Part shown: piece by piece, positions 1 through 54,704 of the stretch
How positions within the stretch are numbered: the stretch's first letter is position 1
Layout: each line of letters starts with the position of its first letter
From: a virus
Length of the DNA stretch: 54,704 nt
Reading direction: 5' to 3' (one strand)
IMG/VR virus record: IMGVR_UViG_3300030105_002351
Location: 1-54,704 of that record
The notes under the pieces: model-generated
Databases searched by the model: none
The model's input: the letters and a program-made list of their open reading frames with translations, nothing else
What the model was told of the DNA's origin: nothing
Translations under genes and position numbers: made by a program

Positions 1-1112
1 GTACTAGCACCAACAATAGTTCCACTAACATCTAAATTACCATTAAGATCAACAAGTGTAGAATTTAATTCTATTTCGTCATCTGCGTTTATATCTAAAT
101 CACCATTAGCAGGAGAACCAATATTGATTGCTGAATCTCTAAACTGTATTACACTTGCTCCGTTTAAAAGAACTCCTGTATCGGCAACATGAGTAAAAGT
201 AACATCTTGATCATCGCCTAATCCAATTACAGCACCATCTGCTAAAAATAAATCTGAAAATTCTAATGAAGTAGTACCAAGAGCTGCGCCATCACTTGCA
301 TCTGGAACAAATGCAGTTGAAGCAGTAATTGTTGTTGCAGACAAAGTGCTTGCACCAACTATTGTACCGCTTACATCTAAGTTAGCATTAACATCACATA
401 GTGTTGCATTTAATTCTATTTCATCAGTTGCATTAATATCCAATATAGCATTACTTGGCGCACCTATACTTTGTGATGAATCATTGAATTGAATAACAGA
501 AGTTCCATTTAAAAGTAGCCCTGTGTCAGCAACGTGCGTTAGTGTTACATCAGTGTCTGCACCAAATCCTAAAACCGCTGCATCTGATTCTAAAGTTAAA
601 TCATCACCTACAGTTAAGTCAGTACCTACAGTTAAAGCTGCTGCGGCAGCTACTGCTCCTGCAATACTTAAAGTTCCTGCTAAATCTAAATCAGTAAAAG
701 CATTTAATACTGCTGCACCTGAACCAGCTCCATCAAGTGTAACAACAGCTACTCTGCTATTTGGAATAGTTACTGTTGCTCCTGAACCTTGTTTAATTAT
801 TATATTTTGAGAACCACTTGTAGCGTTTTCTATAACTGAAACTTTTTTAATAGTGTTTGGTCCTATTGTAATAGTACAAGCTGAATCAAGTGTGCCTGTA
901 TATTTTATATACATAGCCCTTGCTTCGTCTGCTGCACCATCAGCAATAGTAGAAGTGTGTGTATTTGCATTAGTTGTTATACCTTCAGTTCCTATGCCTA
1001 ATGCTTGCCCTATAAGCTCTAAATTAAGATTTGTTACTGTTCCCCAAGTACCGCTGGCATCACCAGTAGCTAGTTCGTTTAGTCTTAGGTTATTTACATA
1101 TGTACTTGCCAT
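1..1112 (-). CDS. Tail fibre-like protein, C-terminus cut by window edge
   Basis: The reading frame starts at an ATG at 1112 and runs off the left edge after 370 codons, so the distal, probably receptor-binding, part is missing. The N-terminus (MASTYVNNLRLNELATGD) is a typical short anchoring segment of marine phage fibres. Beyond it the protein is rich in Gly, Thr, Asp and Ala, with beta-structure repeats. A block containing HVADTGxLLNG, SVIQF, LDIN and DEIEL occurs near residue 189 and again near residue 304, so the unit is about 115 residues. It is the last visible gene of the leftward structural operon. The fibre role is inferred from position and repeat style; the exact family is not recognised. 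Confidence 0.7.
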   Translation of the reverse strand, partial: MASTYVNNLRLNELATGDASGTWGTVTNLNLELIGQALGIGTEGITTNANTHTSTIADGAADEARAMYIKYTGTLDSACTITIGPNTIKKVSVIENATSGSQNIIIKQGSGATVTIPNSRVAVVTLDGAGSGAAVLNAFTDLDLAGTLSIAGAVAAAAALTVGTDLTVGDDLTLESDAAVLGFGADTDVTLTHVADTGLLLNGTSVIQFNDSSQSIGAPSNAILDINATDEIELNATLCDVNANLDVSGTIVGASTLSATTITASTAFVPDASDGAALGTTSLEFSDLFLADGAVIGLGDDQDVTFTHVADTGVLLNGASVIQFRDSAINIGSPANGDLDINADDEIELNSTLVDLNGNLDVSGTIVGAS

Positions 1113-1131
1113 TTCTAATCCTCATTAATAT

Positions 1132-1608
1132 TTATATAACAATTTCACTATAATTTGGAGTTTGAGCTGTTGATATAATAGAATAACTTACAGTTAAGTT
1201 AGTTCCTTCTTGACTCCAAACATTAACATTATTGTTCAATGAAGAAGTTAAATCAAAACCTTGAACTGAAACATCAGCATCGGCAGTAACTGTTTCTATA
1301 CCTAGTGCAGATGTGCCTGCTAAACCTGTCATATCTAGGAAATTATTAGTTATTAAACTTTCATTTCCTACTGCTGAAGTACCAGCATTTCCAGTGACAG
1401 AAACATTAGCTGCGGCAGATACTGATTCATCTCCCAATCCACTTGTTGAGGTTGTTGCGGTTACTCCTGCAACTGCTGCGGCTTGTACAGCAGTTCCATC
1501 ATCTAGTGCTGTAGTTCCAACATTTCCAGTAACAGTAACTGGTAATGGATCAGAGCCAAAACCTAACTGACCCCAAGTACCTCTACCCCAGCCATTTATA
1601 TTAGCCAT
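1132..1608 (-). CDS. Gly/Thr/Ala-rich tail or fibre-associated protein
   Basis: A 158-residue protein opening with MANINGWGRGTWGQLGFGSD, a tryptophan/glycine-rich start often seen in marine phage structural proteins. The middle carries repeats of the form VTGNxGTxAxG near residues 26, 71 and 93, which suggests a beta-rich extended fold. There is no signal peptide or membrane segment. It lies between the fibre gene and another small structural gene on the same strand with short spacing, so a tail-fibre accessory role is likely. The function is inferred from context only. Confidence 0.55.
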   Translation of the reverse strand: MANINGWGRGTWGQLGFGSDPLPVTVTGNVGTTALDDGTAVQAAAVAGVTATTSTSGLGDESVSAAANVSVTGNAGTSAVGNESLITNNFLDMTGLAGTSALGIETVTADADVSVQGFDLTSSLNNNVNVWSQEGTNLTVSYSIISTAQTPNYSEIVI

Positions 1609-1615
1609 AGTAAAA

Positions 1616-2044
1616 CTACGCTATTCTTATAATTGCATTTGAAGCGTCTGCTGCTGGAAACTGTATTGTAAAATCTCCTGCTGTAGATGTTTTATCTCCA
1701 CCAAAAGCTAAAACACAAACTGCTTTATCACTGTTTGTATCGTTATATATTACACAACCATTAGCTGTGATGGTTACATTGCTAAAAGTTAAATCAGCAA
1801 AATCAGTAAATGCTGTTGTTCCTGAAGTTGTAGGATTAATATTAGTTAATGCTGATCCTGTGGCAGAATAGTTAGTTCCACTAGCTTCATTTGTACTTGA
1901 GTATGCTGTAGTTGCTGCACCTAAAGATGCAGAACTTGTGTACAAAGCTAATTTAAAGCTATTTCCACCAGATGCTAAAAAGTTATGCGTACCTTCAAGT
2001 AGTTCTTTTTTAAATGATGTACACATTGCTTGCGCTATTGCCAT
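1616..2044 (-). CDS. Phage structural protein, unknown role
   Basis: A 142-residue protein beginning MAIAQAMCTSFKKELLEG, followed by a beta-rich body with many Thr, Ser, Ala and Asn residues and ending FTIQFPAADASNAIIRIA. Proteins of this size and appearance occur in the tail region of many marine phages. It overlaps the next upstream gene by a single base at 2044 (TAATG), which suggests translational coupling. No enzymatic motif is visible. Probably a small tail or fibre-neck component. Confidence 0.5.
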   Translation of the reverse strand: MAIAQAMCTSFKKELLEGTHNFLASGGNSFKLALYTSSASLGAATTAYSSTNEASGTNYSATGSALTNINPTTSGTTAFTDFADLTFSNVTITANGCVIYNDTNSDKAVCVLAFGGDKTSTAGDFTIQFPAADASNAIIRIA

Positions 2045-2334
2045 TATAATCTCCTAATAATATTTGCCATCTCTTGATGACCTTGTTTTTCTAATAAACC
2101 TGATACAGTAGCTCTATCACTCAATACAGCTTGTTTCATGTACAGTAAAACTACACTTTGTATATGATCTTTAAATGTTTTTGCTTGTGCTTTAACCATA
2201 GGATCAGCATTTTCGCTTACAGCAATTAAACGCTCCATTATGCGTTCTGTCCAATATTCAGGCTTTAAACCTTCATTCTGAGTAGTTTTAACCCCTACAG
2301 TTCCTATTGTGCTTTGTACATCCACACTAAACAT
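2044..2334 (-). CDS. Small helical phage protein, unknown function
   Basis: A 96-residue, mostly helical protein with a run of charged and Met/Ala/Leu residues (EYWTERIMERLIAVSENAD) and a C-terminal amphipathic helix. It overlaps the gene before it by 8 bases and the gene after it by one base, so it belongs to the structural operon. No known domain is recognised. Given its place among adaptor and fibre genes it may be a minor structural protein or assembly factor; this is a guess from context. Confidence 0.45.
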   Translation of the reverse strand: MFSVDVQSTIGTVGVKTTQNEGLKPEYWTERIMERLIAVSENADPMVKAQAKTFKDHIQSVVLLYMKQAVLSDRATVSGLLEKQGHQEMANIIRRL

Positions 2335-2971
2335 TTATTTTCCTTTGTCCATCTCTATAAGCATCTTTACGATTGTATCCATCTGATTGCAATGTAAGTT
2401 TTTGCAAAGACTCTGTAAATCTTTTTTCGTAATTAGCTAGAACATCTGGTTCACCTTTCATAAATACATACGCTTCACATAAAGAAGCATAAAGTAATGT
2501 TTCTGGAGAATTTGTACCTAGCCATGATGTTCCATCTGATGTAGCTGTTATTGATGCAGGTGAATAAAAATAATGTAACTCAACACCAAAAGAAGAACCA
2601 GGTGTTGGTCCTACAATAAAACTATCATCAGCAAACTGAGCATAGTGTTTTGGTGTACCTGTAGTTGCTATTGTTGGATAAGCTTCTCTAATAAAACTAA
2701 CATCAGTATTTAACAAATAACTGTATTTATTATTAGTATCAATAACTGCTAGTGAATATGGATATAAGTAATCAGTAGGAGTTTTAAGGTATTCAGAATT
2801 AGCAGTTAAGTTAGCTGTTACATTTTTTCTAAAATTAGGGAGTTCAACAGATTTAATTATTCTATCTTCTGCTTGTATAATAAAAGTAGAAAGGTTGCTA
2901 ACAAAACTTGTTTCAGTATTTTGTGTATAATCTTGTATTGCGGATTTTAATGTCGTAAATGTTAAACTCAT
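2327..2971 (-). CDS. Head-tail adaptor-like protein (SU10 adaptor type)
   Basis: A 214-residue protein starting MSLTFTTLKSAIQDYTQNTE. The pattern is an N-terminal helix pair including IIQAEDRIIKSVELPNFRK, then a beta-rich middle (PTDYLYPYSLAV, YFYSPASI) and a C-terminal helical stretch. This matches a family of podovirus head-tail adaptor proteins known from phages such as SU10. It sits two genes from another putative adaptor (3310-4005) and overlaps its neighbours by 4 and 8 bases. The assignment rests on family resemblance by eye. Confidence 0.55.
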   Translation of the reverse strand: MSLTFTTLKSAIQDYTQNTETSFVSNLSTFIIQAEDRIIKSVELPNFRKNVTANLTANSEYLKTPTDYLYPYSLAVIDTNNKYSYLLNTDVSFIREAYPTIATTGTPKHYAQFADDSFIVGPTPGSSFGVELHYFYSPASITATSDGTSWLGTNSPETLLYASLCEAYVFMKGEPDVLANYEKRFTESLQKLTLQSDGYNRKDAYRDGQRKINV

Positions 2972-3309
2972 GTTGTACTCACTTTAACTGTTCCAGTTTC
3001 ACCTTTTATATTTAATCCCATGGTACTAGAACCAAATTCAAACATTCCACCCCCTACAGGATTAAAAGAATAATATGATGTAGAGCTTACTTCTCCTGCA
3101 TCTGGTCTAGCATTAAATAGAGTTTGAGGATCACTACTGTTTACTTCACCAAGCTTTAACTGTGGATGATCTATATCAAAGCAATTGTTGCAAACCCTCA
3201 TTCCATTTCTTTTACTATCTTCAATTTCATATCTTAAACGATTTAGTTTAAAGGTAAAACCACAGCGATCACATTGACCTAAAGCTTTAGTTGCTCTTGC
3301 ATAAGCCAT
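2968..3309 (-). CDS. Zinc-ribbon small structural protein
   Basis: A 113-residue protein with a clear four-cysteine zinc-ribbon at the N-terminus: CDRC at residues 13-16 and CNNC at residues 40-43. The rest is a glycine-rich tail (FNPVGGGMFEFGSS). Proteins of this layout occur between adaptor genes in marine podovirus-like genomes; whether they are virion parts is not known to me. The start codon directly follows the stop codon of the upstream gene (TAAATG), and its end overlaps the next gene by 4 bases. The zinc site is read directly; the role is unknown. Confidence 0.5.
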   Translation of the reverse strand: MAYARATKALGQCDRCGFTFKLNRLRYEIEDSKRNGMRVCNNCFDIDHPQLKLGEVNSSDPQTLFNARPDAGEVSSTSYYSFNPVGGGMFEFGSSTMGLNIKGETGTVKVSTT

Positions 3310-4005
3310 TTAATAACCATAATTCCCTAAGTCTGGAACAAATCTAACAGATGCTCTTTCTCTATCTGCATCACTTACATCTTTCCATAACTCATTATAT
3401 CTTTGTCTAATCATTGGAACTCTTTGTTGAGCTTCAGGTGATTTGCAAGCTAAGTTATATGCTAAAGCATAAGTTAAGCATGGCAGATACCTTGCAGGTA
3501 CATCTGCATTATTACTTGCAATGTCTCCTGTATCTTCAATTTTTTGAATAAAATCATAAACTAAAGTATAAGGAGCGTCAGGAGTAGACCATAAAACTAT
3601 TTCAATACTACTTGTTCCTTTGTCTACATAAAACTGTGTTGGTTTAGCTTTATTTAGTTTATTAGATTGATGGTTATATTCTGTTTTAGATATTCTATTT
3701 AATCTTTGATCAAATTGATTTGCTGTATTTCCTGCATTAGTTCTTAAAAAAACATCAACAACATCTAGTGCAGAAGAATCTATAGTATAACTACTCGTTC
3801 CTTCAACAACGGATGCTGTTCCTTGTTCAACAGTCCATAGATTTAAACCTTTGTTTTGCCATTCTAAAAAGACTAAGTTTAAAGCTCTTTTAGCTCCTCT
3901 AAAACTATAGCCTGATCTTAGCTCTAAACCACAAAGATCATAAGCTTCTTCCATAATATCGCTTATATCTAAATTAAATGTATGCGTTCCACTTGTTGCC
4001 ATCAT
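3310..4005 (-). CDS. Head-to-tail connector (P22 gp4-like adaptor candidate)
   Basis: A 231-residue protein with an N-terminal helical region (DISDIMEEAYDLCGLE, SFRGAKRALNLVFLEWQNKG) and a beta-rich middle, ending in a helical tail with ARYLPCLTYALAYNLACKSP. This architecture is common to podovirus adaptor proteins that bind the portal and stabilise packaged DNA, such as P22 gp4. Tandem ATG codons (MM) make the exact start uncertain by one codon. It lies between the decoration genes and the second adaptor-like gene in the late operon. Family membership is moderately supported. Confidence 0.5.
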   Translation of the reverse strand: MMATSGTHTFNLDISDIMEEAYDLCGLELRSGYSFRGAKRALNLVFLEWQNKGLNLWTVEQGTASVVEGTSSYTIDSSALDVVDVFLRTNAGNTANQFDQRLNRISKTEYNHQSNKLNKAKPTQFYVDKGTSSIEIVLWSTPDAPYTLVYDFIQKIEDTGDIASNNADVPARYLPCLTYALAYNLACKSPEAQQRVPMIRQRYNELWKDVSDADRERASVRFVPDLGNYGY

Positions 4006-4015
4006 TTATCCCATT

Positions 4016-4312
4016 TTAACATTTCCACCTTCTACGAGCCTGTCTAATTCTTGAGTTAGGATCGTTTTTGGTTTTAGCTGAACTATTTTTAAGTTGCCCA
4101 GCAGACCTTGCACAATAAGATTTTCTTCTTTTTGCAGCTTTACTACCTTTTTTTACATCACCTGTAACTGCTGTTTTTAACTTAGAACCAGGATTAGCTT
4201 TACGATAAGCTGCAACCCCTGTCTTAGTCATACCAGCTCCACTTTTCGTAGATCGGTAGTTAGCACCCTTACCTTTAGTTGTTTTAGGTATAGAGTTATC
4301 TCTTTTCCTCAT
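4016..4312 (-). CDS. Small basic protein (DUF6321-like)
   Basis: A 98-residue, strongly basic protein rich in Lys, Arg, Ser and Gly. The segment AGMTKTGVAAYRKANPGSKL matches a short conserved motif of the DUF6321 family found in many phages and some bacteria. Two cysteines, a C-terminal RRRWKC and the high charge suggest contact with nucleic acid, perhaps packaged DNA, but nothing proves this. It lies between the repeat protein at 4326 and the connector gene. Confidence 0.5.
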   Translation of the reverse strand: MRKRDNSIPKTTKGKGANYRSTKSGAGMTKTGVAAYRKANPGSKLKTAVTGDVKKGSKAAKRRKSYCARSAGQLKNSSAKTKNDPNSRIRQARRRWKC

Positions 4313-4325
4313 TGCTTATGTCTAC

Positions 4326-4643
4326 TTATCGTTTGTTTTTTTTCATAGCTGGAACATCTGTCATTCCACCACCAAACATATTTTTAACATATTCTTTGTA
4401 GGATTGAACTTTTTGTTCTTTGCCCACTTCTCTACCCATTCTTCCACCGCCAGCCATACCTTTAGTAGTTTTACCGCCACCAGCCATATACTTGGTAGAT
4501 TTACCACCACCAGCCATTCCTTTAGTAGATTTACCACCACCAGCCATACCTTTAGTTGACTTTCCGCCACCAGCCATACCTTTGGTTGATCTACCACCGC
4601 CAGCCATGCCTTTAGTGCCTTTTGAATTTTTTACATTTGGCAT
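4326..4643 (-). CDS. Basic decapeptide-repeat protein
   Basis: A 105-residue low-complexity protein. After ten residues it carries six tandem copies of a ten-residue unit of consensus KGMAGGGKST, then a unique helical C-terminus (KEYVKNMFGGG, then a basic tail). Such glycine/lysine repeats are frequent in small proteins of marine phage late operons. The copies vary slightly at DNA level, with silent changes preserving the peptide, which argues that it is translated. An overlapping frame on the same strand and one on the opposite strand are open only because of the repeat. Function unknown. Confidence 0.5.
   Translation of the reverse strand: MPNVKNSKGTKGMAGGGRSTKGMAGGGKSTKGMAGGGKSTKGMAGGGKSTKYMAGGGKTTKGMAGGGRMGREVGKEQKVQSYKEYVKNMFGGGMTDVPAMKKNKR
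4434..4613 (-). repeat. Six tandem 30-base coding repeats
   Basis: Six 30-base units encode the decapeptide KGMAGGGKST and variants (KGMAGGGRST, KYMAGGGKTT, KGMAGGGRMG) in the gene at 4326-4643. The units are near-identical in DNA, so copy number could change by slippage or recombination. Confidence 0.8.
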
Positions 4644-4723
4644 AATTAATTCCTTTTTTATTAGATATTTACAATACCCTATATTTCAAGAGTATTATAA
4701 ATAATATTAACATATAAATATTT

Positions 4724-5341
4724 TTAAGCGTGAAACACAGTCATTGTTAAAAAAGTAGATACAGTATATTGAATGTATATACCATTAGAAAAAACTACTC
4801 CTTCATCTGGAATAACAACATCTCTTGTTGCATCAGCATCACCTACAGAACTTAACTTCATCAAACTTGTTCCTGATGGTGAAGTTGTTAAAAAATCTGT
4901 AGTTCCTGCTGTTGCAGTGCCAGTTAAATAAATACCTTTTAATCTTGATCTACCTTCAAAGATGACATCTGCTGCTGAACCATTAACTCCTGCTGAAACA
5001 TTTCCTGCTGGATTTCCTACAGCAGTTATAGAAGCTATTGTTAGAAAAAACTTAGTTCCAGTAGCTGTACCAGCATTAGCACCTGTAATGGATTCTGTTT
5101 GAGAATCTCCATTAACATCAGTTCCAACAACAGTAAATGATTTACCAGAATCATTCCCAGCCGAAAGGATCGTTACAATCCTCCCATGACTGAGTGTAAC
5201 AGAACCACTGTCAGCTAATGCTCCCCCTATTGTAAGGGCTGCATTATTTCCAACAGAGGCTGCTGCTGATATACCATCTGCATCTAAGGCAACTGTATCA
5301 GCAGTTATAGTAACTGCTTTTACATCTGATCTACCTGACAT
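4724..5341 (-). CDS. Probable head decoration protein
   Basis: A 205-residue Gly/Ala/Ser/Thr-rich beta-type protein starting MSGRSDVKAVTITADTVALD. It has no charged enzymatic motif and no membrane segment. It lies between a repeat-protein gene and a larger putative decoration gene, close to the capsid gene, which is where capsid fibre or decoration proteins are usually encoded. The role is inferred from composition and location; no specific family is recognised. Confidence 0.45.
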   Translation of the reverse strand: MSGRSDVKAVTITADTVALDADGISAAASVGNNAALTIGGALADSGSVTLSHGRIVTILSAGNDSGKSFTVVGTDVNGDSQTESITGANAGTATGTKFFLTIASITAVGNPAGNVSAGVNGSAADVIFEGRSRLKGIYLTGTATAGTTDFLTTSPSGTSLMKLSSVGDADATRDVVIPDEGVVFSNGIYIQYTVSTFLTMTVFHA

Positions 5342-5350
5342 AAGTTACTC

Positions 5351-6256
5351 CTAGATAATACCAGTAAGGTTAATTAATGAGTAATCAGTAGTTACATTAA
5401 CAATCATAACAGTACCTATTACTTGTATAACATCTCCAGCCGCAGGTCCAACAGCTCCAACAGCTCCTAATGGTACTGCGTGATTACCTACAACTAATGT
5501 TCCTGAAGTTAATACTGAAGCTGGTCCTGAAACTGCAAACCAACCACAATGAGTAGCAGCCATATCAACTACTGTTACACCCATTGTTGCACCTGTAGTT
5601 GTAGCAGCTTGACCAATTAAAGCACTTCTTGGATCAGGAATTAAAGTTATTCTTGAGCTTGTTGTTATTGCTGTTGCTAAATCATCGTAGCAAGTAATAA
5701 CGATTGAAGGGTCTGAGGAATGATCATGTGCAGGATTAGATTTAATTCTAAGCATTTGACCTTCGCCAGCCGCATCATTTACATAAAGATAACCATTTGC
5801 ATATTGATTAAGAGTTATGTCAGTACCAGCAGTTTCAACTGAAATTGCAGTTTCTCCAGCCGCTACAGCAGCAGTAGGAGTTAAATCAAAGTGATCTGAT
5901 ATTGAGGCTGCGTGAGTTATACATTTACCAGCTGTTACAGCAGCAGCACCCATTTTTCCATAACTGTAAACTGTATTGCCGTAAAGCAATCTACTTCCTA
6001 AAGGAAATAACTGACTTGCTCCAGATGTGTAGGGATCAACTGTACCAAATTGGCTACCGCCTTTACCTACAATAAAATCTGCCGGTCCTTTTCCTGTTCC
6101 TGCTACATATTGAATGTGTCCACCATCATCAGTAAAAATATTACCATCACTATTGATTACTAAACCATCAGTGATAGTTCCTGTTGATGTTGCTACATCA
6201 ATGGTTTTAAAGCCATTTTCGGACCTGACTGATCCACTAAAAGTTGTATTAGCCAT
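5351..6256 (-). CDS. Probable capsid decoration or head-fibre protein
   Basis: A 301-residue protein beginning MANTTFSGSVRSENGFKT. I place the start at the ATG at 6256, because a strong ribosome-binding site (GGAGGAAATT) directly precedes it; an ATG four codons further upstream would bury that site in coding sequence. The body is beta-rich, with a central region holding paired beta segments (AVAAGETAISVETAGTD) and a C-terminal VIVNVTTDYSLINLTGII. It sits directly downstream of the major capsid gene, separated by an intrinsic terminator, so its expression is probably set apart from the capsid's. Structural role inferred. Confidence 0.5.
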   Translation of the reverse strand: MANTTFSGSVRSENGFKTIDVATSTGTITDGLVINSDGNIFTDDGGHIQYVAGTGKGPADFIVGKGGSQFGTVDPYTSGASQLFPLGSRLLYGNTVYSYGKMGAAAVTAGKCITHAASISDHFDLTPTAAVAAGETAISVETAGTDITLNQYANGYLYVNDAAGEGQMLRIKSNPAHDHSSDPSIVITCYDDLATAITTSSRITLIPDPRSALIGQAATTTGATMGVTVVDMAATHCGWFAVSGPASVLTSGTLVVGNHAVPLGAVGAVGPAAGDVIQVIGTVMIVNVTTDYSLINLTGII

Positions 6257-6351
6257 AATTTCCTCCAAGGAAATTTAATCTATCATCTTGGCAAAGTCTG
6301 CTAGGTCAGTTGATAGAGTTATTTGTAATCCTAGTTTTTTTAATATAACAC

Positions 6352-6377
6352 AAAAAAGGGGAGCTTTCGCTCCCCCT
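6352..6377 (-). terminator. Intrinsic terminator after the capsid gene
   Basis: On the minus strand a 7-base-pair GC stem (GGGGAGC / GCTCCCC, loop GAAA) is followed by a run of six T. It lies just past the stop codon of the major capsid gene. It probably causes partial termination so that capsid mRNA exceeds downstream mRNA. Confidence 0.85.
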
Positions 6378-6389
6378 TATTTTGCACTT

Positions 6390-7304
6390 TTACGATGAAC
6401 CAGGTGATCCAAAGATACCTAGTGGGTCTGATACTCCAAATGAATATCGTTCCCTAGCTTTGTATCTAACATTACCTGTATCAAAGTCTCCATCCATAGA
6501 TGTAGTCATTGGACTTCTAACGAAATGTTTCATGCCATCAGGAACATCAGTAGTGATGAAGAAAGCATTAGTATCAGTTAAATAATGATTAACTGAATAA
6601 CCTTCTGGAATCACGCCATTTGTTTTAATAGCATTAATGTCGTTGTCAGCCGTACCTACCCTATAATCACTTTGTAAAAGTCTAGTAGCTACAAACTGTA
6701 AGTCTGAAGGTACAATTAACTTTTTAGGTCTAGCAGCAATTTTTAATCCCCTATCATCAGTATATTTACCGATTTGAATGATTGCATCTTCTAAAGAAGT
6801 TTCATTCAAGTCAGCACCTGCTGATGGGCGGTTGCTGTTAGTTCCACCATTTACAAGCGGATGTGCTGTGCTAAATAAAGCAACATCATCTCCACTTTTA
6901 AAAGAGGTAGAAAAACCATTGTTAAGTGGATTAGCAGCTTTTACTTGCTTAGTGTAAGCCATTGCGCGAGCCAAAGCTTTAGTATACCTTCCAGACAGAG
7001 AAACATAGAGGTTATCTTCCATTGCTTCTTCTGTAATTGAGTATCCCATTGCAATTGTTTCATGCGTGTAACGAGCTACAAAAGATTCTTGTGCAGTATC
7101 ATAAGTGATAGCTGAACCTTCATCTTTTACTGGAGCAGCTCCAAAACCTGATAGTTTCAATTCTTCTTCAAAACTTCTTTCAGAATTTTCTGAAACATAG
7201 ATTTCTTCATGCTCATTTTCATATGAACCATATTCTTCGCCAAATAAAGCATTCAATCCAGGTAGGAGTTGTTTAAGCTCATTTGCTCTTGATATAGCAG
7301 CCAT
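6390..7304 (-). CDS. Major capsid protein (Mu gpT-like HK97 fold)
   Basis: A 304-residue protein with the features of the Mu-like gpT major head family: an N-terminal helix (MAAISRANELKQLLPGLNAL), the segment FGEEYGSYENEHEEIY, then FVARYTHETIAMGYSITEEA and a central helix of ALARAMAYTKQVKAANPLN. It includes the conserved ALFSTAHPLVNGGT, the P-loop-like RPKKLIVPSDLQF and a C-terminal YKARERYSFGVSDP. This family adopts the HK97 capsid fold and forms the icosahedral shell. Its position between scaffold-side genes and decoration genes, with an intrinsic terminator just after it, fits a highly expressed capsid gene. Confidence in the capsid role is high. Confidence 0.88.
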   Translation of the reverse strand: MAAISRANELKQLLPGLNALFGEEYGSYENEHEEIYVSENSERSFEEELKLSGFGAAPVKDEGSAITYDTAQESFVARYTHETIAMGYSITEEAMEDNLYVSLSGRYTKALARAMAYTKQVKAANPLNNGFSTSFKSGDDVALFSTAHPLVNGGTNSNRPSAGADLNETSLEDAIIQIGKYTDDRGLKIAARPKKLIVPSDLQFVATRLLQSDYRVGTADNDINAIKTNGVIPEGYSVNHYLTDTNAFFITTDVPDGMKHFVRSPMTTSMDGDFDTGNVRYKARERYSFGVSDPLGIFGSPGSS

Positions 7305-7317
7305 AATTTATCTCCTA

Positions 7318-7905
7318 TTATCCTATACCAGTTGTGTTAAGCAACTGATGCCCAACATTAACCATGACAAGTACATCTGTAAAAGCATCGCCTACTGCAC
7401 TATCTGGTCCGTCAACAAAGTCAACGATCTTTAAAGGTAGTGTATTAGTAGTTGCTGCGGTAGATATACCAACTGTGTTTTTGCTTTGTCCGATTGCTGT
7501 GCTTCCTGCTGTTTGCACTACGTTACAGTTTTTACCTAAATCATCTAGGGTTGCTGCGCCATTGCATTGCATTTGCATTAGTACAAACGGATCGGTAGCA
7601 ACATACGCAACAATATCATCCGCAACTGTTGAAGCTGGGAATTGATTGTTAGGTGTAAATTGCTTTGTAGTTGGGTCAGTGTAAGCACAACCAAGGAAAA
7701 CACCAATGGTAGTCAAAGAACTTGTACCAGTATCTTTTTCGATAGTGGTATTAGGATTTTGATCTGCCCATTTTACAAAATCACCATAGAATATTGCTGT
7801 TGCAAATCCGCTAGTGATTGGATAATGTGTTACTTTTCCCTGAAAAGGACTTCCAACAACTGTTCCAACAGGTCTAGCTCCATGTGGAGTTGCTACTGTA
7901 GACAT
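7318..7905 (-). CDS. Capsid-associated structural protein (decoration candidate)
   Basis: A 195-residue protein starting MSTVATPHGARPVGTVVGSP. It is beta-rich, with the middle segment TIGVFLGCAYTDPTTKQFTP and a C-terminal DVLVMVNVGHQLLNTTGIG. Proteins of this type lie next to gpT-like capsid genes in marine phages and are thought to be decoration or head-completion proteins. The gene is 13 bases upstream of the capsid gene, with a TCTCCT-type ribosome-binding site complement before both, so they are co-expressed. Confidence 0.5.
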   Translation of the reverse strand: MSTVATPHGARPVGTVVGSPFQGKVTHYPITSGFATAIFYGDFVKWADQNPNTTIEKDTGTSSLTTIGVFLGCAYTDPTTKQFTPNNQFPASTVADDIVAYVATDPFVLMQMQCNGAATLDDLGKNCNVVQTAGSTAIGQSKNTVGISTAATTNTLPLKIVDFVDGPDSAVGDAFTDVLVMVNVGHQLLNTTGIG

Positions 7906-7922
7906 AATTGTCTCCTTATGCT

Positions 7923-7940
7923 GTTAAGTATTAACTTAAC
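7923..7940. repeat. Hairpin before decoration-capsid gene pair
   Basis: A perfect 7-base inverted repeat (GTTAAGT / ACTTAAC) with a four-base loop lies in the 58-base gap upstream of the gene at 7318-7905. There is no T-run, so it is not an intrinsic terminator. It could be an mRNA processing or stabilising hairpin ahead of the capsid message. Confidence 0.45.
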
Positions 7941-7963
7941 AAAAATTAATTATTAAAGATTCT

Positions 7964-8479
7964 TTATGAATCTCTACCAAAAGAGGTCTTCGATTTGCGC
8001 TCAAACACTTGTTTGGTTGCCATTCGATTATCCTGATCCTTAAAATATACATTGTCTACGGATTCCATCTGAGATTTTGCAAGATTTTCAAAATGATTAT
8101 CTCTAGCTTTTGCTCTATCCGCAGGCATTTTGCATAATAATTGACCACCAATTTCAACATTGCCTTTTTTAGCCCATTCTGAATTATGATCCATCATATG
8201 AATCTGTAACTCTGCGTGGTCTTCTAATCTGCAAGGCAACCAGCCTTCACGAAATCTTCGTGATACATTAGGATTATCAGACTGACCTAACAAGGCTGTT
8301 CTGATGTACCTAAATACCCATCCTATCTGTGGGTCTGGTGTCGGTAAATTAGCAGAATTTTCCCAGCTTTGTATGTGCTGAGTAGCCTCTCGGCTTTCTG
8401 TCTCTCTAGGAGTACGCTCTTGGTTTTCAGGAGAATCTTTTGTAACTGGGGTTTTTGTATTATTTTTAACTTCAGTCAT
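7964..8479 (-). CDS. Conserved phage protein near scaffold, unknown role
   Basis: A 171-residue hydrophilic protein. The N-terminal 40 residues are Thr/Glu-rich and probably disordered; the core contains PQIGWVFRYIRTALLGQ, SRRFREGWLPCR and QIHMMDHNSEWAKKGNVEIG. The Arg/Trp-rich core suggests a compact folded domain, and similar proteins lie beside scaffold genes in marine podovirus-like genomes. It begins just after the scaffold gene stop. Possible roles are head assembly or head completion; none can be shown here. Confidence 0.45.
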   Translation of the reverse strand: MTEVKNNTKTPVTKDSPENQERTPRETESREATQHIQSWENSANLPTPDPQIGWVFRYIRTALLGQSDNPNVSRRFREGWLPCRLEDHAELQIHMMDHNSEWAKKGNVEIGGQLLCKMPADRAKARDNHFENLAKSQMESVDNVYFKDQDNRMATKQVFERKSKTSFGRDS

Positions 8480-8480
8480 A

Positions 8481-9509
8481 TTAAGACTCCTTTAATAATT
8501 GATTTGCATACATTTCAGGACTTATGCCAAGTTGTCGAGCTATTTTAACTTGAGTCTGATTTATACGAATTTGCGTGGGTTTTTTATTTCCGCTATCCCT
8601 CGATGCGGATGCAACAACTGTTGAAGGTTGTCGTTTTGGTGTTGTATACCCTTGTGAAGATTCTGCTTCATTTACAGGTTGTACACCGAAAAAGTTAGGA
8701 AATTGACCTTTCATTGCTGAATCAACTTCTTTGTAATATTGTTGTGATTTACTAGCTGGGTCTACTCCCTTTGCCTGTAGAGATTGATCTACATACATTG
8801 CAAAAGATGTCATTTCCTTATGTGCTGGATCAGTTCCCATAAACCAAGGATTCCTTGATGACCATGCTTGCATATCTGGATCAAGCTGTGGTTTCTGTGG
8901 CTGAATAGGCTGCACAGGCATTTTATTAACAACTTCTTGTTGTACATTTGCTGCCATTGAAGAAGATTGTTGTTCTGCAAGCGTTGCTCTTGATAACAAC
9001 TCTTGTGCTTTTGACATTTCATCAGCATTGCCTTCTTCGTATGCTTTTTTGAAAGAATCTTGAGCGTTTTGTTTTGCCCATAAAGCGTTGTTATATGCTT
9101 GTTTATTTAATACTTCACCGCCTTGTTCAACCATAGCTTGCAGCTTTTGGTTTTCAGACATTACAGTTTGTAATCTTGTAATTGCTTCTTTGGATTCTCT
9201 TGCAGCAGCTTCTTTAGCTCTGCGTTCTTCATGATACTCGTATTTAATTTTTGCTATTCTATCAGCAGCTCGCTTCGAGTAATTTTCTATTTCTTTGTCT
9301 ACTGTTTCATCATCGACTTCAGGCGAAGCATCTTCTGCTTTTGCAGGTCTACGATCAGCTTCAGGTGTGTCATCAACTACTTCTACCTCAAGACCTTCTG
9401 GAATTTTATTGTCAATTTCTACTGACTTACCAAAAAATTTGTCTTCTGTAGTTTGTTGTTTTGTTTCTTGAACAACTGGTTCTTCATTTATAATTTCTGT
9501 TTTACTCAT
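8481..9509 (-). CDS. Capsid scaffolding protein
   Basis: A 342-residue acidic, Gln/Glu/Ala-rich protein with long predicted coiled-coil segments (residues about 80-190, including RAADRIAKIKYEYHEERRA) and no hydrophobic core pattern. It ends with a basic, helix-forming segment (TQVKIARQLGISPEMYANQL) typical of the capsid-binding end of scaffold proteins. It lies between portal and capsid genes, the usual scaffold position. The start overlaps the upstream GroES-like gene by 4 bases. The scaffold assignment comes from composition, coiled coil and synteny. Confidence 0.7.
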   Translation of the reverse strand: MSKTEIINEEPVVQETKQQTTEDKFFGKSVEIDNKIPEGLEVEVVDDTPEADRRPAKAEDASPEVDDETVDKEIENYSKRAADRIAKIKYEYHEERRAKEAAARESKEAITRLQTVMSENQKLQAMVEQGGEVLNKQAYNNALWAKQNAQDSFKKAYEEGNADEMSKAQELLSRATLAEQQSSSMAANVQQEVVNKMPVQPIQPQKPQLDPDMQAWSSRNPWFMGTDPAHKEMTSFAMYVDQSLQAKGVDPASKSQQYYKEVDSAMKGQFPNFFGVQPVNEAESSQGYTTPKRQPSTVVASASRDSGNKKPTQIRINQTQVKIARQLGISPEMYANQLLKES

Positions 9510-9907
9510 GCTCTCACCACTCCTGTAGGATCACTAACAACTGCTTCGACAGTATCGTCATTTATTAACCGAAACTCTTGTCCATACATTTTCATGCGAG
9601 TGCCTGAATAAGCTCTAAATACAACCCAATCTCCTTTTTTACACCAAGGACCATTTGGGAATCTATTACTATCTTGATAACACTCTGTACCTAGTTTTAA
9701 AACATAACCGCAAATATTACTGACTTCTTCATCTTTTACAGTTGAAGTTGCTTTGATGATGCCACCTTCAGTTTTTGTATCTGTTTTAGGCATAGCTATT
9801 AAAATCTTCCAGCCTTTAGGTTGAGGCAGTTGATTTTTAGCTTCATCGGTTAATTTAGGTATTTTTACGTTATCAATCTTATGTTTAGTAATGATTTTTG
9901 TATCCAT
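9506..9907 (-). CDS. GroES-like co-chaperonin
   Basis: A 133-residue protein whose core follows the Cpn10 layout: PKGWKILIAMPKTDTKTEGG (N-terminal strand and mobile-loop area), the strand VSNICGYVLKLGTEC, WCKKGDWVVFRAYSGTRMKM, and a final strand FRLINDDTVEAVV. GroES homologues form a lid on GroEL; phage versions, like T4 gp31, help fold the capsid protein, and this gene sits in the capsid-assembly cluster. The frame extends upstream to a TTG at 9964, overlapping the next gene. I prefer the ATG at 9907 (MDTKIITKHKIDN), though neither has a good ribosome-binding site. Confidence 0.7.
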   Translation of the reverse strand: MDTKIITKHKIDNVKIPKLTDEAKNQLPQPKGWKILIAMPKTDTKTEGGIIKATSTVKDEEVSNICGYVLKLGTECYQDSNRFPNGPWCKKGDWVVFRAYSGTRMKMYGQEFRLINDDTVEAVVSDPTGVVRA

Positions 9908-9938
9908 ATATATTTGCACGACTTTAGGAGTCGAGTTC

Positions 9939-10142
9939 CTATTTTTCCAAGTTCCTTTGAACAAAATCCAAAAGTTCTCGTTCTGCGAGGGCTAATCCCT
10001 CTATAATACCAGCCATTTTTTGATACTCGGAGAAGTCTTTACAAGCTCCTGTACTCATATGGTCAGCGTGATCGTTCATAAAAGTCCGAAGCTTTATTTT
10101 CATATGCTCGGATAATGATAGTTCTGTGCTAGCAATGTTCAT
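9939..10142 (-). CDS. Small conserved helical protein, unknown function
   Basis: A 67-residue acidic, helical protein with the segment MKIKLRTFMNDHADHMSTGA followed by CKDFSEYQKMAGIIEGLAL. Short proteins with this motif recur in marine phage head modules between portal and GroES-like genes. There is no membrane segment. It lies 33 bases downstream of the portal gene in the late operon. Function unknown. Confidence 0.5.
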   Translation of the reverse strand: MNIASTELSLSEHMKIKLRTFMNDHADHMSTGACKDFSEYQKMAGIIEGLALAERELLDFVQRNLEK

Positions 10143-10175
10143 ACATATTACTTTATGATTGCATTATTATTTCTT

Positions 10176-12644
10176 TTAACTATCTTCAAGCAAATCTTTA
10201 GCCAAGTCAACTCCTTTTAAAAAGTCATCTGTCGCTTTTTGATTATCTAACTGGTCTGCTTTTAATAATTCACTAGCAGCTTTAGAACCTATTTGCGCTC
10301 CAGCTATTTGTGTTTGAGATTTAATTCTTTCTCTTTCTATTGCATCTCTGTTAGCAGCTTTAGCAGCATCAAGTTGTAAACGCTTCTCACCTTCTTCTGC
10401 TCTACGCAATGCTTCTTGTTCTTTAATAGCTACTTCTTTTTCTTTAGCTTGTATTAGTGGGTCTTTTTGCATTTCTTGTACACGAAGTTTCTCTGCTCTT
10501 TGTTGAGAAGTACCTAGAACTCTTTGTGCTGCTTCTGCAACCAAGCTAGAAATTCGTTTTTCCATATCAGCAGGTAGCGGTTCACCAAGAGGCGGTAACT
10601 CAACACCAAGTTCTTTTTCAATGTCTTCTCTGTATTTCATTGTTAGATGTTCATTTACATAAGCAGATGCTGCTGCAAGAATACCTGCTGCGTTTGGACT
10701 TTTTTCTACTGTTTGCATTATTTCTTGGTTTTGCTGTACTGAAGCAATCACTTCAATGTGAGCATCGTGATCTTGATTAATAAATGCTTTAACAGGTTTG
10801 CCATTAATAAGATTTTGAACGGCTGATACTGGATCAACTGGTTTAATGTCGTTTTCGTCAGGAACTATTTCATCTACATCATTAATGCCTAACACTCCCA
10901 GCATTTGTCTATGTAGCTCTGGTAAGTTATACATATTAGGTGCTGTTTGTGACAATTGCATAGCAGCCTGATATTGCATAATTCTTTGAGCCATAGTTGC
11001 TGCATTAGGATCAGATACAGGCAGTACATCTATTTTTTTATCAAAGTCTTCTGCTTTAATAAATTCTTCTTCGTCTGTTTCATAAGGATAGGCTGGCTCT
11101 GTAAAGTCTCTAACAATGCCAACTAAAATATCAAATTCTTTTTTCATTGCTGCATGAAGCCTAGCTTGTACGGCACTCATTACTTTTTGATTTCTTTCCA
11201 TTAAAGCAAGAGTTGTACCTACAGGTGCTTGGCTATTCATATCAGATATTTTCATATCCGAAATGCTTGCAAAGCGTCTGCCTTCTTCTACAATATTTTG
11301 AAGCAACTGATACAAAGTTGCAGATGGTTCTTTGTAGGGTAAGAAAGCAATGTTGTCTCTTATAGCTCCACCTGGTACATCAACATCTCTAAATTCACCA
11401 GGCATAATAGGTGTATCATCACCTTTAATTCTAAGTCCTCTGGCTTTTAGTCCACCAGGTAAGTTAGATAAAGTGCCTGCATCTACAAGTTGTCTGAGGA
11501 TTGATGTTGCTGATTTAGCTAATCCACCTACCATATGTATTAAACCAAACCCATAAAACCCTAGACCTGGTAAGTATTGATAGTGAACGAAGTGCATTCT
11601 TCGTAATTTTTTAGGATCATCTTCAAAGTAGTTTCTACGAACACTAAGAATTTTGCCACTGGGAAAATCTATTGTTACTACATAAGGTATAGCAACCCCT
11701 GTTTCTTCTCCAGATTCATCGGTTTCTTCATAACCTTTTAGGTCTAAATCTACCTGCATTTCTAAAATAGTATGCGTGTTGTCATAATTATAAGTAGATG
11801 ATTCACCAGTAATTTCATCATACTTTTTGTCTATATCGTTGTAACTTCTTGAGCTATCAGGTAATTCTATGTCTTTATAGAATCCATTGACTTGCATTTT
11901 CCTAATAGAGTTAGAAGACTTACGCATAACATGGGTAGCTCTCTCACAAGTTTCTAGGTCACTTGCCCCATAATTAATAACAACATCTTCTGCTGGTATA
12001 AAGATAGAGCTAGGTCTATCTAAACTTGGATCAAAATATACTTTGCGAAACGCAGAACCTGCTAATGGTAAAGAAAATAACATTTTTTCAGTTTCTGTAC
12101 GATACTCAGACATTTCATGCGTGAGTAAATAGTTTAAGTAGTCTTCTACTCTTTGTGCTTGTTTTTGTTTGTCATCAGTCATTTTACCTACAATCTTTGT
12201 TCTAACTGGACCCTGTGCTGGAAACATTTCAGTAATAGATTGAGATTGAAAGCGTATGACTGCTTCACTAAGCATTGGATGAAATACACCACAAGCACCA
12301 GACCAAGGTGTAGTTTTTTCTTCTTGCTTTAACCCTAGCTGATCAAGCCCTTTAATGTAAGTTTCTTCCCAATCAGATCGTGATTCTTTATCGCCTTTAT
12401 ATGCGCTAATTAATTCATTGCCTAGCTCATTAAGTTTTTGATCATCCATAAATTCAGCTAGGTTTGAGTCAAAATCTTCATCACCTGCTTCTTTAGAATT
12501 AGGATCAAAATCAATAATCATCCCACCATCTTCTGTTTCTATTGAAACTGATTCTGGGTTTTCGATAGCAATGCTTATTGCTTCTGGAGATTCTTGCTCT
12601 ACTGTTCCTTCAATCGGAGTAGCTGGTTGTCTTTCGATTGCCAT
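10176..12644 (-). CDS. Portal protein
   Basis: An 822-residue protein directly downstream of the large terminase gene, in the size range of podovirus portals. The first 70 residues are very acidic. The core contains DKESRSDWEETYIKGLDQLG, TTPWSGACGVFHPMLSEAV and FVHYQYLPGLGFYGFGLIHM, followed by ADLAKSATSILRQL-type helices (here GGLAKSATSILRQLVDAGTL), a pattern typical of large podovirus portals. The last 130 residues are a long charged Ala/Glu/Arg/Lys coil (EKEVAIKEQEALRRAEEGEK), which could form the barrel seen above the P22 portal ring. It forms the dodecameric DNA entry channel and terminase dock. Confidence 0.85.
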   Translation of the reverse strand: MAIERQPATPIEGTVEQESPEAISIAIENPESVSIETEDGGMIIDFDPNSKEAGDEDFDSNLAEFMDDQKLNELGNELISAYKGDKESRSDWEETYIKGLDQLGLKQEEKTTPWSGACGVFHPMLSEAVIRFQSQSITEMFPAQGPVRTKIVGKMTDDKQKQAQRVEDYLNYLLTHEMSEYRTETEKMLFSLPLAGSAFRKVYFDPSLDRPSSIFIPAEDVVINYGASDLETCERATHVMRKSSNSIRKMQVNGFYKDIELPDSSRSYNDIDKKYDEITGESSTYNYDNTHTILEMQVDLDLKGYEETDESGEETGVAIPYVVTIDFPSGKILSVRRNYFEDDPKKLRRMHFVHYQYLPGLGFYGFGLIHMVGGLAKSATSILRQLVDAGTLSNLPGGLKARGLRIKGDDTPIMPGEFRDVDVPGGAIRDNIAFLPYKEPSATLYQLLQNIVEEGRRFASISDMKISDMNSQAPVGTTLALMERNQKVMSAVQARLHAAMKKEFDILVGIVRDFTEPAYPYETDEEEFIKAEDFDKKIDVLPVSDPNAATMAQRIMQYQAAMQLSQTAPNMYNLPELHRQMLGVLGINDVDEIVPDENDIKPVDPVSAVQNLINGKPVKAFINQDHDAHIEVIASVQQNQEIMQTVEKSPNAAGILAAASAYVNEHLTMKYREDIEKELGVELPPLGEPLPADMEKRISSLVAEAAQRVLGTSQQRAEKLRVQEMQKDPLIQAKEKEVAIKEQEALRRAEEGEKRLQLDAAKAANRDAIERERIKSQTQIAGAQIGSKAASELLKADQLDNQKATDDFLKGVDLAKDLLEDS

Positions 12645-12652
12645 GTAAAATC

Positions 12653-14149
12653 CTAATAATAATTTGCAGTTCGGTTATGTTCTAAAGGTTCATCTTCTTC
12701 ATCTGAATGCAATGGAATAAAACCACCTTGCCTAAATCTTAACAGAGCTTGCGTGGTGCTATCAACTAAATCATCATGTTCCATGTTAGGAAATCCAGCA
12801 AATTGTTCTATAACTTCTTCTGCCCATCTAGTTGAAGGAGCATATACAACACCTGACGCAAATAGGTCTGATACTGCATTTACCCTTGAAATTTTGTCAT
12901 TACCACGACTCGGTGTATATTCTTGTACTAAAATACCTATTGCCCTTAATTCAAAGATTAGAGGCATACCAGCAGCTTTTGCTTCAATGATACAAGCATC
13001 AGGACTGTATGCTTTATATTTTTCTAATGCCATCTTTTTAAGATCAGGAAACTCTAATCGTTCTTGATAAGCATCTATCAGTATAACATTAGGACACATT
13101 TGTCCTTCATCATCTTCTTTGTAAAAAACACCCCATGTAGTACAAGCAGAATAATCAGCTCTTTGATTTTTTAAAAAAGCTGTATCCCAAGATTGTATAA
13201 TAAACTCACAATTTGGTGGTTCTCTGCCTTCCCACGTTTTCCACCAATCTCTTTTGACTATTGCGCCTTCTTCGGAGGTGGGGTCTTGTTGGTATTGTGC
13301 CATCCATTTACTGTTAGGCAATTCAGCTTTCAGTGAAAGCAATTCATTTAGTTTCCAAAATTCTTCCCATAAAGGATTACCAGAAGGCATAATGGCTGGA
13401 AGTTCTATGACTTCCCACTGATCTGCACCACCACGTTTGATGCTTGCGTCTATTACTTGACCTGTTAGGTCTTTATTGTGCCATCGAGTCATTACAACAA
13501 CGATAGCTCCATTTGGCTGTAATCGCTGTCTAGGACCAGAGGTGTACCATTCATAGGTACGATTGAATACATTGATGTCTGAACTAGCCCCTTCTTGCTC
13601 TGAATGGGGGTCATCAATAATAAGAAGATCAGCACCTTTACCTGTTACCGCACCACCTACACCAATCGCAAAGTAGTCACCACCTTTGGAAGTGTTCCAA
13701 CGACCAGCAGCTTTACTGTCTGATTGTAGGCTAACGTCAGGAAATATGTTCTTGTAGTCTTGGCTATTAACAAGGTTTCTTACCTTACGACCAAAACCAA
13801 CAGCTAATTCTGCTGTGTGGGCTGTTTGTATAATTTTTTTGTTAGGATACTTGCCTAAGAACCAAGCAGGTAATAAATAAGAAGCAAACTCACTCTTAGT
13901 ATGTCTAGGTGGCATATTAATAATTAAACGCTTCAGCTCACCTTTAGCTACTCTTTCAAAAGCTTCAGCCATAATCTCATGATGTCTTCCATGAATGAAT
14001 GCTGACCAAACCTCTCCAACAAAATCCATAAAACTATCTTGACACTTTTCTCTGGACTTAGCTTTTTCTAGTTCTTGTAGCAAAACTAATATTTCTGCTT
14101 TCTGGGATTCAGATAAGTTCCCAACTTTGCTTAAAATACTCTTATCCAT
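12653..14149 (-). CDS. terL: Terminase large subunit
   Basis: A 498-residue terminase motor and nuclease. The ATPase domain has Walker A MPPRHTKS at residues 79-86, with preceding GRHHEIMAEAFERVAKGELK, and Walker B LLIIDDPHSE near residue 175. The motif VVVMTRWHNKDLTG is the terminase coupling region. The RNase H-like nuclease domain begins with QSWDTAF near residue 318 and continues through CIIEAKAAGMPLIFELR. It packages DNA into the prohead through the portal encoded 9 bases downstream. The length is normal for the family. No truncation is visible. Confidence 0.95.
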   Translation of the reverse strand: MDKSILSKVGNLSESQKAEILVLLQELEKAKSREKCQDSFMDFVGEVWSAFIHGRHHEIMAEAFERVAKGELKRLIINMPPRHTKSEFASYLLPAWFLGKYPNKKIIQTAHTAELAVGFGRKVRNLVNSQDYKNIFPDVSLQSDSKAAGRWNTSKGGDYFAIGVGGAVTGKGADLLIIDDPHSEQEGASSDINVFNRTYEWYTSGPRQRLQPNGAIVVVMTRWHNKDLTGQVIDASIKRGGADQWEVIELPAIMPSGNPLWEEFWKLNELLSLKAELPNSKWMAQYQQDPTSEEGAIVKRDWWKTWEGREPPNCEFIIQSWDTAFLKNQRADYSACTTWGVFYKEDDEGQMCPNVILIDAYQERLEFPDLKKMALEKYKAYSPDACIIEAKAAGMPLIFELRAIGILVQEYTPSRGNDKISRVNAVSDLFASGVVYAPSTRWAEEVIEQFAGFPNMEHDDLVDSTTQALLRFRQGGFIPLHSDEEDEPLEHNRTANYY

Positions 14150-14648
14150 TTACTGTCCTAATAAAAAGGGATTTATGAATTCAGTAATATGAAAAACAAA
14201 CCTATACCTGGTACATACTTACTAGGTATATATACCTACTAGGTAAACAAAAAAAAATAAAAACTTAATAAGTAAACATAGGTAGGCACTTACTGGGTAT
14301 ATACCTAATAGAAAGTATGTACTAGGTATAGAATCATACATGATGATAACATAATGCACCCCCTTCACAGCAAAAGCAACTGGTAAATTTGAAAAAAAAT
14401 AGGGTGGGGGGGCATAAAACATATTACCACTAAGGAAAAAACCAAAACAAACAAACAAAGCTAGCATAATGCTATATAAATAGGGGGGGTCTGTAAAAAG
14501 TAAGTGATATTACGAGCAGATTACTATGTATATATGATAGTCAAGTACTCGTTGCAAAAAAAGGGGGGTCGGGGTGGGCTTTTTATACCGAAAATCTGAG
14601 AAACTACCCGATACCCTATAAAACATATTCCTGAGAGCCAATACAGTC
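14150..14648. other. Non-coding block between terminase genes, repeats and G-runs
   Basis: About 500 bases without a believable gene separate the terminase subunit genes, which usually touch. The left part holds repeated palindromic sites around GGTATATACC. A 9-of-10 inverted repeat (14354-14363 with 14406-14415) encloses a half-copy of the ACTGGTAAA motif. The right part holds runs of seven or more G near 14406 and 14483, and GGGGGGTCGGGGTGGG near 14565. An open frame at 14222-14467 encodes only low-complexity hydrophobic sequence and I do not accept it. Candidates are a packaging start site, a replication origin or a control region. Confidence 0.6.
14221..14330. repeat. Cluster of GTATATAC-centred palindromes
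   Basis: TAGGTATATATACCTA (14223-14238) is a perfect 16-base palindrome flanked by direct repeats of ACTAGGTA (14221 and 14238). GGTATATACC recurs at 14296-14305, and ACTAGGTATA at 14321-14330. The related 26-base palindrome at 24807-24832 shows this is a genuine repeat family, perhaps binding sites for one dimeric protein. Confidence 0.65.
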
Positions 14649-15149
14649 CTATTGATTGTCGGCTAATAGTAGCTGAGATAGACGAGCCTCGATGTCCTGC
14701 TGTATATCGCTCGATGTTCTGCTATCTGATCGCTGTTCTATAACCTCGGTGAAAATGCCTGCACTTTTACCCAGCAAACCCAGAGCCGATATCCTTGCGC
14801 TATCTGATTCAGCAGTGGTCGCTTCAAGCTTTAACTGTTTAAGCACGAAGTCCTTAACTGACTGCTCTCTTATGAGTTCCTGACGTGCTGTATCTGCCCT
14901 TTTACGCTCAATTCCTGCCTCTATCCTTAGTGAACACTTAGGGTTCGCTAATAGCTTACAGGCTTCGACCTCCACCCATTGCGGAACCTTACCCTTGCTA
15001 TTGAGTGATACGTCATAGATTTCAGCGTATGCCTGCTTGTTCGACTCATACTTATTCTGAATGATTGCCTGACAAAATGCCTCCTGCTTTGCTGTCAATT
15101 TATCATTGCTGACCAGCTTCAATTTACCTTTACCTTTTTTCTTATCCAT
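14649..15149 (-). CDS. terS: Terminase small subunit
   Basis: A 166-residue protein with the small-terminase layout: a basic N-terminus (MDKKKGKGKLKLVSNDKL), then LTAKQEAFCQAIIQNKYESN, which is the start of the helix-turn-helix DNA-recognition domain, CKLLANPKCSLRIEAGIERK, and a helical oligomerisation and C-terminal region. It selects phage DNA for packaging with the large subunit. The frame extends upstream to a GTG at 15209, but that would place a TTTACTAGTAAA palindrome inside the gene, so I choose the ATG at 15149. Codons such as GCG, CGA and CTG are more frequent than in the structural genes to its left. Confidence 0.75.
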   Translation of the reverse strand: MDKKKGKGKLKLVSNDKLTAKQEAFCQAIIQNKYESNKQAYAEIYDVSLNSKGKVPQWVEVEACKLLANPKCSLRIEAGIERKRADTARQELIREQSVKDFVLKQLKLEATTAESDSARISALGLLGKSAGIFTEVIEQRSDSRTSSDIQQDIEARLSQLLLADNQ

Positions 15150-15168
15150 CGCTGATTCCAATTTATTA

Positions 15169-15180
15169 TTTACTAGTAAA
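15169..15180. promoter_or_regulatory. TTTAC-NN-GTAAA site upstream of terS
   Basis: TTTACTAGTAAA, a perfect palindrome, lies 20 bases upstream of the terS start and is followed on the plus strand by ATATATTT, as at most other copies. It could regulate terS. Confidence 0.5.
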
Positions 15181-15240
15181 ATATATTTCATGACCGCGTA
15201 ATTACTCACTTAATTATGGACTAATTGATCCTGATTTTTA

Positions 15241-15268
15241 ATGACTGCAATCAGCTATCAGGTATAAT
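15241..15268 (+). promoter_or_regulatory. Sigma70-like promoter for the MoxR operon
   Basis: A perfect TATAAT (15263-15268) lies 16 bases after ATGACT (15241-15246), which matches TTGACA at four positions. Two direct copies of ATGTTTAC (15267 and 15279) overlap the start region and could bind a regulator. Genes point away on both sides, so this is the natural promoter region. Confidence 0.55.
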
Positions 15269-15305
15269 GTTTACTAAAATGTTTACATAGTGATTTTTAT
15301 CAAGT

Positions 15306-15348
15306 AAAGTGGCTTTGCCACTTTCGGCAAACAACGACCTCGGAGGTC
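15306..15348 (+). promoter_or_regulatory. Leader with competing hairpins over ribosome-binding site
   Basis: AAAGTGGC and GCCACTTT form a perfect 8-base-pair hairpin (15306-15324). TTTGCC (15314-15319) can instead pair with GGCAAA (15326-15331), so the two structures exclude each other. A third hairpin GACCT-CGG-AGGTC (15336-15348) contains the Shine-Dalgarno bases of the gene at 15355. This looks like a translational control leader. Confidence 0.45.
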
Positions 15349-15354
15349 AATATT

Positions 15355-15813
15355 ATGAGTAACTATTACGAAGTAACTGCAACACTGGATGACTATGACG
15401 AAGTGCTATTCGGTAGCTATATATTGGCTGAAGCGAAGTCTGAATTGTATGTGATTAAACCTAGTGCAAAGCATGATGGATATAAGAATATCCGCATAGA
15501 AAGTCGAGATTGTCCTGATGCACCTGAATATGTTCGGGTACCCTTGCAATCAGTAAAATTAGGTGGCGAGTTTAAGCTGAAGCCTGACGCTGAGAATGTA
15601 TACACTAAAGATTATTATAATCGATATGCTACTGATCAATATGGCGATTTACGACCTAGCTATACCTGTACAAGAATATGGGATTCTAACCACGAATTGT
15701 ATCTACTGCCTAAACGGAAAGTGTATGTTTTAACATCACAATGTAAGAACAATCTAATTGGCGGAACAGGAAATTATGAATATCAGAATGCCTTATTTAA
15801 TGTAAAAACATAA
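15355..15813 (+). CDS. Uncharacterised protein, first gene of MoxR operon
   Basis: A 152-residue soluble protein, rich in Tyr and Asp, starting MSNYYEVTATLDDYDEVLFG and predicted to be mainly beta-structured. There is no known motif, no signal peptide and no membrane segment. The start is supported by GGAGGT seven bases upstream. The stop codon is followed within two bases by the first hammerhead ribozyme, so this gene's mRNA would end in the ribozyme's 5' cleavage product. Function unknown; being first in the MoxR/VWA operon suggests it acts with, or is a target of, that system. Confidence 0.6.
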   Translation: MSNYYEVTATLDDYDEVLFGSYILAEAKSELYVIKPSAKHDGYKNIRIESRDCPDAPEYVRVPLQSVKLGGEFKLKPDAENVYTKDYYNRYATDQYGDLRPSYTCTRIWDSNHELYLLPKRKVYVLTSQCKNNLIGGTGNYEYQNALFNVKT

Positions 15814-15814
15814 A

Positions 15815-15876
15815 TTCTCACTCTGACGATCTGGATTAGTGATCTAGTGAAACCGACTTAGGTCGGTAAGTGAAAA
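15815..15876 (+). ncRNA. Type I hammerhead ribozyme, copy 1
   Basis: The spacer folds as a hammerhead. Stem I is TCACT (15818-15822) with AGTGA (15869-15873). The core CTGACGA is at 15823-15829. Stem II is CTGGA / TCTAG (15831-15835, 15843-15847). GAAA is at 15849-15852. Stem III is CCGAC / GTCGG with loop TTAG (15853-15866), closed by A52-U67. The cleavage triplet is GUA, so the predicted cut is between 15868 and 15869, leaving a 29-base leader for the next gene. The first pair of stem II is a U-U mismatch instead of the usual G-C, which could slow cleavage. Copy 2 shows compensatory changes. Confidence 0.85.
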
Positions 15877-15897
15877 CTAAAACAATGAGGTTATATT

Positions 15898-16143
15898 ATG
15901 AAATTAGCAACGAAGGAAAAAACTAGGATTGATACTTTTACAAGTGAATTATTCAGAAATTATACAGGCGTAAGTGATCAATGCAGTTTTGAGGAATTAA
16001 CTGGTTTAGCAATGGATTTCATTATTACGATACATAACGATTTTGAAGGTTTAAGTATAGATTATGATGCCATTGAATATGCTCATAATTATTTAGGGCA
16101 GGAAGGTTTAACGCAGGGTGACTTGCCAAACGACCTTAATTAA
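15898..16143 (+). CDS. Small uncharacterised acidic protein
   Basis: An 81-residue acidic, helical protein (MKLATKEKTRIDTFTSELFR...) preceded by a GAGG ribosome-binding site nine bases upstream. There are no motifs, membrane segments or cysteine clusters beyond a single Cys. It is flanked by two hammerhead ribozymes, one ending 22 bases before its start and one beginning two bases after its stop, so it would be released as a separate single-gene mRNA. That unusual packaging implies its dosage matters. Function unknown. Confidence 0.6.
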   Translation: MKLATKEKTRIDTFTSELFRNYTGVSDQCSFEELTGLAMDFIITIHNDFEGLSIDYDAIEYAHNYLGQEGLTQGDLPNDLN

Positions 16144-16144
16144 A

Positions 16145-16203
16145 TTCACTCTGACGATCTGGGTTGGTGACCTAGTGAAACCCTCGCTAAGAGGGTAAGT
16201 GAT
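16145..16203 (+). ncRNA. Type I hammerhead ribozyme, copy 2
   Basis: Same fold as copy 1. Stem I is TCACT / AGTGA (16146-16150, 16198-16202). The core CTGACGA is at 16151-16157. Stem II is CTGGG / CCTAG (16159-16163, 16171-16175). GAAA is at 16177-16180. Stem III is CCCTC / GAGGG with loop GCTAA (16181-16195). The predicted cut is after A16197, giving the MoxR mRNA a 39-base leader. Against copy 1, one stem II pair changes A-U to G-C, and three stem III pairs change on both sides while pairing is kept; the core is unchanged. The U-U mismatch at the first stem II position is also kept. Confidence 0.85.
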
Positions 16204-16219
16204 AACTTAAATATAAAAC

Positions 16220-16232
16220 GACCTTGGAGGTC
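16220..16232 (+). promoter_or_regulatory. Shine-Dalgarno hairpin before MoxR gene
   Basis: GACCT-TGG-AGGTC forms a 5-base-pair stem that includes the ribosome-binding site. The same design occurs at 15336-15348 and 17416-17428 with different loop bases (CGG, TGG, AGG), which suggests a selected structure. Confidence 0.5.
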
Positions 16233-16236
16233 AAAA

Positions 16237-17295
16237 ATGAATACATCACCAAAAAAAGCAACGAAGATATTGGATAGCTGTTACAAGTCCAAAACTACCG
16301 CATTCTTAATTGGCGGTACAGGAATCGGCAAGTCTGAGATTGTCAAAACATTCGCAAAGAATAAGGCGAAGGAATTGGGCTTGAAGTTTACGCAGGACTG
16401 CATTGCACCGAATGATAGTCAATTCGGATATATAGATTTCAGGCTATCTCTGATGGAATCTATCGACCTTGGCGGACTGCCTATTGTGAACGATGACGGA
16501 ACCCAGAGCCGAGCATTTTTACCGAATCTGCCGACTTCAGGACAAGGTATTCTATTCTTGGACGAATTCGCTCAAGCGAATATGTCAGTAATGGCGATAG
16601 CAGGGCAATTGCTTCATGAAAAAAGAATCGGTGAGTACATTATGCCTGAAGGATGGACTGTCATTTGCGCAGGAAATCGCGCCTCCGATAGAGCAGGATC
16701 AATCGCTATTCCATCCCATGCCATCGGGCGAGTAGTAATGATTAATGTCGATGTGTCAACGCAGGACTGGCTCGACCATGCTCAATCAATTGGAGTGCAT
16801 GAGAACGTCCTAGGGTTCATAGGATTTCAGCAACAATATCTGAACAATTTTGATCCTAAAGTAAAAGACGCTCAAGCAAGCCCTCGATCATGGGTAAGAC
16901 TGAGCGATTTATTAAATACTGATCCTGTACCTGAGATCATTCAGGACTTATCCGCAGGATGTATCGGAGAGCAGGCGACCATTGAATTCATGAATTTTAT
17001 GTCATTGAAAAACGATGTACCTGATTTAAGGGAGATTGTCGCAGGTAAGGACGTAGCAATACCCGATCAGGGAGGCATAATGTATGCCACCATATGCGCT
17101 CTAATATCAGCTATCAAGCAAGCAGGCGATTCGACTGACGAATGGTTCGACAATGCGATGGCATATATCAATCGGTTTCCTTCGCCAGAATATGGAATCT
17201 TTTTTGTTAAGACGCTATCGAGTGTTGTACCTGAGATCGTCAACACGAAAACATATGGCGATTTCAAAGTAGCGAATCAGGACTTAGAATTTTAA
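16237..17295 (+). CDS. MoxR-type AAA+ ATPase
   Basis: A 352-residue AAA+ ATPase of the MoxR/CobS type. Walker A GGTGIGKS is at residues 26-33, Walker B GILFLDEF at 104-111, and a sensor 1-like VICAGNRASDR follows near residue 140. MoxR ATPases act as chaperones or remodelling motors paired with VWA-domain proteins, and such a partner is encoded two genes downstream. The ribosome-binding site GGAGGT lies inside a GACCT-TGG-AGGTC hairpin. A hammerhead ribozyme precedes the gene and another follows it, so its message is probably cut out separately. Codon use differs from the structural genes. Confidence 0.85.
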   Translation: MNTSPKKATKILDSCYKSKTTAFLIGGTGIGKSEIVKTFAKNKAKELGLKFTQDCIAPNDSQFGYIDFRLSLMESIDLGGLPIVNDDGTQSRAFLPNLPTSGQGILFLDEFAQANMSVMAIAGQLLHEKRIGEYIMPEGWTVICAGNRASDRAGSIAIPSHAIGRVVMINVDVSTQDWLDHAQSIGVHENVLGFIGFQQQYLNNFDPKVKDAQASPRSWVRLSDLLNTDPVPEIIQDLSAGCIGEQATIEFMNFMSLKNDVPDLREIVAGKDVAIPDQGGIMYATICALISAIKQAGDSTDEWFDNAMAYINRFPSPEYGIFFVKTLSSVVPEIVNTKTYGDFKVANQDLEF

Positions 17296-17321
17296 TTGAT
17301 AAGCGAGGCGGATATATTTTA

Positions 17322-17333
17322 TATACCAGTAAA
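17322..17333. promoter_or_regulatory. TTTAC-NN-GTAAA site upstream of DUF3150 gene
   Basis: TATACCAGTAAA, followed by ATATATTTTT, matches the repeated site (10 of 12 bases). It lies between the MoxR stop codon and the third hammerhead ribozyme. Confidence 0.45.
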
Positions 17334-17350
17334 ATATATTTTTCCTCGCA

Positions 17351-17400
17351 GGGTTCTGCAAGTGATTACTTGCACTGATGAAGCTTCAAGCAGAAAACCC
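17351..17400 (+). ncRNA. Type III hammerhead ribozyme
   Basis: A permuted hammerhead. Stem III is GGGTT (17351-17355) with AACCC (17396-17400). The cleavage base is C17356. Stem I is TGCAAG / CTTGCA (17357-17362, 17369-17374) with loop TGATTA. The core CTGATGA is at 17375-17381. Stem II is GCT-TCA-AGC (17383-17391), and GAAA is at 17393-17396. The predicted cut is between 17356 and 17357, leaving a 77-base leader that keeps stem I as a 5' hairpin. The position next to the core in stem II is an A-A mismatch and stem II is short, both cautions about speed. All conserved core bases are present. Confidence 0.82.
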
Positions 17401-17415
17401 ATCAGAAATTATTAT

Positions 17416-17428
17416 GACCTAGGAGGTC
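17416..17428 (+). promoter_or_regulatory. Shine-Dalgarno hairpin before DUF3150 gene
   Basis: GACCT-AGG-AGGTC contains the AGGAGG ribosome-binding site six bases before the ATG at 17434. Together with the ribozyme upstream it fixes the true start there; the open frame reaching back to 17296 overlaps the ribozyme and is not coding. Confidence 0.55.
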
Positions 17429-17433
17429 AAAAA

Positions 17434-18396
17434 ATGAATAGTAACTCAAACGCACTTTGCGAAAATGCAACATTGGTCAGGCTGACAATGAAGCATCCTA
17501 GCGGAATTAAATGCGACAAAAAAGCGCGATCTGAATGCGCTGAAGCAAACTCGATTTATAATGAAAAACTTGTCAGCGTATCTAAGCATATATTCGGCTT
17601 TGATATTAACAAGGAATTCAGGCGAATCGAGAATGGCATTCGTAATGATTTTTATTATGCGATGACTATGCCATGGGATGACGCGACAAACGATGGCGAT
17701 AAGCAAGCGTCTGGATGGAGGCTTTGCCCGAATAAGAATCTGGATAAACTTCAAATTGAAATCAACATGGCAGAAATTGCATTCAATAAAGAACGCGACC
17801 ATGCAGTCAAAGAATTCGATGCGAGGATTGCTAGTGCAAATGTTGAATTGGGTAGCTTGTTTAATATCAGCGACTACCCAACAAGAGATGAATTTGAAGC
17901 GAAATTCATTTTTGATTTTCAATTGCAAATGGTTCCATCTTATAACCACGATATAAGAATCAATTGTTCTGATGACTTTAAAAAGAAAATCGAGGATCAG
18001 GCGATAGCAAAACAAAATGCGAATATCAAAAATTCTTATAAGCAAGTAGTAGAAGGATTGATTGATAGCGTGTCGCATATTGCTGATAAAGTCGGAGAGT
18101 ATGATCCGAAAAATAAGCAAGGCGGATTTTTTAATAAATCAAGCTTCGATAATTTGAGAAAAACTATCTCAAATATTCCTGCAATCAATTCCGATATTCT
18201 TGGCGATGATCCTGCAATCACGAAGGCGCATCAATCACTTGTCAAAGTAATGTCGGGCATTACTAATGTCGAAGGATTACGCGAGGACAATCCAACGTCT
18301 ACCCAAAACCGCGAAGATTTATCCAAGGATTTAAAAGAATCTATCAGCGATCTAAAAGGCGGATTCATGGAAAATCTATATGGGGGCAAAAAATGA
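17434..18396 (+). CDS. DUF3150-like partner of MoxR/VWA proteins
   Basis: A 320-residue soluble, mostly helical protein with no enzymatic motif. It contains CDKKARSECAEANSIYNEKL, the charged region IEINMAEIAFNKERDHAVKE, and an acidic helical C-terminus. DUF3150 proteins are known neighbours of MoxR/CobS-like ATPases and VWA proteins in phages and bacteria; this assignment rests mainly on that three-gene order and on size, with only moderate sequence recognition. The start is set by the AGGAGG site. The last codons overlap the VWA gene start by 4 bases, so those two are translationally coupled. Confidence 0.55.
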   Translation: MNSNSNALCENATLVRLTMKHPSGIKCDKKARSECAEANSIYNEKLVSVSKHIFGFDINKEFRRIENGIRNDFYYAMTMPWDDATNDGDKQASGWRLCPNKNLDKLQIEINMAEIAFNKERDHAVKEFDARIASANVELGSLFNISDYPTRDEFEAKFIFDFQLQMVPSYNHDIRINCSDDFKKKIEDQAIAKQNANIKNSYKQVVEGLIDSVSHIADKVGEYDPKNKQGGFFNKSSFDNLRKTISNIPAINSDILGDDPAITKAHQSLVKVMSGITNVEGLREDNPTSTQNREDLSKDLKESISDLKGGFMENLYGGKK

Positions 18397-19649
18397 ATAG
18401 CTTAGACAAATTGACGAAGGCGCGTTCAAAGCTGATGCGTAATAACTTAGGCATAGCGACCATGCTATTGACCTTGGATTTAATCGAATGCGATGCAAGC
18501 AAAACTGAAACGATGGCGACTGACGGCAGGCAGATATTTTTTCATCCTGATTTTGTCGAAGGTCATAGCATCCCAGAGTTGCAAGCCGTATTGATCCATG
18601 AAGCGATGCACGTCAGATTCAGCCATCCATTACGCAAAGGCAATCGGCATCATATACTCTGGAATTATGCGACTGATTACGTTATCAATAATCATTTGAG
18701 ATATGACCTAGGGATGCAATTGCCAGAAGGCGGATTATGGGATCGAAAATACATGAATATGACTGCTGAGAAGGTTTATCAGCAATTGGCTAACAGTCCT
18801 GACGACCTGAAGAAAACGGCAGAAAATGTGTCGAATGAATCAAGCGATGAATCAGGCGATACGTCAGACGATACGTCATGGGATGATTTACCTATGCCAT
18901 CTGGCGAAGTATTGGAACCTGTTGACGATGTCGGTAAGCCATTAGACGCGACTCAATTAGAGGAATTGCAAACTGCAATCAATCGAGCCGTATCTATGTC
19001 AGATAAGCTTGAAACATTCGGATCGAATCAGCAGTCAGGTCGAGGCGATGTGAAAACTGATTCTGATGAAATTGCGCCATGGCATGAGATTCTGCAAGAG
19101 CATATGGAATCGATCAGATCAAACGATGTTAAGAATTTCAAGCGATACAATAAGCAACACGCGCATCGCGGAATACATATGCCGACTAGAGATTTTGTAC
19201 CTGAAGGCGGAACCCTTGCTGTAGCAATTGACTCTAGTTGCTCGGTGAGTCAAGGCGAATTGGATATATATGCTAGCAATATTCAGAGCATTGCTGAATC
19301 GCTGAATCTATCAAAAATCATGATTTGTTATTGCGACACGATTGTTCATAAAAACAATCAGGGCGAATGGTGGGATGAACACGAGTTGATGGAAGGCGAT
19401 GACCTGAAGCTTGTCATAAGAGGCGGAGGCGGAACCGAATTTGATCCGCCATTCAATCTGTTAAATGACTATACCGAAAATCTTAGCGAGATAATGGCAT
19501 TTGTTTATTTTACTGATGGATATGCAAACGTCAGCCCATCAGTGGAACCCGACTTACCTGTGATATGGTGCTTGACTGCTAAATCGAGTTATAGCGATGG
19601 ACTGCCGTTCGGTGAGAAGGTTTATATCGATACAAGCAAGTTGATTTAA
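18393..19649 (+). CDS. HExxH metallopeptidase/VWA-like protein (DUF2201)
   Basis: A 418-residue protein with two recognisable parts. The N-terminal domain carries HEAMH at residues 69-73 with a further His at 78, the zinc motif of the DUF2201 putative metallopeptidase domain. An acidic Ser/Asp linker (about 145-180) follows. The C-terminal VWA-like domain starts with AVAIDSSCSVS near residue 278, a MIDAS-type DxSxS metal site. DUF2201 proteins pair with MoxR-type ATPases, which fits the operon. The catalytic activity of the peptidase-like domain is not proven for the family. The start overlaps the preceding gene. Confidence 0.8.
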   Translation: MNSLDKLTKARSKLMRNNLGIATMLLTLDLIECDASKTETMATDGRQIFFHPDFVEGHSIPELQAVLIHEAMHVRFSHPLRKGNRHHILWNYATDYVINNHLRYDLGMQLPEGGLWDRKYMNMTAEKVYQQLANSPDDLKKTAENVSNESSDESGDTSDDTSWDDLPMPSGEVLEPVDDVGKPLDATQLEELQTAINRAVSMSDKLETFGSNQQSGRGDVKTDSDEIAPWHEILQEHMESIRSNDVKNFKRYNKQHAHRGIHMPTRDFVPEGGTLAVAIDSSCSVSQGELDIYASNIQSIAESLNLSKIMICYCDTIVHKNNQGEWWDEHELMEGDDLKLVIRGGGGTEFDPPFNLLNDYTENLSEIMAFVYFTDGYANVSPSVEPDLPVIWCLTAKSSYSDGLPFGEKVYIDTSKLI

Positions 19650-19655
19650 AAGGGT

Positions 19656-19706
19656 GATTCTAGGGTATGCCATGGCATTACTTGCATGGCTAAACCCTCC
19701 AGAATC
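19656..19706 (+). ncRNA. Strong structured RNA element after VWA gene, unknown class
   Basis: GATTCT (19656-19661) pairs with AGAATC (19701-19706), AGGGT (19662-19666) with ACCCT (19694-19698), and GCCATG (19669-19674) with CATGGC (19685-19690). That gives 17 base pairs with a CC bulge. It starts seven bases after the VWA stop, the same slot used by the hammerheads upstream, but has no CTGANGA core and no T-run. It may be an mRNA 3'-end stabiliser, a processing site or an unrecognised ribozyme. Confidence 0.5.
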
Positions 19707-19736
19707 AAATTCTACGAGGTCGAAATAGAGGCAATT

Positions 19737-19829
19737 ATGAATAAACTAGAAGATTTTATCGAATCACACCCATATATCTTTATAGCTGTGATTACTTTCA
19801 TATTATGTATTAATGATATTAAATTTTAA
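19737..19829 (+). CDS. Tiny single-pass membrane protein, 30 residues
   Basis: A 30-codon frame with a GAGG ribosome-binding site eight bases upstream encodes MNKLEDFIESHPYIFIAVIT and then a short hydrophobic end finishing in NDIKF. The stretch YIFIAVITFILCI is long enough to span or anchor in the membrane. It sits between the structured element and the gene at 19842. Phages often encode such small inner-membrane peptides for lysis control or host takeover; no family is recognised. Confidence 0.45.
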   Translation: MNKLEDFIESHPYIFIAVITFILCINDIKF

Positions 19830-19841
19830 ATTGGAGTCATT

Positions 19842-20210
19842 ATGAATTATAAAAAAGATATATTTGAAAAAAGATTAAATGATTTCCTTGGTAGTGATTC
19901 ATTCAATAAAGATATGAATGACGATGACTTACATTGTGAAGTATTTAATAGTCAGGATTTTATCAGCGATCGAAATCAAGCAATCGAATTTTTGGGCAGT
20001 AAGACGTTCGACATTTTGGATTACGTTCGCACTTATGAAATAGATAATTTTGGAGAATTGAATACTGATATTTCAAACCCGATTAGACTGCTGAATATGT
20101 ATGCCTATATTATCGGTGAGGAAATCGTTGAAGATTATTTTGAAAAAAGAAATCGACATTTAAAAATTGAAAAACTTGGGGATTATATCTCTGCAATACA
20201 AGGAATTTAA
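19842..20210 (+). CDS. Uncharacterised acidic protein, end of MoxR operon
   Basis: A 122-residue acidic, Asp/Phe/Ile-rich soluble protein (MNYKKDIFEKRLNDFLGSDS...). It is predicted helical and has no known motif. A TTGGAGTCATT ribosome-binding region precedes the ATG. It is the last gene before an intrinsic terminator at 20239, and therefore the probable end of the transcript that starts near 15275. Codon use is already AT-rich again here, unlike the MoxR and VWA genes. Confidence 0.55.
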   Translation: MNYKKDIFEKRLNDFLGSDSFNKDMNDDDLHCEVFNSQDFISDRNQAIEFLGSKTFDILDYVRTYEIDNFGELNTDISNPIRLLNMYAYIIGEEIVEDYFEKRNRHLKIEKLGDYISAIQGI

Positions 20211-20238
20211 TATTCCATAAGATAGTCGTAAAAATTAG

Positions 20239-20265
20239 AGGGTGCTTCGGCACTCTTTTTTTTTG
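20239..20265 (+). terminator. Intrinsic terminator with UUCG loop
   Basis: AGAGGGTGC / GCACTCT with a TTCG tetraloop is followed by nine T. It is a classic rho-independent terminator 30 bases after the gene at 19842-20210. The near-identical hairpin at 21296 marks the end of the next operon. Confidence 0.9.
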
Positions 20266-20300
20266 GAAAAATTTAATTGAAACTAAGATCAGAAATATAA

Positions 20301-20312
20301 TTTACTGGTAAA
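20301..20312. promoter_or_regulatory. TTTAC-NN-GTAAA site between operons
   Basis: TTTACTGGTAAA, followed by TAAAAAATATTTTT, shares a 23-base run with the copy at 21616. It lies between a terminator and a promoter, consistent with an operator. A further inverted repeat GTTTCA-CA-TGAAAC follows at 20331-20344. Confidence 0.55.
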
Positions 20313-20380
20313 TAAAAAATATTTTTTTTAGTTTCACATGAAACTTTTCTGTAGGTCTTCTTCATGATTTTTAATTAAGA

Positions 20381-20409
20381 TTGCATATTGCTAGCTTTAT
20401 TATTATTAT
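20381..20409 (+). promoter_or_regulatory. Sigma70-like promoter for 20464 operon
   Basis: TTGCAT (20381-20386), a 17-base spacer and TATTAT (20404-20409) make a good sigma70-type promoter, 55 bases before the gene at 20464 and after a terminator. The sequence AAGTTGGTCGATG just downstream recurs as AAGTTAGTCGATG near 21882 ahead of the next operon. Confidence 0.55.
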
Positions 20410-20463
20410 GTATAAGTTGGTCGATGTTTCAGATAGTCGAATTTACTTATGGAGTGATAACAA

Positions 20464-20856
20464 ATGAAAACTTATGAATTTATAGTGTCTTTAGATGTTG
20501 AAAAAAAACTGGTCGCACCCTCTTTGCTGGAGGCGACTCAAGGTTTAGAGAATAAACTCAATGATGCCGTTGACAATCAAAGGACAATTGATGATCTAAA
20601 GATAGTCGGTTTTAATTTTAATGAAAGACAAGTCAAAAAATTATGCGGATCAGATTTGCCAGATAATGATTTGATTCAAAAAATACAAGACTGGTTGCTA
20701 GATGAAGTTGAAAACTCAAAGGCTCCGTCTAATAGCACTGATCGTGTTGATGAAATCATAGCAGGCAGGCGAGAATGTGCTTTAACATTACTGCATTATA
20801 TTAATGGATTGATTGACGAAAAAATTAAATTACTAAAACAGGAGGAGGAAGCATGA
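20464..20856 (+). CDS. Uncharacterised acidic protein
   Basis: A 130-residue acidic protein starting MKTYEFIVSLDVEKKLVAPS. A short beta N-terminus is followed by helices, including AGRRECALTLLHYINGLIDE, and a Glu-rich end. A GGAG ribosome-binding site precedes the start. The last codons overlap the next gene by 4 bases (ATGA). It belongs to a three-gene operon ending at the terminator at 21296. No known domain is recognised. Confidence 0.55.
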   Translation: MKTYEFIVSLDVEKKLVAPSLLEATQGLENKLNDAVDNQRTIDDLKIVGFNFNERQVKKLCGSDLPDNDLIQKIQDWLLDEVENSKAPSNSTDRVDEIIAGRRECALTLLHYINGLIDEKIKLLKQEEEA

Positions 20857-21107
20857 AAATTGTAGCGTGGAAGTTAGTGGCGTTTGATGAAAATGACAAT
20901 GAGATTTCGGTGGAACCAAGTAATTCTGTAGCAAGATATAGGGTATCTTTTATGCCACATGAAACTTTGCAATACGATTATGTTGTAGAAGCAAAGAACG
21001 AAGATGAAGCACAAGACAAAGCTAAAGAACAACTGATGTGGGCGATTGGTAGTGATGGTGCAAAAGATTGGGAATGTAGCAATATAGAGGAGAGTGAAGA
21101 TGAGTAA
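20853..21107 (+). CDS. Uncharacterised small acidic protein
   Basis: An 84-residue acidic protein with a beta-rich pattern (MKIVAWKLVAFDENDNEISV, then YDYVVEAKNEDEAQDKAKEQ) and a Glu/Ser-rich end. The C-terminal half has the look of a small alpha/beta fold common in phage accessory proteins. It overlaps both neighbours, by 4 and 8 bases, so translation of the three genes is coupled. Function unknown. Confidence 0.5.
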   Translation: MKIVAWKLVAFDENDNEISVEPSNSVARYRVSFMPHETLQYDYVVEAKNEDEAQDKAKEQLMWAIGSDGAKDWECSNIEESEDE

Positions 21108-21270
21108 AGATGAAGTTAGTTTACAGAGTTTTATGGACACCTTAGATGTGGAGTCAGATGATTGTACTGAAGAAAATGTTTTTCTTCTTGAAAGGTTACA
21201 AGCGTTTAAAGACGAAAGAGAAGGTAAAAAAGTCTGGAGAGAGAGATTACCACCACGATCATACGAGTAA
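21100..21270 (+). CDS. Small acidic-basic protein, 56 residues
   Basis: A 56-residue frame starting MSKDEVSLQSFMDTLDVESD inside the end of the gene before it. A GAGAGTGAAG ribosome-binding region lies in that gene. The first half is acidic and the second basic (ERLQAFKDEREGKKVWRERL), ending PPRSYE. The stop is 26 bases before a terminator hairpin, supporting a real operon end. No family is recognised. Confidence 0.5.
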   Translation: MSKDEVSLQSFMDTLDVESDDCTEENVFLLERLQAFKDEREGKKVWRERLPPRSYE

Positions 21271-21295
21271 TTTCTGTTAAGATATATTATAAGTA

Positions 21296-21320
21296 AGAGT
21301 GCTTCGGCACTCTTTTTTTT
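21296..21320 (+). terminator. Intrinsic terminator with UUCG loop
   Basis: A perfect 7-base-pair stem AGAGTGC / GCACTCT with TTCG loop is followed by eight T. It ends the 20464-21270 operon and is nearly identical to the terminator at 20239. Confidence 0.92.
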
Positions 21321-21358
21321 GGGTGGGATTTATTTTTGGATGCACAGCCAAATTATCA

Positions 21359-21370
21359 ATTACCAGTAAA
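21359..21370. promoter_or_regulatory. TTTAC-NN-GTAAA site
   Basis: ATTACCAGTAAA followed by TAATATATTTT, in the long control region after the terminator at 21296. Confidence 0.5.
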
Positions 21371-21615
21371 TAATATATTTTGATTGAGCTGCAACAAAGA
21401 TTTATGTTGTTTCAATAAAATATTTTAGATATAAAAATTTTTCCCACCAATATTTCTGATGACATAAATTTGCATCTGTTTGAGGTAATAACTAGAAATA
21501 CATCAAAAAACGAAGCCATAGAATTCGATTTAAGCGACTTTATGACCTATGCCGTTGTGATTGTATACCCAAAAAATACCCACTTTTAATGATCAATGGC
21601 AACTAGGAAATTTAA

Positions 21616-21655
21616 AAAACTGGTAAATAAAAAATATTTTTAATATACCAGCAAA
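21616..21655. promoter_or_regulatory. Paired TTTAC-NN-GTAAA sites
   Basis: AAAACTGGTAAA (21616-21627) and, 16 bases on, TATACCAGCAAA (21644-21655) face each other across an A/T-rich centre (AAAAAATATTTTT). A paired arrangement fits cooperative binding of a repressor or an initiator. Confidence 0.5.
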
Positions 21656-21796
21656 CACTACATCTTGTGTCGTTTTGTAAATAAATTAAATAATAGCACT
21701 ATATGTAGTTATATTATTGCATTCTGCAATCAGGATGTTATGATAACTGCAACAGAGAAAATTAAATTTCTTTGTTGACCTCCTAAGTCGAGAACC

Positions 21797-21841
21797 GAGG
21801 GGTGGGTTTTTTTCAATTTTAGCCTGCCCCTCTTTTCTTTT
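21797..21841 (+). terminator. Probable intrinsic terminator, large loop
   Basis: GAGGGG (21797-21802) pairs with CCCCTC (21827-21832), extended by GG/CC past a mismatch, and is followed by TTTTCTTTTC. The large loop contains a T-run, so the structure is weaker than the two UUCG terminators and could act on either strand. Confidence 0.5.
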
Positions 21842-21922
21842 CAAAAAATTCTCTCAATAGTAGTAGTAATAGTAATATATCAAGTTAGTCGATGATGTAT
21901 TTCTTTTTGCTATCAGAATGCT

Positions 21923-21928
21923 TATAAT
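21923..21928 (+). promoter_or_regulatory. Promoter -10 element for 21959 operon
   Basis: A perfect TATAAT lies 30 bases before the gene at 21959. No good -35 is present, but GCTATCAG occurs just upstream, as it does before the TATAAT at 15263, hinting at a shared activator-dependent promoter. Confidence 0.4.
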
Positions 21929-21958
21929 GTATCTTGTTATTAAAAATGGATAACCGAT

Positions 21959-22333
21959 ATGTACGCTGTAATAAGACATACTTTCTCTGTAAAAATACCA
22001 GAACCAACCAGTTTAGTTAGTCGAAAGTCTACTGCTAATTGGATTCATAAGTGTTGGCTGTTTAAAAAAGAGTTAGACGCAATAACATTTGCTATTAGTT
22101 TGTTAGACGATCCATTGATTAAAGCTAATGATTATTTATTTGAAAGTGCTATCCATCAACTGAAAGAAAACAGATTTTATCAGCTAGGCAGAGAGTCTAT
22201 AGCTGTAGCAGAAGTAGAAGATTCTCCTGATATTTTATATCAAACAGATATTGAACTTACTGAAAAAGATATTGAACTTACTGAACAAGAAATTGGAGAA
22301 CTGATCAATGATAGAAAAAAACTTATTCATTAG
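21959..22333 (+). CDS. Uncharacterised protein upstream of RHH-like gene
   Basis: A 124-residue protein (MYAVIRHTFSVKIPEPTSLV...) with a basic N-terminal half and a very acidic end containing a short repeat (DIELTEKDIELTEQEIGEL). No domain is recognised. It overlaps the following ribbon-helix-helix-like gene by 26 bases, in another frame, so the two are coupled. By analogy with phage control operons it may be a regulator or antagonist of its partner, but nothing in the sequence shows that. Confidence 0.5.
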   Translation: MYAVIRHTFSVKIPEPTSLVSRKSTANWIHKCWLFKKELDAITFAISLLDDPLIKANDYLFESAIHQLKENRFYQLGRESIAVAEVEDSPDILYQTDIELTEKDIELTEQEIGELINDRKKLIH

Positions 22334-22526
22334 GTGTTCGGAAGAAACTTACAAGCTAGCCCATGCTTTAGCAAAATCTGAATCTAGGTCTTTGAATAAA
22401 CAAGTTATTCACATGATCCATGCTGAATCAAAGCTAAGAAATATTAACTTACCAAAAACTAAAAAAGTAGACTCTATTGGCTTGAAAGGGCTTGTTCAAA
22501 CAAGAACACAGGGGTCATCTGACTGA
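22308..22526 (+). CDS. Ribbon-helix-helix (Arc-like) DNA-binding protein candidate
   Basis: A 72-residue protein with the Arc-like pattern: a short strand (NLFIRCS), helix A (EETYKLAHALAKSES), a turn with SLNKQ, and helix B (QVIHMIHAES). Ribbon-helix-helix proteins are dimeric repressors that bind short inverted repeats, so this is the best visible candidate to bind the TTTAC-NN-GTAAA sites scattered through the control regions. The C-terminus is basic and probably disordered. It converges with and overlaps the minus-strand gene at 22474 by 53 bases. Confidence 0.6.
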   Translation: MIEKNLFIRCSEETYKLAHALAKSESRSLNKQVIHMIHAESKLRNINLPKTKKVDSIGLKGLVQTRTQGSSD

Positions 22527-22950
22527 CATAAAAGTGCGTTAATAAAGCATTGGCACAGTCACTCATAATCTTTCTTTCTTTCTTTTCTACAATCTTAGGA
22601 TTGTTGGTCATAATATTCCAAAAAATTCTTTCATGTTCAGAGCCGCATATCTTAATTATTATTCTTTGTGGCTCTAAGAGAACTATACTTTTATCTTGAT
22701 GATTATGAAATTTACTGGTAAATAATATTTTCTGTAAATCGGGAGAACTAACGAAGGCTCCTGATTTTGATATTATGGACAGGTATTTATTGCAAGCTAA
22801 ATGTTGTCTTGGTGATAACTGTTTGTTTGATAGCATAATATCAATTATATGTTGGTCGGTAACAATGGCGCGACCTATACCTTTAACCTCAGTAATTTTT
22901 ACTGAATGTTTGTCGTGCAATCTTTTTGAACCAATGTCATTCAGCTTCAT
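22474..22950 (-). CDS. Uncharacterised protein downstream of primase-helicase
   Basis: A 158-residue basic protein starting MKLNDIGSKRLHDKHSVKIT, with LSPRQHLACNKYLSIISKSG in the middle and the segment ERIFWNIMTNNPKIVEKKER towards the end. The LSPRQ...A..Y pattern resembles the core of a DNA-binding-like family (DUF6456) seen in alphaproteobacteria and their phages, but the match is weak. A TTG at 22977 would add nine residues overlapping the primase gene; I choose the ATG at 22950. It contains a TTTACTGGTAAA site inside its coding sequence. Confidence 0.5.
   Translation of the reverse strand: MKLNDIGSKRLHDKHSVKITEVKGIGRAIVTDQHIIDIMLSNKQLSPRQHLACNKYLSIISKSGAFVSSPDLQKILFTSKFHNHQDKSIVLLEPQRIIIKICGSEHERIFWNIMTNNPKIVEKKERKIMSDCANALLTHFYVSQMTPVFLFEQALSSQ
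22711..22722. promoter_or_regulatory. TTTAC-NN-GTAAA site inside a gene
   Basis: TTTACTGGTAAA followed by TAATATTTTC, with the full flanking pattern, lies within the gene at 22474-22950. Preservation of the flank inside coding sequence suggests either chance in AT-rich DNA or a real intragenic site. Confidence 0.4.
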
Positions 22951-22964
22951 AAGCAACCGACATA

Positions 22965-24737
22965 TCAGAATTCCCAATCATAATTGTCCTCCACTTTCTC
23001 TGCTTCCGAGTAGCGATTGTTCAATGGATTAAAAGTCAATTTACAACTTCCTGTTTTTCCCATCCAAGTCCACCGCTGTTTCCAACAGTGAACTCCAACA
23101 CTATCCTCGCCTCTATAAACTGTCAACCCCATATCTGACTTCGAGAAAAATGCCATGCTCCCAGAAATATCAACTCCTGTAACCAGATTTTTCTTACCAT
23201 CTCGCATTTGTGGTTTGTTTGGGTGGGCTATAAAAAAACATAAGACATCATATTTTTTGCAATGCAACTGAACCTTAGTAAGCATTGAAGAAATTGCATC
23301 AGTTTCTAAACCTTTATGATTACTTTCGATAAAATTATAGGGATCAATTACCAGAATCTTGCATCCGTATCGCATCACCGCTTGTGCTGATCGACTTAAA
23401 ATTGCTTCTATTGTAGGGCTTCCACCATCTTGGTAATCTTGAAATAGAAAATGCTCGGATATGAATTGTTGAGATATATCTTTTTCGTCTTGCGACATTC
23501 TCTGATTGTTACCTTCAAAAAACGGCTTCCCGATATAGCATTGTGCCAACTGAATTGCATGATAGGTAGGGGGTTTTTCAAAACTACATATATTAGCTTT
23601 CCATCCGTAATTCTTAGCGACATTGATTAATATTTGATCAATAAACGCAGATTTTCCATCTCCAGGATATCCTGTAACTACACATAAATTACCTGTTTGT
23701 AAATTAAATAACTGGTCAACAGAATCATATCCTGTAGAAACCCCTTGTGGTTTTCCCCTCTCATATAGCTTCTGAAAGTCATCTGAGTAGTAGTCTATAT
23801 TGTGTAAACCATGCAAAGGAACAGGTGTTGCAGATAATATGCTTTGGCGAACTGCCTCTGAGCCTCTTGCAACTAATAATTCGTTTGCATCCTTATACCC
23901 CTCACCCCAATCTACATTGTAGCACCTAGCTTTATCTAGCCTTCTTGACAATTCATCCGCTAAAATTTTTCCGTTGGCATCTACATCAACTGCCAAAATT
24001 ATTCGTGTAATTTTTTCAAAAACATTCCTGTCTTCCCAGATATATTTGAAGCGACCATCTTCCTTTGGATCAACTTTTAAATTTTCTGTAACTTTATTGG
24101 GTGCGCCATTTGGTACTGAGTAAACAATAACATTCTGTAATCCCTGAAATGCCTCAGTAATACTTAGAGTATCTATTTCACCTTCGGTGATAACAATTGT
24201 ATCAGCCATCGTGGGTAGACTTTCATCTATAATTCTTCCACCCCATAAACGAGTCGCATTATTATCCCACCAGAACTCCTTTTTACTACTAGCTGTACGA
24301 TATTTTACTGCAACTGTTTCGTTATTTTCAGTGAATGGAAAACCTATTACTGGTTTATTATTTTTTGTGCCAAGAATACATCCGCTTTTCTCCGCTGTTA
24401 TAATGCTTATACCTCTTTTCTCTAACCATTTTTGTGCCTCACCTTTGTCGGGGGTTGGAAACTTTATAATTTTTTTAGATTGTTGTTTTATTGGCGAGGG
24501 TATTCTGTTCATTTTCATTCCTTGAGAACGACTTATCGCACCATTAACACCGCAATGATGGCAATGGTAAATGATTGATTCGTTATTTATATTTACAGAT
24601 AGTGGTGTATCTAATTTGTTTTTCCTTTGGTCTTGGCATACAGAACAGCTAATTTTATATTGTCCTGCTGACATATGGTTGGTTTTTGAATTTGTATGAA
24701 TGTGACTTTTTATCGAGTTTTTTTCTTGACTCAACAT
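22965..24737 (-). CDS. Primase-helicase (T7 gp4-like)
   Basis: A 590-residue replication protein with three parts. An N-terminal zinc site has CSVC at residues 31-34 and CHHC at 59-62. A TOPRIM domain contains TIVITEGEIDTLS near residues 178-190 and RIILAVDVDANG near 250. A DnaB/RecA-type helicase domain has Walker A GYPGDGKS near residue 354 and Walker B ILVIDPYNF near 460. Such fused proteins unwind the fork and synthesise RNA primers, as in T7. It is transcribed leftwards, opposite to the recombination genes. No DNA polymerase is visible in the window to go with it. Confidence 0.9.
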   Translation of the reverse strand: MLSQEKNSIKSHIHTNSKTNHMSAGQYKISCSVCQDQRKNKLDTPLSVNINNESIIYHCHHCGVNGAISRSQGMKMNRIPSPIKQQSKKIIKFPTPDKGEAQKWLEKRGISIITAEKSGCILGTKNNKPVIGFPFTENNETVAVKYRTASSKKEFWWDNNATRLWGGRIIDESLPTMADTIVITEGEIDTLSITEAFQGLQNVIVYSVPNGAPNKVTENLKVDPKEDGRFKYIWEDRNVFEKITRIILAVDVDANGKILADELSRRLDKARCYNVDWGEGYKDANELLVARGSEAVRQSILSATPVPLHGLHNIDYYSDDFQKLYERGKPQGVSTGYDSVDQLFNLQTGNLCVVTGYPGDGKSAFIDQILINVAKNYGWKANICSFEKPPTYHAIQLAQCYIGKPFFEGNNQRMSQDEKDISQQFISEHFLFQDYQDGGSPTIEAILSRSAQAVMRYGCKILVIDPYNFIESNHKGLETDAISSMLTKVQLHCKKYDVLCFFIAHPNKPQMRDGKKNLVTGVDISGSMAFFSKSDMGLTVYRGEDSVGVHCWKQRWTWMGKTGSCKLTFNPLNNRYSEAEKVEDNYDWEF

Positions 24738-24806
24738 AAAATTCCTCCTATATTGTTTTAAAATGGTTTTGACTTACTACTTGTAAACACTTACTGCAAA
24801 AAAAAA

Positions 24807-24832
24807 CTTAGTAGGTATATATACTTACTAAG
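24807..24832. promoter_or_regulatory. 26-base palindrome before primase-helicase gene
   Basis: CTTAGTAGGTATA and TATACTTACTAAG form an inverted repeat with 12 of 13 pairs. It lies just upstream of the primase-helicase gene and touches the end of the gene at 24828. The same core (AGGTATATATAC) occurs at 14223-14238, so one protein may control both places. Confidence 0.6.
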
Positions 24833-25088
24833 TATTATCGTTTAATAATTTGGCAATCTCGGTTGCGAATTTCTTTCTTGTAATAATTGGATATTCCAAC
24901 ATCTCTCTGATTGCACCAACAACCTTGTCTGGCAGAATATTGTTTCGTTCACAGATTATCTTAAACTCATCGCTGTTAAACCAATCTAAACTGTCAGTTA
25001 CGAGTAAATCATTTTTACTAGAACAATCCCTTATAGCCTGTTTGATTACAGCGTAATCAAGTCTTTTTTGTGTTGTTAATTTAGTCAT
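24828..25088 (-). CDS. Small uncharacterised protein, first gene of leftward operon
   Basis: An 86-residue helical protein (MTKLTTQKRLDYAVIKQAIR...). The sequence DWFNSDEFKIICERNNILPD followed by KVVGAIREML resembles a small DNA-binding or adaptor fold, but I recognise no family. It is first in the leftward operon, with the primase-helicase 90 bases downstream across a palindrome. Divergent from the gene at 25217, it shares an intergenic control region; a TATAAT-like -10 is visible on the minus strand near 25109-25114. Confidence 0.5.
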   Translation of the reverse strand: MTKLTTQKRLDYAVIKQAIRDCSSKNDLLVTDSLDWFNSDEFKIICERNNILPDKVVGAIREMLEYPIITRKKFATEIAKLLNDNT

Positions 25089-25138
25089 TAGACAACTCTA
25101 CTTTACAATAATTATATTTGCAAGATTAAAATCTGCAT

Positions 25139-25167
25139 TTGCACCTGAAATAAACATCATGTAGACT
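25139..25167 (+). promoter_or_regulatory. Candidate promoter of recombination operon
   Basis: TTGCAC (25139-25144), a 17-base spacer and TAGACT (25162-25167) match the sigma70 pattern moderately. An ATGTA...TACAT inverted repeat (25160-25179) overlaps it and could be an operator. Confidence 0.4.
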
Positions 25168-25216
25168 GTTGGTGTACATCATTAAATCACATTTAATATC
25201 TGAAGGAGAACACACG

Positions 25217-25459
25217 ATGCGGTTCGAGATTAAAGAGGGTATTCCAATGCCTGCATCTACAGGAAAACCCAGAAAGTATGACTTACCATTGGAAACTATG
25301 AAATCAGGAGATTCTATTCTAATTGAATTACCTAAAACTAAAATTCATGCAGAAGTAAAAATAATTAGAAACTTTGTTTTACGATTTAAACACGAAAATC
25401 CTAACATCAATTTTACAGTAAGAATGGTTGATGATGGTGTTGGAGTTTGGAAGCTGTAA
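25217..25459 (+). CDS. Small uncharacterised protein ahead of nuclease gene
   Basis: An 80-residue protein starting MRFEIKEGIPMPASTGKPRK, chosen because AAGGAGA precedes this ATG. It is beta-rich with MKSGDSILIELPKTK in the middle and a C-terminal NINFTVRMVDDGVGVWKL. Short proteins of this appearance are common at the front of phage recombination operons and look like small beta-barrel DNA-associated proteins, but the function is unknown. Its stop overlaps the nuclease start (TAATG). Confidence 0.55.
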   Translation: MRFEIKEGIPMPASTGKPRKYDLPLETMKSGDSILIELPKTKIHAEVKIIRNFVLRFKHENPNINFTVRMVDDGVGVWKL

Positions 25460-26355
25460 TGAAACATACTAATGTACATAATTTGCCAAAAGAAATAATT
25501 AGGGCTGTTTCTAATGACAGCTATTCTAAAGGCAATAGTACAATATCAGTTACAGGTTTATTACAACCACCTCGATTGAGAATCCTAAGAGAAGAATTTA
25601 TTGATCAAATCTCTACAGATGTATCTGATGAAGTTTGGAAGCTTTTAGGTCAATCAGTACACGCTATATTAGAAAGAGCAAATGAAGGGTCAAATGACAC
25701 CATTACAGAGCGTAGAAACTATGCTTTGATAAACGGTTGGACTATATCAGGTCAGACAGACTCAATATCAATCAAAGAAAAAACTCTCAAAGACTATAAA
25801 GTAACTTCTTCTTGGTCTGTTATGTCTGCTATTAACAATGGCAAACCCGAATGGGAACAACAACTCAACTGTTACGATTGGTTGCACAGACAGAATGATT
25901 TTAAAAATATTATTAACCAGTTAGAGATAATTACAATCAACAGGGATTGGTCAAAAAATCAGTCTTTAAGAAGTGGTGGAGATTATCCTAAAGCCCCTGT
26001 ATCAATCATACCCATTAGAAAGTGGAGCGATGAAGAACAAGAGCAGTTTGTAAAAGACAGAGTTAGTTTACATCAAGATGCTGAAGCTGAATTTCTAGTT
26101 AATGGTGAACTACCTTTGTGTAGTGATGCTGAAACTTGGAAAAGAAATGACTCTTATAGGGTTATGAAAAAAGGTAGGAAGTCTGCTGTGAGGGTCTTGG
26201 ATTCTCAAGATTTAGCAGATGATTTTATTGCGAAACACAAGGATCAAGATAGTTTAACTGTTGAATTTTTAAAAGGTGAACCTATCCGTTGTAAAGATTA
26301 TTGTGAAGTAGCTAATTTTTGTAGTCAATATTTACAATTGGAGGAAGAAAAATGA
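25459..26355 (+). CDS. PD-(D/E)XK nuclease, recombination exonuclease
   Basis: A 298-residue protein of the PD-(D/E)XK (RecB/Cas4-like) superfamily. The helix WKLLGQSVHAILERAN, the motif SGQTDSISIKEKTLKDYKVT (D..DYK catalytic core) and a helix containing WEQQLNCYDWLHRQ follow the usual order. A C-terminal CKDYCEVANFC cysteine cluster may bind metal. Next to a Sak3-like annealing protein and an SSB-like protein, it is the probable 5'-3' exonuclease that creates single strands for phage recombination. The start is the ATG overlapping the previous stop codon. Confidence 0.75.
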   Translation: MKHTNVHNLPKEIIRAVSNDSYSKGNSTISVTGLLQPPRLRILREEFIDQISTDVSDEVWKLLGQSVHAILERANEGSNDTITERRNYALINGWTISGQTDSISIKEKTLKDYKVTSSWSVMSAINNGKPEWEQQLNCYDWLHRQNDFKNIINQLEIITINRDWSKNQSLRSGGDYPKAPVSIIPIRKWSDEEQEQFVKDRVSLHQDAEAEFLVNGELPLCSDAETWKRNDSYRVMKKGRKSAVRVLDSQDLADDFIAKHKDQDSLTVEFLKGEPIRCKDYCEVANFCSQYLQLEEEK

Positions 26356-27080
26356 GTGATAAAGAATTAACTTATGGAGAAGTTTGGAACACTTTAAAAG
26401 CCGTAGATGTTTCAAAGCATACGGAAGAAAAAATGAACCTTACATATCTCTCTTGGAGTCGAGCGTTCAGTTTGTTGATGGATAACTATCCGCAGGCACA
26501 GTATGAGTTTGTGAATTTTAGTAATTCTGATGATATAACAAGTGGCACTTTACCTTACAGGTTATTACCTGACGGAACTACTGAGGTTCATACTAGGATT
26601 ACTATTGATAATCTAGTAAGAGAAATGAGATTACCAATTATGGATTACAAGAATAATCCTGTTGTTAATCCCCATGCAAGGCAAGTGTCTGATAACTCAA
26701 TGCGATGTTTAGTTAAAAACATGGCTATGTTTGGTCTTGGCATATCTGTATTTACAGGAATGGCTGACGATACTTTGCCTGATGAAGCTAAAGATAAACA
26801 GCCCAAAGGTAAAAAGGTTCCTGCTAAATCTGCACCTGTAAAAAAAGAAATCACCGAAGAAAAAACTGAACCAACTTTTGATAAAGATTGGGCAGAAATT
26901 TTTGTGGATGGATGTATTAATGTAATTGATGGTGGTATGTATAAAACAAGACAGGAAATAGTTACTTTTTATAAAGAAAACTCTGAACATATTGGTGTTC
27001 TTAAAGACAAGTTTCCTCAACATAAGAAATTGTTAGATGACCATATCAAAGAATTTATTAATAAAATTACCGAAAAATAA
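26352..27080 (+). CDS. Single-strand annealing protein, Sak3-like (DUF1071)
   Basis: A 242-residue protein. Residues 1-140 match the Sak3/DUF1071 pattern: NLTYLSWSRAFSLLMDNYPQ, the segment REMRLPIMDYKNNPV, and SDNSMRCLVKNMAMFGLGIS. Sak3 proteins anneal complementary single strands in phage recombination. A Lys/Pro/Ala-rich linker (about 147-178) joins a C-terminal helical region of unknown role. The start overlaps the nuclease gene by 4 bases, and an SSB-like gene follows. Together they form a compact recombination module. Confidence 0.78.
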   Translation: MSDKELTYGEVWNTLKAVDVSKHTEEKMNLTYLSWSRAFSLLMDNYPQAQYEFVNFSNSDDITSGTLPYRLLPDGTTEVHTRITIDNLVREMRLPIMDYKNNPVVNPHARQVSDNSMRCLVKNMAMFGLGISVFTGMADDTLPDEAKDKQPKGKKVPAKSAPVKKEITEEKTEPTFDKDWAEIFVDGCINVIDGGMYKTRQEIVTFYKENSEHIGVLKDKFPQHKKLLDDHIKEFINKITEK

Positions 27081-27099
27081 CTTACTAGGAGATATAAAA

Positions 27100-27408
27100 A
27101 TGGAAGATCGAGTACAAAGTGATGGTGCAATTTATGTGAATAATTATAAAAATTCAGATAAGCAACCAGATTGGACAGGTAAAGTGGCTTTAGATAAAAC
27201 ACTTTTAAAAGCTTTGGTTGAGAAAATTAAAGCAGGAGAAGAAGCAGAAATGCGGATTGCTCTTTGGGATCGTGTATCTAAGAATGGTAATGAATACAAG
27301 TATAGTAGGCTTGATATTCCACAACCCCAAAATGAAACCAAGTCTGCGCCTGCGCCTGCGCCTGTTAAACAAGCAGAGGAATTAAGCGATGATGACATCC
27401 CTTTTTGA
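27100..27408 (+). CDS. SSB-like protein with acidic DDDIPF tail
   Basis: A 102-residue protein with a beta-rich domain (SDGAIYVNNYKNSDKQPDWT, then EMRIALWDRVSKNGNEYKYS), a Pro/Ala linker, and a C-terminal tip ELSDDDIPF that is the signature end of bacterial single-strand DNA-binding proteins. Similar short proteins accompany phage annealing proteins. The tip normally docks repair and replication enzymes. The start is the ATG with AGGAG nine bases upstream. It overlaps the following gene by 20 bases. Confidence 0.65.
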   Translation: MEDRVQSDGAIYVNNYKNSDKQPDWTGKVALDKTLLKALVEKIKAGEEAEMRIALWDRVSKNGNEYKYSRLDIPQPQNETKSAPAPAPVKQAEELSDDDIPF

Positions 27409-27679
27409 AGCAAAAAAAATGGTTTGTGATGCAAATAAAAAAAAGTCACATAAAGATAATGGGGATGCCGCAAGGCATTCTCATATTCATGAGATAGAAG
27501 ACCTTGCATTAACAATGGAAAATTTTATTTACCAGTTAGAAGCTTGTAATTCACATAACAAAGAACTTTCTGTATCTAACTTAAAAATTTTTATATATGA
27601 AATTGATAAGCAGATTAAAAATATGCTTCCGAAAAAAGAAGATGAAGAAGTTTATGATCCTAACAAGTTGCCTTTTTAA
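27389..27679 (+). CDS. Uncharacterised helical protein with KLPF tail
   Basis: A 96-residue charged, helical protein starting MMTSLFEAKKMVCDANKKKS. It contains HIHEIEDLALTMENFIYQLE and ends EDEEVYDPNKLPF, an acidic tail followed by a Leu-Pro-Phe end resembling an SSB tip. The start lies 20 bases inside the SSB-like gene. Function unknown; the tail suggests it may compete for, or share, SSB-binding partners. Confidence 0.5.
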   Translation: MMTSLFEAKKMVCDANKKKSHKDNGDAARHSHIHEIEDLALTMENFIYQLEACNSHNKELSVSNLKIFIYEIDKQIKNMLPKKEDEEVYDPNKLPF

Positions 27680-27691
27680 TAGGAGATAGCA

Positions 27692-28087
27692 ATGAAAGAT
27701 ATTGATTCAGAACCGCCAGAAGGTTTCGGAAATTTTGAGAAAGGTGAATTTTTTGAAGCTAAATCAGAAGAGGCTATCAGGCTAGTGCTTGAAGCTATGT
27801 TTGAATATCCTTACGGAGACTTTACTGATTTTACTTATATGGAGGAATTGCCTAATAAGAATTCCGTATCTGATAAGGAACAGCATGATCACTTTAAATT
27901 GTTAGTTATGTCTTTATATAATCAAGGTGGTGGCTCAAATAGAAATCAACTCTTGGCACAGCTTGGAGAGGTATGGATTTCACATATTGATCAATCTATT
28001 TTAAGAATGGAAAAACAAACTGATGATAAGCTAGAAGAACTTTGGGAATCAGAAATAGAAGAACCTTGCGACCCACCCGAATATTAA
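27692..28087 (+). CDS. Uncharacterised acidic protein
   Basis: A 131-residue very acidic protein (MKDIDSEPPEGFGNFEKGEF...) with a helical C-terminal half including EQHDHFKLLVMSLYNQGGGS and IDQSILRMEKQTDDKLEELW. It is preceded by AGGAGAT. It has no known domain. Acidic proteins in phage early operons sometimes mimic DNA, but this cannot be concluded from the sequence. Confidence 0.45.
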   Translation: MKDIDSEPPEGFGNFEKGEFFEAKSEEAIRLVLEAMFEYPYGDFTDFTYMEELPNKNSVSDKEQHDHFKLLVMSLYNQGGGSNRNQLLAQLGEVWISHIDQSILRMEKQTDDKLEELWESEIEEPCDPPEY

Positions 28088-28099
28088 AAAGAGATACTT

Positions 28100-28261
28100 A
28101 TGAGCAATTTTGATGGAAGGAAAGGTAATAAACAAAGACCTTTAAACAAAGAAAAGTTTGATAGTGAATGGGATAGGATTTTTCAAAAACCAGAGGTAGA
28201 ATCTGATGATAGAGACAGAAAATTGGATGAACAAAATAAGAAAACTAAACCCCTTAATTGA
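28100..28261 (+). CDS. Small conserved phage protein, MSNFDGRKGNK type
   Basis: A 53-residue hydrophilic protein starting MSNFDGRKGNKQRPLNKEKF, then DSEWDRIFQKPE and a Lys/Asp-rich end. Short proteins with this opening occur in many marine phages between recombination genes; no function is known to me. It is preceded by GAGAT and overlaps the next gene by 56 bases in another frame. Confidence 0.5.
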   Translation: MSNFDGRKGNKQRPLNKEKFDSEWDRIFQKPEVESDDRDRKLDEQNKKTKPLN

Positions 28262-28541
28262 AAAAACAGAATTTCAGGCACTCAAGGCTGAAGCAGAGCA
28301 TAAAAAACTTTTAGCAATGTTGAAATTAGAGGCTTTGGCTGACGGCATAAAAACAGACTCAGCCCAAAACACTTACGCTGAAAGCAAGATCGAACTATTT
28401 GATTCAAGAATTAAAATTGCTAGTTATAAGAGTGGATTAGTGGCACTAAAACTAGAACTCAAGGCTACAGAAATTGGGTTTGAGCAATGGAGAACTGAAC
28501 AAGTTAATCTGAGAAAGGAAAAAACTAGATATGGAGCGTAA
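28206..28541 (+). CDS. Coiled-coil helical protein, unknown function
   Basis: A 111-residue charged helical protein, rich in Ala, Glu and Lys (NPLIEKTEFQALKAEAEHKK, then LVALKLELKATEIGFEQW). It is predicted to be a coiled coil through most of its length. It is nested among overlapping small genes: a 56-base overlap before it, and an 11-base overlap after it. The start could also be the ATG at 28227. No family is recognised. Confidence 0.5.
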   Translation: MIETENWMNKIRKLNPLIEKTEFQALKAEAEHKKLLAMLKLEALADGIKTDSAQNTYAESKIELFDSRIKIASYKSGLVALKLELKATEIGFEQWRTEQVNLRKEKTRYGA

Positions 28542-28686
28542 TATCACTGAACCTTTTTTAAAAAAATTGCTTAATTTTTCTGAAGACAAAAGAAAAAAAA
28601 TAGCTTTGATTTTAATTACATCCTGTATAACAAGCTTATCTGATCAAGAAATTAAGCAAGTGGTAAAAAGCATACATGAAAGGTAA
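28531..28686 (+). CDS. Small helical protein, 51 residues
   Basis: A 51-residue frame starting MERNITEPFLKKLLNFSEDK with the middle segment KIALILITSCITSLSDQEI, then a short end. GAAAGGAA lies upstream. It overlaps both neighbours by 11 bases and fills the gap exactly, which supports it as a real gene. The central stretch is only mildly hydrophobic. Function unknown. Confidence 0.45.
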   Translation: MERNITEPFLKKLLNFSEDKRKKIALILITSCITSLSDQEIKQVVKSIHER

Positions 28687-28996
28687 AACTCCAAATAAAG
28701 CAGAATTGAAGCACATGGATCGTGTTTCTCAGATAGGTTGTATTGTCTGCAAAAATCAAAACAAATTTTTTAATCCTTCTGAGATACATCATACTCAGGG
28801 TAAAACTAAACTTAATGCACACTATAAAGTTTTGCCTTTATGCTATGAGCATCATCGTATGGGTAGCGCAGTAGAGCCTATAAGTAGACATCCATACAAA
28901 GCTAGATTTGAAAAAGCCTACGGAACTGAAAAAGATTTGTTACAAGAAGTAAATAGGTTGTTAGACATTCATGACTATGACGATTTACCTTTTTAA
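28676..28996 (+). CDS. Ref-like HNH nuclease
   Basis: A 106-residue protein with the HNH/Ref pattern: CIVC at residues 19-22, EIHHTQG at about 38-44, and LPLCYEHHRMG at about 59-69, followed by PISRHPYKARFEKAYGTEKD. This matches the DUF968/Ref (recombination enhancement) nuclease family, in which the His residues and cysteines bind metal. P1 Ref cuts DNA at sites formed by RecA. The protein ends DYDDLPF, an SSB-like tip. It overlaps the preceding small gene by 11 bases. Confidence 0.72.
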   Translation: MKGKTPNKAELKHMDRVSQIGCIVCKNQNKFFNPSEIHHTQGKTKLNAHYKVLPLCYEHHRMGSAVEPISRHPYKARFEKAYGTEKDLLQEVNRLLDIHDYDDLPF

Positions 28997-29031
28997 AAAT
29001 TACGCTGCGCGCCTGGCTGCTAAAAATAATA

Positions 29032-29043
29032 TTTACTGGTCAT
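29032..29043. promoter_or_regulatory. TTTAC-NN-GTAAA site upstream of methyltransferase
   Basis: TTTACTGGTCAT with the A/T flank on the left (AATAATA), opposite in orientation to the upstream copies. It lies 20 bases before the methyltransferase start, after a short GC-rich patch (29002-29018). Confidence 0.45.
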
Positions 29044-29063
29044 ATATATTTCAAGGGATACAG

Positions 29064-29804
29064 ATGATTAACGAAATACACAACGAAAGTTGCTTAGATA
29101 CAATGAGTCGTATGGATGATAACTCTGTTGACTTGGTAGTTACCTCCCCTCCATACAATATGAATCTAAGAATTAGAAATGGCAAGTATTGTTCAAGACA
29201 GATAGTCAAAGAACTTAGCACTAAGTACGAAGGGTTTAGTGATAATATGCCAATAGAAGAATACTACGAGTTTCATTCAAATGTTTTGAAAGAACTATTA
29301 AGGGTAAGTAGTTTAGTTTTTTATAACATACAGATAGTAACAGGTAGCAAGAGGTCTGTTTTTAAAATGATAGGCGAGTTTTCTGATCAGTTAAAAGATA
29401 TTATTGTTTGGGATAAAACTGTTGCACAACCAGCTATGCAAGAACAGGTGTTAAATAGACAGTCAGAATTATTATTAGTTTTTGAAAATGACAATGCAAT
29501 AAGTAGGCAGTTTAAAGATGCTACGTTTGAAAGAGGAAGCTTGAACGACATATGGAAAATATCTACTCGCTATCTTGATAAAAATAACAAAACTCATGGA
29601 GCTGTTTTTCCAGAAGAATTAGTAGCAAAAATTTTACGAAACTTTTCTAAAGAAGGTGATATTGTTTATGATCCTTTTATGGGTACAGGAACTACAGCAG
29701 TTGTTTGCAAAAAATTAAAAAGAAAGTTTATCGGAAGTGAGATTAATCAAGAGTACACAAAAGATTGTAATAAAAGATTAGACAACATAGGTTTTGAATT
29801 TTAA
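29064..29804 (+). CDS. DNA methyltransferase, N6-adenine or N4-cytosine
   Basis: A 246-residue site-specific DNA methyltransferase. The catalytic motif IV TSPPY is at residues 27-31 and the AdoMet-binding motif DPFMGTGT at 203-210, so the order (catalytic first) is that of the beta class. SPPY-type motif IV occurs in both N4-cytosine and N6-adenine enzymes, so the base cannot be decided. No restriction partner is nearby; phage orphan enzymes usually protect the genome from host restriction or mark it. The start is the ATG at 29064; earlier in-frame codons run through the intergenic site at 29032. Confidence 0.85.
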   Translation: MINEIHNESCLDTMSRMDDNSVDLVVTSPPYNMNLRIRNGKYCSRQIVKELSTKYEGFSDNMPIEEYYEFHSNVLKELLRVSSLVFYNIQIVTGSKRSVFKMIGEFSDQLKDIIVWDKTVAQPAMQEQVLNRQSELLLVFENDNAISRQFKDATFERGSLNDIWKISTRYLDKNNKTHGAVFPEELVAKILRNFSKEGDIVYDPFMGTGTTAVVCKKLKRKFIGSEINQEYTKDCNKRLDNIGFEF

Positions 29805-29845
29805 TGAAAGAACACTCTTTTAAGAAAGCAGGACTTAAACTTTGA
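29804..29845 (+). CDS. 13-residue linking mini-ORF between methylase and RusA
   Basis: ATG at 29804 overlaps the methyltransferase stop (TAATG) and encodes MKEHSFKKAGLKL. Its TGA stop overlaps the TTG start of the RusA gene. It contains the RusA ribosome-binding site (AGGA). It looks like a coupling leader that lets ribosomes reach a weak TTG start, rather than a functional peptide. Confidence 0.35.
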   Translation: MKEHSFKKAGLKL

Positions 29846-30234
29846 AAATTATTCTTCCGTTAGAAGTTTACTACTCAAAAAATAAAAAATTTATTTTAAA
29901 CTTAAATAACTATCGTAATGCTCATTACAGGATATTGTCTAGTGCAAAGAGATGTTACACAGATAACTTGTTGTATGATTTGAAAGGACTAGATAGTTTT
30001 TCTGAGCCTGTTTCTTTGGTTTACACATACTATGCAAAGAGCAACAGAAGATTAGATATAAGCAATCCTTGTTCAGTGATAGACAAGTTTGCTTGTGACG
30101 CTTTGGTAAAAGCAGGAATCATTAAAGACGATAGCTTTAAACAAGTTGTAGATGTTACTTATGTTTTCGGTGGAGTTGATAAAGAAAATTTTAGATGCGA
30201 ACTAGAAATTACGAGCTGCAAAACAACAAGCTAA
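29842..30234 (+). CDS. rusA: RusA-like Holliday junction resolvase
   Basis: A 130-residue protein with the RusA signature: RRLDISNPCSVIDKF (Asp72 and Asn75), then CDALVKAGIIKDDS (Asp86, Asp96 and Asp97). RusA enzymes are dimers that cut four-way junctions using clustered aspartates, resolving recombination and replication intermediates. Length is close to the E. coli phage enzyme (120 residues). It starts at a TTG with AGGA upstream; no internal ATG would preserve the N-terminal strands. It fits the adjoining recombination module. Confidence 0.85.
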   Translation: MKIILPLEVYYSKNKKFILNLNNYRNAHYRILSSAKRCYTDNLLYDLKGLDSFSEPVSLVYTYYAKSNRRLDISNPCSVIDKFACDALVKAGIIKDDSFKQVVDVTYVFGGVDKENFRCELEITSCKTTS

Positions 30235-30243
30235 AAAATATTA

Positions 30244-30255
30244 TTTACCAGTATA
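30244..30255. promoter_or_regulatory. TTTAC-NN-GTAAA site before last plus-strand gene
   Basis: TTTACCAGTATA with AAAATATTA to its left, oriented like the 29032 copy. It lies between the RusA stop and the gene at 30282, which has an AGAGGTG ribosome-binding site. Confidence 0.5.
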
Positions 30256-30281
30256 TAAAATAATACATACAGAGGTGTAGC

Positions 30282-30623
30282 ATGGAATTCTTAATGGAGC
30301 AGTTGCAAAAAGATTTAAAAGAAAGGAAGGATTCTTGGTGGGAGTGGCACAAAGCTAATCCTCAAGTGTGGTATAAATTTGAAGAATACACGTTGGAAGC
30401 TATTAAAGCAGGTAGGAAAAATTATTCTCATTGGGCAATCATAAATCGTATTAGATGGCATAGCGAAATAGAAACAGAAGGTGGTGAGTTTAAAATCAGC
30501 AACGACTATATTTGTTTTTATGCCAGACTATTCCATGTTCATTATCCAGAACATAAAGACTTCTTCAGATTAAAACAACTGAAAGAAGAAAAGATGATGG
30601 ATGATCTACAGTCCACCCTGTAG
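30282..30623 (+). CDS. Conserved phage protein, unknown function
   Basis: A 113-residue Trp-rich protein. It contains SWWEWHKANPQVWYKFEEYT, then HWAIINRIRWHSEIE and YICFYARLFHVHYPEHKDFF. This pattern is conserved in proteins of many unrelated phages of marine and enteric bacteria, usually at the edge of replication modules, and looks like a small helical DNA-associated fold. No function is established that I know of. Its last 18 bases overlap the end of the oppositely oriented 2562-residue gene. Confidence 0.6.
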   Translation: MEFLMEQLQKDLKERKDSWWEWHKANPQVWYKFEEYTLEAIKAGRKNYSHWAIINRIRWHSEIETEGGEFKISNDYICFYARLFHVHYPEHKDFFRLKQLKEEKMMDDLQSTL

Positions 30624-33600
30624 AATAGGTACGTTAGCCTTGGCTCTTAGTGCAGGAACGATTGATAGTCTTTTATTTCTATTTATTTCTAAATCTCTTA
30701 TTAGGTCTGATTTAACAATAATAGATATGTCTTGTCTTTTCATTATGGCATTTCGCTTTTTTCTGAAATTAGCCATATATTTTTCTAAGGCTCTGACTTG
30801 AGATTTAACATTTGAAACACCTTGATAGTTTTCTCTATATGCAGCTAGTTCGTCAAATCTCCCATCTTGTCTAAGACTGTTTAGCGTTTGAGTTACTTTA
30901 TCAACTTCTTGACGCAACTCATAAAAGCCTTGTTGCAGTCCATTCATCTTTTTAGTATCCATAAGAATTCTATTAACAAAAGGTAGTCTTGTAAAATTAG
31001 TAGGATTACTAACAATGTTGTTTGGAATATAGGGGCTACCTGTTGCAGTTCTAGCAATTGAATCAGCTACCGCTAAAGCATAACCGCCAAGAGTACCTGT
31101 ATATCCTTTCATAACATATTCTATCTTCATAGGTGATATATTAAAAAGCTCACCTATAAGTCTAGCCACTTCGTTAGTTTGTGGGTTTGATTGTAATCCT
31201 GCTTGTTTTTTTTGCTTATAATAAGGAACAATTTCTGTACCTGTAAACGAGTTTCTATTAGTAACAGCTTCAAAAAAAGGCTTTATAGCTTGTATGCTTA
31301 TATCTCCCATTAAAAACGGAATATTAGTTGCTGTTTGTATTTGCCTCGCTATAGATGCAGTTGTATCTTTTTCTACAGAGCCATCTTCTTTTATTTGCCC
31401 TGCCGCTAAATCAAACAATCTTTCAGGAATTGCTTTAAAGAAAGCTCCTATTTCAAAAGGTATAGGTAGTTTAATAGTATAATCAAAAGGTGTAGGTATT
31501 AACCAGTTGTCATCTCTTACTTCTCTTGGCGCGCCTTTGTAATCTTCAGTATCACTCACCATTAAATAATACAACAAAGTAATACCCATTAAAGATAAGC
31601 CTCTAAGGAGTGCCGTTCTTGTTATTCTTTTTTTAAGGTCTTGTGCAGATTCTCCTGATTGCAATTTTTCTGTTGCAGAATATCGACCTGTTGAAGTTCT
31701 ATACAAAACATCAAGACCTTGTATTCTTGCGTTTAAAAATGGTATTGCGGCAGTAATCATTCCAAAAAATGGTGAGCTTCCTCTGCGACCAAAGTTAATA
31801 ATTTCTAATCCTTGATAAGCTGCGGCTGACTGAGCTTCAGCTTCTGATGCTCCTTGTTTTTTTAGATCGTTATAAACGGAATGATAGACTGCTAAACGAG
31901 CTGCTCCATCAGATTTAGTTGTTAGTCCACCAAGACCATCCCATAGTTTGAAGAAAGCATTTTCTAGGCTAATTCCATTACCAGGCGTTAATCCTTGCTG
32001 TCTTCTAGCTCTTGCCATATATCTAACAATATCACCTTCATCGTTAGCAAAATCATATCCACCTACTATTCCAAACTTTTCTAATTCTGACATATCTGCA
32101 AACATATTTGCTACTGAATCTACAATAGGTGTAAAAGTATCTCCACCTATACCTAGTTTAACTCCTGAAGTAACAGCAGTAGACAGGGTATCTCTAAGTA
32201 TGTTTACAACAACAAAACCAGGGTCTCTTGTGATCATGTCTCTTAAAAAACCAGCAGGCATTGAAAAAGCTTTAGTTAAAGCATCTATCTTAACTCCACC
32301 AACTGTTCTTACAGCTTCAAAAATTTCTCTGTCATCTATTTCATACATTTTTTTTTCGCCATTTTCAAAAACAAGAACTGTCATAGCGTTTGGTTTAGTA
32401 TTAGGATTTTTTGGTCTTGCCATTTTCTCTAATTGCATATCTCTAAGTAATTTAGATAAACCATCATTTTTCATAGATGCAGTAAGAATAGATAAAGAGT
32501 TTCTTGCTATAGCTTCAAGTGAAGGAACATTAATGTCTTTTTCTGATCCTTCCATTTTTATGGATAAAGGATTACCTGGCAACATTCCACCACCAATAGA
32601 AGGTGCTGATATACCTTTATCATCTATCATTTCTCTATAGAATGGATAATAGGATGAATGTTCTATCCATAGTGCAGCTTGTTCTTCGCTTAACAAACCT
32701 TTGTCTCTTGCAAATTTTATTAATTCATTATTCCATTTTTGATAGTTTTTATATACTTCAACTACTTGTGGATAATTAGCTTCTATATTAGCTTTTTCTT
32801 CTGCATTTTTTGCAGCATCTCGTAAAGAAATCGGAATTAAAACTCCGTCCTTTAATTTTGCTACTCTATTAACTATCGCATATTTAGCAAATATATATTC
32901 TAAATCTACTAAAGGATTTTCAAAAAGAGGTGCAGTAAATTGTAATAGTCCACCTTTTCCTATATCGCTATCTTTTATAAAATTATTATGTTCAGCAGAA
33001 AACTCAAACTCGTTGACAACGGCTATAGATTCTTGACCTTCTATTTGGCTGGCAGGAGTACCTCTTGTAAGCATTTGAGCAAATACACCCCTAGATTTAT
33101 CTGACAATCTTATTGAAGCTATAGAAGATGTTGTTATTGAATTATTTAATATTCTTATTTCTTCGTTTGTTTCTGATGCCTTTTCTACAAATTTGGCGAA
33201 GACATCATCCTTATCAACTATTTCTTTTCTTAATCTACTTAAAGTGCTTTTAATGTTTGTTACAGGATCAGCAGTAAATTTTATAATGCGTTCGCCAAAT
33301 GTCATTGCTGTAGGTTGATAGCCTTCTTGTTCAGCTTGTTCTTTATATTCTTCAGGCACTTGTTTATTTTTATTTTTTGGCAAAGATATTTCTATTGCTG
33401 GTGATGGGTCTACTGCAAAGTCTTGTGCGGCTTTTAATGCCACATCAGAAGCTTTTATATTGTATGGGGGTATCTGACCTATAGGAGTTTTTTTAACAAG
33501 TTCTTCAGCTTTTTCTACAGCATCAATTAATGATGGTGAAGGATTTGGAGAACGAGAGCTATCTTCAAATACATTAAGCTTTACAACATTAGATGGAAAG

Positions 33601-36600
33601 TAACCCCATCTTTCTAATGAATTACCATCCCAACGAACATCTCCTGCTTTTAACTGATAAGTATATAATTTAGATACAGATGGTTCAGCTATTTCACCAA
33701 GATCAAAAATACTATCCATCGTGTTATAAAGTTTTTCTTTTTCTAAACTTATAGCACCTTCTTTATTTATTTGTTCTTGTCTTCTTCTGTCTCGCTCTGC
33801 ATCTCTTATTTCTTGTCTAGTTATTTGCGAGTCATTTACATAATTTTGTGCTTCTGTTTTAGAGGGTGTTATGAAATCTCCTGCACGCAAATCATCTGTA
33901 GGTGATGCTCTGTACATAGTTATAGTTGCATTAGGATTATCTTTAATTTGTTTAAGCTTTTCCATAAAAGCTATAGTTTCTTTAAAGATTGGTTCACCTC
34001 TTTGAGATGCCATATAGAATCTAGGATTTCTGTATATATCATTAGGAGAAAAACCATCTCCATCTACATTTTCTAACAAGTTGCTAGCTCTTGGACCTCT
34101 AGTTATATCAACAAAATCATTTGCCATACCTGATGATTCATCTCTAGTTTCTACAGGAGGGCTAGATTCTATAACAGGACTTGTTAAAGAAGAAAAATCC
34201 GCATCACCTTCAGCAACAGCTTTTCGTTTTTTAAATTCTGAAATTGCTTTATTAGCTTCAGAATCTGGTTTTAAAGCTAAACTTGATTCTTTTAAAAATG
34301 CAGATAAAACTGTTCCTCTTTTTGCTTCTAATCCTAATATTTTTCTTATTTCATTAACAAAAGCATCCCATACGTTTGTTTTTTTATACTCAATACTTTC
34401 CATAAAGTCTTGAAATTTCGGATCAGTCAGACCTACAGACAAAAGTTCAAAAACATTTTTTGTTCCATATGTAGCATTTCCTATTTTACTTTCACCAGAA
34501 TTTGAACCCATATTTGGGTCGATTGTCCTTAATCGATTTACTTCTGTTTTAAGAATTTTTCTTATTTTTTCTAAATTTTTGTAATTTTGTGTAGAATAAT
34601 CTGTTCCTAAATTAAATTCACTCAAAGGATCAGCTTTGCGTCTTGTAGCAAATGAACTAGAGAGTTTTTTAGGGTCTGATAATTTTAAAGATAGTGTAGT
34701 TGCAGCATGAACAAACTCATGTAATATTACATTAAAATTTAAACCAGAATCACTATTTATAACAACGTGTTTTTTTACTTTTCTATCATCCACATATGGA
34801 TCATGACTATAACCTGCTGCATCCTTAAGTTTACCAGTCATGTTTGTAATTACATATCTAATTGTATTGTCATTAGATTTTTGTGCTAAAAAAGATGGGT
34901 CAGTAATAAAAATTTCAGTATCAAAGCCTAAAGCTTTTTGTCTTTTAAGTTGTTTTAATACAGATTGAGCAATATATTTATAATCAGTAGATGGGGAATT
35001 TTTTACAAACCATTCCATAACACCTATTGAAGTTTTACCTTCTATTCCATTTAAAATAAATTCTTTTTCTATTTGTTTTTCAGCTTCTGTTCTTTCATAT
35101 AAGTTATATCTTTTAGATGGATTTTGTACAACAGATGGTTTTAAAACCCCCTTATCTTTAGGATTTAAAATAACACCTTTAATTGGTTTATTTTTTACAT
35201 CACCAACATTAATATTTGTTGTTACAGGAAAATCTTCAATTGCTGGAAAAAATGTAGTTCCTTTTGTATCATCTTCTAAAATTTCTGAAGGCACTATTTC
35301 AGGTCTATCTTCTACTTCAAATATAGAATCAGTTTCTGATCTTATTGATAATTTATCTAACTCTCTTAAAGTTCTAGTTTCACCTCTAGCTCTACTGCCA
35401 ATTTTACCAGCTTCTATATCATTAAATATTTCTGATGATTTTTTATAGCCAGAAGCTCTCATGGCTATTCCTACTTTTTTAAAAAAGTTAGAAAACTTAT
35501 TAAATATACCAGTAGCTTTTGGTGGTATATCAGGTTTAATATCTTTAGCCTTATATAAATCTGCTATAGCACTTTCTACATAAAATTCATCTATAAAATC
35601 AACACCCCTAGCTTTTTGTAGGTCTGTTAATTTAGATTCATTAATATTTTTACTTCTTTCGTAAAAAGTTTTACCTTTAGATTGTTCATCAAAACCTACA
35701 GGAACTTTTCTTCTTCTAATTTCTTTTCTTAAAAAGTTATATTCTTTCTCATTAATTAAATCTTTAGCACGAAACGCATGAATAACTTGTGCATCTATAA
35801 TGCTGTTTAATTTATTTTGTATTTCTATATCTGTAGCTGTTCCATCAGGATTAACCGCATTTAAGGAGATAAAAATAGTATCAGTATTTTCATCATACGA
35901 TGATTCAGTTTTATTTCTTCTGGTTTCAACAGGATCAAAAAATATTTTTTCTTTTCCAGCAATTAAATTTTCTGAAGATAAAATATCATTGCTAACAATA
36001 ACACCTGTTTCTTTTAGACCTACTTTGTTTAATGTTTTCTTTAGTTCTGTAGCAAACTTATTGGTTCTTCCTTCTTCTATTGCTTCAGGAAAGTTTATTG
36101 ATGGTGGCTCTACTTTTACAGGTGCTGTAAATCTACTTTGTTTTTCTCGTTCTTTTTCTACTAACTGGTCAATTAATTCTTTAGGTTTATTTTCTGCTAT
36201 AAGTCTAGCTTCAAATTCTTCAGGTGTTTCATTAAATCCTTCTGCTCTACGAGCAATATCGTATTCAAAATTTTCTTTAATTTTTATGTTCGGATATAGT
36301 CCTTTTTTGTTTAAGACTTCTGCTCTGCCACTGTTTAGTAAATCATCTTGAAATTGTGTTGCTTGTTTAGCAATATTTTCATTTAAATTTCCGCTTTCAA
36401 AATTAACTCTACTTTTTATATATTTACTAATATCTTCAAAATTAAATTCTGCTGTTTCAACAGTTGCTACAAAGTCTGCCATATCTTGTGCTGTATATTC
36501 TCTTTTACTAAAGTCAGGTAATGGAGTAAGAGTGTTAAAAGAAGGTAATGAATCTACCCTAGCAAACAATAATTCTAGTTGACCTTGATTCATTAAGTAA

Positions 36601-38294
36601 AAGTCACCTTCTCCAGTAACTTTTTCAAAAAAGTTAGAAAAGCTCTTATGAGACAAAGGCTTTGAGTCTGCGTCTATATTTTTAGATGCAAATAAATCTC
36701 TTAAAGCATCAGAAGAAACATCTATTTCTTCTTTTCCATCTTTAATAGATTTTATTTTTTTTGATTTTTGATTACTTGAAAATATATTTTCTGCAAATGC
36801 AGAAGTAAGATTATTAAAATCTTTTTCTCTTAATAGTTTTTTTGCTTCTTTTATACTGTAGGATTTTTTGTATGGCACTTTATAATTTTCTTCAACCCAG
36901 AGTTTTAAATCTTCTGAATCTAGTTTTATATTTTTTGTCGTAATTTTTTTCTTTGTAACAGGATCAGCTAATCTTGAATCTGCATTTAAAATAGAAGATA
37001 TATCAACTTCGGTGCTATTAGGGTCGGTAACAATTGAACCTATTTCATAAGCTGTTGAGTTTTCATTGTAGCCCATACTATATAAATCGTTATTTAGCCT
37101 AGAGTTTATTTTATTTCTTTCAAACTGATTTAATAAATTATCTTTAAGTTTTATAGCTTCTATTTCATTAGGTGCTTCTGCAATAACAGGATCAGTTGTT
37201 TTTAATTGATCAACAACTGCAAAAGTGCCATTAGAAAGTTGAACTATATCTAAATCTGGAGCTTCTCCTGTTATGCCAGGTACAGGTATATTAGGTTTTA
37301 TTTCTGATGTTTCTTCTGTTATCTCAGGAACATTGCCTTGTGCTGATGCTCTTGCAACTTTTTCATCGTTAATTAAAGAATTTATATTATCTCTGGCTTT
37401 ATTTTCTCTGTCTTTAATATATTCATTACCGACACTTCGTCTATTACCTAAACTACTAAATAAATAGTCAGCACTACCACCTATGATTGCGCCTATAGTA
37501 AACTCGTCAAACATACTATCTGCTATTGGCAACTTATCGCTGTATAAACCAGCAGCAGTTAAGTCTTGTAAAAGAGTAGCAGCAACTTCTTGACCACCTT
37601 CAAATGCTCCTGATTGAACAGCAGATTTAAGTTTACTTACAACGTAATCGCTTTCTCCTTTGTTTCTAACTTTAGGAACTTTTTTAAGTATGTTCATAAT
37701 AGGTAAAATTTCAGTAATACCTATAGCACCACCAATAAGAGTAGCAAATGTTTCAGATATTGGACCAACTTCTTCGCCCATATCTCTAGCCATTTGTAAT
37801 CTATCAACTTGTGCAGCCATACCACTAGGAATAGCTAATGCTGCTGGTATGCCATAATCCCCTACCGTTTTGCTAACAATGCCTCTTTTAGCTAAAGCTC
37901 TTCCAGCTAAACCAGCACCTAAAAAAGGTGCAAATGAACCTATACCTTCTGCAAGTTTAGTTGTATATTTGTCTCGTAGTGCTGGATCAGAAGCTAAACT
38001 AGAGTCTGTTCTAAGAAAATCTTGAAAACCTTGTAGTCCTTTGACAATTTTACTGTCATCACCAATGTCAACTAAACCAGCTAAACCTAAAGGAACATCT
38101 GTTGCTAAACTTAATGCGCCTCTGGCTATAGACTTAGGTGCATCTAAAATACGATCAAGAACACTGACCTCATTTATATCAATATCAAAATCTTCTTTGA
38201 TATATTTTGCTGCTAATGTTCTATCTTCTAAACTCATGTCATCTGGAATTGTTATTTTTCTTCCAGTACCATCATTCAAATCATATTGTTCCAT
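30606..38294 (-). CDS. Giant virion polyvalent protein (LPD38/ART-like/HExxH)
   Basis: A 2562-residue protein, probably carried in the particle and ejected with the DNA. The N-terminal 200 residues hold hydrophobic helices (GIGSFAPFLGAGLAGRAL). HEFVHA near residues 1188-1193 is a zinc-metallopeptidase-type motif. Residues about 1440-1570 resemble ADP-ribosyltransferase domains of phage polyvalent proteins: MYRASPTDDLRAGDFITPS, then SLERWGY. The region around 1950-2450 resembles large polyvalent protein domain 38. The last 200 residues are charged helices. Such proteins combine capsid/ejection functions with effectors acting early in the host. Enzymatic activities are predictions. Confidence 0.8.
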   Translation of the reverse strand: MEQYDLNDGTGRKITIPDDMSLEDRTLAAKYIKEDFDIDINEVSVLDRILDAPKSIARGALSLATDVPLGLAGLVDIGDDSKIVKGLQGFQDFLRTDSSLASDPALRDKYTTKLAEGIGSFAPFLGAGLAGRALAKRGIVSKTVGDYGIPAALAIPSGMAAQVDRLQMARDMGEEVGPISETFATLIGGAIGITEILPIMNILKKVPKVRNKGESDYVVSKLKSAVQSGAFEGGQEVAATLLQDLTAAGLYSDKLPIADSMFDEFTIGAIIGGSADYLFSSLGNRRSVGNEYIKDRENKARDNINSLINDEKVARASAQGNVPEITEETSEIKPNIPVPGITGEAPDLDIVQLSNGTFAVVDQLKTTDPVIAEAPNEIEAIKLKDNLLNQFERNKINSRLNNDLYSMGYNENSTAYEIGSIVTDPNSTEVDISSILNADSRLADPVTKKKITTKNIKLDSEDLKLWVEENYKVPYKKSYSIKEAKKLLREKDFNNLTSAFAENIFSSNQKSKKIKSIKDGKEEIDVSSDALRDLFASKNIDADSKPLSHKSFSNFFEKVTGEGDFYLMNQGQLELLFARVDSLPSFNTLTPLPDFSKREYTAQDMADFVATVETAEFNFEDISKYIKSRVNFESGNLNENIAKQATQFQDDLLNSGRAEVLNKKGLYPNIKIKENFEYDIARRAEGFNETPEEFEARLIAENKPKELIDQLVEKEREKQSRFTAPVKVEPPSINFPEAIEEGRTNKFATELKKTLNKVGLKETGVIVSNDILSSENLIAGKEKIFFDPVETRRNKTESSYDENTDTIFISLNAVNPDGTATDIEIQNKLNSIIDAQVIHAFRAKDLINEKEYNFLRKEIRRRKVPVGFDEQSKGKTFYERSKNINESKLTDLQKARGVDFIDEFYVESAIADLYKAKDIKPDIPPKATGIFNKFSNFFKKVGIAMRASGYKKSSEIFNDIEAGKIGSRARGETRTLRELDKLSIRSETDSIFEVEDRPEIVPSEILEDDTKGTTFFPAIEDFPVTTNINVGDVKNKPIKGVILNPKDKGVLKPSVVQNPSKRYNLYERTEAEKQIEKEFILNGIEGKTSIGVMEWFVKNSPSTDYKYIAQSVLKQLKRQKALGFDTEIFITDPSFLAQKSNDNTIRYVITNMTGKLKDAAGYSHDPYVDDRKVKKHVVINSDSGLNFNVILHEFVHAATTLSLKLSDPKKLSSSFATRRKADPLSEFNLGTDYSTQNYKNLEKIRKILKTEVNRLRTIDPNMGSNSGESKIGNATYGTKNVFELLSVGLTDPKFQDFMESIEYKKTNVWDAFVNEIRKILGLEAKRGTVLSAFLKESSLALKPDSEANKAISEFKKRKAVAEGDADFSSLTSPVIESSPPVETRDESSGMANDFVDITRGPRASNLLENVDGDGFSPNDIYRNPRFYMASQRGEPIFKETIAFMEKLKQIKDNPNATITMYRASPTDDLRAGDFITPSKTEAQNYVNDSQITRQEIRDAERDRRRQEQINKEGAISLEKEKLYNTMDSIFDLGEIAEPSVSKLYTYQLKAGDVRWDGNSLERWGYFPSNVVKLNVFEDSSRSPNPSPSLIDAVEKAEELVKKTPIGQIPPYNIKASDVALKAAQDFAVDPSPAIEISLPKNKNKQVPEEYKEQAEQEGYQPTAMTFGERIIKFTADPVTNIKSTLSRLRKEIVDKDDVFAKFVEKASETNEEIRILNNSITTSSIASIRLSDKSRGVFAQMLTRGTPASQIEGQESIAVVNEFEFSAEHNNFIKDSDIGKGGLLQFTAPLFENPLVDLEYIFAKYAIVNRVAKLKDGVLIPISLRDAAKNAEEKANIEANYPQVVEVYKNYQKWNNELIKFARDKGLLSEEQAALWIEHSSYYPFYREMIDDKGISAPSIGGGMLPGNPLSIKMEGSEKDINVPSLEAIARNSLSILTASMKNDGLSKLLRDMQLEKMARPKNPNTKPNAMTVLVFENGEKKMYEIDDREIFEAVRTVGGVKIDALTKAFSMPAGFLRDMITRDPGFVVVNILRDTLSTAVTSGVKLGIGGDTFTPIVDSVANMFADMSELEKFGIVGGYDFANDEGDIVRYMARARRQQGLTPGNGISLENAFFKLWDGLGGLTTKSDGAARLAVYHSVYNDLKKQGASEAEAQSAAAYQGLEIINFGRRGSSPFFGMITAAIPFLNARIQGLDVLYRTSTGRYSATEKLQSGESAQDLKKRITRTALLRGLSLMGITLLYYLMVSDTEDYKGAPREVRDDNWLIPTPFDYTIKLPIPFEIGAFFKAIPERLFDLAAGQIKEDGSVEKDTTASIARQIQTATNIPFLMGDISIQAIKPFFEAVTNRNSFTGTEIVPYYKQKKQAGLQSNPQTNEVARLIGELFNISPMKIEYVMKGYTGTLGGYALAVADSIARTATGSPYIPNNIVSNPTNFTRLPFVNRILMDTKKMNGLQQGFYELRQEVDKVTQTLNSLRQDGRFDELAAYRENYQGVSNVKSQVRALEKYMANFRKKRNAIMKRQDISIIVKSDLIRDLEINRNKRLSIVPALRAKANVPILQGGL

Positions 38295-38314
38295 AATTTA
38301 TTTTCCTATGATGG

Positions 38315-39925
38315 TTATTTAATTATTTTTCCGAATATTGCAGCTTTATCTGATTCAGCATCTGTTGAAGAAAAACCTTGAGCTTTTGCTAATTCATCTC
38401 TATAAGCCTCAATTGTTGGTAATAATGCTGCTGCTGTTATTACAGATTGTTCGGAACCTTCTTCTTTAAGTAGTTTATAATAATCCACCATTTGAGCGAA
38501 ATCTTTTCTTAAAGCTGTAAGAGGCAATGCCTCAGTTTCAACACCTAATTTCTCTGTTTGCGCTATATAATAATCTTTTTGTGCTTCAGATAAACCTGAT
38601 GTACTTTCTTTTTCTTCTATACTTTCAGCTAAACCACCTAACCCTGTAAAGAATTCTTTCATATTACTAGAGCCACCAACAAGAGCAGCTAGTTTTGTTA
38701 AGTTTAAGCCTTGTTCTTTGCTTATACCTAGAAGACCTTTTTCTTCAGTGTCTGCCGTAGGTAAATTGCCAGAATCATCTATAATAATAGCAGAATCATC
38801 AAAAGGTTTAGGAATAACAGTAGGAGATTCAGGCGATTCATTAAATTCTTGTAAAGCTGCACCAAAAGCAAGACCTCCAGCACCTACACCTAACATTCTA
38901 TTTGGTGAAAATACTTTTTCTTCAACATTTTTTCTTATTCTTTGACTTCTTACACCACTACCTTCTTTAATTGACGCTTTTATCGCTTGACCTTGAGGTG
39001 ATCCTGCTGGATATTCTTTTACTGGTTTCGATCCTTTTCCTGATGATTTAAAAAATGTTTTCTTTTTTGTTATTTTTTTCTTTGTAAGAAAATCAAAAAT
39101 TTCTTTACCTGCACTTTTTAAACCTTTTCCTACTTTTGGTCCATATTTTACTGCTCCTTGTAAAATTTTTGGACCTACTACTCTGCTAGCAGCTATACCT
39201 GCTCCTCCTATTCCAGCGTCTGTTAAAAGCGCACTTTTATCTAAATTTCCTTCATCGTCTGTATATCTAGCAACTATGTCTTCTTTTAAATTTTGTAGTC
39301 CACCTTTTTGTCCTATCTCATAAGATGTTTTTGGATCAATTCCAAAAATTTTGTCAGCTAAAAACATTCTACTTATATCAGTTATACTTGGATTTTTGTC
39401 AGTATTTACAAAATCTGTAATATTTCCAAAAATACCACGTTCTTCTGTAAGTCCACCTTCTTGATACCCAACTAAGCCACCGCCAGCAGCCATTTGCATT
39501 GTTTCTGGCATAACAATATCTTGTCGTAAACTACTTGCAGGATTTACATTTTCATCTACCATGCTGCCAACTTCACTTGGAATGCCAGCCATTTGATTAT
39601 TCATCACTGAATTTTGTAAATTCATTATTATTTCTTCTGGACTAGCGACTGAATCTTCTGGACTCATCATCATATTTTGTGGGTTTATATTTGCAAGTTG
39701 CTTGTAATCATCTATAAGATTTTCTGATACTGATTTTTTTGGTTGGTTCATCGCTGCTAATTGAGCAATATATGATTTTTTGTCTGCTGTTCTTCTGATT
39801 ACTTCATCAATTGCCATCATTTTTGGATAACGTCTATATGCCTCATCAGGGTTTCCATTAGCAATTTTTTCTAACTGATCAAAAGGAACATTTTCTAAAT
39901 TTTCGGCTTGTGTAACTAAATTCAT
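38315..39925 (-). CDS. Internal virion-type protein with GYQEGG motif
   Basis: A 536-residue protein starting MNLVTQAENLENVPFDQLEK. It contains MQMAAGGGLVGYQEGGL near residues 145-160, a lysine-rich stretch around 270-310, and a Gly/Ala-rich weakly hydrophobic segment near 345-360. The GYQEGG motif also occurs in the protein at 41557. Proteins with such glycine motifs accompany giant polyvalent proteins in marine phage genomes and are thought to be ejected with DNA. It lies 20 bases upstream of the giant gene. Role inferred from position and motif. Confidence 0.5.
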   Translation of the reverse strand: MNLVTQAENLENVPFDQLEKIANGNPDEAYRRYPKMMAIDEVIRRTADKKSYIAQLAAMNQPKKSVSENLIDDYKQLANINPQNMMMSPEDSVASPEEIIMNLQNSVMNNQMAGIPSEVGSMVDENVNPASSLRQDIVMPETMQMAAGGGLVGYQEGGLTEERGIFGNITDFVNTDKNPSITDISRMFLADKIFGIDPKTSYEIGQKGGLQNLKEDIVARYTDDEGNLDKSALLTDAGIGGAGIAASRVVGPKILQGAVKYGPKVGKGLKSAGKEIFDFLTKKKITKKKTFFKSSGKGSKPVKEYPAGSPQGQAIKASIKEGSGVRSQRIRKNVEEKVFSPNRMLGVGAGGLAFGAALQEFNESPESPTVIPKPFDDSAIIIDDSGNLPTADTEEKGLLGISKEQGLNLTKLAALVGGSSNMKEFFTGLGGLAESIEEKESTSGLSEAQKDYYIAQTEKLGVETEALPLTALRKDFAQMVDYYKLLKEEGSEQSVITAAALLPTIEAYRDELAKAQGFSSTDAESDKAAIFGKIIK

Positions 39926-39929
39926 AATC

Positions 39930-41084
39930 TTATCCTAATGCGTTCGCTAAACCTAAACTACCCAAACCACCTGCTACAGCAGTTTGAAATAAGCCTGGTT
40001 GTTGTTGATATTGACTTTGTATTTGCGTTGGCTGTACTGGAACACCTCTTAATACTCCACCAAAACGACTCAGTTGTTCTCTAGCATAGTTCTGTTGTCT
40101 CAAGAAGTCTTCGTAACCCATATCTAAACCAGCTTGACCTAATGCCCTTCTTTGCTGTCCAACTCCTTCTAATGTTCCAATTCTTTTTAGAGCTTCATCT
40201 TGTATAGCTTGACCGCTACTTATAAGTCCTTTTGAAGAAGCTAAGTTATAGTCACTAGATAATTTAAAAGCATTTTGTCTGAACTTTTCTGATGCTTCTC
40301 TAGCTACTTGATTTAATTGTGCTGCATTTAAACCTAATTTAGCTGCATCCGCTTTAGCTTTTTCTCCTGCTGAAAAAGCAGATTGATTGAGCTTATCTTG
40401 AGTTTGTTGTGCAGTTTGCGTAGCAGTATATTGACCAAGATCAAATTGCCTATCTTTCATGTAGGCATCTCTTGCCATATTAAACGCATCAGATGAACCT
40501 TTTGTTTGTATATCTGTAAGCCTTTGTCCTAGATTTCTTTGATTTTCTGATCTAACAATAGCATCTCTGTATCCACCAAGACCGCCTTGTTTAGTTGCAG
40601 CATCAGCTATTTGTTTTTCTTGTATATTACTGTCTCTTGTTGCTTCTCTTTTTGCTACATCAATAACACCTTGTTGATATGGATTAATATACTGTTGTAA
40701 TCCTTGAGCAAAATTTTGTGTGTTAAAGTCTCCTGCTTGATATGAAGAAGCTAAATCATTGGGATTATATGTAGATGTAACTTGTCCAGTGTTATAATCT
40801 GATCCAATAGTACCTTGCATATTTAATCTATTGACAGAATCAGTAAAAGCGTCTGGTGTACCAGAAGTTCCGTAGCCTCGACCCATAGCTTGAGCAGTTA
40901 ATTCATCTTGATTAAAATCAGCTAACTTTTGACCAGGATAAGGAGTGTAAGGCTGTAAGCTTTCTGCTTCACCTCTTTGAATAAGCCTAGTGAAATACGG
41001 TTCTACATAATCTGGCAAATCCGTCTGCGTTATTTTTTGCTCTGTTGGTGCGGAGCTACCACCACCACCTTTAAAATATCTCAT
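39930..41084 (-). CDS. Internal virion or tail protein, Gln/Ala-rich
   Basis: A 384-residue hydrophilic protein. The N-terminus MRYFKGGGGSSAPTEQKITQ is followed by DYVEPYFTRLIQRGEAESLQ and a proline-rich stretch. The rest is a long helical Gln/Ala/Asn/Arg-rich region and a short hydrophobic Gly/Leu-rich end (GLGSLGLANALG). This is the composition of podovirus internal or ejection proteins that assemble into a trans-envelope channel. Overlap with the upstream gene is 4 bases. Function inferred. Confidence 0.5.
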   Translation of the reverse strand: MRYFKGGGGSSAPTEQKITQTDLPDYVEPYFTRLIQRGEAESLQPYTPYPGQKLADFNQDELTAQAMGRGYGTSGTPDAFTDSVNRLNMQGTIGSDYNTGQVTSTYNPNDLASSYQAGDFNTQNFAQGLQQYINPYQQGVIDVAKREATRDSNIQEKQIADAATKQGGLGGYRDAIVRSENQRNLGQRLTDIQTKGSSDAFNMARDAYMKDRQFDLGQYTATQTAQQTQDKLNQSAFSAGEKAKADAAKLGLNAAQLNQVAREASEKFRQNAFKLSSDYNLASSKGLISSGQAIQDEALKRIGTLEGVGQQRRALGQAGLDMGYEDFLRQQNYAREQLSRFGGVLRGVPVQPTQIQSQYQQQPGLFQTAVAGGLGSLGLANALG

Positions 41085-41560
41085 TCTTCTGCATCCTTAA
41101 AGTTAAACTCATAAAAAGTAGCTGGTTTTTTCCAGCCTTTTCTATTTTTTACCCAGTTCCACTGTCCATGTCTTCCTATACCTTCAATGCCATCACAACC
41201 ATTTGATTTAGCAAACTTAATCATTGTTTCTAGCCCTATTTCTATCCAGTTTTGCATATTGGTTCCAGATGTATGCTCAACATTTAACATTTTTTTTCCT
41301 GTAGGATAGTTGTTAAACATAGTTATTAGAACACCAGAAATTTCTAAATTTCCTTTATTAAAAATAATCCATAAATTGCAATTATCGCTTAAACAATCAT
41401 AAAATATATCTTCTACTCTTATTCTATTACTAGAGCGATTAGCTGATTTCTTTAAATACTTTTCGCATTTTTTCCAAACTAAAGATAACTTATCAGAAGT
41501 TATTAAAGATAAGCCATGTTCTTCTGTTGCTATGTTTGGTTCTTTTACTATTTCATTCAT
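41081..41560 (-). CDS. GNAT-like acyltransferase fold protein
   Basis: A 159-residue protein with an alpha/beta pattern like GNAT acyltransferases: CNLWIIFNKGNLEISGVLIT, then KKMLNVEHTSG, WIEIGLETMIKFAKSNGCDG and IEGIGRHGQWNWVKNRKGW. Proteins of this type are frequent among marine phage structural genes. The usual acetyl-CoA loop (Q/RxxGxG/A) is not clearly present, so activity is doubtful and it may serve as a structural or assembly factor. It overlaps both neighbours by 4 bases in the virion-protein operon. Confidence 0.5.
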   Translation of the reverse strand: MNEIVKEPNIATEEHGLSLITSDKLSLVWKKCEKYLKKSANRSSNRIRVEDIFYDCLSDNCNLWIIFNKGNLEISGVLITMFNNYPTGKKMLNVEHTSGTNMQNWIEIGLETMIKFAKSNGCDGIEGIGRHGQWNWVKNRKGWKKPATFYEFNFKDAEE

Positions 41561-43806
41561 CCTGGTAGCATTCCTCCAGCATTAGCTAGTTTAGGTGCTT
41601 GTTCTGTAGTTCCTGTTTTTTCTTGTCTAACTCTATCCATCATTGCATACAATTCATTAGAACCAGCCTCTGAGCTACCATCTCCTAGCATTGAAACAAC
41701 ATCAGCAGGAACAATAAATTCATCTTGAGATACAGCTATTCTTTCTTGATTTCCAATTGTACCTCTTAGGTCATCATCCATACCGCCATTTCCATTTCCT
41801 ACTATAAGACCTTCTGTTTGTGCATCAGGAACTAAAGATTGTAATACTTCATTTCTAAGAGATAAGAATTTTTCATTACCATATTTTTCAATAAATTGAT
41901 TAATAATATTTTGATCATCTAATTCTCCTAATATAAAAGCAACTGTTTGATTTATAAGAGGATCATTATTAGGGTTAGACATAATGCCTTCATTCATCAT
42001 TTCTTGTGGCATCATTTCCTGTAGCATCATAGCTTCTGGCGGAGTTATTCCACCTTCAACATATCCCATTTTTTCTACAACATCTGGAGCAACTTTATCT
42101 AGTGCTTCTAAACCTTTATTGGGTAATGTTTCACCACCATCTGCTGCTGTTATTACTTGACCTAAATTTGGTTGATTGACAGGTGGAGCTATAATTGATG
42201 TATCAAGAAATGGTTGTGCAGGATTAAAGCTTGCGCTTGGTTGATTTGGCATAAATGTATTTGTTGTTGCAACAGGTTGAGCTGCATTAACATTTGTTGG
42301 AGAAAGAATATTTCCCATTGAAGCTGTATTTATATTTTCATAGGGATTTAATGTACTTGGTGTAATGTTACTCAGTTTATCAATACCTTGTGGAGCTATT
42401 CCTGTATAACTTTGAAATGGGTCTATAGAAGATAAGGAGGCTTGAGTTAAATTTGCAGAATCAAAACCACCAGCAGAACCAGAATAAGAATCTATTAAAC
42501 TGGGTGGTCCATCTTGACTAGCAATAGTTGGAGCATTTATTGTGTTAGGATCAAAGTACAATGTTTCTGGTGAAAAACCAGGTTGAAAATCAGGATTGTA
42601 ATCAAACAATGTTCTTGCTGGAGCAAACACTCCTGATCTATTAAGAGTGGTCGGGTCTCTCATTGCCAGCATTTGTTGAGCCATTATAGGTAGAGAGGTA
42701 TCTATATATGGAACATCTGGAGCTACGTTTGTATAGTCTGTCATTCCACCTTCTTGATAACCAGTAACACCACCACTTGCTGAAAAACTTGGGCTTGATA
42801 AAGAATAGTTTGGAGTATAAAGACTGATTTCTGGATTATCTGCAAAATTTTGTCTTTTACCTGCAATATAGCTGTTGAGCCTATCTTGCGTTTGTTCATC
42901 AAATTGTCTTTGTGACTCTAATATACTTGAGCCACCTGCACCAACAGCAAAAGGTACAGAAGCCATAGGTGAGGCAGCTGCTTTTAATATATTTCCTGCA
43001 CCCTGTTTAAGATTTTCCATACCAAAAGGCTGACCATCAGTCATCCCAAAACCAGATTTATAGTTTTCCATTCCTGTAGATTTATTAGGATCAAAACTAT
43101 TTGAAGGAGCAATTGCGCCAGCAGATTCACCAGCTTGAACTATACCTTTTTGTATATCATCTGTTCCCATTATTTTATCAAATTTGAATTGTGCTGATTT
43201 TGGTGCAACACGATTAACAAAATCTTGTGTTGCAATACGCGGAATAGGAGAATTCAAAGCAGTAGGATTATAAGTATCGGCTGTCATATTCATTCCTGAA
43301 CTTCCTCCTGCTTGAGCAATATCGGTAGGATTTAGACCACCAGAAGAAGGATTTACACCAACAGAAGCAGGTTGAGCAGCATTTGCTGCATATAAATTAG
43401 CTTGATTGGTTGCTTGTTTTGTTGATTCAGCTACTGCTGCTGCTGTTGTTTGCTCTGCTCCTAATTTACCAAGTTCATCTATACCTTTATTTACACCAAA
43501 GCTTGATAATCCTGCTAACAATCCTTGTTTAAGATCACCAGTGACAGCGTATTGCGCTAGTCCACCACCTAATGCACCTGCCGCAGCCATTCCTAATGTT
43601 TTACCCAAAGCTGCTTTACCAAGATACGATCCAACAAAAGGTGCAATAAATGGTAAAAATGCTTCAGGTTGACCAGTTTGCGGATTTACAGTTATAGGCA
43701 ATGCTTGAGATAAACCTTTAACTTCAGCAGGATTAACATGAAGAAGCATACTGTCTCCATAACGACCTTGTGCTGCAACATTTCTGGTTTGTTCTTTTAT
43801 ATCCAT
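41557..43806 (-). CDS. Large virion protein with GYQEGG motif
   Basis: A 749-residue protein, rich in Pro, Asn, Gln, Ser and Gly. It has a hydrophobic Gly/Ala region near residues 50-95 (GSYLGKAALGKTLGMAAAGA), a GGVTGYQEGGM motif near 355 like that in the protein at 38315, a Met-rich segment near 605, and IAVSQDEFIVPADVVSMLGD near the C-terminus. The last motif resembles an endpiece common to marine phage internal virion proteins. It is likely packaged and ejected with the giant protein. Function inferred from setting. Confidence 0.5.
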   Translation of the reverse strand: MDIKEQTRNVAAQGRYGDSMLLHVNPAEVKGLSQALPITVNPQTGQPEAFLPFIAPFVGSYLGKAALGKTLGMAAAGALGGGLAQYAVTGDLKQGLLAGLSSFGVNKGIDELGKLGAEQTTAAAVAESTKQATNQANLYAANAAQPASVGVNPSSGGLNPTDIAQAGGSSGMNMTADTYNPTALNSPIPRIATQDFVNRVAPKSAQFKFDKIMGTDDIQKGIVQAGESAGAIAPSNSFDPNKSTGMENYKSGFGMTDGQPFGMENLKQGAGNILKAAASPMASVPFAVGAGGSSILESQRQFDEQTQDRLNSYIAGKRQNFADNPEISLYTPNYSLSSPSFSASGGVTGYQEGGMTDYTNVAPDVPYIDTSLPIMAQQMLAMRDPTTLNRSGVFAPARTLFDYNPDFQPGFSPETLYFDPNTINAPTIASQDGPPSLIDSYSGSAGGFDSANLTQASLSSIDPFQSYTGIAPQGIDKLSNITPSTLNPYENINTASMGNILSPTNVNAAQPVATTNTFMPNQPSASFNPAQPFLDTSIIAPPVNQPNLGQVITAADGGETLPNKGLEALDKVAPDVVEKMGYVEGGITPPEAMMLQEMMPQEMMNEGIMSNPNNDPLINQTVAFILGELDDQNIINQFIEKYGNEKFLSLRNEVLQSLVPDAQTEGLIVGNGNGGMDDDLRGTIGNQERIAVSQDEFIVPADVVSMLGDGSSEAGSNELYAMMDRVRQEKTGTTEQAPKLANAGGMLPG

Positions 43807-43835
43807 TTCTTCACCCTAGTAATGATTTTATATTT

Positions 43836-44174
43836 TTACCTATCTTCTGTTGTTTCGCAACCAAACATATTAAAACTCATATTGACTGCACTTGTGCGTA
43901 CTTTTACAACATCTGTTTGATTTAATGTTATACCTAAAACTATTGATAATGAATCATTAGCTGCTACAGATTTATCATAGTATATAAATTGTTTATCATC
44001 AGCACTAGCACCCCCAACATGAACACTTAATCTAAATGTTATTGCAGAATCTGTTCGATTTGCTGCAACAATAGAACTAACAGTAGTTTGTGTCATATCA
44101 GGCACTGTGTAAAGTACAGTAACTGTTGTTGCTGAAGGGTCTAATTGTCCTAATACTTTAAGGTTATCAGCCAT
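43836..44174 (-). CDS. Small beta-sandwich structural protein
   Basis: A 112-residue beta-rich protein (VLGQLDPSATTVTVLYTVPD..., then TDSAITFRLSVHVGGA and TLNQTDVVKVRTSAVNMSFN). This pattern belongs to a widespread family of small structural proteins in marine phage tail regions. No signal peptide. It overlaps the upstream gene by 8 bases and lies 30 bases before the virion protein at 41557. Probable tail or head-surface component. Confidence 0.55.
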   Translation of the reverse strand: MADNLKVLGQLDPSATTVTVLYTVPDMTQTTVSSIVAANRTDSAITFRLSVHVGGASADDKQFIYYDKSVAANDSLSIVLGITLNQTDVVKVRTSAVNMSFNMFGCETTEDR

Positions 44175-44370
44175 GTTTCATGCCCATTAATAAAAATTGA
44201 TGTCTTTTAAAAGCTTTGCTTGTTACTGTTGATTGCATTTGTTGTACTTTTGTAATTTTATTATTTAGGTCTGCTATTGTTTGCTCTATGATTCTTCTTG
44301 TTTGTGATTCATTATTACGATTATATTCTGGACTAGAAATAGGTAAAGATATTGTTCTTATGTCTTTCAT
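44167..44370 (-). CDS. Small helical protein after tail hub gene
   Basis: A 67-residue basic, helical protein starting MKDIRTISLPISSPEYNRNN, then RRIIEQTIADLNNKITKVQQ. I choose the ATG at 44370, which overlaps the stop of the tail hub gene (TAATG); an upstream start at 44421 would overlap it by 52 bases. Small proteins like this recur beside tail genes. Function unknown. Confidence 0.5.
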   Translation of the reverse strand: MKDIRTISLPISSPEYNRNNESQTRRIIEQTIADLNNKITKVQQMQSTVTSKAFKRHQFLLMGMKHG

Positions 44371-46235
44371 TATCTTCTTCCATCTTGTTTTATGTCTAGC
44401 CTTATATCTCCTAGTCTCCATCCAAAACTACTAGAATCGCTTGATATTCTTACCGCAGCTTGTCTGCTTCTGGCTCTAGTGTTTACAAATGTAGAAGATG
44501 GGGTAACATTTATAGTTTGTAATGTAGACAAATCTTGCAAAGGATAGTCTCTACCTTTTATTGTAAATGTAACAGTATCTGAAGTTGTTTGCTGATCTCT
44601 AAATTGTATATCTGGTATTAACTTTGATATAAAAATAAATCCTTCTCCATCTGGATTTAGATCAAAGTCACTTGATTCTATAAATGAAGTAAATGTATCT
44701 GTTCCATCACCATGACCAACTTCATGCCTATAAATATAATTTAAATTAGTTGTATCATTTTTGCTAGTTGCAAGTGGCTTTTCAAATATATTAGCTTCGT
44801 TCCAAGCTGTTCTAACAAAGTTATCTGCTGTTGTACCTATCGACCATGTGTCTTCTAAATAATTAAATAAAACATACTTGTCTATTTCTATGCTTGTACC
44901 TGAAGGATAAAACCACATAATTTCATTTACACTTTCATTGGCAGCTGCAAATACTTTAAATGCTTGATCTTGGTTTAGGTCTGAAAAAACATAGTCTAAT
45001 ACTGCACATGGAAGTCTTTCCGCAGTTCCAGCATAAACAAAGAATCCATCTCTATCCATAAAATAGACTCTATTGTTTGCATTAACAGCTGCATTTGGAG
45101 CTATTAAAGATGGTCCTTCTGCTACTTCTGTAAATGAAAAAACAAAAGGCTCACCTACAAAACGCATTGATACTATTCCTGCATCAGTCCATATAAGAAT
45201 TTCTTGTCTTGTTTTTAATGCAGAAATAATTGTAGAACCTAAAGAAAGCTGTACACCACCAGCTTGGTTTGTTGCGGTTGGAGTCCAATCAATAGCACTT
45301 TCTGTATCTGAAAATCTTACTAACAATGGGTCTATAACTGAAGAACCTATAGAATTGCAGCCAAAAGCAATAACGTGCTTGTCTACATCTGACATCATAA
45401 TTTGTAATACTGCGGTTGGCACATCACTTGCATTTGATTCTGCGGATAACAAAGTTGATCTAGTAGATGCACCGCTAGATTTATCCCAAAAGAATATTTC
45501 TGATGCTCTTGGTGCTGCTATTATATCATCGCCAAAATTATCTATTGACCAAGTTCTAAGTTGATTAATTACTGATAAATCGGTGGTTGATCCAAATCCT
45601 CCATCTCCCCAAGAATTGATACCCCAACCTGTTCCTCTAACATAAACATCTAAACCAGTATTAATTTGATAAACACCATCTACTCCTGAACCACCATTAC
45701 CTGTATCAGAGCCATTTGCAACTATAGCATCTCCAGAAGTATCTTTAGCATTGAAGGTGTATGTATCTATTCCTGTAACTGTTTCTATTTGATATTCTTG
45801 ATTAAGAACAGCAGCAGTAATTGTTCCACCTAAAGTAGCTGCACCTGCTATAGTTACAAAGTCTCCAGAAACGCAACCATGATCATCATCTGTAGCTGTA
45901 ATTAAACTAGACCCACTTGTAGCAGCAAACAATATTCCATTTGTAGTTGTTGCTCTTATAGGTGTAATATCGCTTATTGTATTTCCAAGAATCACATAAA
46001 GTTTTTGATGTGTTCCAAGTATTGTAATATTGTCTCCGTTAATAGCTTTATATGTATGTATTTTTCTTGCTGTACCAACAAAGCTAGTTTCAATGAATTT
46101 ACTCCATCCACCAAATCTTTCTGGTCTGCCTTTTCGGAATCTTACTTTGTCTGCATCAAACCAACCACCTTCGTTGCTATAGTTAGTACCTTCTCGGTTT
46201 ATACCTGGCTTGAATATATATTTACTTAGTGCCAT
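44370..46235 (-). CDS. Tail hub / packaged-DNA stabilisation protein (P22 gp10-like)
   Basis: A 621-residue beta-rich protein starting MALSKYIFKPGINREGTNYS and continuing NEGGWFDADKVRFRKGRPER, the opening typical of a large family of podovirus tail-hub or gp10-like proteins. The body holds many beta repeats, including VYFMDRDGFFVYAG and LPCAVLDYVFSDLN, consistent with a propeller-like fold. It would cap the portal and adaptor and hold the packaged DNA. Late operon position fits. Family assignment is by eye. Confidence 0.6.
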   Translation of the reverse strand: MALSKYIFKPGINREGTNYSNEGGWFDADKVRFRKGRPERFGGWSKFIETSFVGTARKIHTYKAINGDNITILGTHQKLYVILGNTISDITPIRATTTNGILFAATSGSSLITATDDDHGCVSGDFVTIAGAATLGGTITAAVLNQEYQIETVTGIDTYTFNAKDTSGDAIVANGSDTGNGGSGVDGVYQINTGLDVYVRGTGWGINSWGDGGFGSTTDLSVINQLRTWSIDNFGDDIIAAPRASEIFFWDKSSGASTRSTLLSAESNASDVPTAVLQIMMSDVDKHVIAFGCNSIGSSVIDPLLVRFSDTESAIDWTPTATNQAGGVQLSLGSTIISALKTRQEILIWTDAGIVSMRFVGEPFVFSFTEVAEGPSLIAPNAAVNANNRVYFMDRDGFFVYAGTAERLPCAVLDYVFSDLNQDQAFKVFAAANESVNEIMWFYPSGTSIEIDKYVLFNYLEDTWSIGTTADNFVRTAWNEANIFEKPLATSKNDTTNLNYIYRHEVGHGDGTDTFTSFIESSDFDLNPDGEGFIFISKLIPDIQFRDQQTTSDTVTFTIKGRDYPLQDLSTLQTINVTPSSTFVNTRARSRQAAVRISSDSSSFGWRLGDIRLDIKQDGRR

Positions 46236-46245
46236 AAATTAAACC

Positions 46246-46617
46246 TCATTGGTCATCGCTTGTAGTAACTGTTCTATAATAAACTACAACTTCTTTTAAT
46301 TCATTTATATATCTTTTAAGCTCTTGCATATTATATGCCATTAATTCGTAATCAGGCACTGACATAGCAAAAAATACTAATTGCCCTTGATCTTTTTTTA
46401 TTCTAGCTAAAAATTTATCAATGTTCTTATCAGATACTACATACCAATAAGGTTCTTTTAAATCTATTTCTCTTGGTAAAATTGGTTGAGCTATAGTTCT
46501 TTCTATAGGTTTAGACTTAATATTAATCGTCTTGCTGTTTGGTATCAGACTGCAACTGCAAACCATCATCGAGATTATCAATACTACGACTAGCTTTTTC
46601 GATGCTTTCAAATACAT
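46246..46617 (-). CDS. Outer-membrane spanin lipoprotein (Rz1-like)
   Basis: A 123-residue lipoprotein. A signal sequence (MYLKASKKLVVVLIISMMVC) ends in a lipobox with the acylated Cys probably at residue 22 (VCSC). The mature part starts SLIPNSKTINIKSKPIERTI and is charged and helical. AAAGGAA precedes the start. It overlaps the Rz-like gene by 95 bases in another frame, the classical embedded or overlapping spanin arrangement. The pair would bridge inner and outer membranes and fuse them at lysis. It is longer than most Rz1 proteins. Confidence 0.7.
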   Translation of the reverse strand: MYLKASKKLVVVLIISMMVCSCSLIPNSKTINIKSKPIERTIAQPILPREIDLKEPYWYVVSDKNIDKFLARIKKDQGQLVFFAMSVPDYELMAYNMQELKRYINELKEVVVYYRTVTTSDDQ

Positions 46618-46930
46618 TTTTTGTTCCTTTATTTACTTTTATTTCTAATAAATCTGGTTTAGCAGCCGCTAACTTTGTTAAATCGTGTCTTTTAAATATA
46701 TCAAGATAACGATTCATTTCTGATTCTATTTTTTGATTTTTAGATTGTATCTCTAATAATCCTTTAGCTTGCGAAGCAAAATCATTTTGCAAGGTAGTTA
46801 TAGTTTCTTTTTGAGTTTCTACTGCACCTTCAAGAACTTGATTGTTAGACTTCAATGTAATATTTTCATTGTACAACCAGTAAGAACCTAATCCTAAAAC
46901 TATAATAATACCTATTAAAATTTGGTTCAT
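46523..46930 (-). CDS. Inner-membrane spanin (Rz-like)
   Basis: A 135-residue protein with one N-terminal membrane anchor (ILIGIIIVLGLGSYWLY, residues 4-20) followed by a periplasmic coiled coil (VLEGAVETQKETITTLQNDF, then EIQSKNQKIESEMNRYLDI). That is the architecture of i-spanins. The partner lipoprotein gene overlaps its end. It lies between the cyclase gene and the tail hub gene. No endolysin is recognised nearby. Confidence 0.7.
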   Translation of the reverse strand: MNQILIGIIIVLGLGSYWLYNENITLKSNNQVLEGAVETQKETITTLQNDFASQAKGLLEIQSKNQKIESEMNRYLDIFKRHDLTKLAAAKPDLLEIKVNKGTKNVFESIEKASRSIDNLDDGLQLQSDTKQQDD

Positions 46931-46944
46931 AATAAATTCTCTAT

Positions 46945-48714
46945 CTAATTATTCTTATAAGTATATATTTCAAGTGCTTTTGTTTTTCCTTTAACTTTAA
47001 TAGATTCTAATTTCTTTAGCTTATAACCACTTGCTTCCTTAGTTGATTTTCCTATTAGTAGATTAACATTCCTATCTTTTGTAGCACTTTCTAATCTTGC
47101 TGCTGTATTAACTGCATCTCCAATAGCAGTGTAATCAAACCTAGATTCTGAACCCATGTTACCTATTACAGCTATTCCTGTGTTTATTCCAATACCTATT
47201 GCAATAGGAGGTAGGTCTTCTTTTTGTAATTCTACATTTAAAGATTTCATGTTTCTTATAATGTCTAACGAGCAATCAATAGCTATTTTTGGATGATCTG
47301 ATAAATCTAATGGTGCATTGAATATAGCCATCATTGCATCACCAATGTATTTATCTACCATTCCTCCATGTTTTTGTACCGCTGATTGCTGTGCAGTTAA
47401 AGCTTTGTTCATAATGTAAGTTACTTTTTCTGGTGGAAGCAACTCAGACATAGAAGTAAAACCTCTAACATCTGTAAATAAGAATGTTGCTTCTCTTTTT
47501 TCTCCACCCAGTTTTAATAACTCTGGATTTTTTTGTAATCTTTTTACTTGTCTTGGGTCTAAGTAATGTTCAAATTGTTTTTTAATTTGCAGTCTAAGTT
47601 TGAACTGCTCTCTAAATCTAAGATAAAAAGCTACTGAAGCAACAATAAACTGTGACAATAGCGACCAACTAACATCTATAAGAATACCTTGTTGTATTAA
47701 ATAATAACCACCAAAAGCAGTTAATAAAAATAATATACTGGTAAATAATATTCCGCTGCTTATTCCAAATACAATAATAAAAATCCAAGTTAATATTATT
47801 GTTGTAAAAATTATTAATATTTCCGCAGCCAAGGCCCAATCTGGTATATAGGGGCTATCTTGTATTAATATAGATTCTGCTAGTGCAGCTTGTATTTTGT
47901 GAGGCTCAAGCAATCCTTCTGGAGTGGCTATTTGTGGCATAACTCCATTTGCAGTTATTCCTACAAAAACATATTTATTTTCAACATTCATTTCTGCAAG
48001 TGTAGTTTCTGGGGTGTCTATCCAGCTTATCCACTTTCTACCCATACTATCTGTTTTTACAGGTGGTATTCCTTTTATGGCTACTTCTTCAATACCATTG
48101 TCATTTGTTTTTATAATATATGTTCTTGTTGATGTAAGAGCTTTTAGAACTTGAGTTCCAAATGAAGCTATCCATCCATCAGGGGTTCTTACTAATAATG
48201 GTATTCTTCTTACTAATTGATCTATTTCAGTTGGTGCAATAGCTAATCCTTGTAATGCACTTTCTGATAAAGGCTGTATGTTTTGTTTAACTCCAGCAGA
48301 TAATATGCCACCAACATTATTACCTTTTATAACTGTTCCTGTTGTTTTTGGATAACTGCCTTTTCCATCTTGGAACATTGCAATAACTGAATTGCTATTT
48401 TTAAGTGATTCAGAAAAAAACTGATCTCCATTCATTCTGTCTGCTTGCGGAAAAGATATAACCCATCCAACCCCTAATGCCCCTTTTTCCATAAGACTAT
48501 TGTTTATATCACCTAGTCTTTTTCTTGGAAAAGGATAACCGCCTTCATTTTCTACGTCTTGCTCTGTAATGTTTAGAATTACAAAGTTTCCTGAAGGTTG
48601 TTGTTTTTTTACAAAAGCATCAAATGTTTTTAGCTTTAAAATTTCTGTAGGAGTTGATTGATATATAACAGGCAACATCAGAATTGTAAGTATTATAAAT
48701 ATTAATTTTTTCAT
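46945..48714 (-). CDS. CHASE2-domain class III adenylate cyclase
   Basis: A 589-residue membrane enzyme. After an N-terminal hydrophobic segment (1-20) comes a periplasmic CHASE2 sensor domain (about 25-275; FVILNITEQDVENEGGYPFP). Three membrane helices follow (about 285-360). The catalytic domain spans about 395-589: FTDVRGFT near residue 411 and GDAMMAIF near 457 bind metals, VDKYIGDA supplies the Lys and FDYTAIGD the Asp that select adenine, and GDAVNTAARLES the catalytic Asn and Arg. All key residues for making cAMP are present. Its start overlaps the FecR-like gene by one base. Cyclases are very unusual in phages. Confidence 0.88.
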   Translation of the reverse strand: MKKLIFIILTILMLPVIYQSTPTEILKLKTFDAFVKKQQPSGNFVILNITEQDVENEGGYPFPRKRLGDINNSLMEKGALGVGWVISFPQADRMNGDQFFSESLKNSNSVIAMFQDGKGSYPKTTGTVIKGNNVGGILSAGVKQNIQPLSESALQGLAIAPTEIDQLVRRIPLLVRTPDGWIASFGTQVLKALTSTRTYIIKTNDNGIEEVAIKGIPPVKTDSMGRKWISWIDTPETTLAEMNVENKYVFVGITANGVMPQIATPEGLLEPHKIQAALAESILIQDSPYIPDWALAAEILIIFTTIILTWIFIIVFGISSGILFTSILFLLTAFGGYYLIQQGILIDVSWSLLSQFIVASVAFYLRFREQFKLRLQIKKQFEHYLDPRQVKRLQKNPELLKLGGEKREATFLFTDVRGFTSMSELLPPEKVTYIMNKALTAQQSAVQKHGGMVDKYIGDAMMAIFNAPLDLSDHPKIAIDCSLDIIRNMKSLNVELQKEDLPPIAIGIGINTGIAVIGNMGSESRFDYTAIGDAVNTAARLESATKDRNVNLLIGKSTKEASGYKLKKLESIKVKGKTKALEIYTYKNN

Positions 48715-49829
48715 TAATCGCTTTGTGTAATAGTTATGTAAGAACTACTACCTCCATTTACTTTAACAATATTGCTTACACCATCTTGATTAAAAACTAC
48801 TGTATAAGCTTCGCTGCCATCTAAGTCTACTTGCAGATATTCATTTACTGCTCGTCTAAGGCTAACAACATTTCCTGATATAATTGTAGTTATTTGCGTA
48901 TCTGGGTCTTTACCTAACAAAGTTCCTGATACTTGGTTACTTATAGACTGAGACAAACGATCTTCTTCATTAAGTATAGCTAATGCGTCTATTACATTAA
49001 GCAGGTCTTCTAAAAAATTTACATCTAAATAATTTATATCTAATTCTGTAAATTCAAGATCATCTTCTTTAAGAAAATCTTCAGCTAAGTAATCAATGTC
49101 TAATCCATTAAAATCTAATATAGATTCTTTTTTTGTTACTACCCTTTCTTGTATTACTTTTTGTTTTTTTGGTGGAGTAACAATCAACATATTATCAATT
49201 ATATCTAAAGTTAAATTTAGTATAACTGGTTTAGATGGCTTAGATTCAAATACACTAACAGTAGTAGCCTGGTAAGGCTTGTTTAATAAAACTGTACCCA
49301 TTGCAGTAACAACTTCTATTTCTCCACTAGAAAGACCAGAAGCATCAGGTAACAGTATTATTAATGATCTACCTAACTCGTCTACTGTTGCTGTAAAATC
49401 AGTACCTCTAATTGCTATATTAGCTGTTGGTGTTTTTAAACTAATATTTTTTTTATCTATTTTGTTTAAGTTTCCAGTAATAAATCTAGCTGTACCTAAA
49501 CCAAAAGTAAGAGCCATTTTAGATTTACTTGGATTAGGATCATATATATATTCATCAATAGTTAATTGTGAATGTTCAGTAAGACTTACTTTGCTGTCAT
49601 CTAAAAATGTAATAGACATTCTTCCGTTTGCAGTAACAACTGCGTCATTACTTTGTATAGATAAGTTTAGTTTGGCATTTAAAGGTTCATCTCTTACTAT
49701 TTGTGCAGAACCATTTAATTCAGATATGCCTCCTATTTCAGCATCCGATTGAGGTTCCTTGATCGTTTTGGATAACACAAACTGAGGAAGAAGCATTGCC
49801 ACCAACAGAAATAATTTTAAGCCAATCAT
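48714..49829 (-). CDS. Secreted FecR-domain protein
   Basis: A 371-residue protein with a signal peptide (residues 1-20, MIGLKLFLLVAMLLPQFVLS) and a FecR domain (about 60-170): NAVVTA-type strand, RMSITFLDDSKVSLTEHSQL, then TIDEYIYDP, KTPTANIAIRGTDFTATVDE. In bacteria FecR domains bind envelope partners in signalling, and secreted FecR proteins often sit beside CHASE2 cyclases. The C-terminal half is acidic with short repeated phrases (LDINYLDVNFLEDLLN). Its signal peptide is encoded inside the end of the gene before it (92-base overlap). Periplasmic role inferred. Confidence 0.75.
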   Translation of the reverse strand: MIGLKLFLLVAMLLPQFVLSKTIKEPQSDAEIGGISELNGSAQIVRDEPLNAKLNLSIQSNDAVVTANGRMSITFLDDSKVSLTEHSQLTIDEYIYDPNPSKSKMALTFGLGTARFITGNLNKIDKKNISLKTPTANIAIRGTDFTATVDELGRSLIILLPDASGLSSGEIEVVTAMGTVLLNKPYQATTVSVFESKPSKPVILNLTLDIIDNMLIVTPPKKQKVIQERVVTKKESILDFNGLDIDYLAEDFLKEDDLEFTELDINYLDVNFLEDLLNVIDALAILNEEDRLSQSISNQVSGTLLGKDPDTQITTIISGNVVSLRRAVNEYLQVDLDGSEAYTVVFNQDGVSNIVKVNGGSSSYITITQSD

Positions 49830-50469
49830 TATCTTGTGTACTCAGTTGTTTAATATTAAATGTTCTTTGTCCACCTGTATGATCTAAATAAAAGTACCCA
49901 CCAGATGAAGCAGATACGCCAGTACCTGTGTAGCTTATTGTGTTATCAGAACCATCTATATCCATAAAGTTTGTAGCACTATCTATATTTATATTAGATG
50001 TTACAGTGTTGTTTGAACCTTGAAAAATCCAATCTAAATTTAAGCTTGTTGCTAAAGCTGATGTTCCTTGGTTTAAAGTAAACGTGTTTCCTGCTCCAGT
50101 AACAGCTATATTGTGATCAGAACTGTCTGAACTATATGTGTTTGTAGGGTCTACTTGAATTGTAAACGCATTAGTTGAACCAGTAAAATTGTACAAACCA
50201 GTAAAATTATCAGACCAAATATCTCCTAAAAATTTATTAGTAGCTCCAATCATATTAACGTCTAATGTCATGCTTGTACCATCAAGATCAAAAGCTGTTA
50301 AACTTCCTGCCGAAGAACTTAATCCACCTATAATATTAGAAATACCTAACTGCTCTAAATCAATGTTAGCACCTGTACCTGACTGATCTACAAATATTTC
50401 ATTATCAGCCGCGTATACTTGTGCAATCATTATCATTGCAATTAGGTTTATCAATGTTAATTTTTTCAT
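49738..50469 (-). CDS. Secreted curlin-like repeat protein, candidate CsgG substrate
   Basis: A 243-residue secreted protein. The ATG at 50469 gives a clean signal peptide (MKKLTLINLIAMIMIAQVYA). The mature part has repeats of the kind G-x-x-N-x-a/i-x-x: GANIDLEQLGISNIIGG, GATNKFLG, GSTNAFTIQ, GAGNTFTLNQG, GSNNTVTSN and GSDNTISYTG, roughly every 20-25 residues, as in curlin and other beta-solenoid proteins. Two Cys near the end could form a disulfide. It directly follows csgG, so it is the likely substrate of that pore. Repeats are less regular than in CsgA, so identity as a true amyloid is unproven. Confidence 0.6.
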   Translation of the reverse strand: MKKLTLINLIAMIMIAQVYAADNEIFVDQSGTGANIDLEQLGISNIIGGLSSSAGSLTAFDLDGTSMTLDVNMIGATNKFLGDIWSDNFTGLYNFTGSTNAFTIQVDPTNTYSSDSSDHNIAVTGAGNTFTLNQGTSALATSLNLDWIFQGSNNTVTSNINIDSATNFMDIDGSDNTISYTGTGVSASSGGYFYLDHTGGQRTFNIKQLSTQDNDWLKIISVGGNASSSVCVIQNDQGTSIGC

Positions 50470-51277
50470 GACTCCAGTAACTCCTGTCATAACCAATATT
50501 AATTAATGTTAATACTGCACTTTCTATAGCTTTTGAAAGTGCTAAAGTTGTAGATTCGTTACGAGAATTACCTGATTCTATTTCAACCAGCTTTGTTCCC
50601 ATTTCAATAAATCTAAATACATCTTCTGATTTTCCATAACTAAATATAGTTTTTTCAGTCATTACTTCTATAAGTATTTCTCCTGTAGATACGGAAACCA
50701 TGCGTAAGGTTACTGTAACGCTATCCTCTCTATATTGAATACTAGAACCGATACCTAAATATCTAGCACCCATACCTCCTGTAGAAAGATTGCTTTCATA
50801 AGCAATAACAGCACCTTCGATTAAAACTCCTGCAAACAACAAAGGAGATAAAGTCTTTTTTTTATCTTCCTCAGTTCCTATTGTTTCTCTTGCTGATCTT
50901 ATTAATTGTCTTTCTTTTGTTAGATTGTCTAAACCAACTCTTTCAACAACTCTAAAAAATTCTCCATTTCCTGCGTGTTTCAAAGCTCTTATTAATAAAG
51001 CACCAGGTTGTTGAGTTATAGCTGTACTAAATAAAGCAAACTCACTATTACTTTTTCTTTGACCTGTTTGATCTAAAAATGAATTTGGATATACAGCTAC
51101 AATAGGTTTTTTTGTTGGTGTTTTTACATTTGCTAGTTCTTTAGATTGAAGTTTGGAAATATGTACAAAATTTTGTTCATTAAACTTTTTTTTATATATA
51201 TCTTCATATTGATCATATGTAGAACAACTAGAAAGTAAAAGTACCAATAGGAATCGTAATTTCAGTAAGTGTTCCAT
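50405..51277 (-). CDS. csgG: CsgG-like curli secretion pore lipoprotein
   Basis: A 290-residue lipoprotein with lipobox LSSC (Cys18). The body aligns with CsgG throughout: VAVYPNSFLDQTGQ, the segment GARYLGIGSSIQYREDSVTV, TLRMVSVSTGEILIEVMTEK, FSYGKSEDVFRFIE and VLTLINIGYDRSYW. CsgG forms a nonameric outer-membrane pore that exports curli subunits. By eye, the constriction loop keeps the Phe equivalent to F56 (LFST) but has other residues at Y51 and N55. It is encoded next to CsgF and a curlin-like protein. The start lies inside csgF (50-base overlap). Confidence 0.9.
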   Translation of the reverse strand: MEHLLKLRFLLVLLLSSCSTYDQYEDIYKKKFNEQNFVHISKLQSKELANVKTPTKKPIVAVYPNSFLDQTGQRKSNSEFALFSTAITQQPGALLIRALKHAGNGEFFRVVERVGLDNLTKERQLIRSARETIGTEEDKKKTLSPLLFAGVLIEGAVIAYESNLSTGGMGARYLGIGSSIQYREDSVTVTLRMVSVSTGEILIEVMTEKTIFSYGKSEDVFRFIEMGTKLVEIESGNSRNESTTLALSKAIESAVLTLINIGYDRSYWSHEKINIDKPNCNDNDCTSIRG

Positions 51278-51680
51278 CGCTTTCCGTTATATTAAGAGTT
51301 AGTGACGAGCCATCACTGTTATAGCTTATAATATTACCTTCAAGTTTTATTTCTCCTGAAGTTTGTGCTGTATCTCCAAATAAATTATTTACTAGCTGTC
51401 TTGAAAGTTCTGCATAAACTCTTGATTCAAGATTTCTCATAAACCTAGCAAGTGTAGTATTTTGGGCATCTCTTTTTATTTCGTCTTGTAGAGCTTTAAT
51501 TTCTTCTTTAACTGTTAGCTTTCTGGTGTGTTGTTGATTTTCAATAGTAAGATAATGACTAGATATTCCTGCACCATTAAAACTAGGAGATTTAAACTTA
51601 TGAACTATTTGATCTGCTGAAGAAGTTTGTATTATTAGTATTGCTAGAAAGTATAAATATTTAATCTTTTCTTTGATCAT
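51228..51680 (-). CDS. csgF: CsgF-like curli pore accessory protein
   Basis: A 150-residue secreted protein. The ATG at 51680 gives the signal peptide MIKEKIKYLYFLAILIIQTS. The mature N-terminus has the CsgF signature HKFKSPSFNGAGISSHYLT, matching the FRNPNFGG segment that inserts into the CsgG pore, then a helix (NTTLARFMRNLE-like TLARFMRNLESRVYAELSRQ) and a C-terminal beta part (LTLNITESDGTLTEITIPIG). CsgF narrows the pore and anchors the growing fibre at the surface. It partly overlaps the holin-like gene before it (20 bases). Confidence 0.82.
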   Translation of the reverse strand: MIKEKIKYLYFLAILIIQTSSADQIVHKFKSPSFNGAGISSHYLTIENQQHTRKLTVKEEIKALQDEIKRDAQNTTLARFMRNLESRVYAELSRQLVNNLFGDTAQTSGEIKLEGNIISYNSDGSSLTLNITESDGTLTEITIPIGTFTF

Positions 51681-52011
51681 CTCTATCTGCTTTTGCAATT
51701 TTATCTATATTAATAAGATTTGGAACTCCAAGTATTGTTTTAATCATAGTATCTTGTCTTATGATTTCGTTATCTAAACTACGAACTCTATCAATTAATG
51801 CTACTAAAATTCCATGCTGTGCATCTAATTTACTACCTAGTCTGTCTTCCATTGCTCTTATCTGTACTGCTACTTTTTCATCAAGAACATCAAGTTTAGT
51901 TTCCATGCCATCAATTATTCTATTGATAAGTTTCCATATAAAGAAACCTAATCCACCTGCTGCGGCTATAGGAAAACCAACTTCATTAATAAGGCTTACA
52001 GCATCTTCCAT
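51661..52011 (-). CDS. Holin-like membrane protein
   Basis: A 116-residue protein with one N-terminal hydrophobic segment (FPIAAAGGLGFFIWKLI, residues 13-29) and a long charged coiled-coil tail (METKLDVLDEKVAVQIRAME). This is the layout of one-helix phage holins of the BhlA type, although such proteins can have other roles. It lies between the nuclease and csgF genes in the late region, and its start overlaps the nuclease stop (TAATG). Lysis function is plausible because a spanin pair is encoded in the same operon. Confidence 0.5.
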   Translation of the reverse strand: MEDAVSLINEVGFPIAAAGGLGFFIWKLINRIIDGMETKLDVLDEKVAVQIRAMEDRLGSKLDAQHGILVALIDRVRSLDNEIIRQDTMIKTILGVPNLINIDKIAKADRDDQRKD

Positions 52012-52451
52012 TAGATTTCGTCTTTATTGTCTTCATAAGGAATAAACTTGTTTAATTCAATTAATTTTTCTCTATTAATTAAATGTTCTGACTCTATAGC
52101 AACTTTGCTTTGACCAAAATAAGCTACTGCTAAATAATTTTTTATCATTAGTTGATTAATATTAATGCCATCAACCAATACATTTCCTAAAACTCTACCA
52201 AACTTACCTTTAGAGTCTTTTAATTTTGTTTCTATTACAACTTTAGTTCCGTTATCTATGGCTTCTTGTAAAAACGCTGACGCAAGTTTACCTCTAATTT
52301 TTTCATCAGCATCTCTAGTTCTACTTTCAGGAGTATCAATGCCATATAAACGAACCCTACACCTGTAAAGAATGTCAAAACCAAGGTCCAAAATAACATC
52401 GCAGGTATCGCCATCAACAACCCTGTCAACTGTGCAACTATATTCATACAT
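52011..52451 (-). CDS. Thermonuclease-family nuclease (SNase-like)
   Basis: A 146-residue staphylococcal-nuclease-fold protein with all active-site residues in place: VVDGDT (Asp15), RVRLYGIDTPE (Arg34, Asp39, Glu42) and FGRVLG (Arg86). It hydrolyses DNA or RNA with calcium. There is no signal peptide, so it probably acts in the cytoplasm or in the particle. Its stop overlaps the start of the holin-like gene and its start overlaps the stop of the gene before it. Role in the phage is unknown: host DNA breakdown is one possibility. Confidence 0.85.
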   Translation of the reverse strand: MYEYSCTVDRVVDGDTCDVILDLGFDILYRCRVRLYGIDTPESRTRDADEKIRGKLASAFLQEAIDNGTKVVIETKLKDSKGKFGRVLGNVLVDGININQLMIKNYLAVAYFGQSKVAIESEHLINREKLIELNKFIPYEDNKDEI

Positions 52452-52690
52452 TATCTGTACCTTTTAGATATTTTTGCAGCAGATTTAGGCTGCTTAGAAA
52501 ACTGTTTACCTTTTTTTGTATCTTCTCTTTTCTTTTTGGTAGTAGCAGCATATTGAGAACTAGACATAGCTTTTATAGCTTTAGATGGCAAATATCTTTC
52601 TCCTGTTTTAGCAGAAGGTTTACCAGATTTAGTTTGCCATTTTTGTTTGGTCCATTTTTGCAAAGACCTTTGTGATTTTTTAAGAGGCAT
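52451..52690 (-). CDS. Small basic protein (DUF5872-like)
   Basis: A 79-residue, very basic protein: SQRSLQKWTKQKWQTKSGKP, then GERYLPSKAIKAMSSSQYAA and TKKGKQFSKQPK. It matches the DUF5872 pattern of small phage proteins, which contains a KWTKQ.W.TKSGK core. Probably a nucleic-acid-binding or virion-packaged peptide; unproven. The start overlaps the stop of the next gene (TAATG). Confidence 0.6.
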   Translation of the reverse strand: MPLKKSQRSLQKWTKQKWQTKSGKPSAKTGERYLPSKAIKAMSSSQYAATTKKKREDTKKGKQFSKQPKSAAKISKRYR

Positions 52691-52839
52691 TATCTACCTA
52701 TTTTTTTCTGCGCTTTAATATGAGAAGAAGAAAAACTTTTTCCATCTTCCATTTCTTTTATCATCATATTCATATGTTTTTTAGTATGATGCTTTGAATG
52801 TTTATTTAGTGTAGCTTTTTGCTTTCTATTAAGCTTCAT
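52690..52839 (-). CDS. Small His/Lys-rich phage protein, 49 residues
   Basis: A 49-residue frame (MKLNRKQKATLNKHSKHHTK, then KHMNMMIKEMEDGKSFSSSH and a basic end). The KHSKHHTKKHM pattern recurs in small proteins of many marine phages. Start and stop each overlap the neighbouring genes by one base (TAATG), strong support for a real gene. Function unknown. Confidence 0.6.
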   Translation of the reverse strand: MKLNRKQKATLNKHSKHHTKKHMNMMIKEMEDGKSFSSSHIKAQKKIGR

Positions 52840-52994
52840 TATACTTTCCTTTTTTTTAAAGGCTTTGATTTTACACCAGTGTATTTCTTTTGATCTTGTT
52901 TTATTTTTTCTAATTTTTTAGCCTGAGAAGCGTGTAACTTACTTGATTTTTTTAAACCTTTAATAATTTCGTTTAAATCTTTTGTATAATGCAT
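52839..52994 (-). CDS. Small basic protein, 51 residues
   Basis: A 51-residue, Lys-rich protein starting MHYTKDLNEIIKGLKKSSKL, then HASQAKKLEKIKQDQKK and ending PLKKRKV. AGGAAGA precedes the start. Part of a chain of short, one-base-overlapping basic genes. No family is recognised. Confidence 0.55.
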   Translation of the reverse strand: MHYTKDLNEIIKGLKKSSKLHASQAKKLEKIKQDQKKYTGVKSKPLKKRKV

Positions 52995-52995
52995 A

Positions 52996-53682
52996 TCAAT
53001 CTTCCTCTAAACCATCACTATATAAGTTGTTAAAAGTTATTAATGGGTCTAAGTAACTTTCATGCCCTTCTGCTGAATGTAAATGTTGTGATGGTGCAAA
53101 ATCTGGCGCGCCTTCTCCTGTTCTCCATAAAGCAGGACTTGTAGCTCTAACTCTATTATTAGGCAAAGCAATAACATTACCTTTCCATTCGCAATCTTCT
53201 GTAATATACATAACATGAGATTGTTTATGTTGAGCAGGTTCATCAGCTATATCATTGCCTGTGTAGTCAACTGTAAATAAATATTTACTTTGATAAAACT
53301 CATTGTTAATTTTAGCTACCCAAGGGCTTGAACTTACTCTATCCATAACAACAACAGAATGATCTCTTGCTTCACAATCCCAAGGTTGGACTAAATGATC
53401 TTCCATTGGTAAAGCCCATTCTTCAACAGGTATATCTGCTACAAGGGCTTGTATTGGCATCCTAGCCCACATAGCACCACCATGTACATTTTGCATATCT
53501 TCGTTACTATCCATCTCACAACCAGTAAAAACAACCTGAAAACTAAGAGAACGATCAGGGATTGTATTAACTGCTATTGCAAGTGCATGAATAAACTCAC
53601 CATGATACCTTTGATGGTTGCAAGTAAACTCTTTTCTGACCCAACATTTAAAATGAGGAATATTACTTATTAGATAAGACAT
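52996..53682 (-). CDS. Conserved marine-phage protein, unknown function
   Basis: A 228-residue acidic, Trp/His/Cys-containing protein: WVRKEFTCNHQRYHGEFIHA, then VNTIPDRSLSFQVVFTGCE, DMQNVHGGAMWARMPIQAL and TGEGAPDFAPSQHLHSAEGH. The His/Cys/Asp content hints at a metal-binding protein. Relatives are common in cyanophage and pelagiphage genomes, and no role is known to me. Its stop overlaps the following gene's region by one base; its start overlaps the gene before it (TAATG). Confidence 0.5.
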   Translation of the reverse strand: MSYLISNIPHFKCWVRKEFTCNHQRYHGEFIHALAIAVNTIPDRSLSFQVVFTGCEMDSNEDMQNVHGGAMWARMPIQALVADIPVEEWALPMEDHLVQPWDCEARDHSVVVMDRVSSSPWVAKINNEFYQSKYLFTVDYTGNDIADEPAQHKQSHVMYITEDCEWKGNVIALPNNRVRATSPALWRTGEGAPDFAPSQHLHSAEGHESYLDPLITFNNLYSDGLEED

Positions 53683-53864
53683 TAGCTTTTATATCCTCCA
53701 CCAGCTTCTTTATAAGCTTTTGCTAACATTTGTGCTTTACGAGCAGACCACTGACCAGAATTACCACCTTTGCTTCCAGACTTAATTCTTTTAAATTGTC
53801 TTTTACGCATAGCTGGTTTTGTATAGTTTCCTGCGGCATTTACTTTAGATTTTTTTTCACTCAT
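53682..53864 (-). CDS. Small basic conserved phage protein
   Basis: A 60-residue basic protein (MSEKKSKVNAAGNYTKPAMR, then KRIKSGSKGGNSGQWSARKA). The GQWSARKAQMLAKAYKEAGG end is a conserved motif of small proteins from marine phages. The ATG at 53864 overlaps the stop of the upstream gene (TAATG); an 18-residue extension to 53918 lies in that gene and is rejected. Function unknown. Confidence 0.6.
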   Translation of the reverse strand: MSEKKSKVNAAGNYTKPAMRKRQFKRIKSGSKGGNSGQWSARKAQMLAKAYKEAGGGYKS

Positions 53865-54046
53865 TATATATACTTCGCTGCTACAACAACTGATAATATA
53901 AAAGGATAGACAGCCCATATCATGGTTTCTAGTCTATCAAACCTTTTTGCACCTTCTTCTAATCTTCTATCTATGCTTTGATACAATGCTTTGCACTCTC
54001 TTTCATGACATTCGATAGCATTTAATGCGTTTGTGGTGCTTTTCAT
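53864..54046 (-). CDS. Small single-pass membrane protein (holin-like)
   Basis: A 60-residue protein with a charged helical N-terminus (ECHERECKALYQSIDRRLEE) and a C-terminal membrane segment (MIWAVYPFILSVVVAAKYI). Such tail-anchored small proteins in late operons are often holins, pinholins or antiholins. It neighbours another small membrane protein (54043), and the two overlap by 4 bases. The lysis role is inferred. Confidence 0.5.
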   Translation of the reverse strand: MKSTTNALNAIECHERECKALYQSIDRRLEEGAKRFDRLETMIWAVYPFILSVVVAAKYI

Positions 54047-54234
54047 TTATTTAAAACATTTGAATTAGATGCTTGTTCTTTAGCTTTACCTATATTCATA
54101 GCTAAAAAGTCTATAAGTTTATACAGCTTGCCAACCCAAATGTCATCTTTTGGTGTAGGAGTTACTGCTGCTATTGCTGATGCTGCGGTAACTACTGCTG
54201 TAGCTATAGTTATAATATCTACTATTGTACCCAT
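54043..54234 (-). CDS. Small membrane protein (holin-like)
   Basis: A 63-residue protein starting MGTIVDIITIATAVVTAASA, a membrane segment to about residue 23, followed by IAAVTPTPKDDIWVGKLYKL and a polar end. Proteins with this IITIATAVVTAASAIA..TPTP.DD pattern are common in marine phages near lysis genes. AAAGGTG precedes the ATG at 54234, so I prefer it to the GTG at 54243. It may be a holin. Confidence 0.55.
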   Translation of the reverse strand: MGTIVDIITIATAVVTAASAIAAVTPTPKDDIWVGKLYKLIDFLAMNIGKAKEQASNSNVLNK

Positions 54235-54254
54235 AATGTTCACCTTTAAAGTAT

Positions 54255-54563
54255 TTAATCTCTATATACTGCTTTTGTTGTGCCTCTTAATGCTAATCCA
54301 TCTCTAGCATTTTTATTTGTACTGCCACCCATGTTACGACCTAGTATTGCTTTTTTAGCTTTTCCAAACATACCTTTAAGTGAATCTTTCAATGCGTCTG
54401 GATCACTAATTTTTCTTTTAGGATTAACTTCTTCTTTTAAAGATTTTTGTCTTACATTGCTAACACCTTTTTTTGAAAGTGGAGGTGCTTTTCTTTTAAG
54501 ATACTCACTAGGAGTTCTTTGTGGATTACCTTTTGCATCGACATTTTTGTTTTCTTTAGCCAT
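54255..54563 (-). CDS. Basic protein with RDGLALRG motif
   Basis: A 102-residue, strongly basic protein: NPQRTPSEYLKRKAPPLSKK, then ISDPDALKDSLKGMFGKAKK. The C-terminus NMGGSTNKNARDGLALRGTT is a form of the short motif RDGxAxRGxTK found at the ends of many small phage proteins. The neighbouring partial gene ends with the same motif, so the two are related or share a target. Function unknown. Confidence 0.55.
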   Translation of the reverse strand: MAKENKNVDAKGNPQRTPSEYLKRKAPPLSKKGVSNVRQKSLKEEVNPKRKISDPDALKDSLKGMFGKAKKAILGRNMGGSTNKNARDGLALRGTTKAVYRD

Positions 54564-54575
54564 TTGTTTTTCCTC

Positions 54576-54704
54576 TTATTTAGCCTTAGTTAATCCTTTT
54601 ATTGCCATTCCATCTCTGGATTTTTTGCTTGTTGTTCCGCCAGTTTTCATATTTGTAGGATTCTTACTAACATCATCTCTTGCTTGAAGACGACCTTGTC
54701 TCGA
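54576..54704 (-). CDS. Basic protein, N-terminus cut by window edge
   Basis: Forty-two codons enter from the right edge and end at 54576. The visible part begins SRQGRLQARDDVSKNPTNMK and ends TTSKKSRDGMAIKGLTKAK, carrying the same GGxTxKxxRDGxAxxGxTKA end as the gene at 54255. It is therefore probably a paralogous small basic late protein. The missing start prevents a size estimate. Confidence 0.5.
   Translation of the reverse strand, partial: SRQGRLQARDDVSKNPTNMKTGGTTSKKSRDGMAIKGLTKAK

What the first reader, a model, noticed from the sequence alone, without database searches (positions are those of the whole stretch)
46945..51680. Phage-encoded curli-type secretion and cAMP signalling cluster
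csgF, csgG, a secreted curlin-like protein, a FecR-domain protein and a CHASE2 adenylate cyclase lie in one tight operon beside the spanins. csgG/csgF have, as I recall, been noted in some marine phages, but I know of no description of the five-gene set. It could export a fibre or plug through the host outer membrane, while the cyclase senses the envelope and raises cAMP. Possible aims are superinfection exclusion, surface remodelling or lysis control.
Basis: partly seen in the sequence, partly recalled or inferred. Interest (0 to 1): 0.9.

Follow-up and report, generated by a model that had tools for sequence, protein, structure and literature searches.

The report
Known phage curli-secretion gene cassette
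A marine virus of bacteria carries a ready-made kit for pushing sticky protein fibres out of the infected cell plus an enzyme that makes a signal molecule; the kit is real and widespread, but it was already published in 2022, and what the signal does in a host that seems to lack any receptor for it is still open.

Summary
CsgF, CsgG, a curlin-like secreted protein, a FecR-domain protein and a CHASE2 class III cyclase lie on the minus strand of an HTVC023P-type podovirus, upstream of Rz/Rz1 spanins. Order is invariant wherever IMG/VR contigs are long enough (one myophage-type locus lacks AC); all genes are under purifying selection; cyclase catalytic residues are intact.

It is not new. Wittmers et al. 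2022 (PMC9599517) described CsgF-CsgG-CsgA/B-FecR-AC in HTVC023P-type podoviruses and pelagimyophages; CsgFG in these phages was known earlier.

Additions here: (1) one or two small TM/coiled-coil genes always precede csgF; they match the published "histidine kinase" in place and copy number but have no kinase domain. (2) In podoviruses the cassette sits directly before exchangeable lysis genes; in myophages it does not. (3) FecR and CHASE2 are a recurrent bacterial pair outside curli operons, and this FecR looks periplasmic, without a sigma-regulator part. (4) No canonical cAMP-binding domain in the phages tested, and only 2 of 60 genomes of the putative host family have one. Host regulation through CRP is therefore unlikely.

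Best reading: late export of a surface amyloid with an envelope-sensing cyclase. Purpose unproven.

The parts
51661..52011 (-). TMcc: 116 aa, one N-terminal hydrophobic helix then coiled coil; first gene of the cassette (position and copy number match the published 'HK')
   Evidence: Upstream of csgF in 58/58, 71/72 and 31/31 loci with enough upstream DNA; found in the phage collection only in csg-bearing phages; no kinase domain in Pfam at E<=0.1 here or E<=1 in relatives; alignment A4
51228..51680 (-). CsgF: pore-lining/assembly factor with signal peptide and conserved F-x-S-P-x-F-x-G
   Evidence: PF10614 3.3e-17; motif in 78/78 viral CsgF
50405..51277 (-). CsgG: outer-membrane lipoprotein secretion pore (LSSC lipobox)
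   Evidence: PF03783 2.8e-50; profile matches solved CsgG 3x2r/4uv3 at 7e-66
49738..50469 (-). Curlin-like secreted repeat protein (export substrate); N-terminal signal peptide, all-beta
   Evidence: Homologue L162 (43% identity) passes PF07012 cut-off; AF2 all-beta pLDDT 80, pTM 0.77; no significant PDB fold match
48714..49829 (-). FecR-domain protein: signal peptide, FecR domain, unknown C-terminal region
   Evidence: PF04773 1e-9; only hydrophobic stretch is N-terminal
46945..48714 (-). CHASE2 sensor plus class III nucleotide cyclase, inner-membrane
   Evidence: PF05226 2e-26, PF00211 5e-21; D415, K455, D459, N536, R540 conserved; hydrophobic segments around 1-23 and 289-363
46523..46930 (-). 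Rz-like inner-membrane spanin
   Evidence: phrog_739 4e-16
46246..46617 (-). Rz1-like outer-membrane spanin lipoprotein, overlapping Rz out of frame
   Evidence: phrog_812 2e-11; overlap from ORF coordinates

Best explanation
A phage-borne curli (type VIII) secretion cassette. During infection the phage makes CsgG lipoprotein pores in the outer membrane, lined by CsgF, which export the curlin-like repeat protein made by the next gene so that amyloid-like material forms on the infected cell (inferred from homology). The FecR-domain protein sits in the periplasm or is exported and works with the CHASE2 domain of the membrane cyclase as a signalling pair that reports the state of the envelope or of the export line by making a cyclic nucleotide; its target is unknown. 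In podoviruses the cassette lies directly before the lysis genes on the same strand, so it is probably expressed late. The likeliest benefit is an altered cell surface (blocking competing phages or aggregating cells); this last step is inference.
For: Shown: gene identities; strict co-conservation in podo- and myophages; purifying selection on all members, dN/dS 0.07-0.17 against close relatives, similar to the neighbouring structural gene at about 0.19; CsgF motif intact in 78/78; cyclase metal-binding D and R intact in 60/60, K in 59 and N in 58/60; curlin-type repeats in cassette homologues; FecR protein near CHASE2 in 8/17 alphaproteobacterial CHASE2 loci against 0/20 random regions, and a FecR/CHASE2-kinase operon controls biofilm in Burkholderia contaminans (PMC5192318); cassette followed by lysis genes in 46/46 podovirus loci. 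Wittmers et al. reached the same T8SS reading and report transcripts in metatranscriptomes (PMC9599517).
Against: No fibre has been seen: Buchholz et al. saw no clumping in Melnitz-infected cultures (PMC9004378). CsgE and CsgC homologues are absent according to Wittmers. The window's own curlin-like protein is too diverged for Pfam, and its model matches no solved curli structure. Late expression is inferred from gene position only; in myophages the cassette is not beside lysis genes (0/15).
Confidence: 0.6

Rival explanations
1. The CsgG/CsgF pore has been recruited as a lysis regulator (a gated outer-membrane pore or pinholin analogue), as Buchholz et al. proposed for Melnitz; the fibre protein is a plug rather than a fibre.
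For: In podoviruses the cassette lies immediately upstream of Rz/Rz1, holin and lysozyme genes in 46/46 loci; a TM/coiled-coil gene with weak holin-like PHROG matches precedes it. Proposal: PMC9004378.
Against: The neighbouring lysis genes differ between relatives (Rz/Rz1, 3TM holin, GH24, M15) while the cassette stays the same; myophages keep the cassette away from lysis genes; Buchholz et al. assumed csgA/B were absent, but the Melnitz and HTVC008M repeat proteins score above the Curlin_rpt cut-off. A FecR-cyclase pair has no obvious role in lysis.
Confidence: 0.18
2. The open CsgG pore serves import of nutrients or cofactors (iron, vitamins) into the infected cell.
For: Proposed in PMC7029224 and PMC9599517; CsgE gate reported missing.
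Against: Does not explain CsgF with its conserved pore-binding segment or the conserved secreted repeat protein under purifying selection. The FecR label gives no support for iron: this protein has only a signal peptide and no cytoplasmic sigma-regulator part.
Confidence: 0.07
3. The cyclase acts by raising cAMP to reprogramme host transcription through a CRP-type regulator.
For: Intact class III active site.
Against: No cNMP-binding domain in the window, in HTVC008M and 13 other csg phages or in 58/60 genomes of the putative host family; that family also has no class III cyclase or CsgG of its own, the only hits lying on phage contigs.
Confidence: 0.08
4. Assembly chimera or bacterial contamination.
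For: csg genes are bacterial in origin.
Against: Same block in many independent viral contigs and in cultured phages; flanks are phage genes on both sides.
Confidence: 0.01

Closest known systems
T8SS/curli module of HTVC023P-type pelagipodoviruses (Wittmers et al. 2022, PMC9599517)
   Same: CsgF, CsgG, curlin repeat, FecR, adenylate cyclase in the same order; one or two small genes before csgF; same virus lineage (TerL 52-59% identical).
   Different: They call the upstream gene(s) histidine kinase; the gene at that place here has no kinase domain. This genome lacks the second repeat gene. They do not mention the neighbouring lysis genes (no 'spanin' or 'holin' in the text).
Curli cluster of Pelagibacter phage HTVC008M and OM43 phage Melnitz
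   Same: Same gene order.
   Different: Myophages; CsgG 44-47% identical, cyclase 32-33%; a second repeat protein (PA14 plus curlin repeats in HTVC008M); not beside lysis genes.
Bacterial csg operons (alphaproteobacterial)
   Same: csgF-csgG next to curlin-repeat genes in the loci read.
   Different: No FecR or CHASE2 cyclase beside csgF in five alphaproteobacterial loci.
Bacterial FecR plus CHASE2 signalling pairs (e.g. Burkholderia BiofilmReg operon, PMC5192318)
   Same: Extracytoplasmic FecR protein encoded beside a CHASE2 membrane sensor; linked to biofilm.
   Different: No secretion pore; output there is a histidine kinase, here a cyclase.

Membership tests
Type VIII (curli) secretion system | CsgG pore lipoprotein | tested here: met
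   PF03783 2.8e-50; solved CsgG matched at 7e-66; lipobox
Type VIII (curli) secretion system | CsgF with N-terminal pore-binding segment | tested here: met
   PF10614 3e-17; F-x-[SN]-P-x-F-x-G in 78/78
Type VIII (curli) secretion system | Curlin-repeat substrate (CsgA/B) | tested here: inconclusive
   No Pfam hit in the window protein; homologues pass PF07012; repeat HMM built from bacterial curlins scores only 3.6 bits on it
Type VIII (curli) secretion system | Extracellular amyloid fibre | not testable with these tools
   Needs expression or infection experiment
Phage T8SS module of Wittmers et al. | Gene order CsgF-CsgG-curlin-FecR-(curlin)-AC in HTVC023P-type podovirus | tested here: met
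Phage T8SS module of Wittmers et al. | Preceded by a histidine kinase | tested here: not met
   Gene at that place is 116 aa (90-116 in relatives) with no kinase domain; their gene table could not be opened, so identity with their 'HK' is inferred
FecR anti-sigma/sigma regulator (FecIRA) | Cytoplasmic N-terminal domain, central TM, cognate ECF sigma | tested here: not met
   Starts with a signal peptide; FecR domain at residues 64-151; no other hydrophobic stretch; no sigma factor among the window proteins scanned
Class III adenylate cyclase | Two metal Asp, substrate Lys, transition-state Asn and Arg | tested here: met
   D415, D459, K455, N536, R540
Class III adenylate cyclase | Makes cAMP rather than cGMP | not testable with these tools
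   K455 with T/S at 529 is compatible with ATP use; needs enzyme assay

The most novel reading that the evidence does not exclude
The cassette joins two separate bacterial modules, a curli exporter and a FecR-CHASE2 sensor pair, into a virus-only circuit whose cyclic nucleotide acts through a receptor of an undescribed type in a host that has no canonical cAMP signalling.
Probability: 0.2. Interest if true: 0.75.

Novelty: new member of a known kind. Interest (0 to 1): 0.42.

Why it matters
Podoviruses and myoviruses of abundant ocean bacteria keep a five- to seven-gene cassette intact for a surface structure that their hosts do not otherwise have. Knowing what it does bears on how infection changes the surface and aggregation of SAR11-type cells. 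The sharpest open question raised here is the orphan second messenger: an apparently active cyclase in a phage-host pair without any known receptor.

Tried and rejected
(1) FecR C-terminus as a curlin repeat: the eye sees Q-D-G-x-S-N...I-T-Q, but a curlin-repeat HMM scores it no better than shuffles (median 0 bits; shuffled 95th percentile 2.2); dropped. (2) Fold model of FecR: pLDDT 37, unusable. (3) PDB fold search with the curlin-like model: best E 0.42, not significant. (4) Profile search of the curlin-like family against PDB sequences: nothing; CsgF alone against PDB: nothing. (5) Genome-collection scan for bacterial csgG with the viral profile: seven of eight hits carry phage-type cassettes (in MAGs named Rhodobacteraceae, Flavobacteriaceae, Maricaulis, Neomarinimicrobiota and Pelagibacter), one is bacterial. 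(6) Promoter and terminator scan: promoter-like sites fewer than in shuffles, terminators not informative. (7) No megablast relative of the window's right half in the phage collection.

Full report
What is there. The minus strand from 52011 to 46246 carries, in order of transcription: a 116-aa protein with one N-terminal hydrophobic helix and a coiled coil (TMcc, 52011-51661); CsgF (51680-51228); CsgG (51277-50405); a secreted curlin-like protein (50469-49738); a FecR-domain protein (49829-48714); a CHASE2 plus class III cyclase (48714-46945); and an Rz/Rz1 spanin pair (46930-46523 and 46617-46246). Neighbouring cassette genes overlap by about 1 to 92 bases. The stabilisation-type structural gene follows at 46235. 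Flanks on both sides are phage genes, and the terminase is 52-59% identical to those of HTVC023P, HTVC027P, 023Pt_psg01 and DSL-LC04, so the contig is an HTVC023P-type podovirus.

Is it real and conserved. Scans of IMG/VR seeded with this CsgG, with HTVC008M CsgG and with the cyclase gave about 240 loci. Wherever the contig is long enough, the order TMcc-CsgF-CsgG-curlin-FecR-(second repeat or other small gene)-cyclase holds: csgF before csgG in 72/72, 76/76 and 36/36 loci; curlin after it in 73/73, 55/56 and 43/43; FecR in 62/62, 35/35 and 43/43; cyclase in 38/38, 15/16 and 30/30; cyclase always with FecR before it (57/57, 28/28, 37/37). One myophage-type locus, L231, has no cyclase in the DNA held; the podophage contig L091, from a MAG, also lacks it. 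Nearly identical blocks come from other samples, which excludes a chimera. dN/dS against the closest relatives (L003-L005) is 0.07-0.17 for CsgF, CsgG, curlin, FecR and cyclase, against about 0.19 for the structural neighbour: every gene is being kept.

Are the parts functional-looking. The CsgG profile matches the solved E. coli pore over its length. CsgF keeps F-x-[SN]-P-x-F-x-G, which by my reading of the solved CsgG:CsgF complexes lies in the segment that lines the pore, in 78/78 sequences. The cyclase keeps both metal aspartates and the arginine in 60/60, the lysine in 59 (one ambiguous residue), and the asparagine in 58/60, with Ser in the two Melnitz-type sequences. The curlin-like protein is the weakest assignment: no Pfam hit itself, but homologues pass the Curlin_rpt cut-off (L162, 43% identical; Melnitz), its family's invariant columns include Q-x-G-x-x-N, and AlphaFold2 gives an all-beta model (pLDDT 80, pTM 0.77) that matches no solved structure significantly.

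What is already published. HTVC008M and Melnitz carry the cluster. Zaragoza-Solas et al. 2020 (PMC7029224) reported csgF/csgG in pelagimyophages and proposed 'sibling capture'. Buchholz et al. 2022 (PMC9004378) proposed a lysis pore in Melnitz and took csgA/B to be absent; here the Melnitz repeat proteins pass the Curlin_rpt cut-off. Wittmers et al. 2022 (PMC9599517) described the whole set including FecR and adenylate cyclase in HTVC023P-type podoviruses and in myophages, with superinfection defence, aggregation and import as hypotheses. The finding's claim of an undescribed five-gene set is therefore wrong. I found no experimental test in the open library.

What this work adds. First, TMcc. 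Wittmers et al. [quoted passage not shown] In the loci here csgF is preceded by one or two proteins of 90-116 aa with a single TM helix and a coiled coil, far too short for a kinase and without any kinase domain. They are probably the same genes; I could not open their gene table, so this is an inference. Second, genome position. In podoviruses the cyclase is followed within 1.2 kb by lysis genes in 46/46 loci of the podovirus CsgG set, but which ones varies: Rz/Rz1 with or without GH24 lysozyme, 3TM holin plus GH24, or holin plus M15 peptidase. In myophages this is 0/15. So the cassette is probably co-expressed with lysis in podoviruses, but lysis control is not its common function. Third, FecR. 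The protein has a signal peptide and a FecR domain and no cytoplasmic part, so it does not look like the iron-citrate regulator. FecR proteins lie within the 7-11.5 kb read around CHASE2 genes in 8 of 17 alphaproteobacterial loci and in 2 of 2 loci of the SAR11-like family, against 0 of 20 random regions and 0 of 5 csgF loci (the CHASE2 loci were chosen mostly from the best-scoring ones, not a random draw). A FecR/CHASE2-kinase operon controls biofilm in Burkholderia. The phage module therefore looks like a curli exporter joined to a pre-existing envelope-sensing pair. Fourth, the orphan messenger. cNMP-binding domains are absent from the window, from HTVC008M and 13 other csg phages (most of these records are fragments), and from 58 of 60 genomes of the family that includes the Pelagibacter MAG G001. 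The same genomes have no class III cyclase or CsgG except on two phage contigs. Genome names are hidden, so calling the family SAR11 rests on the MAG's title and the genome sizes of 0.8-1.6 Mb.

Mechanism. Shown: gene identities, conservation, selection, intact catalytic residues. Inferred: CsgG/CsgF export the curlin-like protein, which forms surface material; FecR and CHASE2 sense envelope or export state; the cyclase makes a cyclic nucleotide with an unknown target; expression is late in podoviruses. Benefit to the phage (superinfection exclusion, aggregation) is a guess shared with the literature. A lysis role remains the main rival.

Verdict. Real, conserved and functional-looking, but a new member of a published module. 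Interest is moderate, mainly for the orphan cyclase and the corrected anatomy.

Noticed in passing
L087, L089, L090, L091, L092, L094 (genome contigs): Phage-type curli cassettes sit in MAG contigs labelled Rhodobacteraceae, Flavobacteriaceae, Maricaulis, Neomarinimicrobiota and Pelagibacter; these look like mis-binned phage contigs and could seed false curli annotations in those taxa.
   Followed up: partly
L160 5034-9916 and L161 4969-10984: Two genomes of the SAR11-like family carry a CHASE2 gene near a FecR-domain gene; in L160 the CHASE2 protein ends in a SpoIIE phosphatase domain, a different output for the same sensor pair.
   Followed up: partly
L082 10638-11960: The second repeat protein of HTVC008M combines a PA14 domain with curlin repeats, suggesting a sugar-binding or adhesive fibre subunit.
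   Followed up: no
window 9509-9964: Protein matching the phage GroES co-chaperonin PHROG (1.8e-16).
   Followed up: no
window 46235-46246: In this genome and a few relatives no lysozyme gene lies between Rz1 and the structural gene, unlike most relatives; the endolysin was not found among the proteins scanned.
   Followed up: partly
OR851715.1 (hit H3): A 1499-base record labelled Salmonella phage encodes CsgG; possibly bacterial csgG DNA mislabelled as phage.
   Followed up: no
L070 11335-13154: The cyclase reading frame is interrupted (real or an assembly error) and its catalytic half resembles the HTVC008M type, hinting at recombination between podo- and myophage cassettes.
   Followed up: no
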